In this document: positions 1 through 47,757 of the stretch, piece after piece | How the letters are laid out: each line of letters begins with the position of its first letter | Numbering within the stretch: position 1 is the first letter of the stretch | Source: an uncultured Aquabacterium sp. | GTDB taxonomy: Bacteria; Pseudomonadota; Gammaproteobacteria; Burkholderiales; Burkholderiaceae_C | DNA length: 47,757 bases | Assembly (NCBI RefSeq): GCF_947366995.1 | Contig: NZ_CANBCC010000025.1 | Span: forward strand, 1 to 47,757 | Reading direction: 5' to 3' | Made by a program: the position numbers and the translations under genes | The notes under the pieces: generated by a model | What the model saw: only the letters and a program-made list of their open reading frames with translations | What the model was told of the DNA's origin: nothing | Databases searched by the model: none

Positions 1-29
1 CTGCGAAAGGGGCTGTGGTCAGTGAACGG

Positions 30-57
30 GCCGGGGCACGGCGGGCGTGGCCCCGGC
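30..57. other. GC-rich hairpin downstream of sucD
   Basis: An inverted repeat (gccggggcacg / cgtggccccggc, with one bulged base) lies about 10 bases past the sucD stop codon. It has no T-tract on either side. It could be a weak or Rho-assisted transcript end for sucCD, or only a 3'-stabilising hairpin. Confidence 0.35.
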
Positions 58-66
58 AGGCCAGCG

Positions 67-960
67 TCAGATCAGGCTCTTGAGGATCTTGCCCATCTCG
101 GACGGATTGCGCGTGACCTTGAAGCCGCACTCTTCCATGATGGCGAGCTTGGCATCGGCGGTGTCGGCGCCGCCCGAAATCAGGGCGCCGGCGTGGCCCA
201 TGCGCTTGCCCGGAGGGGCGGTGACACCGGCGATGAAGCCGACGATCGGCTTCTTCATGTTGTCCTTGCACCATTGGGCGGCTTCGGCTTCGTCCGGGCC
301 ACCGATCTCACCGATCATGATGACGGCGTCGGTTTCAGGGTCGTCGTTGAAGGCCTTCATCACGTCGATGTGCTTCAGACCGTTGATCGGGTCGCCACCG
401 ATGCCGACGGCGCTCGACTGGCCCAGACCCAGCTCAGTCAGCTGCGCCACGGCTTCGTACGTCAGGGTGCCCGAGCGCGAGACCACGCCGATGCGGCCCT
501 TGCGGTGGATGTGACCGGGCATGATGCCGATCTTGATCTCGTCGGGCGTGATCAGGCCGGGGCAGTTCGGGCCCAGCAGCAGCGTCTTCTTGCCGCCAGC
601 GGCTTCCTTGGCCTTCATCTTGTTGCGCACCATCAGCATGTCGCGCACGGGGATGCCTTCGGTGATGGCGATGACCAGATCCAGGTCGGCCTCGACGGCT
701 TCCCAGATGGCGTCAGCGGCACCAGCGGGCGGCACATAGATCACCGACACGGTGGCGCCGGTTTGCGAGGCGGCTTCCTTGACGGAGGCGTAGATGGGGA
801 TGTCCGAGAACTTCTCGCCAGCCTTCTTGGGGTTCACGCCGGCCACGAACGCGTTCTTGCCGTTGGCATAGGCCTGGCAGCCCAGGGTGTGGAACTGACC
901 GGTCTTGCCCGTGATGCCCTGGGTGATGACCTTGGTGTCTTTGTTGATGTAAATGCTCAT
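67..960 (-). CDS. sucD: Succinyl-CoA synthetase (ADP-forming), alpha subunit
   Basis: This is the alpha subunit of the TCA-cycle enzyme that interconverts succinyl-CoA and succinate with substrate-level phosphorylation. It acts in the cytoplasm as an alpha2beta2 complex with SucC. The 297-residue protein has the normal family length. The N-terminal CoA-binding Rossmann domain starts with the [20 protein letters not shown] block. The phosphorylated active-site histidine is in [14 protein letters not shown] (His256). The start was chosen because it gives the conserved N-terminus and has AGAGGA upstream; the reading frame stays open further upstream but that part overlaps sucC. It follows sucC by 23 bases, so the pair is one operon. 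Family assignment is certain. Confidence 0.97.
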
Positions 961-983
961 GACGAATCCTCTGGGTGCGGGGC

Positions 984-2144
<1,161 letters not shown>

Positions 2145-2420
2145 GGGTGTCTCGCAGTCTGGTGTTGCGTTCTTGTCGGATTGACAATGCCGCACGCCGC
2201 CGATCAGGCGGACGGGGCGCGACGCTTTCAAGGGATGGGCTTGTTGCGTTGCAGCGTGCAAGGATAGCACCGCGCACCTGTCGAGTCGCTGTCTCCCCCC
2301 GGTACAGCCCGCCGTGTGAGCTGTCTTTTTATGAGGGGTTTACCCTAGGGATGCCCGATTTTTGCGGCCGTTGCGCCCCGAAGCGCGGCGAAAGCGGCGG
2401 TGCGCCCCAAGCCGGATCGG
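2145..2420. promoter_or_regulatory. Intergenic region between recX and sucC with a CCCTAGGG palindrome
   Basis: This 276-base gap must hold the sucCD promoter, reading leftward. At 2343-2350 there is a perfect 8-base palindrome CCCTAGGG inside a TTTACCCTAGGGAT context. An A/T-rich stretch (cataaaaaga on the - strand, near 2325-2335) could supply a -10 element. No clear -35 partner was found. No gene was recognised here. Confidence 0.3.
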
Positions 2421-2927
2421 TCAGTCTTCTGAGTGCGGCTCGGGCATCTCGCCGCGCAGGACCCGCCGGATCACATCGCCCGAAAAGCCTCGGGCCATGA
2501 GGAACCGGGACTGCCGGGCTCGTTCGGTGGCGTCCATGGGCGGCTCACCGAACCGGCGAGACCACAGCGAAAAAGCCCGCTCGAATTCGGTCTCTCGCAA
2601 GACCTGGACAGCCTCCCGCGCCACTTCGACGGGCAGCTGATGCTGGGCGAGCTCGGCCTGCACGCGAGCGGCCCCGTAGCGCGAACCGCGCCGGTGCACC
2701 ATGGACTCGGCGAAACGCTGGGCCGACAGCAAGCGGGCCGATTCCAATTCATCAAGAATGCGTTCGACCTCTTCCACCGACTCGGCGTGAGGCCCGAGCT
2801 TGCGCCTCAGCTCCACCCTCGAGTGCTCTCGGGCAGCGAGGTACTTCAGCGCGCGCCCCTTGAGCGAGAGCGTCGGCGCACGCCGACGCTTCGGCGGATC
2901 AGCCGCGTCGCGATCCGAGCCCGTCAT
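2421..2927 (-). CDS. recX: Recombination regulator RecX
   Basis: RecX binds RecA filaments and limits their extension, damping recombinase and SOS activity. The 168-residue basic, helix-rich protein has the RecX three-helix repeats, including ALKYLAAREHSRVELRRKL near residues 28-46 and RFGEPPMDATERARQSRFL further on. The position 23 bases downstream of recA, on the same strand, is the classical recA-recX arrangement. A low-level read-through transcript from the recA promoter is the usual expression mode; no separate promoter was seen in the short gap. Confidence 0.93.
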   Translation of the reverse strand: MTGSDRDAADPPKRRRAPTLSLKGRALKYLAAREHSRVELRRKLGPHAESVEEVERILDELESARLLSAQRFAESMVHRRGSRYGAARVQAELAQHQLPVEVAREAVQVLRETEFERAFSLWSRRFGEPPMDATERARQSRFLMARGFSGDVIRRVLRGEMPEPHSED

Positions 2928-2950
2928 GTCAGTGGGGCGCTGCGGATGGA

Positions 2951-4015
2951 TCAGGCTTCGTCGTCGGCGACAGCGGGCGCAGCGGCCACCGGCGGCAGCA
3001 GAGCGATGCCGAGCGAGTCACGAATCTTGTTTTCGATCTCGCGGGCAATGTCCGGGTTCTCGCGCAGGAACTCCCGGGCGTTGTCCTTGCCCTGGCCGAT
3101 CTTGTCGCCGCTGTAGGCATACCAGGCGCCCGACTTGTCGACGATCTTGGCGTTGACCCCCATGTCGATGATTTCACCCTCGCGGCTGATGCCTTCGCCG
3201 TAGAGGATGTCGAATTCGGCCGTCTTGAACGGGGGCGAAACCTTGTTCTTGACGACCTTGACCTTGGTTTCGTTGCCGATGATCTCGTCGCCCTTCTTGA
3301 TTGAGCCGATGCGGCGGATGTCCAGGCGCACGGACGCGTAGAACTTCAGCGCATTGCCGCCGGTGGTCGTTTCAGGCGAGCCGAACATCACGCCAATCTT
3401 CATGCGAATCTGGTTGATGAAGATGACCGTGCAATTGGTCTTCTTGATGGTGGCGGTCAGCTTGCGCAGCGCCTGGCTCATCAGTCGCGCCTGCAGGCCG
3501 GGCAGCGCGTCACCCATTTCGCCTTCCAGTTCCGCCTTGGGGGTGAGTGCGGCCACCGAGTCGACGACGATCAGGTCGACCGAGCCGGAGCGCACCAGGG
3601 CGTCGACGATCTCAAGTGCCTGCTCGCCGGTATCCGGTTGGGAAATGAGCAGATCCTGCAGGTTGACGCCAAGTTTCTGGGCGTATTGCGCGTCCAGCGC
3701 GTGTTCCGCGTCGATGAAAGCACAGACCCCGCCCTGCTTCTGCATTTCGGCGACGACTTGCAGCGTCAGCGTCGTCTTGCCGGAGGATTCCGGGCCGTAG
3801 ATCTCGATCACGCGGCCGCGGGGCAGACCGCCGACGCCCAGAGCGACATCGAGGCCCAGCGATCCGGTCGAGACCACCTGGATGTCTTCCACGACCTCGC
3901 CCTCGCCGAGGCGCATGATCGAGCCCTTGCCGAACTGCTTTTCAATCTGCGCCAGGGCGGCTTGCAGAGCCTTGGCCTTTTCTGCGTTGAGGGCGGACTT
4001 GGCGGTCGTTTCCAT
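2951..4015 (-). CDS. recA: Recombinase A
   Basis: RecA is the ATP-dependent strand-exchange protein of homologous recombination and the co-protease that triggers LexA and UmuD self-cleavage. The 354-residue protein contains Walker A GPESSGKT (about 74-81), the MAW-type region [20 protein letters not shown], and the DNA-binding loop L2 [20 protein letters not shown]. It ends in an acidic tail (VADDEA). The start [15 protein letters not shown] fits the family. It heads the recA-recX unit. A LexA-like box and a -10 element lie upstream. This links to the umuC remnant at 43535-44542, which would have been part of the same SOS regulon. Confidence 0.99.
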
Positions 4016-4065
4016 GAATGGTCTCCGGATGGATGCGGCGTGTGTTTGCGCTTGAACTGGCCGCC

Positions 4066-4094
4066 ATTATGGCAAAAGCTGGATGCCTGTACAG
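4066..4094 (-). promoter_or_regulatory. recA promoter with LexA-like (SOS) box
   Basis: Read on the - strand, CTGT-ACAGGCAT-CCAG occupies 4094-4079. It matches the CTGT-N8-ACAG LexA consensus with one mismatch. CATAAT at 4071-4066 is a good -10 element located 7 bases after the box, so bound LexA would overlap the -35 region. The arrangement is what is expected for an SOS-controlled recA. Inference from motif and position; footprinting would be decisive. Confidence 0.6.
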
Positions 4095-4240
4095 TGGTTC
4101 CGGGGTTTTATTTGCCCCCTCTGACGGGCGGGGCGAAGCGAAGGCAGACCGGTTGATCTGCCACAAGGCCGCCCCGCGCACCCCGCGGCACGATGAAGTC
4201 AGTCAGACACCCCCCTCGGCCACAACACAAAGGAGCCCAG

Positions 4241-4471
4241 ATGGACCATCACCCGCTGATCAAGGATTTCCCCGAACTTCGTGAGCGCATCCACGCGCTG
4301 AAGACCACCAACACCCACTTCGCCCGCCTGGAGCGGGAGTACGAAGATCTGGACAAGGCCATCGTGCGTCTTGAAAGCGGCATCGAGCATGGCTCGTCAG
4401 CGGAGTTGGAGCAGAAGAAGCAGCAACGCGTGACGCTGAAGGATGAGCTTTACGCCCTGTTGAAGGCCTGA
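4241..4471 (+). CDS. YdcH/DUF465 family small protein
   Basis: This is a 76-residue protein of the YdcH (DUF465) family. These are small helical-hairpin proteins, widespread in proteobacteria and of unknown function. The start [20 protein letters not shown] is preceded by AAGGAG at 4230-4235; an earlier in-frame ATG at 4193 lacks this and is less likely. Two charged amphipathic helices (about residues 10-45 and 50-75, with [16 protein letters not shown] at the end) give the expected hairpin. It is monocistronic, closed by a strong terminator. Confidence 0.88.
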
Positions 4472-4538
4472 CCCACCCGGTCATCGCGTCAGCACCCCCG
4501 CTGCGCCGCACCTCACCAGGTGCGGTCGACAGTGCCCG

Positions 4539-4566
4539 GAGGCCTTGACCTATCCGTCAAGGCCTC
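4539..4566 (+). terminator. Intrinsic terminator after the YdcH-like gene
   Basis: A perfect 11-base-pair stem (gaggccttgac / gtcaaggcctc) with a six-base loop is followed by tttgctttg. It ends the transcript of the small gene and isolates metH from upstream transcription. Confidence 0.85.
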
Positions 4567-4602
4567 TTTGCTTTGCTGGCACACCCCAGCGGCCCCGCCT
4601 CG

Positions 4603-4608
4603 TAAAAT
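4603..4608 (+). promoter_or_regulatory. -10-like element directly before the metH start
   Basis: TAAAAT matches the -10 consensus in five of six positions and ends only 8 bases before the metH ATG. A transcript started from it would be essentially leaderless. No convincing -35 element is seen at 16-18 bases. Confidence 0.35.
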
Positions 4609-4616
4609 GGGCGGTT

Positions 4617-7430
4617 ATGACCGAAGCTGTCCGCCCCCCTCACGCCGCGCAAACCGGCACCCCGTCTCCCGCCGCCGTGGCGCCCATGCGCCTGTCCGGG
4701 CTGGAGCCCGTGCTGCTCGGCGAGGGCTCGCTGTTCGTCAACGTGGGCGAGCGCACCAACGTGACGGGCTCGAAGGCCTTTGCGCGCATGATCCTCGAGG
4801 GGCGATTCGAAGACGCCCTGTCGGTGGCGCGCCAGCAGGTCGAGAACGGCGCGCAGGTCATCGACATCAACATGGACGAGGCCATGCTGGACAGCAAGGC
4901 CGCCATGGTGCGTTTCCTGAACCTGATTGCGGGTGAGCCGGAGATCGCCCGCGTGCCCATCATGATCGACTCGTCCAAGTGGGACGTGATCGAGGCGGGC
5001 CTGAAGTGCATCCAGGGCAAGGGCATCGTCAACTCGATCTCGCTGAAGGAAGGCGTCGACGAGTTCAAGCGCCAGGCCCGCCTGATCAAGCGCTATGGCG
5101 CCGCCACCGTGGTGATGGCCTTCGACGAGGTCGGCCAGGCCGACACCTACCAGCGCAAGGTCGAGATCTGCGAGCGCGCCTATCGCATGCTGGTCGACGA
5201 GGTGGGCTTCCCGCCGGAAGACATCATCTTCGACCCGAACATCTTCGCGATCGCCACCGGCATCGAAGAGCACGACAACTACGCGGTCGACTTCATCAAC
5301 GCCACGCGCTGGATCAAGCAGAACCTGCCCGGCGCCAAGGTGTCGGGCGGCGTGTCGAACGTGTCGTTCAGCTTCCGCGGCAACGAGCCCGTGCGCGAAG
5401 CCATCCACACCGTGTTCCTGTACCACGCCATCCAGGCGGGCATGGACATGGGCATTGTCAACGCCGGCATGGTGGGCGTGTACGACCAGCTCGATGCGCA
5501 CCTGCGCGAGCTGGTGGAAGACGTGGTGCTCAACCGCAAGCCGGTCTACAAGGACTGCGAAGACACCTCGCTGACGCCGACCGAGCGCCTGCTGGGCATT
5601 GCCGAGCAGGTCAAGGGCGCAGCCAAGGACGACTCGGCCAAGCTGGCCTGGCGCGGCACGGCCGAGGAACCCGCACCGGTGGATCAACGACTGAGCCATG
5701 CCCTGATCCACGGCATCACCGAGTTCATCACACAGGACACGGAAGAATGCTGGCAGCAGATCAAGGCCCGGGGTGGCCGGCCGCTGCACGTGATCGAAGG
5801 CCCGCTGATGGCCGGCATGAACACCGTGGGTGACCTGTTCGGCGCGGGCAAGATGTTCCTGCCGCAGGTGGTGAAATCGGCCCGCGTGATGAAGCAGGCC
5901 GTGGCGCATCTGGTGCCCTACATCGAAGAAGAAAAGCGGCAGCTGGAAGCGGCCGGCGGTGACGTGAAGGCCAAGGGCAAGATCGTGATCGCGACCGTGA
6001 AGGGCGATGTGCACGACATCGGCAAGAACATCGTCACTGTGGTCCTGCAGTGCAACAACTTCGAGGTGGTCAACATGGGTGTGATGGTCCCGTGCCAGGA
6101 CATCCTCGCCAAGGCCAAGGAAGTGGGTGCCGACATCATCGGGCTGTCGGGCCTGATCACGCCGTCGCTGGAAGAGATGCAGTATGTGGCCGCCGAGATG
6201 GAGCGCGACCCGTACTTCCGCGAGCGCAAGACACCGCTGCTGATTGGCGGCGCCACGTGCAGCCGCGTGCACACCGCCGTGAAGATCGCGCCCAACTACA
6301 GCGGCCCGGTGGTGTACGTGCCCGACGCTTCGCGCGCCGTGGGCGTGTGCTCCGACCTGCTGAGCGAAGAACGCCACGCCGACTACATTGCCGAACTGAA
6401 CGCCGACTACGAGAAGGTACGCCAGCTGCACGCCAACAAGAAGGCCACGCCGCTGGTGTCGCTGGCCGAGGCGCGTGCCAACAAGGCCATCGTGAACTTC
6501 GAGACCCACACGCCCGAGGCGCCGAAGTTCATCGGCCGCCGCGTGTTCAAGAACTACGACCTCGGCGAGCTGGCTCCGTACATCGACTGGACGCCCTTCT
6601 TCCAGACCTGGGATCTGCATGGCCCCTTCCCTGCCATCCTGGATGACGCGGTGGTGGGCGAGCAGGCGCGCAAGGTGTATGCCGACGCGCAGGCCATGCT
6701 GAAGAAGATTGTCGACGGCCGCTGGCTGACGGCCAACGGCGTGATCGGCCTGTACCCGGCCAACACGGTAGAAGACGACGCCATCGTGCTGTATGCCGAG
6801 GAAGCCCGCACCACCGAGCTGATGCGCTGGCACCCGCTGCGCATGCAGAGCGAGCGGCCTGTCGTGGATGGGGTGAAACGCCCGAACCGCTCCTTGGCCG
6901 ACTTCGTGGCACCGAAGGGCGACAAGGCCGATTACATCGGCATGTTTGCCGTGACCGCCGGCCTGAACATCGAGAAGAAGGAAGCCGAGTTCATGGCCCA
7001 CCATGACGACTACTCGGCCATCATGCTCAAGGCCCTGGCCGACCGCCTGGCCGAGGCCTTTGCCGAGCGCATGCACGAGCGCGTGCGCAAGGAGTTCTGG
7101 GGCTATGCCGAGGCCGAGCAGCTCGACAACACGCAGCTCATCAAGGAGCAGTACCGCGGCATCCGCCCGGCACCGGGCTACCCAGCCTGCCCCGACCACA
7201 CGGTCAAGCGCGACATGTTCAAGGTGCTCGAGGCGCACGACATCCACATGCACCTGACCGAGAGCCTGGCGATGATGCCGGCGGCCAGTGTGAGCGGCTT
7301 CTACCTGTCACACCCCGACGCGACCTACTTCAACGTGGGCAAGATCGGCGGGGACCAGGTCGAGGACTGGGCGCAGCGCACGGGACACAGCCTGATGGAT
7401 GCGGAGCGGGCGCTGGCGCCGCTGTTGTGA
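4617..7430 (+). CDS. metH: Cobalamin-dependent methionine synthase lacking the homocysteine-binding module
   Basis: MetH transfers a methyl group from 5-methyltetrahydrofolate through cobalamin to homocysteine. At 937 residues this protein is about 300 shorter than full-length MetH. It begins at the pterin-binding module ([19 protein letters not shown], near residue 40). The B12 cap domain lies near 350-440, then the cobalamin domain with DVHDIG (axial His466), SGLITPS and GGATCSR. The AdoMet reactivation domain carries the RPAPGY motif (Arg850). The zinc-cysteine homocysteine domain is absent. In many Burkholderiales that domain is a separate gene just upstream; here the neighbour is the YdcH-like gene, so the partner must be elsewhere. 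The ATG at 4617 was preferred because the upstream ATG at 4545 lies inside the terminator hairpin. Confidence 0.95.
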
Positions 7431-7436
7431 GACAAC

Positions 7437-7465
7437 AGGAACGGGCCCCTTGCGCGGCCCCTCCT
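7437..7465. terminator. Hairpin between the convergent metH and PETase-like genes
   Basis: An interrupted inverted repeat (agg..gggcc / ggccc..cct) lies in the short convergent gap. It lacks a T-tract, so it would be a weak bidirectional terminator at best. Confidence 0.35.
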
Positions 7466-7482
7466 GCGTGCCATTCAGCAGA

Positions 7483-8925
7483 TCAGTACGGGCAGTTCTG
7501 CTTGTAACGTGTCACCACCTGGGGCGACACGGCCGGGCTGATGGCCGCCTCATGTTGCGCGCCGCAGAGGAACGGGCTGTATCGTGTGTCCTGATCGACG
7601 AAGCGCTTGAGCCAGGCCGTCACGTAGCGGGCGACCTTTTCTCGCTGAAGGGCCGGGGCCGAGGTGTTGGTGCACGCGCTGGAGCCTTTGAGCTCCATGA
7701 GCGCCTTGCTGACCGGGGCGGGCACAGTTTCATAGATCCGGTCAGCATGCGCCCGGGGGGGTGCAAAGGCATCGGACTGGCACGCCACGACCAGCGTCGG
7801 CACGGTCACCCCACTGTGGTCCTTGACCTGCGTTGCCGGTGCCAGCGCCACGACCGCTTTCACAGGCCCGTCAGCTCGGGCAAGCGCCATGGGCTGCCCG
7901 GTGCCATGGCCGAGCACGGCACGGCGGCTCGCATCAACCCGCCCGTACAGCGGGGTGCCCGCCTGGGCACTCCAATCCACCAGCTTTTGCAGCGCAGCCA
8001 GGCTTTGCGCATTGCGCGAAGCGGTCGAGTCGAAGAGCGAGCGGGTGTCATGGGCGACGATCACGAAGCCTTGAGACGCCAGCCTCTGCGCCAGCCAGGA
8101 CGTCGCACGGCGATCTTCCAGCAGGCCCGGTGCGATCACGGCCAGCGCGTACGGACGCTCCCCCTGGACATTCGGCCAATAGACCGTGGCGGAGGGCACA
8201 CCTGTCGCCGGCGGCAGCGCCATTGTGGCGACAGGGAAGGGTCCCGGCAGGCTGCCGAGCGTGGCATCCGGAGCGGGACCATGGGCCGTGTCGATGACCG
8301 GGCTCACGTCGAGCACGATGGTGCGATCGACGCCGTAGGCCCCGCTCTGGTTGCTGCGCAGGTACCAGGAGGCCAGTTCTGCCTGCCCTTGCACCCGGAG
8401 GATGTATCGCCCCGGGGACAGCGTCGCCTGCCCCTCGAAGCTCACTGGCACCGGGGTCTCAGTGGCGCCCTCCACCGCGTACAGGGCGTACTGCACGTTG
8501 CTGTTGCCGCCACCATAGACACTGCCGGCCGTCACCTGCACCGTGCTGCGTTGCGCGACGTCGAACGTGGCAGACATCTGCCCGGTGGCCTTGGCCAGTT
8601 CGTCGGCGGGCTGGCTGAACGCCGCTCTCAGGTACAGGCGCGCACGCAGTTGGGTGGTCGTTGCAGCGAGTTCGGCCTGCCCCTCGGCAGAGCTGGCCAA
8701 GCTCGTCGCCTTTGCCGTCAACAGCAGCGGTTGATCTGTACTGGTCCTCACATCCTGCGCAAAGGGCACTGGATTGAGCGGCACGTACATCGAACCCGAT
8801 TGGAGGGTGGCCGACAGCGCGCCCTGCTGGGCAACCATTTGCAACTGAGCCAAGGCGGCGGGCGAGCCTGCCAGCAGGCCGGCAGCCAGAGCCGCGGCGC
8901 CCCACTTGAAAGATGACGAATGCAT
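7483..8925 (-). CDS. Secreted PETase/polyester-hydrolase homologue with a destroyed catalytic triad
   Basis: The 480-residue protein starts with a signal peptide ending near ALAQ (residues 1-26). A beta-rich N-terminal region (about 30-230) is weakly like a pre-peptidase C-terminal (PPC) domain, with GQATLSPGRYILRV. Residues about 235-480 match Ideonella-type PETase along their length: RLASQGFVIVAHDTRS, GTPLYGRVDASRRAVLG, VTVPTLVVACQSDAFAP, AWLKRFVDQDTRYSPFLCG. All four disulfide cysteines of PETase are present (382, 418, 454, 478). The nucleophile motif GWSMGG is replaced by GHGTGQ (Gly341 for Ser) and the catalytic His by Ser416; only Asp385 remains. The protein is therefore predicted not to hydrolyse esters by the usual mechanism. 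The reading frame is intact. A binding role is possible but not shown. Confidence 0.85.
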   Translation of the reverse strand: MHSSSFKWGAAALAAGLLAGSPAALAQLQMVAQQGALSATLQSGSMYVPLNPVPFAQDVRTSTDQPLLLTAKATSLASSAEGQAELAATTTQLRARLYLRAAFSQPADELAKATGQMSATFDVAQRSTVQVTAGSVYGGGNSNVQYALYAVEGATETPVPVSFEGQATLSPGRYILRVQGQAELASWYLRSNQSGAYGVDRTIVLDVSPVIDTAHGPAPDATLGSLPGPFPVATMALPPATGVPSATVYWPNVQGERPYALAVIAPGLLEDRRATSWLAQRLASQGFVIVAHDTRSLFDSTASRNAQSLAALQKLVDWSAQAGTPLYGRVDASRRAVLGHGTGQPMALARADGPVKAVVALAPATQVKDHSGVTVPTLVVACQSDAFAPPRAHADRIYETVPAPVSKALMELKGSSACTNTSAPALQREKVARYVTAWLKRFVDQDTRYSPFLCGAQHEAAISPAVSPQVVTRYKQNCPY

Positions 8926-9087
8926 GGGTGAATCCTCTCTGGTTGGTTTTGTTGGCACGGGCCCCATCCATGTGCACGCCTGACAGCGTGTCGGAATGCT
9001 ACCTCCGCAGAAACGCCCCAAACCCTCACCCACCCTGTACCCGCCCCCCGATCGGACGACACATCGTGCGTCAGACCAGGGCCGGCC

Positions 9088-12033
<2,946 letters not shown>

Positions 12034-12121
12034 CGGGCAGTCAGCAGCAAGAAGAAGGCCCGCCTGCAGCCGCGCCGTGCCTTGAAAGGCAGGAGCCCGG
12101 CCACCGAAAGGGCAACCGGTC

Positions 12122-12127
12122 ATCATA
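12122..12127 (-). promoter_or_regulatory. uvrA -10-like element
   Basis: On the - strand TATGAT (five of six to consensus) lies about 90 bases upstream of the chosen uvrA start. It overlaps the alternative ATG codons at 12126 and 12123, which argues against those starts. The -35 region is poor. Confidence 0.35.
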
Positions 12128-12198
12128 CGTCGCGCGTGCCCGACCGCGCCAGCGTCGAACTCACCCGAGCGCCGGCCAGGGGTATGGCCCTGCCGCGT

Positions 12199-13182
12199 TC
12201 AGCGCGCCAGATGCTGGCGGAAGAACGCCGTCTGACGCGCCACGACCTGCTCGAAGACCGGCCCGCTGTACGGCGAAAAATGGTGTGCGCCGGCCAGTTC
12301 GACGTACTCCCCCCGCGGCAGGGCCTTGGCCGTGTCACGCACCTTCTGCACGGGAATGAGCCCATCCTGCGCGGCGGCGATAACGAGCGTCGGCGCCTGC
12401 ACCTTGGGTGCGCTGTCGATCGGATAGAAGAAGGGCAGGCTGAAGAGGAAGCGCGCGGCCACCTTGTTCTCGCCCTCCTGCCCCTTGGGCACCAGCTTGC
12501 TGTAGCCCGCGACGCACTCGTCGCAGATCAGGGCCGCCGTGCTCCCGTCCGCCGAAATGATCGGCATGTAGAGCGGCGCCTCCCCTTCGCCGCGCAACGC
12601 ATCGCGGATGGCCATCCACATCGCCGCCGGCTGGTGCCTGAGCGGATAACGCAGGGCACTGGACAGGCCGTGCACGAACGGAACCTGCGAGCTCACCGCC
12701 TTGACGACCTGCGGCCGGCGTGACGCCGCGACCAGCACCTGGCCGCCGCTGTAGGACGAGCCCCAGATTCCGAGGCGCGATCCGTCCACATCCGGGCGCG
12801 CCGCCACGGCGTCGATCACCGACACCCAGTCGTCGACGTGGGCCGGACCGTCGACCACGCGACGCGGCTGGCCACCGCTGCGCCCGAAACCCCGGTAGTC
12901 GAAGCGCACCACGGCAAAGCCGGCCTGCACGAACCGATCGGCAAACGGGGTGAGCCCCCAGTCGCGCAGGGCACCAAAGCCGTGCGCCATGATGATCACC
13001 GGTGGCCGCGCCACCCCGGGCGGTCGACGGATTTCAGCGTCACACGTGGTGCCGCCACAGCGCACGCTGAGCGGCTCGGCGACGGCTCCCGCGGCCGCAG
13101 CATGGGCTGCCCCGGAAAGCACGGCAGCGGCCGCCACCCACGCAAAGGCGGAAAGACACCTGGGAAAAAGGGCCATGCGCAT
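12199..13182 (-). CDS. Secreted alpha/beta-hydrolase
   Basis: This 327-residue protein has a signal peptide (residues 1-30, ending AAHAAAAG) and an alpha/beta-hydrolase fold of the CocE/dienelactone-hydrolase-like type. The oxyanion region is MAHGFGALRDWG. The nucleophile is Ser143 in WGSSYSGG, with acid Asp in AAAQDGLIPV and base His in GAHHFSPY. An ester or amide substrate is likely, but the sequence does not show which. It is divergent from a TetR regulator whose start lies 132 bases away, so control by that regulator is plausible. Two close ATG codons (13182 and 13176) are equally possible starts. Confidence 0.85.
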   Translation of the reverse strand: MRMALFPRCLSAFAWVAAAAVLSGAAHAAAAGAVAEPLSVRCGGTTCDAEIRRPPGVARPPVIIMAHGFGALRDWGLTPFADRFVQAGFAVVRFDYRGFGRSGGQPRRVVDGPAHVDDWVSVIDAVAARPDVDGSRLGIWGSSYSGGQVLVAASRRPQVVKAVSSQVPFVHGLSSALRYPLRHQPAAMWMAIRDALRGEGEAPLYMPIISADGSTAALICDECVAGYSKLVPKGQEGENKVAARFLFSLPFFYPIDSAPKVQAPTLVIAAAQDGLIPVQKVRDTAKALPRGEYVELAGAHHFSPYSGPVFEQVVARQTAFFRQHLAR

Positions 13183-13192
13183 GATAAAAAGC

Positions 13193-13206
13193 GTCTTTGA
13201 ACAGAC
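13193..13206. promoter_or_regulatory. Imperfect dyad near the alpha/beta-hydrolase start
   Basis: GTCTTTGAACAGAC is an imperfect palindrome with GTCT/AGAC arms, 10 bases upstream of the hydrolase start, in the divergent gap with the TetR gene. It could be the TetR operator. Evidence is positional only. Confidence 0.2.
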
Positions 13207-13314
13207 AGCGGGAGAACGGTGCCAGATCGTACCCAGGGCTCCGTGCGTGCTTTCGCTGTTTCGCCCCAGCCCTGACAGTCGATCCTGCTGGGTGGGCTCA
13301 TCTCCTGCCACGCC

Positions 13315-14010
13315 ATGTCTCAGACCCTCTTTCATGCCCCGCTGATGTCGATGCCCGCCTCGGCCGATCCCGAGTCCCTCGGCACCACGACGGCAACGCC
13401 CCCCACACCCGACCATCGCAGCCGCCTGATGACGGCGATGGGCACCACCCTCGTCCACAAGCCCTACGGCGAGATCACGATCGCCGACGTCGTGGCCGAG
13501 GCACGGGTGTCGAAGCGCACCTTCTACGAGCAGTTCGCCAGCAAGGACGAGTGCCTGCTGGCCCTGTGCGAACTGCTGAGCGAACGCACGCTGGCCGTGA
13601 TGTCCGAAGGGTTTGACCCGGACAAGGACTGGATGGCGCAGCTCAACTGGGTGATCGAGGCCTACCTCGGCAACATCCAGAAGCAGCCCGCACTGATCCG
13701 CACGCTGTGCGTGGAGCTGCTCAACCTCGGCGCCCCGGGCCTGGCCGTGCGCCGTGCCATCCTGCAGCGCTTCGTGAACTTCCTGATCCGTCAGGTCGAA
13801 CTCTCGCGCCAGCACGAGCCGGGCCGTCTGCCGCTGTCGCACAACCTTGCCATGGCGGTGGTCGGTGGCGTCAACGAGCTGATCCTCGAGGCGATCGAAC
13901 AGGGTCGCGGGGATCGCTTGCTTGATCTGGCCCCCGAGGTGGAGGCCTTCGTGAAGGCCGTGCTCGACGCCCTCGAACCGCACGCGCGCTCAGCGCACGG
14001 CGCGCGCTGA
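13315..14010 (+). CDS. TetR/AcrR family transcriptional regulator
   Basis: The 231-residue protein has an N-terminal TetR helix-turn-helix (about residues 36-80: MTAMGTTLVHKPYGEITIAD, VSKRTFYEQFASKDECLL). A helical ligand-binding and dimerisation domain follows. The first 30 residues are a Ser/Pro/Thr-rich extension. It is probably a repressor. The divergent alpha/beta-hydrolase gene is the obvious candidate target. The ligand is not predictable from sequence. Confidence 0.9.
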   Translation: MSQTLFHAPLMSMPASADPESLGTTTATPPTPDHRSRLMTAMGTTLVHKPYGEITIADVVAEARVSKRTFYEQFASKDECLLALCELLSERTLAVMSEGFDPDKDWMAQLNWVIEAYLGNIQKQPALIRTLCVELLNLGAPGLAVRRAILQRFVNFLIRQVELSRQHEPGRLPLSHNLAMAVVGGVNELILEAIEQGRGDRLLDLAPEVEAFVKAVLDALEPHARSAHGAR

Positions 14011-14022
14011 ATACGCCCCCGG

Positions 14023-14907
14023 TCAGTCGGCCGTGGTTTCGGCCACGCAGCGGGCGACGATGGCCCCCAGGCGCTCGATCTCGACGCGCACGGTGTCGCC
14101 ATCCTTCAGGAACTTCGGCGGATCGAAGGCTGCGCCCACGCCGCTGCAGGTGCCGGTGAAAATCACGTCGCCGGGCTCCAGCGTCATCACCTCGGTGAGC
14201 TGCGCGATCTGCGCCCAGATGTCGTGGATCATCAGGCTGGTGTGGCTGTGCTGCCGGCGCTCGCCATTGACCCAGCAACTCAGCGCCAGCTGGTGCGGGT
14301 CGCCCACCTCGTCGGCGGTCGTGATCCAGGGCCCGAAGGGCGCGTGCGTGTCGAAGGACTTGCCCAGCGTCCACTGCGAGGTGCGCTTCTGGTAGTCGCG
14401 CACCGACACGTCATTGCCCACGCAGTAGCCGAACACCACCTGGTGCGCCCGTTCGCGTGGCACATGGCGACAGCGCTGGCCGATGATGGCGACCAGTTCG
14501 CCTTCGTAGTCCGTCATCTGCGAGACGCGGGGCAGCACGATGGGATCGAACGGGCCGTTGACGGCCGAGGGCAGCTTGGGAAACCACACCTGGTGCGCCG
14601 GCACCGTGCGGGCCTCGCCAATGATGTTCTCCTGAACGTGCTCCAGGTAGTTCAGGCCGATTGCCAGCGCCTTGCCAGGCCGGGGCACGGGCGCGAGCAG
14701 GTGCACGGCGTCGACCGCGGCATCGGCAGGTGCCTCGGTCAAGGCGGCCACGCGGTCTTTCAATTCGGCCCAGCGGGTGATCAGGTCGATCATCGGCTGG
14801 TGGGCCGACAGCGCGCCGCCCAGGGCCGCGCTCAGGTCGATGAGGTCGCTGCCGCGGACCAGACCGGCACGGGCCTGACCGTCATGTTCAAAGGTACACA
14901 GGTGCAT
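14023..14907 (-). CDS. Fumarylacetoacetate hydrolase family protein
   Basis: The 294-residue protein belongs to the FAH superfamily (fumarylpyruvate hydrolase, 2-hydroxyhepta-diene-dioate isomerase, acylpyruvase and related enzymes). These use a divalent metal held by E-x-E and a downstream Asp. Visible are GLNYLEHVQE, TDYEGELVAIIG (metal ligands), YCVGNDVSVRDYQ, WTLGKSFDTHAPFGPWI and GDVIFTGTCSGVG. The start MHLCTFEHDGQARAGLV fits the family; an upstream ATG at 14955 would add 16 non-conserved residues. It follows pyrF on the same strand after 101 bases, and no aromatic-catabolism neighbours are present. The exact substrate is open. Confidence 0.9.
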   Translation of the reverse strand: MHLCTFEHDGQARAGLVRGSDLIDLSAALGGALSAHQPMIDLITRWAELKDRVAALTEAPADAAVDAVHLLAPVPRPGKALAIGLNYLEHVQENIIGEARTVPAHQVWFPKLPSAVNGPFDPIVLPRVSQMTDYEGELVAIIGQRCRHVPRERAHQVVFGYCVGNDVSVRDYQKRTSQWTLGKSFDTHAPFGPWITTADEVGDPHQLALSCWVNGERRQHSHTSLMIHDIWAQIAQLTEVMTLEPGDVIFTGTCSGVGAAFDPPKFLKDGDTVRVEIERLGAIVARCVAETTAD

Positions 14908-15008
14908 GGTGCGAACGGAATGCAAGGGGTCTGCACGGAAGGAAGACCCGATCATGCACCCATCCGCGCCCCCCGGTCGAGCAAGCCCCCGACCGGATCC
15001 GGAACGCC

Positions 15009-15848
15009 TCAGCGCGCGGCGTTCAGCGTGTCGCGCGTCTGCATCGCCACACGGCGGGCCGCGCTGGCAAAGTCATCGCCGCTGCTGGCGTACAGCACCG
15101 CGCGCGAGCTGTTGACGATGATGGTGCCGGTGACGGCGCCACTCGCATCGGTCTTCAGGCCGGCCTTGACGGTGGCCGCCGCATCGCCGCCCTGCGCACC
15201 CACGCCGGGAATCAGCAGCGGCACGGTCGGTGCCAGTTCACGCACGCGGGCAATCTCTTCGGGGAAGGTGGCACCCACCACCAGGCCGATCTGGCCGTTG
15301 GTGTTCCACGGGCCCTGCGCCTGCTTCGCGATGTGCTCGTACACGCGCGGCTGGCCTTCGATGTCGGCCAGACGCAGGTTCTGCAGGTCCGAGCCGCCCG
15401 GGTTGGACGTGCGGCACAGCAGGATCACGCCCTTGCCCGGGTGCTTGAGGAAGGGCTCCATCGTGTCGAAGCCCATGAAGGGCGACAGCGTTACGGCATC
15501 GGCCTGGTAGCGCGAGAAGGCCTCGTGCGCGTACTGCTCGGCGGTCGAGCCGATGTCGCCGCGCTTGGCATCGAGGATGACGGGCACGCTCGGCGCCACG
15601 CGGCGCATGTGGGCCATCAGGCGCTCGAGCTGGTCTTCGGCGCGGTGGGCCGCAAAGTACGCAATCTGCGGCTTGAAGGCGCAGACCAGGTCTTTGGCGG
15701 CATCCACGATGGCCGCGCAGAAGTCGTAGATGCGGTCGGGCTGGCCCTTCCACGCACCGGGAAACTTCGACGGCTCCGGGTCCAGGCCCACGCACAGCAA
15801 CGACTGGTGCTGCTGCTGCACGCGCAGCAGCTGTTCGGTGAAGATCAT
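15009..15848 (-). CDS. pyrF: Orotidine 5'-phosphate decarboxylase
   Basis: PyrF converts OMP to UMP, the last step of de novo pyrimidine synthesis. The 279-residue protein is the long (type 2) form. The catalytic block is DAKRGDIG (93-100, Lys95). Other conserved pieces are VGLDPEPSKFP, TLSPFMGFDTMEPFL, CRTSNPGGSDLQ and LLIPGVGAQGGD. It starts 18 bases after the purB stop on the same strand, suggesting co-transcription of a purine and a pyrimidine gene. Confidence 0.97.
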   Translation of the reverse strand: MIFTEQLLRVQQQHQSLLCVGLDPEPSKFPGAWKGQPDRIYDFCAAIVDAAKDLVCAFKPQIAYFAAHRAEDQLERLMAHMRRVAPSVPVILDAKRGDIGSTAEQYAHEAFSRYQADAVTLSPFMGFDTMEPFLKHPGKGVILLCRTSNPGGSDLQNLRLADIEGQPRVYEHIAKQAQGPWNTNGQIGLVVGATFPEEIARVRELAPTVPLLIPGVGAQGGDAAATVKAGLKTDASGAVTGTIIVNSSRAVLYASSGDDFASAARRVAMQTRDTLNAAR

Positions 15849-15866
15849 CTCGACGCCTGTCTCGGG

Positions 15867-18640
<2,774 letters not shown>

Positions 18641-18770
18641 GGGACGGAAGGCGGGGTTCGATGAAGCACAAAATGTAACCGGCAGAACCGCGTTGCGGGG
18701 GCTGGACACCCCCACATCGGGTGCCCTCCCTCCAAAGAACCTACTCCTGTGGCCGCCGTGTCCGCTTCGC

Positions 18771-18776
18771 TAGAAT
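18771..18776 (+). promoter_or_regulatory. Putative -10 element of the GST gene
   Basis: TAGAAT, five of six to consensus, lies 27 bases before the glutathione S-transferase start in the divergent gap. The -35 region (TGTGGC or close by) is weak. Confidence 0.35.
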
Positions 18777-18803
18777 CAGATCAAACACACACGACGACAC
18801 AGA

Positions 18804-19424
18804 ATGAAACTGATCGGATCCCTGACCAGCCCCTTCGTCCGCAAGGTGCGCATCGTGCTGGCCGAGAAGAAGCTCGACTACAAGTTCGTGCTGGAAGACG
18901 TGTGGGCACCGGACACCACCATCGCGGACGCCAACCCGCTGGGCAAGGTTCCGTGCCTCGTGATGGAAGGCGGCGAAGCCATCTTCGACTCGCGCGTGAT
19001 CGTCGAGTATGTGGACACGCTGTCGCCGGTCGGCAAGCTGATCCCTCTGAGCGGCCGTGAGCGCGTCGAGGTGCGCACGTGGGAAGCGTTGGCGGACGGC
19101 CTGCTGGACGCCGCCGTGCTGGCCCGCATGGAACAGACCTGGAGCGGCCGCACCGACGCCCAGCGCAGCGCCGCGTGGATCGACCGGCAACTGCTGAAGG
19201 TGCGTCACAGCGTGCAGGCCATGAGCCTCGGCCTGGGCGATCGCCCCTGGTGTGCCGGCAACCACCACAGCCTGGCCGACATCGCCGTCGGTTGCGCGCT
19301 GGGTTACCTCGACTTCCGCTTCCCCGACATCGACTGGCGCGCAGACCACCCCAACCTCGGCAAGCTGTACGACAAGCTGTCGCAGCGCCCCGCCTTCATC
19401 GACACGGCGCCGCCGCAGGCCTGA
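18804..19424 (+). CDS. Glutathione S-transferase family protein
   Basis: The 206-residue protein has the two-domain GST layout. The N-terminal thioredoxin-like domain (residues 1-75) carries MKLIGSLTSPFVRKVRIVLAE, the cis-proline stretch NPLGKVPCL and the glutathione-contact DSRVIVEYVD. The all-helical C-terminal domain contains the N-capping box NHHSLADIAVGCALGYLDFR. It is closest to the YibF-like group. These may act in detoxification or as disulfide-bond reductases; no substrate can be read from sequence. It converges on the glutamate-synthase-like gene with a 19-base gap. Confidence 0.92.
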   Translation: MKLIGSLTSPFVRKVRIVLAEKKLDYKFVLEDVWAPDTTIADANPLGKVPCLVMEGGEAIFDSRVIVEYVDTLSPVGKLIPLSGRERVEVRTWEALADGLLDAAVLARMEQTWSGRTDAQRSAAWIDRQLLKVRHSVQAMSLGLGDRPWCAGNHHSLADIAVGCALGYLDFRFPDIDWRADHPNLGKLYDKLSQRPAFIDTAPPQA

Positions 19425-19443
19425 TCGCACTGCCCTGCACCGC

Positions 19444-21105
19444 TCACGCGTCCGTCGTGGGCGAAAACGCGTGCGGGCTCGCCCGGTGCCAGTACTGCTC
19501 GAATGCGGCGTGCCGCCATGGACGCTCGCCCTGCTCCGCGGCCAGGATTTCGCCCGGCGCCAGATAGACCAGCAGGTTCGACAGCCGTTTCACCTCGAAG
19601 CCCGACAGCCGGCGCACGATGTGGTCGGCCGAGATCTCGTTGGGATGGGTCAGCCCCGCTGCCTGCACCAATTCCTTCAGTGCGCGCAGCGTGTTCTGGT
19701 GATAGCGCAGCACCCGTTGCGTCTTGTCCGGCACCGCCAGTGCGCGCTGTCGGGACGGATCCTGGCTGGTGACCCCCGTGGGGCAATGCCCCGTGTGGCA
19801 GCTCTGGGCCTGGATGCAGCCCAGCGCAAACATGAACCCGCGAGCCGAGTTGCACCAGTCGGCGCCGAGCGCCATCATGCGCGCGATGTCGAAGGCGCTG
19901 ATGACCTTGCCCGCACAGCCGATCTTGACGCGGTGACGCTGGTTCAGGCCCACCAGCGTGTTGTGAACAAGAAGCAAGCCCTCCTGCAGCGGCGCCCCCA
20001 CGTGGTCGGTGAACTCCAGCGGGGCGGCGCCGGTGCCTCCCTCCGCGCCATCGACCACGATGAAATCGGGCCAGAGGCCGGTTTCGTACATGGCCTTGGC
20101 CAGCGCAAACCACTCCCACGGGTGGCCGATGCACAGCTTGATGCCCACCGGCTTGCCGCCCGACAGTTGGCGAAGCCGCTCGATGAAACGCACCATCTCC
20201 ACCGGCGTCGAAAACGCGCTGTGGCGCGCGGGTGAAACGCAGTCCTGCCCCACCAGGACCCCGCGCGCCTCGGCGATCTCGGGGGTGACCTTCGGGCCGG
20301 GCAGCACCCCGCCGTGGCCTGGCTTGGCGCCCTGGCTGAGCTTGAGTTCGATCATCCGGACCTGCGGCGTGCGCGCATTGCGCGCAAAGGCGTCGGCATC
20401 GAACTGGCCGTCGTCCGTGCGGCAGCCGAAGTAGCCGGAGCCGATCTCCCAGATGAGGTCACCGCCGGGCTCGCGGTGGTAGCGGCTGATGGAGCCCTCG
20501 CCCGTGTCGTGCGCGAAGTGGCCGAGCCTGGCGCCGGCATTGAGCGCCAGGATGGCGTTCGCGCTCAGCGCCCCGAAGCTCATGGCGGAGATGTTGAAGA
20601 TGCTCGCGCTGTAGGGCTGGGTGCAGGAACTGCCGCCCGCGCCGATCACCACGCGGAAGTCGTGGCTGGCGAGCGTGGTGGGCGCCAGCGAATGGTTGAT
20701 CCACTCGTAGCCCGCCTGCCCCACGTCCATCTGCGTGCCAAAGGGCCGCTTGTCAGGTTCCCCCTTGGCGCGCTGGTAGACCAACGAGCGCTGCTGGCGC
20801 GAGAACGGCGCGGCTTCGGCATCGCCCTCGATGAAATACTGACGGATCTCGGGCCGGATGAACTCGAGCAGGTAGCGCAGGTGGCCGATGACGGGGTAGT
20901 TGCGCAGCACCGCCCGGGAAGGCTGGCGCAGGTCGTTGATGCCCACCGCCGTGAGTGCAGTCCCGGCCAGCGCGCCCCCGAGCGCGAGCGCGGAACCGTG
21001 CGCCAGCCAGGCCCACACACCCCATGCGGCGGCCAGCACAGCCAGGCACAGCGCGGCATAGCGGATGGGCACGTGCTCATTGAGCTGGATCAGCCAGCGG
21101 GGCAT
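19444..21105 (-). CDS. Membrane-anchored FMN-binding glutamate synthase-type protein
   Basis: The 553-residue protein corresponds to the central and FMN-binding (TIM-barrel) part of glutamate synthase large subunit. It has no glutaminase domain and no beta-helix domain. Two N-terminal hydrophobic segments (about residues 16-32 and 37-52) should anchor it in the inner membrane. The barrel carries ISAMSFGALSANAI, GSGYFGCRTDDGQF, LSQGAKPGHGGVLPG, KLCIGHPWEWFALAK and VDGAEGGTGAAPLEF. The Fe-S cysteine cluster is CIQAQSCHTGHCPTG. A ggaaaggagg ribosome site precedes the chosen ATG. Stand-alone proteins of this kind are common, but their electron donor and true reaction are not established. The divergent neighbour is the SAM-II-controlled metX. 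Confidence 0.88.
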   Translation of the reverse strand: MPRWLIQLNEHVPIRYAALCLAVLAAAWGVWAWLAHGSALALGGALAGTALTAVGINDLRQPSRAVLRNYPVIGHLRYLLEFIRPEIRQYFIEGDAEAAPFSRQQRSLVYQRAKGEPDKRPFGTQMDVGQAGYEWINHSLAPTTLASHDFRVVIGAGGSSCTQPYSASIFNISAMSFGALSANAILALNAGARLGHFAHDTGEGSISRYHREPGGDLIWEIGSGYFGCRTDDGQFDADAFARNARTPQVRMIELKLSQGAKPGHGGVLPGPKVTPEIAEARGVLVGQDCVSPARHSAFSTPVEMVRFIERLRQLSGGKPVGIKLCIGHPWEWFALAKAMYETGLWPDFIVVDGAEGGTGAAPLEFTDHVGAPLQEGLLLVHNTLVGLNQRHRVKIGCAGKVISAFDIARMMALGADWCNSARGFMFALGCIQAQSCHTGHCPTGVTSQDPSRQRALAVPDKTQRVLRYHQNTLRALKELVQAAGLTHPNEISADHIVRRLSGFEVKRLSNLLVYLAPGEILAAEQGERPWRHAAFEQYWHRASPHAFSPTTDA

Positions 21106-21250
21106 GCGAACCTCCTTTCCACCCGGAATGCGGTGGGACAAACATACCGGGGTCGGCCAGGGCCGTCTGTGACGTGTGACCGGAATATCCAACCCTTTTC
21201 GCGGTCGCTCGCCCCCAACTCTCCTTCACAACGGGCTCTCGCGAATGGGT

Positions 21251-21256
21251 TAGACT
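21251..21256 (+). promoter_or_regulatory. Candidate -10 element of the metX leader
   Basis: TAGACT lies 8 bases before the first base of the SAM-II riboswitch, which is where the promoter must be if the transcript starts at the aptamer. The -35 match is poor. Confidence 0.3.
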
Positions 21257-21264
21257 TTCACCCA

Positions 21265-21316
21265 TAGCGCCGATTTGTCCGGATTGCGGGCGCTCAAGAA
21301 ATGCCGCTAAAGAGGG
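21265..21316 (+). promoter_or_regulatory. SAM-II riboswitch (metA/metX leader)
   Basis: A roughly 52-base segment fits the SAM-II aptamer nearly base for base. Stem P1 is AGCGCC (21266-21271) with GGCGCT (21289-21294), perfectly paired. The loop is GATTTGTCCGGATTGC. The pseudoknot 3' part is AAATGCCGCTAAAGAGGG, containing the invariant GCTAAA. The known SAM-II RNA has GAUUU..CCG.AUUGC..GCGC..AAAUG..GCUAAA.AGGG in the same order and spacing. It binds S-adenosylmethionine and should switch metX-metW off when SAM is plentiful. SAM-II is classically alphaproteobacterial, with fewer examples elsewhere. Confidence 0.92.
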
Positions 21317-21326
21317 CGCTGCTCAG

Positions 21327-21360
21327 ACCGGCCCCTGCTTTAATGCGAGGCCGGTTTTTT
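21327..21360 (+). terminator. Intrinsic terminator in the metX leader
   Basis: The stem ACCGGCC / GGCCGGT (21327-21333 with 21349-21355) is followed by a run of six T. It starts 10 bases after the SAM-II aptamer and ends 23 bases before the metX start codon. It is therefore probably the expression platform: SAM binding would favour termination. The purine-rich aptamer end is about 68 bases from the start codon, too far to act as the ribosome site. Confidence 0.88.
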
Positions 21361-21383
21361 GTTGTCATCACCGTCGTAGCGTC

Positions 21384-22595
21384 ATGTCCTCCATCGGGGT
21401 CGTCACCCCTGCTTCCATGCACTTCGGCACGCCGCTGCCGCTGCAAAGCGGTGCCGTGCTGCGCGACTACACCCTGGTCTACGAGACCTATGGGCGCCTC
21501 AACGCCGACCGCAGCAACGCGGTGCTGGTGTGCCATGCGCTCAATGCGTCCCACCACGTGGCCGGCCTCCACGCCGACGAACAAGGTCGCCCCATCCCCA
21601 AAAGCGAAGGCTGGTGGGACAACCTGATCGGCCCCGGCAAGCCGCTGGACACCGACAAGTTCTTCGTCATCGGCATCAACAACCCCGGCTCTTGTTTTGG
21701 CTCGACCGGCCCGATGCACACCAACCCGGACACCGGCAAGCTCTACGGCGCCGACTTCCCGGTGGTGACGGTGGAAGACTGGGTGAACGCCCAGGCCCGC
21801 GTGCTCGACCGCCTGGGCATCGACAAGCTGGCGGCCGTGCTGGGCGGCAGCCTGGGCGGCATGCAGGCGCTGAGCTGGACGCTGCAACACCCAGAGCGCG
21901 TGGCGCATTGCGTAGCCGTGGCCACCGCGCCGAACCTCTCGGCGCAGAACATTGCCTTCAACGAGGTCGCACGGCGCGCGATCGTGACCGACCCCGATTT
22001 CCACCACGGTCACTTCTATGAGCACGGTGTGGTGCCCCGACGCGGCCTGCGCGTGGCGCGCATGATCGGCCACATCACCTACCTGTCGGACGACGTGATG
22101 GAGTCGAAGTTCGGCCGCGAGCTGGTGGGCCGTGAGCTGGGCGACGCGCCGCGCTACAGCACGCAGGACATCGAGTTCCAGGTGGAAAGCTACCTGCGCT
22201 ACCAAGGTGACAAGTTCAGCGACTACTTCGACGCCAACACCTACCTGCTGATCACCCGAGCGCTGGATTACTTTGACCCGGCACGGCATCACGGTGGCGA
22301 CCTGAGCGCCACGATGGCGAAGGCGCTGGCCAAGTTTCTGGTGGTGAGCTTCACCACCGACTGGCGCTTCTCGCCAGCGCGTTCGCGCGAGATCGTCAAG
22401 GCGCTGGTCGACAACCGCCACGATGTGAGCTACGCCGAGATCGACGCGCCGCACGGCCACGATGCCTTCCTGCTGGACGACCCGCGCTACCACGGCGTGG
22501 TGCGCGCCTACTTCGAGCGCATCGCGCTGGAGCTCGAGCGCCACAGCACGCCGCTGAACAGCGCACAGGGGCAGCCCGTGCGCATGGCCGTCTGA
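21384..22595 (+). CDS. metX: Homoserine O-acyltransferase (MetX-type)
   Basis: MetX activates homoserine by O-acylation, the first dedicated step of methionine synthesis. The 403-residue alpha/beta-hydrolase-fold protein has nucleophile Ser156 in [11 protein letters not shown], the oxyanion and substrate segment [22 protein letters not shown], and Asp/His of the triad in TTDWRFSP and [11 protein letters not shown]. Betaproteobacterial MetX enzymes of this type are often annotated as succinyltransferases (MetXS), so the acyl donor (acetyl- or succinyl-CoA) cannot be fixed by eye. No Shine-Dalgarno is obvious before the ATG. It is controlled by the SAM-II leader and followed by metW after 14 bases. 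Confidence 0.96.
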
Positions 22596-22609
22596 GGGGA
22601 GGCACGACG

Positions 22610-23194
22610 ATGATCGAACGCGACCTCCATCACGTGATTGCCGAGCTGGTGCCGCCCGGCTCGCGCGTGCTTGACCTGGGCTGCGGCAACGGCGCCCTGC
22701 TGGCCCACCTGCGCGACACCCGCCAATGCACCGGCTACGGCATCGAGATCGACGACGCCAAGGTGCTGGAATGCGTGCGCCGTGGCGTGAACGTCATCCA
22801 GCGCAACCTGGAAGAAGGACTGAGCCTGTTTGAGGACAACAGCTTCGACGTGGTGCTGCAGCTCGACACCCTCCAGCACCTGCGCAACACGGAGGCCATG
22901 CTGCGCGAGACGGCGCGCGTGGGCCGCATCGGGCTGGTCAGCTTCCCGAACTTCGCGCACTGGCCGCACCGCCTGAGCGTGCTGCGCGGCCGCATGCCCG
23001 TCACGCGGGCCCTGCCCTACCAGTGGTACGACACGCCCAACATCCGCGTCTCGACGTTCGCCGACTTCGAGGTGCTGGCCCGCAAGAACGGGCTGCGCAT
23101 CCTTGCCTCGTTCGGGCTGCAGGGGGGCAAGACCGTGGCCACCTGGCCCAACCTGCTGGCCAGCACCGCGGTCTTCAAGTTCGAGCGGGGCTGA
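22610..23194 (+). CDS. metW: Methionine biosynthesis protein MetW
   Basis: MetW is a SAM-methyltransferase-fold protein that is almost always encoded next to metX and is needed for homoserine acylation in several proteobacteria. The 194-residue protein has motif I VLDLGCGNGALL (about 20-31) and GYGIEIDD. The FDVVLQLDTLQHLRN block and SFPNFAHWPHRLSVLRGRMP are MetW signatures. A gaggggaggc ribosome site precedes the ATG. It is co-transcribed with metX, and so also under the SAM-II riboswitch. Confidence 0.96.
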   Translation: MIERDLHHVIAELVPPGSRVLDLGCGNGALLAHLRDTRQCTGYGIEIDDAKVLECVRRGVNVIQRNLEEGLSLFEDNSFDVVLQLDTLQHLRNTEAMLRETARVGRIGLVSFPNFAHWPHRLSVLRGRMPVTRALPYQWYDTPNIRVSTFADFEVLARKNGLRILASFGLQGGKTVATWPNLLASTAVFKFERG

Positions 23195-23202
23195 GACGAC
23201 CG

Positions 23203-23225
23203 CGCCCCGGCGGCGTGCCGGGGCG
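23203..23225. terminator. GC hairpin between convergent metW and porin genes
   Basis: A perfect eight-base-pair stem (cgccccgg / ccggggcg) lies in the 37-base convergent gap. There is no T-run. It probably marks both transcript ends. Confidence 0.4.
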
Positions 23226-23231
23226 GCGCGA

Positions 23232-24287
23232 TCAGAAGGCGTGGCGCAGACCGACCACGTAGCTGTGGCCCTTGTTGAAGCCCGCCAGCTTCTCGTTGTC
23301 GAGCATGTAGGCCACATAGGTGTCCGTGCGCTTCGACAGGTTGTGGTTGTAGGCCAGCGTGAAGATCCCGTGCGAGGTGCGGGGTGTGGTGCCCCCCTCG
23401 ACCGGCTTTTCCTTGCTCAGCCCATACGACGCGAGCACCTTGCCAGCGGTCGTCACGGGCACGCTGGTTCCCAGTTGCCACAGCGTCGTGGCGATGCGCG
23501 CGCCGTTGCTGAAGCCGCTGTTCTCGATCTGCCCGTACTGCGCGAAGAACTTCGCAAACCCCGCGTCATACGAGGCGCCGGCCATGCCGAAGGTCTGCGT
23601 CTGGCCTTCCGCAAAAGCCGCCTTGGGTGCCTGCGCCGAGCGCACGGTCTGCCAGGCCCCGCCCACCGAGAATGGCCCCGACGCATAGCGGGCCAGCACC
23701 GCGTAGCTGCTGCGCTGGCTCTTGTCGGTGGTCTCACCGGCCTGGGCCGACACCGTGGCACTGAAGCCCGAGAGGTTGGGCGTGCTGTAGCTGACGGCGT
23801 TGCTCCAGCCCGAATCGCCCTTGTCGTTGCCCCATGAGCCGTCGAAGGTGAGCCGAACCGCAGGCGACAGGCCGAAGGCGCCGCCAAACGGGTTGTACGA
23901 GATGACGTTCAGGTACAGCAGGTTGATCTGCCGCCCCACTGTGACCGTGCCGAAGTCACCCTGCACATAGAGATTGGCTGCACGAGACCAGAACGGGTCG
24001 GACGAACCGAAGCGCCCGGACGCGCCGGTGTCGGGACGCAGAAAGCTCTCCAGCACGAAGCCGGCCTTCAGCCCGCCGCCAAGGTCCTCGACGCCCTTGA
24101 AGCCGATGAAACTGGTGGTCATCTGGTTGCCGTCCACCTTGGTGGTGCGGACGTCGGTCTTCGCGCTGGGCTCGAACGAACCGACCGCGAGGTCGATGAC
24201 GCCATAGACGTTCACTGACGACTGCGCCGAGGCGACGGTGCCCAACGCCATCAGGGCGACCGGGACGATGTACTTCTGGAGGGACAT
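23232..24287 (-). CDS. Gram-negative general porin (Omp32-type)
   Basis: This 351-residue protein has a signal peptide (residues 1-21, cleavage after TVASA). A 16-strand beta-barrel pattern of the betaproteobacterial porin family follows: SSVNVYGVIDLAVGSF, TTSFIGFKGVEDLGGGLKAG, the constriction loop region SYNPFGGAFGLSP, and the C-terminal VGLRHAF ending in Phe for BAM recognition. It is a trimeric outer-membrane diffusion channel. It lies directly downstream of a second porin with the same plan but a clearly diverged sequence, so the two are old tandem paralogues. Confidence 0.95.
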   Translation of the reverse strand: MSLQKYIVPVALMALGTVASAQSSVNVYGVIDLAVGSFEPSAKTDVRTTKVDGNQMTTSFIGFKGVEDLGGGLKAGFVLESFLRPDTGASGRFGSSDPFWSRAANLYVQGDFGTVTVGRQINLLYLNVISYNPFGGAFGLSPAVRLTFDGSWGNDKGDSGWSNAVSYSTPNLSGFSATVSAQAGETTDKSQRSSYAVLARYASGPFSVGGAWQTVRSAQAPKAAFAEGQTQTFGMAGASYDAGFAKFFAQYGQIENSGFSNGARIATTLWQLGTSVPVTTAGKVLASYGLSKEKPVEGGTTPRTSHGIFTLAYNHNLSKRTDTYVAYMLDNEKLAGFNKGHSYVVGLRHAF

Positions 24288-24379
24288 GGACAGGTGACTC
24301 CGTATCTGAGTGGATGCCGTTCACCGCCTTGGTGAACTGTATACAGATTTGCAGGAACCATGCCGCACCGAAAACGAAC

Positions 24380-24401
24380 AAGGCGCCCCGGAGGGCGCCT
24401 T
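24380..24401 (-). terminator. Intrinsic terminator of the upstream porin gene
   Basis: A perfect stem (aaggcgcc / ggcgcctt) followed on the - strand by gttcgtttt lies 38 bases past the stop codon of the porin at 24440-25489. It separates the two porin transcripts. Confidence 0.8.
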
Positions 24402-24439
24402 GTGTGGGGATCAGGTCAGCTCAGACGAGCTGCGCCGGA

Positions 24440-25489
24440 TCAGAAGTTGTGGCGGATGCCGACGGCGAGCGACTGGCCAGATTGCAGGCTGGTCACGCGG
24501 TGATTCGAGAACACGCCGTACACGTCGGTGCGCTTCGACAGGGTGTAGTCATAACCCAGCGAGAAGACTTCGTCCTTGGTGGTGACGTCGGCAGCCGTCT
24601 TGTTCTTCAGCTGACCGAACGAGGCCAGCACGGCCGCCTTGTCGGTGACGGGCACGGACACGCCCAGCTGGTAGATCTTGTCCTTCACTTCGGCGGCGGT
24701 GGTGTCCTTGATGGCCGTGTACTGACCGAAGGCCTTCAGGAAGCCGAAGTCATACGAAGCACCCAGGTTCCACAGCTTTTCATTGGCGGTGTAGGCCGTG
24801 AGCGACGGCTGCGTGGTACGGCCGCCCTTGACGTAGGTCAGCGTGGCCGCGAACGGGCCGGCCGCGTAGGTGGCAGCGGCGGTGTAGCTGTTCTTGTTGG
24901 CCGAGCCGGTGGCTTCCTTCAGGGCAGCCTGGGCCACGAAGCTCAGGCCCGAGAAGTTGGGCGACTCGTAGGTGATCGAGTTGACCCAGCCGGTGTCGAA
25001 ACCGACGCCGGCGCGGGAAATCGGAGTCTGGCCCAGGTAGCTGAAGTGGCGCATCGTGGGCGAGAAGCTCATCGACGAACCGAACGGGTTGTAGGTGTAG
25101 CCCGAGGTGAACAGCGGGTTGTCGTACTGACCCAGTGCCACCTTACCGAAGCCGCCGCTCAGGGCGATGTTCGAAGCACGGCCCCAGAAGTTGCCAGCGT
25201 TGTTGTTCAGCGTCTGGCCGGTGTCGACGGCGATGAAGCTTTCCAGCGTGAACTCGGCCTTCAGACCGCCGCCCAGGTCTTCGACGCCGGCAAAGCCGAT
25301 GAAGGAGGTCGTCATCGCGCCGCTGCGGACTTCCGTCGTGCGGGTCGACTCGCCCTTCTCGTGGGCACCCTCAAACGAGCCCAGGCCCATGTCGACCAGG
25401 CCGTACACCTTCAGGCTGGACTGGGCTTGGGCAGCGCCGGCGGCGGCAGCCAGGGCGGCCAAGGCCACCAGGGTCTTCTTTGCAAACAT
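24440..25489 (-). CDS. Gram-negative general porin (Omp32-type), second copy
   Basis: The 349-residue porin has a signal peptide (1-22, ending GAAQA). It shows the same barrel landmarks as its downstream neighbour: SSLKVYGLVDMGLGSFEGA, TTSFIGFAGVEDLGGGLKAE, YTYNPFGSSMSFSPTMRH and C-terminal AVGIRHNF. An AGGAGAA ribosome site is ideally placed. It has its own terminator and a long upstream region with a TTGACA element, so it is expressed independently and probably strongly. Confidence 0.95.
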   Translation of the reverse strand: MFAKKTLVALAALAAAAGAAQAQSSLKVYGLVDMGLGSFEGAHEKGESTRTTEVRSGAMTTSFIGFAGVEDLGGGLKAEFTLESFIAVDTGQTLNNNAGNFWGRASNIALSGGFGKVALGQYDNPLFTSGYTYNPFGSSMSFSPTMRHFSYLGQTPISRAGVGFDTGWVNSITYESPNFSGLSFVAQAALKEATGSANKNSYTAAATYAAGPFAATLTYVKGGRTTQPSLTAYTANEKLWNLGASYDFGFLKAFGQYTAIKDTTAAEVKDKIYQLGVSVPVTDKAAVLASFGQLKNKTAADVTTKDEVFSLGYDYTLSKRTDVYGVFSNHRVTSLQSGQSLAVGIRHNF

Positions 25490-25848
25490 CGAGTTCTCCT
25501 AGCAATGAGATGAACGAATTTCGATCCGGATAAACACGCTGGCAGGCGTGTCAACGACGAAACCATTGTGAGACGGAATGTCCACGGGGGGTGTGTTAAG
25601 CAAAGGTCGGGCCACCTTTCGGAGGGCCAAATAGCCGGTTTTTGCGGCGTGCACACCACATTCATGCGATTTCGCATACGAATTTAGGACATCCCGCAGT
25701 GAGTCCAAACGTTTTCATCAACTTGCCATCCTGCGGCCGGTAACGTCGAGAACCGCCCCGAACAGCGCACCGGAAGGCGCTCAATGTCCGGTCGATGGAA
25801 GGGGCATTGCACCAAAATGCGGCGCTCACGCCCCACTCGGGGGCGGAT
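25490..25848. promoter_or_regulatory. 359-base intergenic region upstream of the second porin
   Basis: No gene was recognised here. On the - strand a perfect -35 TTGACA (25549-25554) stands 16 bases from TATCCG (25527-25532). An acacgc/gcgtgt inverted repeat (25534-25551) lies in the spacer and overlaps the -35. Further upstream, at 25664-25677, is the perfect palindrome ATGCGATTTCGCAT. The region looks like a regulated porin promoter. The recQ stop codon bounds it at 25849. Confidence 0.5.
25664..25677. repeat. Perfect 6-2-6 palindrome, candidate operator
   Basis: ATGCGA-TT-TCGCAT is a perfect inverted repeat about 175 bases upstream of the porin start and about 110 bases upstream of its -35 hexamer. 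It is a plausible activator or repressor site. No regulator could be named. Confidence 0.4.
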
Positions 25849-27744
25849 TCAAGCCCGAAGCACAGCGAGGATCTGGTCGCCGTAGGCTTCCAGCTTCTTG
25901 GCACCCACACCGCTGATGGTGGCCAGCTCGCCCAAGGTCTGGGGTGCCACGCGCGCCATGTCGGCCAGCGTCGCGTCGTTGAAGACGATGTAGGCCGGCA
26001 AGTTGTGTTCGCGCGCCACGCCGCCGCGCCAGGCCTTGAGGGCGTCGAAACGTTCCAGCGCGTCGCCGGTCAGGTCGGCGGCTGCGGCCGGCTTGCTGCC
26101 CGTCCGGGTGGTCTTGCTGCGGCGCGGTGCATCGGCCGCTTCACGCAGCGTGAGTTGCACCTCACCCTTCAGCACGGCCCGCGCCGAGGCGGTGAGCGCC
26201 AGCGTGTTGAACTCGCCTTCGGCCACCACGTGGCCCAGCGCAACGAGTTGGCGCAGCACGGCGCGCCACTGGTTTTCGCTCAGGTCGGCGCCCACGCCAT
26301 AGGTGCTCAGCGCCTCGTGGCCGTACTGGCGCACCTTGTCGGTCTGCTTGCCGCGCAGCACGTCGATCAGGTGGCCGGCACCGAAACGCTGCTGCCCATG
26401 CTGCCAGAAGCGGTAGATGCAGCTGAGCATCTTGCGCGCGGCCTCGGTGCCGTCCCAGGTGGCGGGCGGACGAAGGCAGTTGTCGCAGTTGCCGCAGGGC
26501 GCGCTGTCTTCGCCAAAGTAGCTCAGCAGGCGCACGCGGCGGCAGTCGTGGGCCTCGGCCAGGGCCAGCAGCGCGTCGAGCTTGCCGCGCTGGATGCGCT
26601 TGAAATCGTCGGTGGCCGGGCTCTCGTCGATCATGCGGCGCTGGTTGACCACATCGGCCAGGCCGTAGGTCAGCCACGCATCGGCCTCGCCGCCATCGCG
26701 CCCGGCACGCCCGGTCTCCTGGTAGTAGCCTTCGATGTTCTTGGGCAGGTCGAGGTGGGCTACGAAACGCACGTCGGGCTTGTCGATACCCATGCCGAAG
26801 GCCACGGTGGCGACCATGACGAGCCCCTCTTCACGCAGGAAGCGGTCCTGATGGCGCTGGCGCACGCCGGCATCCAGGCCGGCGTGATAGGGCAAGGCCG
26901 GCACGCCCTGGTCGGACAACCAGGTGGCGGTTTCCTCGACCTTGCGGCGACTCTGGCAGTAGACGATGCCGGCGTCGCCCGGGTGTTCGTCTCGGATGAA
27001 GCGCAGCAGTTGCTGGCGCGGGTTGTCCTTCTCGACCAGCGTGTAGCGGATGTTGGGCCGGTCGAAGCTGCTGATGAAGACGCGCGCATCCTGCAACTGC
27101 AAGCGCTCGATCATGTCGGCGCGGGTCTGGTCGTCGGCAGTGGCGGTCAGCGCCAGGCGCGGCACATCGGGGAAGCGCTCGTGCAGCATCGACAGCTGCA
27201 GGTAGTCTTCGCGGAAATCGTGGCCCCACTGGCTCACGCAGTGAGCTTCGTCAATGGCGAACAAACTGAGCAGGCCGCGTTCGTGCAGGCTGGCCAGCTG
27301 GGCCTGGAAGCGCAGGTTGGTGACGCGCTCGGGGGCGGCATAGAGCATCACCAGCCGGCCCGACATCATCTCGCGCTCGATGCGCTGGGTGTCTTCGAGG
27401 CTCAGGGTGCTGTTGAGGAAGGCGGCGTGCACACCGACCTCTTCCAGCGCGCCGACCTGGTCGTGCATCAGCGCGATCAGCGGCGAGACCACCACCGTGA
27501 CCCCCCGCCCCTGGCGATGCCGCGCGATGGCGGGCACCTGGTAGCACAGGCTCTTGCCGCCACCGGTGGGCATCAGCACCAGGGCATCCCGCCCTTCGGT
27601 GACGTGTTCGACGATGGCCGCCTGCTGGCCGCGGAAGGCGTTGTAGCCGAACACCTCGTGGAGGATGTCCAGCGGTTGGGCGCTGCCGGCGCCGGCGGGC
27701 TTGGCGGAGGACTCGTCGGTCAAGGAAAAGGGATGGGCGGGCAC
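25849..27744 (-). CDS. recQ: ATP-dependent DNA helicase RecQ
   Basis: RecQ is a 3'-5' helicase of RecF-pathway recombination and fork repair. The 631-residue protein has helicase motif [18 protein letters not shown], Walker B DEAH in [15 protein letters not shown], motif [14 protein letters not shown], the zinc-binding cysteines CDCRR..CGNCDNC and a winged-helix region. A C-terminal HRDC domain (about 550-631) contains [16 protein letters not shown] and [13 protein letters not shown]. The start is GTG; the bases just upstream (CACAAT, 8-13 bases before) look like a -10 element, which would make the mRNA nearly leaderless. It lies between porin and ppc. Confidence 0.96.
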
Positions 27745-27823
27745 GGGCCGTATTGTGGGCCCTGCGCCCGCCCGGCTGGCACCCCGCGAAGGGCGCCCTC
27801 CTGCGGCGGAGGGGGAAACCCGT

Positions 27824-30637
27824 TCAGCCGCTGTTGCGCAGCCCCTGGGCCAGGCCGTTGATGGTGAGGTGGATGCCGCGCTGCACGCGCTCGTCCGGCT
27901 CCTCGTTGCGCTGCTGGCGCTCGCGGAAGCTCTGCAGCAGCGTCACCTGGAGGTGGTTCAGCGGATCGAGATAGGGGTGGCGGTCGGCGATGTGGCGTTG
28001 CAGTTCCGGATGGCGCTCCAGCAGCGCGGTCTGCCCGGTGACGGTCAGCAGGTGGCGCACGGTGCGGGCGTGCTCAGTCTGGATGCGGCCGAAGATGGCC
28101 TCGCTCAGGGCCTTGTCGCTGACCAGCCCGGCGTAGCGTGAGGCGATGGCCAGGTCGGACTTGGCCAGCACCATGTCCATGTTGGACAGCAGGCTCGACA
28201 GGTAGGGCCAGTTGGCGTGCATGGCCTGCAGGCGCTGCTGGCCGGCTTCACCGTGCTTCTGCACATAGGCCTCGACCGCGCTGCCGAAGCCGTACCAGCC
28301 GGGCAGCATGATGCGGCACTGGGCCCAGCTGAACACCCAGGGGATGGCGCGGAGGTCGTCGATCGACGTCGACTTCTTGCGCGAAGCCGGGCGGCTGCCG
28401 ATATTGAGGTGGGCGATCTCGGCAATGACAGTCGATTCCCAGAAGAACTGCTCGAAGCCCGGGGTCTCGTAGACGAGATTGCGGTAGGCCGCGAACGCGG
28501 TGGCCGAGAGTTCCTCCATCACGTCGAGGTACTCGGGCGGGACATCCTTGTTGGGCGGCAGCAGGCTCGCGGTCAGCGTGGCGGCCACCAGCACCTCGAG
28601 GTTGCGGCGGCCGGTTTCGGGCTGGCCGTACTTGGCGGCAATCACCTCGCCTTGCTCGGTCAGGCGAACCTGTCCTTGCACGGCGCCGGCGGGCTGCGCC
28701 AGGATGGCCTGGTAGCTGGGGCCGCCGCCGCGGCCGACGGAGCCCCCACGGCCATGGAAGAGGCGCAGGCGCACGCCGTGGCGCGCAAAGACCTCGACCA
28801 GACCGATCTCGGCCTTGTAGAGCTCCCAGCCGGAGGTGAGGAAACCGCCGTCCTTGTTCGAGTCGGAATAGCCGAGCATCACTTCCTGCACGTCGCCGCG
28901 GCTCTTGAGCAGCGCGCGGTACAGGGGCTGCGACAGCAGCGCGTCCATGATGTCCGGGGCGGCGCGCAGGTCGCCGATGGTCTCGAACAGCGGGACGATG
29001 TTGACGGCGAGCGTGGGCGCATCGGCGCCGCGGGCGGGCTTCAGCAGGCCGCACTCCTTGAGCAGCACGGCCACTTCCAGCAGGTCGGACACGCTGGCGG
29101 TCTTGCTGATGATGCACTGCGCGATCGACTGGCTGCCGTAGCGCTGGTGCGCCAGTTGGGCCTGCTGGAAGATGGCGATTTCGCCCCGGCTCAGCTCGCT
29201 GTAGTCGATGTGGGGCGAGTACAGCGGGCGGGCGGTCTGCAGCTCGTCGAGCAGGCGCGCCACGCGCTGGTCTTCCGGCAGCGACAGGTACTGCGAGCCC
29301 GGCTCGGCGGCTTCGAGCAGGTCGGCAATGACCTGCTCGTGCACGTCGGAGTTCTGACGCAGATCGAGCGGGGCCAGGCTGAAGCCGAAGACCTGCACGG
29401 CGCGGCGCAGTTGGCGCAGGCGCCCGCGGGTCAGCGACACGGAGCCGTTGGCCTTGAGCGAACGGTGGATGACGTTGAGGTCGGCGAGCAGCTCGGCCGC
29501 GGTCTCGTAGGCCGGCGCCTCGCCCAGGGCCGGGCGCGCCGGCTTGCGGCCGACCAGCTGCTGGTAGGTGGCGGCCAGACGGGCGTACAGGCCGCTGATG
29601 GCGCGGCGATACGGTTCGTCCTGGCGGTGCTGGGACTGGTCGGGCGAGCGGGCGGCCAGGTTCAGCAGCGCTTCGGACGGGTTGGCCAGCAGCGCCGAGA
29701 TCGACAGCTCGAGCCCGAGGTTGTTGAGCTCGGCCAGGTAGTGGCGCAGCACGCACTCGGCCTGCATGCGCAGGGCCGAATCCAGCACCTGCGCGGTGAC
29801 GAAGGGGTTGCCGTCGCGGTCGCCACCGATCCAGCTGGCCACATGCAGGAAGTTGGGCAGCTCAAGCTCGTCGGCCTGCGGCGCGCGGGCCTGCTTGAGG
29901 TCGGCGCGCAGGCGGTCTTCGAGGTGGCTGTACAGGCGCGGCACTTCGCGCAGAAAGGTGCGCTCGTGAGTTTCCAGGCTGTTGGCGACCTCGTCGAGCA
30001 CCGACAGCTTGGTGGGGCGCAGCAGGCGGGTCTGCCACAGTGTCAGCACGATGCGGCGCAGTTCCTCTTCGGATTCGGCGCGCTCTTCCGGCGTCTGTGG
30101 GGTCAAGTCACGCTCGCGCAGCAGTCGCGCGAGCTGCATCTGTTCGTGCAGGATGCTGTGGCGGCGGACTTCGGTGGGGTGGGCCGTCAGCACCGGGGCG
30201 ATCTGCGCGTGAGCGATGAGGTCGAGCACCTGCTCGGCGTCGAGCCCTTCGGCCGCAAAGCGCCCTAGCGCATGTTCGAGCGTGCCTTCGGTGGCCGCGT
30301 TGCCGGTCAGGGCCGCCTGCCGCTGGGTGCGGATCTGATGCTGGTCTTCAGCGATGTTGGCCAGCAACGAAAAGTAGCTGAACGAGCGGATCACCTGCAG
30401 CATCTGCTCGCGCGAGAGGCTGTCGAGCGTGGCTTCGAGCGCCTGGCGCGCGGCCTGGTCGTCGGCGCGGCGGAAGCGCACCGAGTGTCGGCGGATCTGG
30501 TCGACGAGCTCGTAGGTGGCTTCGCCGTGCTGTTCGCGCACGGTGTCACCAAGGACACGGCCCAGCAGGCGGATGTCTTCCCTCAGGGGGTGGTGAGGGT
30601 CTTGGGAAGGGGCGGATTCGTGGTCGGTCGAATGCAT
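27824..30637 (-). CDS. ppc: Phosphoenolpyruvate carboxylase
   Basis: Ppc carboxylates phosphoenolpyruvate to oxaloacetate, refilling the TCA cycle. The 937-residue protein has the catalytic His motif [13 protein letters not shown], the active-site [16 protein letters not shown], the glycine-rich [16 protein letters not shown] loop, and the family C-terminus (LAQGLRNSG here; usually ending RNTG). An ATG ten codons upstream (30667) is an alternative start. The chosen one has an aagagac sequence about 9 bases before it. The C-terminal Gly expected for activity is retained. Confidence 0.96.
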
Positions 30638-30740
30638 GTGCCGGGTCTCTTGTGAAGGCGGGGACATGGAAAACAGGGGTTGTGCGCGCAGCGCCCCGAC
30701 ATGTTATGCGGCGTGGTGCAGCAAGCCGCGGGCCCTCCAT

Positions 30741-30780
30741 AAAAAAAGCCCCCGCGCGCGCCAGCAGCGTGCACGGGGGC
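30741..30780 (-). terminator. Intrinsic terminator of the maltoporin gene
   Basis: On the - strand a GC-rich stem (GCCCCCG..CGGGGGC outer pairs, 30748-30780) is followed by seven T (30747-30741). It is the third and strongest hairpin after the maltoporin stop codon. Confidence 0.85.
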
Positions 30781-30784
30781 AGGT

Positions 30785-30834
30785 CGGGGCCCCATCCACC
30801 CATCACGGCGGGGCCCCGTGTCACCTCAGGGTGA
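30785..30834. repeat. Two hairpins between the maltoporin stop and its terminator
   Basis: A perfect nine-base-pair inverted repeat (cggggcccc / ggggccccg, 30785-30818) and a small one (tcacc / ggtga, 30821-30834) stand in series before the terminator hairpin. They may protect the 3' end of an abundant outer-membrane protein mRNA. Confidence 0.5.
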
Positions 30835-30846
30835 TCCGGCTGTGGC

Positions 30847-32058
30847 TCAGAACCACAGTTCGGCCTGCACGCCGATCAGGGTGGCCGAGTTCTTCGACTT
30901 GTCGGTCAGGCCAGCGGGGGTCGAGCCGGCAATGCTGTAGGCCGCGTCGTTCCAGGTGATGTGGGTGGCGTAGAAACGCAGTTCCGGGCGCGACCAGAAG
31001 TCACCGTTGAGCGCCAGCGTGGGCGCAAACGTGATCTTGTTCAGGCGGCCGGTGCCGGCCACCCCGTCCTGCTTGGCCGAGGTCACGCCGATTTCGGTCA
31101 GCAGCTTGAAGTTCTGTGTGACGGCGTAGGAGACACGGCCACCCAGCGAGGTGCGGGTCACTTCGGTTTCGGCGTTGGTCAGGTCGGCGTAGCTCTTGGA
31201 CCGCTCCCACACCGCCTGGGCCTGGCCACCCCACGGGCCGGACTGCCACTGAATCGAGTCGACGGCACGCAGGCCCTTGTTCTTGGTGTCGGAGAAACCA
31301 CCGGTCAGCGCAGCGTGGCCGTTCGCGGCCTGCAGCCACACGGTGTTGGTCAACCCCTTCATGCCGAAGTTGGCCTGATCGTGCTTCAGCGACACCGAGA
31401 ATCCGCTGCTGCCATTGACGTAGTCGCCATTGACCAGCGACACCACGGCGCGCAGCTTGCCATCGGTGCCGGTCTTGATGTCGTAGAGGTCGGCCGTCAC
31501 ACGGGCGGCCGTGGCCTTGGTGCCGTCCTTGGTGGTGAATTCATCGCTCGAATAAGCGTGCACGCCCAGCTTGGCGCCGCCCACGGCGATGTCATAGGCA
31601 CCCGCGCCCACGTCGTTGCCGTAGTTGATGTAGAAGGTGTCGACGATGTGGACGTCGGCGCGCTGGTAGCGCTTGCCGCCCCAGAACTTCACGTTGGGCG
31701 CGAAGTCCATGCCGGCCAGTTCGATGAAGGCCTGCTTGGTCTCGTAGTTGTTCTCCGAGGTCGGGTTCGGCTTGGCCGAGAAAAGGGCCGGCATCCAGCC
31801 GAGCTTCACCGTCTGGTTGCCGACCTTCTGCTCGTGCGACAGCAGGAACTCGCCATAGAAGTCGCCCTCGTTGCCCAGACGGTACATTTGGCCGGCGCCG
31901 CCCAGGCTGTACTTGCCGTAGGTCTGCGTGGTGCCCGAAGGCTCGGCGCCCGACAGGACGGGGCCGGCGCGCAGGTAACCGTTGAATTCGAATGCCATGG
32001 CCTGGCCGGCCAGGGCGGTCGCGGCGGCGACGAGGGTCAGGCGAATGCCTTTGTTCAT
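30847..32058 (-). CDS. Maltoporin-type (LamB family) outer-membrane channel
   Basis: The 403-residue protein has a signal peptide (1-22, ending GQAMA) and LamB family features. These are FEFNGYLRAGPVLSG at the mature N-terminus, the paired YRLGNEGDFYGEF and KFWGGKRYQRADVHIVDTFY segments, and the C-terminal FWSRPELRFYATHITWN followed by GVQAELWF. LamB-type channels pass maltodextrins or other sugars across the outer membrane. The actual sugar here is unknown, and no sugar ABC or PTS genes are beside it. GAGGAG stands before the ATG. An AT-rich palindrome lies upstream and hairpins follow the stop codon. Confidence 0.9.
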   Translation of the reverse strand: MNKGIRLTLVAAATALAGQAMAFEFNGYLRAGPVLSGAEPSGTTQTYGKYSLGGAGQMYRLGNEGDFYGEFLLSHEQKVGNQTVKLGWMPALFSAKPNPTSENNYETKQAFIELAGMDFAPNVKFWGGKRYQRADVHIVDTFYINYGNDVGAGAYDIAVGGAKLGVHAYSSDEFTTKDGTKATAARVTADLYDIKTGTDGKLRAVVSLVNGDYVNGSSGFSVSLKHDQANFGMKGLTNTVWLQAANGHAALTGGFSDTKNKGLRAVDSIQWQSGPWGGQAQAVWERSKSYADLTNAETEVTRTSLGGRVSYAVTQNFKLLTEIGVTSAKQDGVAGTGRLNKITFAPTLALNGDFWSRPELRFYATHITWNDAAYSIAGSTPAGLTDKSKNSATLIGVQAELWF

Positions 32059-32193
32059 GGTGTGCTCCTCGGCAGGTCGGTCTGTTGGACGACCCGGTTG
32101 GTGGTGATGCGACAGGACAATGAAGAGGACCGTCTGCCGGAACCGGGGGGCTCGACGCGGGCGTCTCCACACCCGCCGCGGTCTTCTTAACAA

Positions 32194-32214
32194 AATCTTA
32201 ATTAATTAAAGATT
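32194..32214. promoter_or_regulatory. AT-rich palindrome upstream of the maltoporin gene
   Basis: AATCTT-AATTAATT-AAAGATT is a near-perfect 21-base palindrome (one extra A) in an otherwise GC-rich region, about 135 bases upstream of the maltoporin start and 65 bases before the SirB2-like gene. It could be an operator or an UP-element-like promoter part. Confidence 0.45.
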
Positions 32215-32278
32215 AATAAACGTCCGGAAGAACCCTAGGTCGGCGTCACCCGGGCGCAACGCTTCACAATCGGGCCGC

Positions 32279-32671
32279 ATGGACTACCTGACGATCAAGA
32301 CCCTTCACCACGCTGCCGTGGCACTGTCGGCCACCGGCTTCATCGCCCGCGGTGCCGGCATGCTGATGGGTGCAACCTGGGTGCGCCAGAAACCGGCGCG
32401 CGTCCTTCCCCACATCGTGGACACCGCGTTGCTTGCAACCGGCATCACGCTCGCGGTGATGCTGCGGCTGGACCCCATGCAAACGTCCTGGCTCGGCGCC
32501 AAGCTGCTCGGCCTGCTGGGCTACATCGGGCTGGGCATGGTGGCGCTGCGCCCTGGGCGGCCTCAGGCGGTGCGGGCTGGCGCCTGGGTGGCGGCCCTGC
32601 TGGTACTGAGCTGGATGGTGTCGGTCGCGATCACGAAACACCCCGGCGGCTGGCTGCGCGCGCTGGCCTGA
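32279..32671 (+). CDS. SirB2-family membrane protein
   Basis: This 130-residue protein is of the SirB family: small inner-membrane proteins with four predicted helices and no settled function. Visible features are the N-terminal TIKTLHHAAVALSATGFIARG, a polar VRQKPARVLPHIVDT loop, two central helices (LLATGITLAVML, LLGLLGYIGLGMVAL) and a final helix WVAALLVLSWMVSVAI. A CACAAT -10-like hexamer stands 10 bases before the ATG, again suggesting a very short leader. A perfect 6-base-pair hairpin without T-run (32681-32696) follows. Confidence 0.82.
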   Translation: MDYLTIKTLHHAAVALSATGFIARGAGMLMGATWVRQKPARVLPHIVDTALLATGITLAVMLRLDPMQTSWLGAKLLGLLGYIGLGMVALRPGRPQAVRAGAWVAALLVLSWMVSVAITKHPGGWLRALA

Positions 32672-32797
32672 ACCCCGGCTGAGCCGCCTACGGCTCGCCC
32701 TGCCTGCGATGCCGTCAGGGTCGGGCGGGTGCCGATGGCGGTGGCCCGGGCGCGGTGCTACAACAAGGCGTCGACGGTCGATGCCTTGGGGGCCTGC

Positions 32798-33586
32798 ATG
32801 CAGCTTCAGGACAGCGTGGTGCTCATCACGGGTGGCAGCTCGGGGCTGGGCGCGGCCACGGCCCGCATGGCTTGGCAGGCGGGCGCCCGGGTGATGCTGG
32901 CCGACAAGGCCGAGCCGCCTGTGTCGCACCCGCTGCAGGCGCTGGATCCGGAGTGCGAACGCTGGCACTGGCACGCCACGGACGTCGCCGATGCGGTGTC
33001 CGGGTCGGCCGCGGTGGATGCGGTGCAAGATCGCTTCGGCCGGCTCGACGTGCTGGTCAACGCGGCCGGCCTCGCGTGTGCCGAGCGGGTACACGGCCGC
33101 GATGGCACGCACCGCCTGGAGACCTTTCAGCGCATGCTGCAGGTCAACCTGCTGGGCAGCTTCAACATGATGCGACTGGCGGTGCCCGCGATGCTGCGCT
33201 CACCGCCGCGTCCGGCACGCGCCGAGTCCGACAGCCGGGGGGTCATCGTCTTCACCGCATCGATCGCGGCATTCGACGGGCAGGTCGGGCAGGTGGCCTA
33301 TGCCGCATCGAAAGGGGGCGTGGCCGCGATGACCCTGCCCGCTGCGCGCGACCTAGCGCGCGACCGCATCCGCGTGATGACGGTGGCACCGGGCGTGTTC
33401 GACACCCCCATGCTCCGTGGGCTGCCGGACGAAGCGCGCATCAGCCTGGAGGCTACCGTGCCCCACCCCGCGCGCCTGGGCCTGCCCGCCGAGTACGCCG
33501 CCCTGGTGCACCACATCGTCGCAAACGACTATCTCAATGGCGAGGTCATCCGGCTGGATGGCGCGCTGCGCATGGGCCCGCGTTGA
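32798..33586 (+). CDS. Short-chain dehydrogenase, 3-hydroxyacyl-CoA dehydrogenase type
   Basis: The 262-residue SDR enzyme has the NAD-binding motif TGGSSGLG (about 12-19), the structural NAAG motif (LVNAAGLACAE), the catalytic Tyr-Lys pair in YAASKGG and APGVFDTPM near the end. The sequence pattern is that of the HSD17B10-like type II 3-hydroxyacyl-CoA dehydrogenases, which act on short branched acyl-CoAs. The ATG at 32798 gives the standard SDR N-terminus; an ORF extension upstream is not conserved. It is the first gene of the liu-type cluster, 13 bases before the thiolase. Confidence 0.88.
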   Translation: MQLQDSVVLITGGSSGLGAATARMAWQAGARVMLADKAEPPVSHPLQALDPECERWHWHATDVADAVSGSAAVDAVQDRFGRLDVLVNAAGLACAERVHGRDGTHRLETFQRMLQVNLLGSFNMMRLAVPAMLRSPPRPARAESDSRGVIVFTASIAAFDGQVGQVAYAASKGGVAAMTLPAARDLARDRIRVMTVAPGVFDTPMLRGLPDEARISLEATVPHPARLGLPAEYAALVHHIVANDYLNGEVIRLDGALRMGPR

Positions 33587-33599
33587 GAAGGAGGCTGGC

Positions 33600-34784
33600 A
33601 TGCAGGACGACATCGTGATCCTCGCCGCACGGCGCACCCCGATCGGCGCGCTGATGGGACGCCTGGCCGAGGTGCCGGCCCCGCAACTCGGCGCCTCGGC
33701 CATCCGCGCGGCACTGGACGACAGCCGGGCACCGGCCGAGGCCGTCGACGAGGTGCTGATGGGCTGCTGCCTGATGGCGGGACTGGGGCAGGCGCCGGCA
33801 CGGCAAGCCTTGTTGGGTGCCGGGCTGCCTGCGTCGGTGCCGGCCACCACGCTGACCAAGATGTGCGGCTCGGGCATGAAGGCCGTGATGCTGGCCCACG
33901 ATGCCCTTTGCGCAGGCAACGGCACGCTCTACGTGGCGGGAGGCATGGAGTCGATGAGCCGGGCGCCGCACCTGTTGCCCACGGCGCGCCGGGGCCAGCG
34001 CTTCGGGCATGGTGTCACGCTCGACCACATGCTGCGCGATGGCCTGGAAGACGCATACGACGGCCAGCTGATGGGCGTGCACGCCGAGCGCATGGCACGC
34101 GAAGCCGGTCTGACCCGCGACGATCTGGACGCAGTGGCCTTGCGTTCGGTGCGGCTCGCCCGCGATGCGGTGCAGCGCGGCCTGTTTGCCGACGAGATCG
34201 TGCCCGTGTTGCTGCCCGGCAGCTCGACCACCGACCTCGCCTTGCAGGAGGACGAAACCCCCGCCACCTGTCAGCCGGAGAAGGTGCCTCGCCTGCGCCC
34301 CGCATTTGCGCCGGATGGCGTGATCACGGCGGCCAGCTCGGCCTCGATCTCGGACGGCGCGGCCGCGCTGGTCGTCTCCACCGCGAGCCGGGCGGCGACC
34401 GCCGGCTGGCCGATGATGGCGCGCATCGTGGCCCATGCCACGGTGGCGGGCGAGCCCGGCCGCTTTGCCGAAGCGCCGGTGTACGCGATCCGCAAGGTGC
34501 TGCAACGCGCCGACTGGCAGGTCAGCGACGTCGATCTGTTCGAGGTCAACGAGGCCTTTGCCGTGGTACCGCTTCTGGTACAGCGCGCCCTCGGCATCCC
34601 GGAAGAACACCTCAATGTGCGAGGCAGCGCCTGTGCGCTCGGCCATCCGATCGGCGCAACGGGGGCCCGCATCCTGGTGACGCTGCTGCATGCCCTGCGG
34701 CAGCGGGACCAGCGACGCGGCGTGGCCTCGCTGTGCATCGGCGGCGGTGAAGCCACGGCCATGGCGATCGAGCGGCTGGACTGA
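33600..34784 (+). CDS. Acetyl-CoA acetyltransferase (thiolase)
   Basis: The 394-residue thiolase has the acyl-accepting Cys89 in [11 protein letters not shown], the [14 protein letters not shown] block, NEAFAV, His349 in [13 protein letters not shown] and the proton-exchanging Cys379 in [15 protein letters not shown] precedes the start. In this cluster it would cleave acetoacetyl-CoA, or a branched 3-ketoacyl-CoA produced by the preceding dehydrogenase. No CoA-transferase gene for acetoacetate is in the cluster, so how acetoacetate is activated is not shown. Confidence 0.94.
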
Positions 34785-34858
34785 GGCCGGGCATCAGGGA
34801 AAGACAGGAGCCCACAACCGGCGCACACCGGCATGATGGTCTGCAAAGGGACCGCGCC

Positions 34859-36481
34859 ATGCCTGTGCTCGACACGCAGCTCAATCCGCGATCGGAAGGC
34901 TTCAAGGCCAACGCCCGGGCCATGCAGGCGCTGGTGGATGATCTTGATGCTCACCTGGCACGCGTGGCACAAGGCGGCGGTGCCGAGGCCCGCGCCAGGC
35001 ACCTGGCACGCGGCAAGCTGCTGCCGCGCGACCGCATTGCGCAGCTGCTGGATGGCGGCTCGCCATTCCTTGAAGTGGCCCCTCTGGCGGCACTCGGCGT
35101 GTACGACGACGCAGCGCCGGGCGCCGGGGTGGTGGCCGGCATCGGTCGCATCCATGGCGTGGAATGCATGGTGGTGGCCAACGACGCCACGGTCAAGGGC
35201 GGCACCTACTTTCCGCTGACGGTGAAGAAGCACCTGCGCGCGCAAGAGATCGCCGAGTCCAATCGGCTGCCCTGCGTGTACCTGGTCGACTCGGGCGGGG
35301 CACACCTGCCGCACCAGGACGAAGTCTTTCCGGACCGCGACCACTTCGGCCGCATTTTCTACAACCAGGCCCGCATGAGCGCGGCCGGCATCCCGCAGAT
35401 CGCCGTGGTGATGGGATCGTGCACTGCGGGCGGTGCCTATGTGCCCGCCATGTGCGACGAAACCATCATCGTGCGGGAGCAAGGCACCATCTTTCTGGGC
35501 GGACCGCCCCTGGTGCGCGCGGCCACCGGCGAGGTCGTGAGCGCGGAAGAGCTGGGCGGCGGCGACGTGCACACGCGGTTGTCCGGCGTGGCCGACCACC
35601 TGGCCGACGACGACCGCCATGCCTTGATGCTGGCACGCCAGTGCGTGGCCCGGCTCAACCACCGCAAGCAACCCGATCTGGCCCTGCAGCCACCCAGCCC
35701 CCCGCGTCACGACCCCGACGAGCTGATGGGCCTGATCCCGCTGGACGAACAGGGCCAGACCGGCCGGCAGGCCTTCGAGGTGCGCGAGCTGATCGCCCGG
35801 TTGGTGGACGGCTCCGACTTCGACGAGTTCAAGGCCCGCTACGGCAGCACGCTCGTCACCGGCTTTGCGCACATCGAAGGCATGCCCGTTGGCATCCTGG
35901 CCAACCAGGGCATTCTGTTTGCCGAGAGCGCGCAGAAGGGGGCGCACTTCATCGAGCTGTGCTGCCAGCGCCGCATCCCGCTCGTCTTCCTGCAGAACAT
36001 CACCGGCTTCATGGTGGGCCGGCAGTACGAGCACCAGGGCATTGCACGCGCGGGCGCCAAGCTGGTCACGGCCGTGGCGTGCGCCGAGGTGCCCAAGTTC
36101 ACGGTGGTGATTGGCGGCTCGTTCGGCGCGGGCAACTACGGGATGTGCGGGCGGGCCTACAACCCGCGCTTTCTGTGGATGTGGCCGAACGCCCGCATCA
36201 GCGTGATGGGAGGCGAGCAAGCGGCCAGCGTGTTGGCCACCGTGCGGCGCGATGCGCTTCAGGCTCAAGGCGTGAGCTGGTCGGAGGGCGATGAGGCCGC
36301 ATTCAAGGCGCCGATCCGAGCCCAGTACGAAGCGCAGGGCCACCCCTACCACGCCACCGCCCGGCTATGGGACGACGGCATCATCCGCCCCACCGACACG
36401 CGGCGCATGCTGGCACTGGGCCTGAGCGCCAGCCTCAATGCACCGATGCCCGAAACCCGCTTCGGCGTGTTCCGCATGTGA
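34859..36481 (+). CDS. liuB: Methylcrotonyl-CoA carboxylase, carboxyltransferase (beta) subunit
   Basis: This 540-residue crotonase-fold carboxyltransferase transfers CO2 from biotin to 3-methylcrotonyl-CoA in leucine degradation. Landmarks are [59 protein letters not shown] (typical of MCC rather than propionyl- or acetyl-CoA carboxylases), [16 protein letters not shown] and the C-terminal [16 protein letters not shown]. It pairs with the biotin-carrying subunit at 37409-39547. The liuC-like gene sits between the two subunits, a frequent order in liu operons. Confidence 0.95.
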
Positions 36482-36489
36482 GGCCGCTC

Positions 36490-37389
36490 ATGAGCCAAGC
36501 GCCAGACCGCTTCACGCCGGACACCGATCGACCCGCCCATGGGCCGCTGAGCATGATGTGGCCGGATGCCACCGAGCCCTGCCTGGTGCGTGTGCGCCTG
36601 GGCCGCCCCGCACAACACAACGCGCTCGACCCGGCGCTGATCACCGCCCTCACAGACGCTTTCAGGGCAATCGCCAGCGCACCACACGTCCGCGTGGTGG
36701 TCCTGGAAGCGGAAGGGGCCAGTTTCTGCGCTGGCGCCGACCTGCAGCACATGCGCGCTGCGGCGGAGCAGGACTGGTCGACCAACCACGCCGACGCCCA
36801 GGCGCTGGCTGCGATGTTCCACGCGGTGGCCAGTTGCCCCGTGCCCGTCATTGCCCGCGTGCAAGGCGCCTGCTACGGCGGTGGCGTCGGCCTGGTCGCC
36901 TGCGCAGACATCGCCGTGGCCATCACATCGGCCACGTTCAGGCTGTCGGAAGCTGCGCTGGGCCTGATCCCGGCCACCATCAGCCCTTACGTCGTTCGCG
37001 CAGTGGGCGAGCGTACGGCGCGGCGCTGGTTCATCACGGCAGAGACCATCGATGCCCGCCGCGCACAGGCTCATGGACTGGTCCATGAGATCGCATCCGA
37101 TGAAGCGACCCTCGACGCGACGGTGAGCCGGATCGCTGGCACCATCGCGCGCAACAGCCCGCAGGCCGTTCGCTCCTGCAAGCGGCTGGTGGACGAAGTG
37201 ACAGGCCGCCCCATCGACGCCTCGCTGCGCGACCTGACGGCCCGTCGCATTGCCGATGCCCGCGCAAGCTCGGAAGGGCGCGAAGGCATTCAAGCCTTCC
37301 TGCAGCGCCGTACGCCAAACTGGCTGGAAGCCGATCGCCTGCATCGCAGCTCGCTGCGCGACGACGGCGCCGACGAGCTCAACGACTGA
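36490..37389 (+). CDS. liuC: Enoyl-CoA hydratase, probable methylglutaconyl-CoA hydratase
   Basis: The 299-residue crotonase-family protein has the oxyanion-hole segments ASFCAGADLQHM and GACYGGGVGLVACADI and the ALGLIPATISPYV stretch typical of the LiuC group. It hydrates 3-methylglutaconyl-CoA to HMG-CoA. It starts 8 bases after liuB and ends 19 bases before the biotin-carboxylase subunit. An N-terminal extension of about 20 residues precedes the core. Specificity is inferred from position and the resemblance. Confidence 0.9.
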   Translation: MSQAPDRFTPDTDRPAHGPLSMMWPDATEPCLVRVRLGRPAQHNALDPALITALTDAFRAIASAPHVRVVVLEAEGASFCAGADLQHMRAAAEQDWSTNHADAQALAAMFHAVASCPVPVIARVQGACYGGGVGLVACADIAVAITSATFRLSEAALGLIPATISPYVVRAVGERTARRWFITAETIDARRAQAHGLVHEIASDEATLDATVSRIAGTIARNSPQAVRSCKRLVDEVTGRPIDASLRDLTARRIADARASSEGREGIQAFLQRRTPNWLEADRLHRSSLRDDGADELND

Positions 37390-37408
37390 GCCAGGGGAAA
37401 CGCAAGCG

Positions 37409-39547
37409 ATGTTCCGCACCATCCTGATCGCAAACCGCGGAGAGATCGCGTGCCGCATCGCCGCCACGGCGCGCCGCCTGGGTGTGCGCACCATCGCCGT
37501 CTACACGCCCGATGAAGCGCAGGCCCGCCATGTGCAGACGGCCGACGAGGCATGGCCCTTGCCCTGCGCCGATGCGGGCGATCCGCGCGCGGCCTGGCTG
37601 AACGGTAAGGCTTTGATCGAGATCGCCCGGCGCAGTGGGGCCGAAGCGATCCACCCCGGCTATGGCTTCCTCAGCGAGAACGCTGTTTTCGCCCAGGCCT
37701 GTGGCGAAGCCGGTCTGGTGTTCATCGGCCCACCGGCCGAGGCGATCGCCGCCATGGGCAGCAAGGCCGCCGCCAAAGCCTTGATGACCGAAGCCGGCGT
37801 GCCGCTCGTGCCCGGCTACCACGGCGAGGCGCAGGATGAAGCCACCCTGACCGCCGAAGCCGAACGCATCGGCTACCCTGTTCTGATCAAGGCCACGGCC
37901 GGCGGCGGTGGGCGCGGCATGCGGGCCGTGCACCAGGCGGCCGACTTTGCGGCGGCGCTGGCATCGTGTCAGCGCGAATCGCAAGCCAGCTTTGGCGATG
38001 CACGCGTGCTCATCGAGCGGCTGGTGGAGCGGCCCCGCCACATCGAAGTGCAGGTCTTTGCCGACACCCAAGGCCATTGCGTACACCTGTTCGAGCGCGA
38101 CTGCTCGATCCAGCGCCGCCACCAAAAGGTGCTGGAAGAAGCCCCCGCCCCCGGTCTGCCCGCCGCCGTGCGAGCCCGCATGGGCCAGGCGGCCATCGCA
38201 GCGGCGCGCAGCGTGGGCTACGTGGGCGCCGGCACGGTCGAGTTCATCTGCGAAGCCGACGTGGCGGACACCAGCCGCTTCTGGTTCATGGAAATGAACA
38301 CGCGCCTGCAGGTCGAGCACCCGGTCACGGAGGCCATCACCGGTCTGGACCTCGTGGAGTGGCAACTGCGCGTGGCCGCCGGTGAAGCCCTGCCCTTGCG
38401 TCAGGAGCAGATCACGCTGCGTGGCCACGCCATCGAAGCCCGGTTGTGCGCCGAGCAACCCGAGCAGGGCTTTCTGCCGGCCACCGGTCCGATCACCGTG
38501 TGGCAGCCCCCGCCCCACGGGGCTTTCCAGATCGCCCCGGTACGGTTGGACGCCGGCATCGGCGAAGGCGACGCGATCGGCCCGCACTACGACGCCATGC
38601 TGGCCAAACTCATCGTGTGGGGCGAGGACCGCGCCACCGCCCTGCGGCGCCTGCAGCAGGCGCTCGACCACCTGCACGTGGCCGGGCTGCCGCACAACCT
38701 GGCCTTCCTGCGCCGGCTGGCGCGGCACCGGCGGTGGCTGCATGCCGAACTGGATACCGGACTGATCGCCGCGGAAGCCGATGCGCTGCTGCACCCGGAG
38801 CCCATCTGCGATCTGTGGGTGGCCGCCGCCTGGGTGGCAGGGCAATGGCTCGGCGCGCATGCCTCATCGGCCATCGCACCCGGATCGTCGGCACGGGCAG
38901 ACGACATGCGGCCTGCCGGCTCTGTAACACCGAGAACCGGCTGGCGAGACCCGTGGTCGGCCTCCGACGCCTGGCAGATGAACGGCGCCCGCACCACACG
39001 CCACACGCTCCAAAGCGGCGACCGGTTGATCGACCTGGCGTGGACGCGCAGCGGCAGCGAACACACGCTCCAGGTGGGCGAAGCCCGCGCCCGCCTCGTC
39101 CTGCACCGCCACAGCGACACGCAGGTCAGCAGCACACTTACCCCGACACACCTCGGCCCCCACCCCGACGGCACGACTCCGACACCCACACCGCCGGTCG
39201 AGGCCACCACACACCGCCTGCACCTGTACGCGCGCGGCGGTGCCAGGCATGCCTTCTGTGCCGACTGGCCGCAGGTCCATCCCTTGACCGTGCGCGAGCG
39301 TCCACCGGCAGCATCCCAGACACAAGACGGCGGCCACGCGAGGCTCACGGCCCCCATGCCGGGCCGCGTGGTGGCCCTGCTGGTGGAAGCCGGGCAACAC
39401 GTGAAGGCCGGCACGCCGCTGGCCGTCACGGAAGCGATGAAAATGGAGCACACCCTCTGCGCACCGCGCGATGGCACCGTGGCCCAGCTGCGCTGTGCCG
39501 TGGGCGACCCGGTCGCAGAGGGCGATGAACTCCTGCGTCTGGATTGA
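37409..39547 (+). CDS. liuD: Methylcrotonyl-CoA carboxylase, biotin-carboxylase/biotin-carrier (alpha) subunit
   Basis: The 712-residue protein has a biotin carboxylase ATP-grasp domain (1-450): MFRTILIANRGEIACRIA, HPGYGFLSENAVFA, KATAGGGGRGMRAV, MNTRLQVEHPVTE. A linker/BT domain follows, then the biotinyl domain with EAMKMEH (biotinylated Lys678, 35 residues from the end). A Pro/Thr/His-rich tract lies in the linker (about residues 570-600). It carboxylates biotin with bicarbonate and ATP for the LiuB partner. The next gene starts 2 bases after its stop, so translation is coupled. Confidence 0.95.
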   Translation: MFRTILIANRGEIACRIAATARRLGVRTIAVYTPDEAQARHVQTADEAWPLPCADAGDPRAAWLNGKALIEIARRSGAEAIHPGYGFLSENAVFAQACGEAGLVFIGPPAEAIAAMGSKAAAKALMTEAGVPLVPGYHGEAQDEATLTAEAERIGYPVLIKATAGGGGRGMRAVHQAADFAAALASCQRESQASFGDARVLIERLVERPRHIEVQVFADTQGHCVHLFERDCSIQRRHQKVLEEAPAPGLPAAVRARMGQAAIAAARSVGYVGAGTVEFICEADVADTSRFWFMEMNTRLQVEHPVTEAITGLDLVEWQLRVAAGEALPLRQEQITLRGHAIEARLCAEQPEQGFLPATGPITVWQPPPHGAFQIAPVRLDAGIGEGDAIGPHYDAMLAKLIVWGEDRATALRRLQQALDHLHVAGLPHNLAFLRRLARHRRWLHAELDTGLIAAEADALLHPEPICDLWVAAAWVAGQWLGAHASSAIAPGSSARADDMRPAGSVTPRTGWRDPWSASDAWQMNGARTTRHTLQSGDRLIDLAWTRSGSEHTLQVGEARARLVLHRHSDTQVSSTLTPTHLGPHPDGTTPTPTPPVEATTHRLHLYARGGARHAFCADWPQVHPLTVRERPPAASQTQDGGHARLTAPMPGRVVALLVEAGQHVKAGTPLAVTEAMKMEHTLCAPRDGTVAQLRCAVGDPVAEGDELLRLD

Positions 39548-39549
39548 AC

Positions 39550-40461
39550 ATGCTGCCCACCCACGTCACCCTCGTCGATGTCGGCCCGCGCGATGGCCTG
39601 CAGAACGAGGCCGCCCCGGTTTCTGCCGCCACCAAGATCGAACTGGTTCACCGCCTGCAGGCCGCCGGCCTGCGCCAGATCGAAGCCACCAGCTTCGTCA
39701 GCCCCAAGTGGGTGCCGCAGATGGCCGATGCCGCCGAGGTCATGGCCGGCATCCAGCGCCAGCCCGGGGTGCGCTACAGCGTGCTCACGCCCAACATGAA
39801 GGGCTTCGAAGGCGCGCTGGCTGCCGACGCCGATGAGGTCGTGGTGTTTGCCGCTGCCAGCGAGGCCTTCAGCCAGCGCAACATCAACTGCAGCATCACC
39901 GAATCCATTGCACGCTTCCAGCCCGTGGTGGCGGCCGCCCATGCCCATGGCATGCGGGTGCGCGCGGCGGTGTCGTGTGCGCTGGGCTGCCCCTACCAGG
40001 GCGAGGTCGCGGTCGACGATGTGGACGACGTGGTCGAACGCCTGCTCGGCATCGGCTGCGACCACATCGGCATCGCCGACACCATTGGCGTGGGCACGGC
40101 CGGCCAGGTGCAGCGCGTGATGGAGCGGGCCCTGCAGCGCGTGCCGGTGGCCGAGCTCAGCGGCCACTTTCACGACACCTACGGCCAGGCACTGACCAAC
40201 ATCCACGCCTGCCTGCAGCTGGGCGTCCACACCTTCGACACCAGCGTGGCCGGTCTCGGTGGCTGCCCCTATGCCAAGGGCGCCACCGGCAACGTCGCCA
40301 CCGAAGACGTGGTCTACCTGCTGCACGGCCTGGGCATCGCCACCGGCATCGACCTGGACGCCCTGGTGGACACCGCCGATTTCATTTCCCGCGCGCTGGG
40401 CCGCAAGCCGGTCTCGCGCGTGGCCAACGCGCTGCTGGCCAAGCGACCGCCGGCTGGCTGA
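39550..40461 (+). CDS. liuE: Hydroxymethylglutaryl-CoA lyase
   Basis: HMG-CoA lyase splits HMG-CoA to acetyl-CoA and acetoacetate, the final step of leucine degradation. The 303-residue TIM-barrel protein has the DRE-TIM type start VDVGPRDGLQNE with the metal-binding Asp, SFVSPKWVPQMAD, and the signature VAGLGGCPYAKGATGN holding the catalytic Cys239. Metal-binding His residues are in ELSGHFHDTYG. The ATG at 39550 is 2 bases after the preceding stop codon. Confidence 0.96.
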   Translation: MLPTHVTLVDVGPRDGLQNEAAPVSAATKIELVHRLQAAGLRQIEATSFVSPKWVPQMADAAEVMAGIQRQPGVRYSVLTPNMKGFEGALAADADEVVVFAAASEAFSQRNINCSITESIARFQPVVAAAHAHGMRVRAAVSCALGCPYQGEVAVDDVDDVVERLLGIGCDHIGIADTIGVGTAGQVQRVMERALQRVPVAELSGHFHDTYGQALTNIHACLQLGVHTFDTSVAGLGGCPYAKGATGNVATEDVVYLLHGLGIATGIDLDALVDTADFISRALGRKPVSRVANALLAKRPPAG

Positions 40462-40462
40462 A

Positions 40463-40485
40463 ACAGGCTCATGTGCTGAGCCTGT
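40463..40485 (+). repeat. Perfect hairpin between liuE and liuA
   Basis: acaggctca-tgtgc-tgagcctgt is a perfect nine-base-pair hairpin directly after the liuE stop codon. No T-run follows, so it is not a normal terminator. It could stabilise the upstream mRNA or reduce read-through into liuA. Confidence 0.6.
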
Positions 40486-40530
40486 CCGCCGTCATGGTCG
40501 CCGCCCGCCGTGACAACACGAGGAGACGCC

Positions 40531-41721
40531 ATGGACCTGCCCGGACTGCAACACCACCTCGGTGACGAGATCGACGCGCTGCGCGACGCCGTGCAGGCCT
40601 TCGCCCAGCGCGAGATCGCGCCGCACGCCGCCCGCATCGACCGCGACGACGCCTTCCCGGCCGACCTGTGGCCGCGACTCGGTGAACTGGGCGTGCTCGG
40701 CCCCACGGTCAGCGAAGCCCACGGGGGCGCCGGCCTGGGCTACCTCGCCCACCTCGTCATCATGGAAGAGATCAGCCGCGCCTCGGCCTCGGTGGCGCTG
40801 AGCTACGGCGCACACAGCAACCTGTGCGTCAACCAGATCCACCGCCACGGCACCGAGGCGCAACAGCGCCGCTACCTGCCACCGCTCATCAGCGGCCAGC
40901 ACGTCGGCGCGCTGGCCATGAGCGAGCCCGAGGCCGGCTCCGATGTGGTCAGCATGCGGCTGAAGGCCACGCCGCACCGCCGCGACGGCGTCGATGGCTT
41001 TCTGCTCGACGGCAGCAAGATGTGGATCACCAACGGCCCCGTGGCCGACACGCTGGTGGTCTACGCCAAGACCGACATGGAGGCCGGCCCGCGCGGCATC
41101 ACCGCCTTCCTGATCGAGCAAGGCACGCCGGGTTTTCGCGTGGCGCAGCGGCTCGACAAGCTCGGCATGCGCGGCTCGCCCACGGGCGAGTTGGTGTTCG
41201 AGCAGGCCTTCGTGCCGCGCGAGCAGGTGCTGGGCGAGGTGGGCGGCGGCGTGAAGGTGCTGATGAGCGGCCTGGACACCGAACGCGCCGTGCTCTCGGG
41301 CGGGCCCATCGGCATCATGCAGGCCGTGCTCGACAACGTGCTGCCCTATGTGCACGACCGCCACCAGTTCGGCCAGGCCATCGGCCAGTTCCAGCTGGTG
41401 CAGGCCAAGGTGGCCGACATGTACACCGCGCTGCAGGCCGCACGCTGCCTGGCCTACACCGTGGCGCGCAACCTCGATGCCGCCGGCCCGGGCGGGGCAC
41501 GTCACCTCCGCAAGGACTGCGCCGCGCTCATCCTGTGGACGGCCGAGCAGGCCACGCGCGTGGCGGGTGATGGCATCCAGCTGCTTGGCGGCAACGGCTA
41601 CATCCACGACTACCCGATGGGTCGACTCTGGCGCGATGCGAAGCTCTACGAGATCGGTGCGGGCACGTCCGAGATCCGGCGCACGCTGATCGGGCGGGAG
41701 CTGTTCGACGCGACAGCCTGA
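40531..41721 (+). CDS. liuA: Isovaleryl-CoA dehydrogenase
   Basis: The 396-residue FAD acyl-CoA dehydrogenase oxidises isovaleryl-CoA to 3-methylcrotonyl-CoA and passes electrons to ETF. Signatures are [34 protein letters not shown], and [16 protein letters not shown]. Glu251 in [12 protein letters not shown] is at the unusual position of the catalytic base that marks isovaleryl-CoA dehydrogenases. The ending [12 protein letters not shown] also fits. A cgaggaga ribosome site precedes the ATG. It is the last gene of the cluster here, whereas it is often the first in other liu operons. Confidence 0.96.
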
Positions 41722-41727
41722 GGGCCC

Positions 41728-42495
41728 TCAGCCCGCGGCCAGGCCCACCGGCTCGCCACCCACGAACGCCAGCAGCTCGCCAGGCTGCATGGCCACCCAG
41801 GGCTCGTTCGTCGTGAGCGGCTGCGTGGCGATCACGGCCACGCGGTCGCCGGGCTCGGTGTGCTCGGCAAAGTTCAGCGCCATGTCCTGGTCCTGCAGCT
41901 GGGCCAGGCCGAAGGGGTGCCGGCGCACCAGGTAGTGCAGGTGCGTCGAGCAATGCGTCCACAGCGCATCGCCCTGGCTCAGCATGAAGTTGAAGGTGCC
42001 GTGGCGCGCGATCTGGGGCACCAGCTCCTTCAACGTCAGCGTCAGCTCGGCCACCGGCGGCATCGACGCGTGGCTCTTGGCCAGTTCCTGCATCAGCCAG
42101 CAGAAGGCGCGCTCGCTATCGGTGTCGCCCACGGGCTGGAAGCTGCCGTGCAGGCGCGGCTGGTAGTCGACCAGGTTGCCGTTGTGCGCAAACACCCAGT
42201 GCCGGCCCCACAGCTCACGCATGAAGGGATGGCAGTTCTCAAGCGACACGACGCCCTGCGTGGCCTTGCGGATGTGGGCGATCGCATGGCGGCTCTTGAT
42301 CGGATAGTGCTTGATCAGGTCGGCCACGGGCGACACGCGGGCCGCCTGGTGGTCGACGAACAGGCGCACGCCCCGCCCTTCGTAGAAGGCGATGCCGAAG
42401 CCGTCACCGTGCTCGGTCGAGCGGGTGGCGAAGCCGGAAAAACTGAAAACGATGTCGGTGGGCGTGTTGCAGTTCATGCCCAGCAGCTGGCACAT
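41728..42495 (-). CDS. Class II glutamine amidotransferase, YafJ type
   Basis: The 255-residue protein starts MCQLLGMNCNTPTDI; after removal of Met the Cys2 becomes the N-terminal nucleophile of an Ntn hydrolase. Other landmarks are STEHGDGFGIAFYEG, IRKATQGVVSLENCHPF and the VFAHNGNLVDY block. These match the stand-alone YafJ/EgtC-like amidotransferases. The acceptor of the released ammonia is unknown. Longer starts upstream were rejected because the catalytic Cys must be residue 2. It converges on liuA with only 6 bases between stop codons. Confidence 0.92.
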   Translation of the reverse strand: MCQLLGMNCNTPTDIVFSFSGFATRSTEHGDGFGIAFYEGRGVRLFVDHQAARVSPVADLIKHYPIKSRHAIAHIRKATQGVVSLENCHPFMRELWGRHWVFAHNGNLVDYQPRLHGSFQPVGDTDSERAFCWLMQELAKSHASMPPVAELTLTLKELVPQIARHGTFNFMLSQGDALWTHCSTHLHYLVRRHPFGLAQLQDQDMALNFAEHTEPGDRVAVIATQPLTTNEPWVAMQPGELLAFVGGEPVGLAAG

Positions 42496-42621
42496 GCGGC
42501 GGCTCCTGCGAAGTAGCGGCCGGCAGGCCGCCGGGGAAGTGTAAGTCGCGTAGGCGCCCTCCCCACACCGGGTGACCCCAGCGGGGGATGCCGGGGGGAT
42601 GTGCGGGGCGCAGGGGCCGGC

Positions 42622-42627
42622 GATAAT
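42622..42627 (+). promoter_or_regulatory. Putative ssb -10 element
   Basis: GATAAT, five of six to consensus, is 57 bases before the ssb start, in the divergent gap with the amidotransferase gene. No LexA box was found nearby. Confidence 0.35.
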
Positions 42628-42684
42628 GCACAGGCTTAACAAACGGCACCCTTTTTAACCAACCATCTCTCTGCAGGAGCGGCC

Positions 42685-43218
42685 ATGGCCTCCATCAACA
42701 AAGTCATCCTCATCGGCAACCTGGGTCGCGACCCCGAAGTGCGTTACACCCCCAACGGCGCTGCGGTGTGCAACGTCTCGGTGGCGACCACGCGCAACTG
42801 GAAGGACAAGAATTCCGGTGACAAGGTGGAGGAAACGGAATGGCACCGCGTCGTGTTCTATGACCGCCTGGCCGAGATCGCCGGCGAGTACCTGAAGAAG
42901 GGCCGCCCCGTGTACGTGGAAGGCCGCCTGAAGACCCGCAAGTGGCAGGACAAGGACGGCAAGGACAACTACACGACCGAGATCGTTGCCGAACAGATGC
43001 AACTGCTCGGCGGCCGTGAGGGCGGCAGTGGCGGTGGCTATGGCGGTGGCGCACAGGGCAGCGGCTACGGCGGCGGCCAGGGCGGCGGCGACGACTTCGA
43101 GCAGGCGCCCCCCGCCCGTCCGGCGGCTCGCCCGGCGCCTGCCCCCCGTCCGGCACCCGCACCGGCCCCCAAGTCGTCGACCGGGTTCGATGACATGGAC
43201 GACGACATTCCCTTCTAG
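42685..43218 (+). CDS. ssb: Single-stranded DNA-binding protein
   Basis: SSB coats single-stranded DNA during replication, repair and recombination. The 177-residue protein has the OB-fold (1-110): [61 protein letters not shown] Gly-rich then Pro/Ala-rich linker follows, and the acidic partner-binding tip is [10 protein letters not shown] gcaggagcg ribosome site precedes the start. It is followed by an intrinsic terminator and marks the last ordinary core gene before the umuC remnant. Confidence 0.97.
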
Positions 43219-43249
43219 GATTTACCTTTGCCTAGATGGTAAACAAAAG

Positions 43250-43280
43250 GCCCTAAGTGCTTGTCGCTTGGGGCTTTTTT
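43250..43280 (+). terminator. ssb intrinsic terminator
   Basis: An eight-base-pair stem (gccctaag / cttggggc, with one G-U pair) is followed by six T at 43275-43280. Confidence 0.88.
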
Positions 43281-43534
43281 CTTGTTGACGAGGTTCTTAG
43301 GGCTTGGAGTGTTCTGCAGGCTACAAGCTACTTTTCAAGACTTGTAAACAACTCCAACAGATCTGCATTACGGAAGCACCCGTGAAGCTGGATCAACAGG
43401 TCACATTCCTACCAGGATCGACCGACACCTTCTGGCCATGGTTCTTCGGCTTACGGTCAAGTCGGGTCCCCGGGGCAAATGTCACAAGTGTTTGTCGCCT
43501 ATCGCCTCGGGTACGACAGACAAGGCGGCGCAAG
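43281..43534. other. Gene-poor stretch between ssb and the umuC remnant
   Basis: Between the ssb terminator and the umuC stop codon there is no recognisable gene, repeat or tRNA. The base composition is visibly less GC-rich than the core genes to the left. An open frame of 110 codons on the + strand (43304-43636) runs into umuC antisense and shows no family features. It may be a remnant of an older insertion. Confidence 0.5.
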
Positions 43535-44542
43535 CTAAGCCCGCGCCACGGGTACCTGGTGCCAATCGGTCGTGTACCTGGGCGTGCGCCTGACTTGCTT
43601 CATGGCCCAGGTGTCTGCCCCTTGCTCGATGCCTGAGCTGCCCAGCAGCAAGGTCCGCTTGCCAAAGCGATCGTTGACCTGGTCCATGGCCACCATCAAG
43701 CGATAGCGGTCACGTTGCTCAGCGACGGCGTCTTCAAAGCCCAACTCGCCCTGAACCACGGTGTCTGGGATCAGGTCCAGCAACATGACGCCGGCCTTGG
43801 CCAGCTTGTAGCCGGGCTGATAGATGGCCTTCAAGCCCATGAGCGCGGCGTTGGTCAGCTCAGTCGTGTCGGCCGTGGGTCGGCGCAGCGGCACCACGAT
43901 GCTGCGCGAGTAGCGCGGCCCATCCCGGAAGGGTGAAGTCCTGGCAAACACCAGCACCTGGCCTGCCAGGTGGTGCTGCCGCCGCAGCTTCTCTGCGGCC
44001 CGGGTGGTGAACTCGCTGATGGCCTCTTGAAGGTGCTTCAACTCGGTCACGGGTTGGCCAAAGCTCCGGGTGCAGGCGATCTGCTGTTTGGGGGCGGGCA
44101 CGTTGTCCAGGTCGATGCATGGCTCGCCGCGCAGCTCGCGCCAAGTGCGCTCCAGCACCACACCCCATTTGCTTCGCACCAAGTCACCGGGCAACTGCAC
44201 GAAGTCGTGCACGGAGTACACACCCACGGCCTTGAGCTGGGCGCTCAGCTGCCGACCCACGCCCCACACTTCTCCCACCTCAGTGGCCGTGAGCACCTCG
44301 CGCAGTTGCTCGTCGCTCAGCGCAGCGAGGTTGCACACCGTGGCCAGCTCGTCGGGGTACACGCCTGGCTTGCGCTCTGCCGTCTTGGCGATGTGATTGG
44401 CCAGCTTCGCCAGGGTCTTGGTGCCCGCGATGCCGATCCCGCAGGGGATGCCGATCCATTGATGAATGCGGGCGCGGATCTTCCAGGCCCGGTCCACCAG
44501 GTCACCCCTGACACCGTCCAGCCCAATGAAGCTTTCGTCGAT
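43535..44542 (-). pseudogene. umuC: 5'-truncated umuC (DNA polymerase V catalytic subunit remnant)
   Basis: The frame encodes 335 residues of the C-terminal three quarters of UmuC, the Y-family SOS polymerase. It begins abruptly at IDESFIGLDGVRGDL and runs to the natural end (RRTPRYTTDWHQVPVARA). Present are part of the palm (GIGIAGTKTLAKLANHIAK), the thumb HhH region (VGEVWGVGRQLSAQLKAVGV), the little-finger domain and the C-terminal UmuC-specific part. Missing are about 100 N-terminal residues, including the first catalytic Asp and the Tyr-Ser before IDE. No start codon or promoter is left except an internal GTG at 44497. It is cut by the recombinase element that starts at 44543, so it should be non-functional as a polymerase. 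Confidence 0.88.
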
Positions 44543-44544
44543 TA

Positions 44545-44605
44545 AGAGGTACCATGGCTAGTGTTGCATTTCACTTAGAGGGAAAGCTCTGTACGTAGAG
44601 GTATC
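44545..44605 (+). repeat. Spaced AGAGGTAYC repeats at the element end
   Basis: agaggtacc (44545-44553) and agaggtatc (44597-44605) are direct repeats differing at one base, with a related agaggga near 44577. They sit between the umuC junction and the first recombinase, where recombinase arm- or core-binding sites are expected. Confidence 0.35.
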
Positions 44606-44622
44606 CCCAACCGTTATCTCCA

Positions 44623-45801
44623 GTGCTCGTCCGTACTCAAGCAGTTCCTGAACATGTCATCGTTGACCCCGTGAGACACATGCCAAGACTATGGTCCACG
44701 GCGTGGTCCCTAGGCCTCACGAGTAGTTCTCAGGCGACCAGCACGCGAAAGCTGTACCTCCAGCATCTGGACAGCTTTTATCGGTACTGTGACGAACGCT
44801 TCGGTGCCGACGCCTTCGACGAGGGTATGAGCACTCGGGACGCTGAGGGCGTGATGCTCATGGTGGAGTCGTTCTATCTAACGACAACCTCCGACCCGGC
44901 CTACAACACGACTGATGTTCAGCGGTGGGGCGTAGTCAGAGCATTCGTGCAATCGCTGGCCAAACGCTTAGCGCCTAGTAACCCAGAGTGGGCCGCAGCT
45001 GCTTCTATGCTGGCAGCCATGGGCAGGATGCGCGCCCCCCGTCTCGGTGGCTTCCGCTTCATTCGTGCGCTGCCGAAAACAACGCTGCTGGACCTCCTTG
45101 AGGTAGCGCATCCCAGCTCGCCTCGAAATCCTTTCAAGGGGTATCAAACGCGCGTGCGGAACTGGCTCATCGTCAACCTAATGCTGCTGGCTGGGCTCCG
45201 TCGTGGCGAAGCACTGCTGTTGGCCTGTGACTCCTTGAAGGAAGACGTGGACCCGGAGTCAGGAGAGGTGGTTCGTTGGCTTGACATCACCACGGTGTTC
45301 GAGAACGATCCGAGGTCGACCACGCCACGCATCAAAACTCTGGAATCCCACAGGCAAATTCCGGTGTCAGAGGACTTAGCTCTGCTCTACCAGCACTTCG
45401 CCGCCGAGCATCGACCTACCGATGCCGGACATGGTTTCCTACTGACCACCAAGGCGGGGGCCCCGCTCTCTGCCGAGGCACTAAGTAAGGTCTTCAGGAA
45501 ACTGACGGATGCCCTGGCACCCGAGGCAATCCAAAGCCTCTTCGATAGATCTGGCGGCAAGACGAACATTTCGCCTCACGACCTGCGACACACCTGCGCC
45601 ACGGCCAGATACACGATGTTTATGGAGCTGAACCCCGACCGCGAGTTGGCAATCCAACGGATGCGGGCGTTCTTCGGATGGTCAGCGAGGTCAGCCATGC
45701 CTGAGCACTACGCACGTGCGGCGATTCAGGACGACTTGATGCAAGCATGGAACACACTGTTTGCTGAAAAGACTAGTCTTATGCGGGGGATTTCTGCGTG
45801 A
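44623..45801 (+). CDS. Tyrosine recombinase 1 of the umuC-inserted element
   Basis: This 392-residue site-specific integrase has an N-terminal SAM-like DNA-binding domain (about 35-130, with STRKLYLQHLDSFYRYCDER). The catalytic residues are all present in order: Arg in LLAGLRRGEALL, Lys in TPRIKTLESHRQIPV, HxxR in SPHDLRHTCATARY, Trp in FFGWSARS and the nucleophile Tyr in MPEHYARAA. The start at 44623 is GTG with no clear ribosome site; an internal ATG (MPRLWSTAWSLG, 44680) is an alternative. Its stop overlaps the start of recombinase 2 (GTGA), so the two are translationally coupled. Confidence 0.88.
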   Translation: MLVRTQAVPEHVIVDPVRHMPRLWSTAWSLGLTSSSQATSTRKLYLQHLDSFYRYCDERFGADAFDEGMSTRDAEGVMLMVESFYLTTTSDPAYNTTDVQRWGVVRAFVQSLAKRLAPSNPEWAAAASMLAAMGRMRAPRLGGFRFIRALPKTTLLDLLEVAHPSSPRNPFKGYQTRVRNWLIVNLMLLAGLRRGEALLLACDSLKEDVDPESGEVVRWLDITTVFENDPRSTTPRIKTLESHRQIPVSEDLALLYQHFAAEHRPTDAGHGFLLTTKAGAPLSAEALSKVFRKLTDALAPEAIQSLFDRSGGKTNISPHDLRHTCATARYTMFMELNPDRELAIQRMRAFFGWSARSAMPEHYARAAIQDDLMQAWNTLFAEKTSLMRGISA

Positions 45802-47291
45802 ACCACGCCATTGAAATCGCCCTCCCGCAACCTCAGTCCGAGCATGGTGGGAAATCTCCCTTGGACTGGAAGTGGCCCGCTGCCCCCGCGTTGATGACCC
45901 TTTTCGACAAGTATTCCGGACGGGAGTCGGTGGTGAGGTTGGCGGACCGTCACTGGGAGGTCTTTGCAGCTGGCAGCACGGTACGGCTGGAGTTCGCCGA
46001 GGGTCAAGTTGGCGAATTACAGCGAGCGCTTGTTCTGCTGACACGACGGGCGTCCTCCCCAGCACCATTCCGGACCTTCGCCAACGTCCTCATAGCCAAA
46101 TGGCCAGCCATCTTGGAACTGCTCGCTACCCCTGCGGAAAAGCTGCGAGAGACCTGGACCACTGTGCTGAGCCACCCGCTGGAGACGAACGTCGCGAAGG
46201 CCGTGTTGAAGCTAGCTTGCAAGGCTGGCGCCGGCCACTGGCGAGCAGTTCACATGCCTCTCGTGAAGAGCTTGGACACCTTCGTGAAGGAAGGCCTCCG
46301 GCAGAACAAGCGAAGCATAGGCAAGAGAGAGCGTGTGGCTTCCGTTGACGCCCAGGCAGCTATTGTTCGAGTTCTGGATGCGGCGGCGAGCGAGGACGAC
46401 TTGACCGACAGACAGGTGGAGGGCGCTGTCGCACTGCTTATCACCTACCAACACGGTATGCGACCAGTTCAGGCGCTGTGCCTCGACGTGACGCATGTCC
46501 GCTTCTTCCGTGATGCAAGCGACGACCTTGCTTGCGTGCTCTCGTTCCATGCTGCAAAGCAAACACCAGGCAACGAATTCGAGTTGCTACGCCAAGTCAA
46601 ACCGGAGTGGGTTCCGCTCGTCGCGAGGCTGCACGCGACGGCGCTCGCTCACGGGCGGCAGCGGCTATTCAACGCAACCGGACCAATTACCTTCTGGGAC
46701 AGGGCAGTGGTTCTCTGTAAGCGGTTCTCCGTGCAACTGGACAGCACGGCGCGCTCGCTCCGTCACACCGGGGCGCAAACGCTCGCCGATGCGGGGCATG
46801 ATAGGGCTAGCATCCAAGCGTTCCTCGGCCACAAGAGCGCAGAGGCCGCGTCGCACTACATCCGGGCAAGCTTCAAGCAAGCCGAGCTCATCAACACGGC
46901 GCTCGGTGCGTCGAAACTCTACAACAGCCTCTTGGACATATCGACCGGCAGTTTCGTCTCAGCCGACGAGATACAGCTGGCTCCTGAGGACCAGCAGATT
47001 GGCGCTGTGGTGGGGTATCGGCTGGTTGCTGGCGTGGGACTGTGCAAAGCGGGTCAGAGCAGCTGCGCCTACAACCCGGTGACGTCTTGCTATGGCTGTC
47101 CGAAGTTCATGCCATCCCTAGACCGGGAATCCCACGTCGAAGCTATCGAAGGGATGCGCGACCAAGTCCGCCTGTACCTAAAGCAGGGAATCTCCGATGA
47201 GACGCCGGCCTACCGGCAACTCACGCGCGCGCTGGCGGGGGCGCAGCAGGCGTTAACCCTGATTGATGACCGACCCAAGAACCACGGATGA
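45798..47291 (+). CDS. Tyrosine recombinase 2 of the umuC-inserted element
   Basis: The 497-residue protein is a larger tyrosine recombinase. The catalytic domain is near residues 210-370: Arg in YQHGMRPVQALCLDV, Lys in FHAAKQTPGNE, Arg-His in ARSLRHTGAQTLADAG, His in FLGHKSAEA and the nucleophile Tyr in SHYIRASFKQ. The usual first His of HxxR is replaced (R-S-L-R). A C-terminal extension of over 100 residues carries a Cys cluster (LCKAGQSSCAYNPVTSCYGC) that could bind zinc and is unusual for plain phage integrases but seen in TnpB-like recombinases. It starts with GTG overlapping recombinase 1 and ends in an ATGA overlap with the next ORF. Confidence 0.87.
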   Translation: MNHAIEIALPQPQSEHGGKSPLDWKWPAAPALMTLFDKYSGRESVVRLADRHWEVFAAGSTVRLEFAEGQVGELQRALVLLTRRASSPAPFRTFANVLIAKWPAILELLATPAEKLRETWTTVLSHPLETNVAKAVLKLACKAGAGHWRAVHMPLVKSLDTFVKEGLRQNKRSIGKRERVASVDAQAAIVRVLDAAASEDDLTDRQVEGAVALLITYQHGMRPVQALCLDVTHVRFFRDASDDLACVLSFHAAKQTPGNEFELLRQVKPEWVPLVARLHATALAHGRQRLFNATGPITFWDRAVVLCKRFSVQLDSTARSLRHTGAQTLADAGHDRASIQAFLGHKSAEAASHYIRASFKQAELINTALGASKLYNSLLDISTGSFVSADEIQLAPEDQQIGAVVGYRLVAGVGLCKAGQSSCAYNPVTSCYGCPKFMPSLDRESHVEAIEGMRDQVRLYLKQGISDETPAYRQLTRALAGAQQALTLIDDRPKNHG

Positions 47292-47725
47292 CCATCCACA
47301 TCCTCTCGCCTCAACTGACGCCACCGCCGCAGGCCTATCTGAGCTTCATCGACCGGATGCGTCGTGTCGCTTCATCGCACGGACTTGACTGGCACATCGA
47401 ACTCGACAGCAACGGCGCCGCCACGTCTAACACGGACTGGGACTTACGCAAGTTGAACAAAAGCCATGACCTCCACGTCCCTGGAAGTTGTGGCTTTGCG
47501 GTGTCGCGCGACCTGACCGCGATGGCGGCCTCAACTGGATGGCACCCCAGCCAATTGCCGGAAGGCGCGGTGCTCGGTGAAGACGTGCAGGACTTCATCA
47601 AAGCCCTAATCGTCGAGCACTGCAGCAGCGGCCGCTCGACCGGCGACACACAACAAATAGCCAGAGCTGCTCGTCGCCTCTTCTCTCTGGTTCGATGCCC
47701 GCCTGAATCGCCCCGGAATCTCTAG
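47288..47725 (+). CDS. Third ORF of the recombinase cluster, function unknown
   Basis: The 145-residue protein starts in an ATGA overlap with recombinase 2, so it is co-translated. No family is certain. The C-terminal half (LPEGAVLGEDVQDFIKALIV, TGDTQQIARAARRLFSLV) looks like the N-terminal helical domain of a third, larger recombinase. The frame then ends at TAG 47723-47725. It is either a small accessory protein comparable in size to TnpC of Tn554, or the broken N-terminus of a third integrase. The window stops 32 bases later, so this cannot be decided here. Confidence 0.6.
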   Translation: MTIHILSPQLTPPPQAYLSFIDRMRRVASSHGLDWHIELDSNGAATSNTDWDLRKLNKSHDLHVPGSCGFAVSRDLTAMAASTGWHPSQLPEGAVLGEDVQDFIKALIVEHCSSGRSTGDTQQIARAARRLFSLVRCPPESPRNL

Positions 47726-47757
47726 ACGCTTGTGAGCCTCAAACTACTGGCCAAGAA

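Follow-up and report, generated by a model that had tools for sequence, protein, structure and literature searches.

A PETase-family protein without its catalytic serine and histidine, maintained at the uvrA-metH locus of Aquabacterium

Introduction

PETase-like sequences that lack PETase activity have been described before. One recent study (PMC12224614, ISME J. 2025) calls them "pseudo-PETases", treats them as variants that act on other substrates or derive from pseudogenes, and grades them by motifs M1-M5, where M1 comes from the helix bearing the catalytic Ser and M4 is [PG]-G-[YF]. The term has the same sense in PMC12976661. Among the PET-active enzymes of PMC9772341, conservation of the triad is reported to be almost universal, with one enzyme having an alternative His. 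In a review of pseudoenzymes (PMC10211241), no word begins with hydrolase, esterase or lipase. Among the listed titles and opening lines of abstracts from open-licence papers, we found no PETase-family protein that is kept by selection without its triad, which does not prove that none is in print.

The protein described here comes from an uncultured Aquabacterium sp. (GCF_947366995.1, contig NZ_CANBCC010000025.1; genome G000 below). We refer to the whole stretch of DNA that was analysed, 47,757 nucleotides, as the window.

The gene and its two domains

The gene lies on the minus strand at 7483..8925 and encodes 480 amino acids, with its ATG at 8925, its stop codon at 7483-7485 and zero internal stops. 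Seven bases 5' of the ATG there is a putative ribosome binding site, GAGAGGA (8933..8939, minus strand), and the same letters can be read 5' of the gene in a second genome, G005. An open reading frame of 505 aa on the plus strand (7399-8916) we take to be the mirror frame of GC-rich DNA, as homology backs the minus strand.

Read by eye, residues 1-26 (8848..8925, minus strand) look like a Sec-type signal peptide that ends AALA-QLQ and is without a lipobox Cys, and the G005 protein starts in a similar way. Residues 27-212 (8290..8847, minus strand) make up an N-terminal domain predicted by low-confidence models to be mostly beta strands, and residues 213-480 (7486..8289, minus strand) make up the PETase-fold domain. 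PF12740 matches residues 215-464 of the latter with 189.2 bits against a cut-off of 28 (E 1.2e-55), which rules out chance similarity to the PETase family, and the G005 allele scores 157.8 bits, also above the curated cut-off of 28. There are 176 distinct PDB sequences that match the protein at E<=0.01, the best being 7cwq (1.4e-51). The predicted structure superposes on a PETase-like cutinase at 1.6 Å over 264 residues and has the PETase alpha/beta-hydrolase fold.

Four cysteines on this domain, Cys382 (7780-7782), Cys418 (7672-7674), Cys454 (7564-7566) and Cys478 (7492..7494, all minus strand), align with the cysteines of those relatives that have them. Cys382 and Cys418 align with the C203-C239-type pair of the relatives that have it, and also with allele B, the form of the gene in G005. 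The pairing itself, Cys382 with Cys418 and Cys454 with Cys478, is by homology with PETase structures. The first-pass annotation, made from the letters alone, had described an intact frame with a clean signal peptide, an added beta-rich N-terminal domain and a PETase-like C-terminal region with two disulfide pairs, one of them equivalent to C203-C239. This description holds, with the beta-rich character of the N-terminal domain and the superposition both resting on models.

The N-terminal domain appears to be restricted to a small clade. It has zero Pfam matches at E<=10, and it is present in 3/42 genomes of the genus, where the match in G005 is weak (E 0.009) and is backed by the full-length alignment as well. 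When residues 26-212 were used as the query of a word-based search through 5.8 billion proteins, one database protein, P0002, was returned and the G005 allele was missed, so the sensitivity of this search is limited. A sequence search of the PDB gave two matches (E 0.16 and 1.3). The domain's own model is poor (mean pLDDT 46.5) and Foldseek found nothing for it at E<=0.001; the weak leads above that threshold are collagen-binding and carbohydrate-binding beta-sandwiches.

Loss of the catalytic site

In place of a GxSMGG-like nucleophile elbow, the protein has G-H-G-T-G-Q at residues 339-344 (7894..7911, minus strand). The same site reads G-H-G-A-G-Q in genome G038 and in P0002, and G-Q-G-A-G-Q in G005. 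In these four clade members we found no GxSxG, GxCxG or GDS anywhere. In the multiple alignments the window has GH--GTGQPM at the elbow, G038 and P0002 have GH--GAGQPM and G005 has GQ--GAGQPL, compared to sequences such as GHSMGGGGSL or GWSMGGGGSL in the relatives. The GGGG run reads GTGQ or GAGQ here, and the elbow and its helix are two residues shorter in all four. The MAFFT multiple alignments place this two-residue gap on Ser-Met, which are the nucleophile and the next (oxyanion) residue. The pairwise PDB alignments are divided: of the three printed, 7cwq has the gap on Ser-Met, while 7dzt and 7dzu, variants of one protein, have it further on, which fits a Ser to Gly change. Since the multiple alignments put the shared deficit on Ser-Met, we do not adopt a single-nucleotide Ser to Gly loss; a shared deletion of Ser-Met may explain the site as well as or better than one substitution step, with the alignments in disagreement.

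The site where the catalytic His would be expected reads GSSAC (residues 414-418, 7672..7686, minus strand). One residue is also missing here, and for this reason the His column of allele A falls on Ser416 in the phmmer alignments and on Ala417 in MAFFT; in allele B it is Gly. Under every alignment neither the catalytic Ser nor the catalytic His is present (4/4 clade members). Asp385 (7771..7773, minus strand), the sole triad residue left, is invariant across the multiple alignments. The first-pass annotation had reported the Ser and His as replaced by Gly341, one transition from an AGC codon, and by Ser416; the absence of both stands, while the first assignment depends on where the gap is placed and the second on the alignment used.

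The surroundings of the site have changed as well. The third residue of the P-G-[FY] motif is F or Y in 51/51 other domains from the genus, and it is Leu (PGL) in allele A and Pro (PGP) in allele B, so that the [PG]-G-[YF] motif of the oxyanion site and aromatic clamp is absent from both. The change at this position would be a further inactivating one, and proline has no backbone NH. The Trp of APW(D), also noted earlier as lost, is indeed Ala364 in the window and Gln in allele B, though this Trp is present in only 44/51 other genus domains and is therefore not universal.

Relatives of the protein

The loss is common to G038, whose protein is 97% identical, and to G005, whose protein (489 aa) is 37% identical over its full length, and both genes are at the same uvrA-metH locus. 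Strong PF12740 matches occur at 54 places in the 42 genus genomes. Three of these are the clade, one runs off its contig before reaching the His column, and the remaining 50/50 have Ser-Asp-His; three places in this count (one in G015, two in G009) were chosen by their Ser motif and are independently Ser-Asp-His in another count. In an alternative count, where identical 50-residue cores were merged and matches below 60 bits dropped, 48 of 52 near-full genus domains have Ser-Asp-His. The triad is also kept in 13/13 near-full domains checked in other genera of the family and in 22/22 database relatives (P0003-P0024). The genus is rich in PETase-family genes, which are patchily distributed: there are 51 strong places besides the clade in the 42 genomes and up to five in one genome (G020).

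A quickly built tree of 87 domains groups the four clade rows with an SH-aLRT of 99, and their stem measures 0.71 changes per column. This grouping is to be read with a long-branch warning since it joins two long branches, and with the 83 other rows having been selected for Ser-Asp-His. All four members also have the N-terminal domain in common, and the three with known context have the same locus. The simplest reading of this shared loss would be one event before the two alleles split.

Among 399 sampled genomes of the family, with at most four candidates scored per genome, the only full-length match is in G000, with partial matches in 21 others, and among 399 genomes of the order, scored in the same way, only G000 matches at E<=1e-20. 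Five plasmid records match, at 28-37% identity, none over more than 80% of the query.

Selection on the gene

Between G000 and G038 we counted 45.5 synonymous changes over 391 sites and 14.5 nonsynonymous changes over 1049 sites, where about 122 of the latter would be expected under neutrality (Fisher p 1e-15). The resulting dN/dS is 0.11, similar in the two parts of the protein (0.14 for residues 1-212 and 0.10 for residues 213-480), compared to 0.10 for metH and 0.06 for uvrA on either side. On this one genome pair, the gene is under strong purifying selection and is maintained rather than decaying, which speaks strongly against plain decay. Between alleles A and B synonymous sites are saturated, so their dN/dS is left out and the measurement applies to recent evolution, after the long stem. 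Maintenance is further supported by an open frame in both alleles, by database clusters of 24 and 7 member sequences, and by the four cysteines kept at 37% identity.

Given the conserved absence of the catalytic motifs, a predicted fold that is kept and purifying selection, this protein would be classed as a pseudoenzyme. The suggestion in the first-pass annotation that it is maintained and not decaying is thus upheld, both by this selection test and by a loss common to two deeply diverged alleles.

The flank comparison excludes three sets of open reading frames: the frame at 12199-13983 (90% in G005, 77% in G038 and G006), which seems to include 267 non-coding codons; the overlapping pairs near 22-2270, one member of each being spurious; and 2421-2927, which is at 94% in G005 and at 73% and saturated in G038.

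The uvrA-metH locus

Upstream of the gene and co-directional with it is uvrA (9088..12126, minus strand), and convergent with it on the other side is metH, the B12-dependent methionine synthase (4545..7430, plus strand; start codon uncertain), both identified by their Pfam domains. The order uvrA-pseudoenzyme-metH is found in G038 and G005 too. Further upstream of uvrA is the gene of an alpha/beta hydrolase (12199-13182, minus strand). Its product, about 327 aa long, apparently starts with a signal peptide, and its GSSYSGG elbow is intact. For this gene the listed frame (12199-13983) seems to begin 267 codons too early.

Between uvrA and metH the gene is present as allele A in G000 and G038 and as allele B in G005, and it is absent from G006. 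Between G000 and G005, pS is 0.11-0.23 at uvrA, metH and three more neighbours (95-99.6% protein identity), compared to 0.57 at the pseudoenzyme gene, or 0.53 for the hydrolase domain alone. As a yardstick, pS is 0.40-0.64 between pairs of different PETase-family genes that share less than 60% identity. The two alleles are therefore much older than their flanks, as would be seen after replacement by recombination or transfer, and the locus looks as if it has been exchanged between lineages. Allele A has a GC3 of 0.80 in G000, against 0.845-0.908 in the five neighbours compared, and allele B has 0.89.

The uvrA and metH of G006 match their G038 counterparts at 98.6-98.7% identity, and the roughly 60 bases that separate them in G006 contain no gene; the assembly is 86% complete, yet it does cover the empty site. 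Given these near-identical flanks, the pseudoenzyme gene is dispensable, a point against the reading proposed below. The slot is also empty in G024 and G029, and in five genomes (G003, G018, G031, G035 and G037) it holds a pair of long genes, presumably of the DUF1800/DUF1501 type, in a gap of 3.5-5.8 kb; the gap in G037 also has a sensor-kinase-like gene. The loci compared for this gap were L118-L122, L114, L116 and L117, and the remaining genus genomes were read there to 1.5 kb.

What the protein may do

Because the fold, the cysteines and the signal peptide are kept while the chemistry is gone, we consider a secreted binding protein the best reading: the product is probably a two-domain pseudoenzyme that has lost catalysis and acts by binding. 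Its ancestor in the Aquabacterium lineage would have been an active hydrolase of the PETase family that acquired the extra beta-rich N-terminal domain and whose hydrolase domain lost the catalytic apparatus, perhaps in a single event, before the two known alleles split, with the fold and the four cysteines retained afterward. Once exported, the protein would use its N-terminal domain together with the reshaped surface around the old elbow (G-x-G-[TA]-G-Q-P) to bind, but not cleave, a ligand, a surface or a partner protein, and the uvrA-metH interval would be a slot in which the gene can be exchanged. There are 23 residues common to both alleles and rare in relatives, of which eight fall in 305-345 (including Gln344-Pro345 at the old elbow) and seven in 208-238. 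Binding may also fall to the N-terminal domain, the second candidate.

A bolder reading, which we regard as possible but less likely, is that of an extracellular pseudo-PETase that is maintained while it diversifies rapidly, with alleles swapped among Aquabacterium lineages at the fixed uvrA-metH slot and the dead fold serving as a recognition module. Swapping of this kind would resemble what is seen in surface-exposed proteins under diversifying pressure.

The binding could be more specific, with a non-catalytic surface protein that attaches to polyester (PET, a cutin-like polymer or polyhydroxyalkanoate) through the old PETase cleft; the first-pass annotation had also raised polymer binding. 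The PETase fold, secretion, the extra domain and its weak matches to collagen- and carbohydrate-binding beta-sandwiches (none at E<=0.001) are in keeping with this. However, the clamp positions hold Leu or Pro and Ala or Gln in place of Tyr or Phe and Trp, and the GGGG run has become GTGQ or GAGQ, so we judge this narrower version unlikely. With the aromatic clamp residues that would touch PET lost in both alleles, PET in particular is an unlikely ligand.

Slightly less probable again is that the protein is still a hydrolase, with its nucleophile and base relocated. Asp385 and the fold are retained, seven serines are conserved between the alleles (208, 284, 296 and 319 in or adjoining the hydrolase domain), and His393 is conserved too, the sole other common His being His2 in the signal peptide. 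There is also a precedent in PET hydrolase 305, which is reported in PMC9772341 to have an alternative His in its triad. However, His393 aligns with a His common in ordinary Ser-Asp-His relatives and so is no new base, all four clade members are without the nucleophile motifs listed above, and the oxyanion positions are altered, with a Pro at one of these in allele B.

Regulation of active relatives by pseudoenzymes is known, the literature on iRhoms being an instance, and the protein had been proposed earlier as a possible decoy; here the decoy or regulator would act on a PETase paralogue that is active in the cell. Besides the dead gene, G005 carries an ordinary PETase-family gene (G005:C1:3588844-3589614), but G000 and G038 are without any other clear PETase-family domain, their other PF12740 matches being at 19-23 bits (none above 20 in G000 or above 23 in G038, where one reaches 28.7 bits with its frame neighbours, just above the cut-off of 28). 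This weakens the proposal, and a decoy for a sister PETase is unlikely in these two genomes, and the reading as a whole is improbable.

A pseudogene on its way out, to which the missing catalytic residues, the low GC3 in G000 and the absence from G006 might point, is hardly credible given a dN/dS of 0.11 and intact frames with all four cysteines in both alleles.

Comparison with known systems

Sequence mining for enzymes of use in plastic recycling covers the PETase family, and on a PF12740 match alone the protein of the window would be included. A secreted binding protein, our preferred reading, would mean that the PETase fold can be kept by selection for a non-hydrolytic purpose, and the two deeply diverged alleles offer a ready comparison for finding the ligand of the dead fold.

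The protein resembles IsPETase and the PETase-like cutinases (PF12740; 7cwq, 7dzt, 5xjh) in its predicted C-terminal fold, its DxDTRYS helix, its four cysteines, its catalytic Asp and its signal peptide. It differs from them in having no catalytic Ser or His, in its changed oxyanion and aromatic-clamp positions, in the loss of GGGG and in the extra N-terminal domain of 186 residues. The model for bis(hydroxyethyl) terephthalate hydrolase, NF051441, matches residues 215-479, but its 173.3 bits are far below the equivalog cut-off of 520.

Three two-domain PETase-family proteins (P0006, P0008 and P0009) likewise have an N-terminal extension of comparable length before the PETase domain. Unlike the protein of the window, they keep Ser-Asp-His, and their N-terminal parts have no significant match to its own (best BLASTP E 0.07); the word-based search with residues 26-212 did not return them either. 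Their extension contains a GCYGCTDG or GCFGCTPG stretch.

The pseudo-PETases of PMC12224614 are among the nearest in kind, being PETase-like sequences held to lack PET hydrolysis. Unlike those, the protein described here is missing the Ser and the His themselves, and selection maintains its gene.
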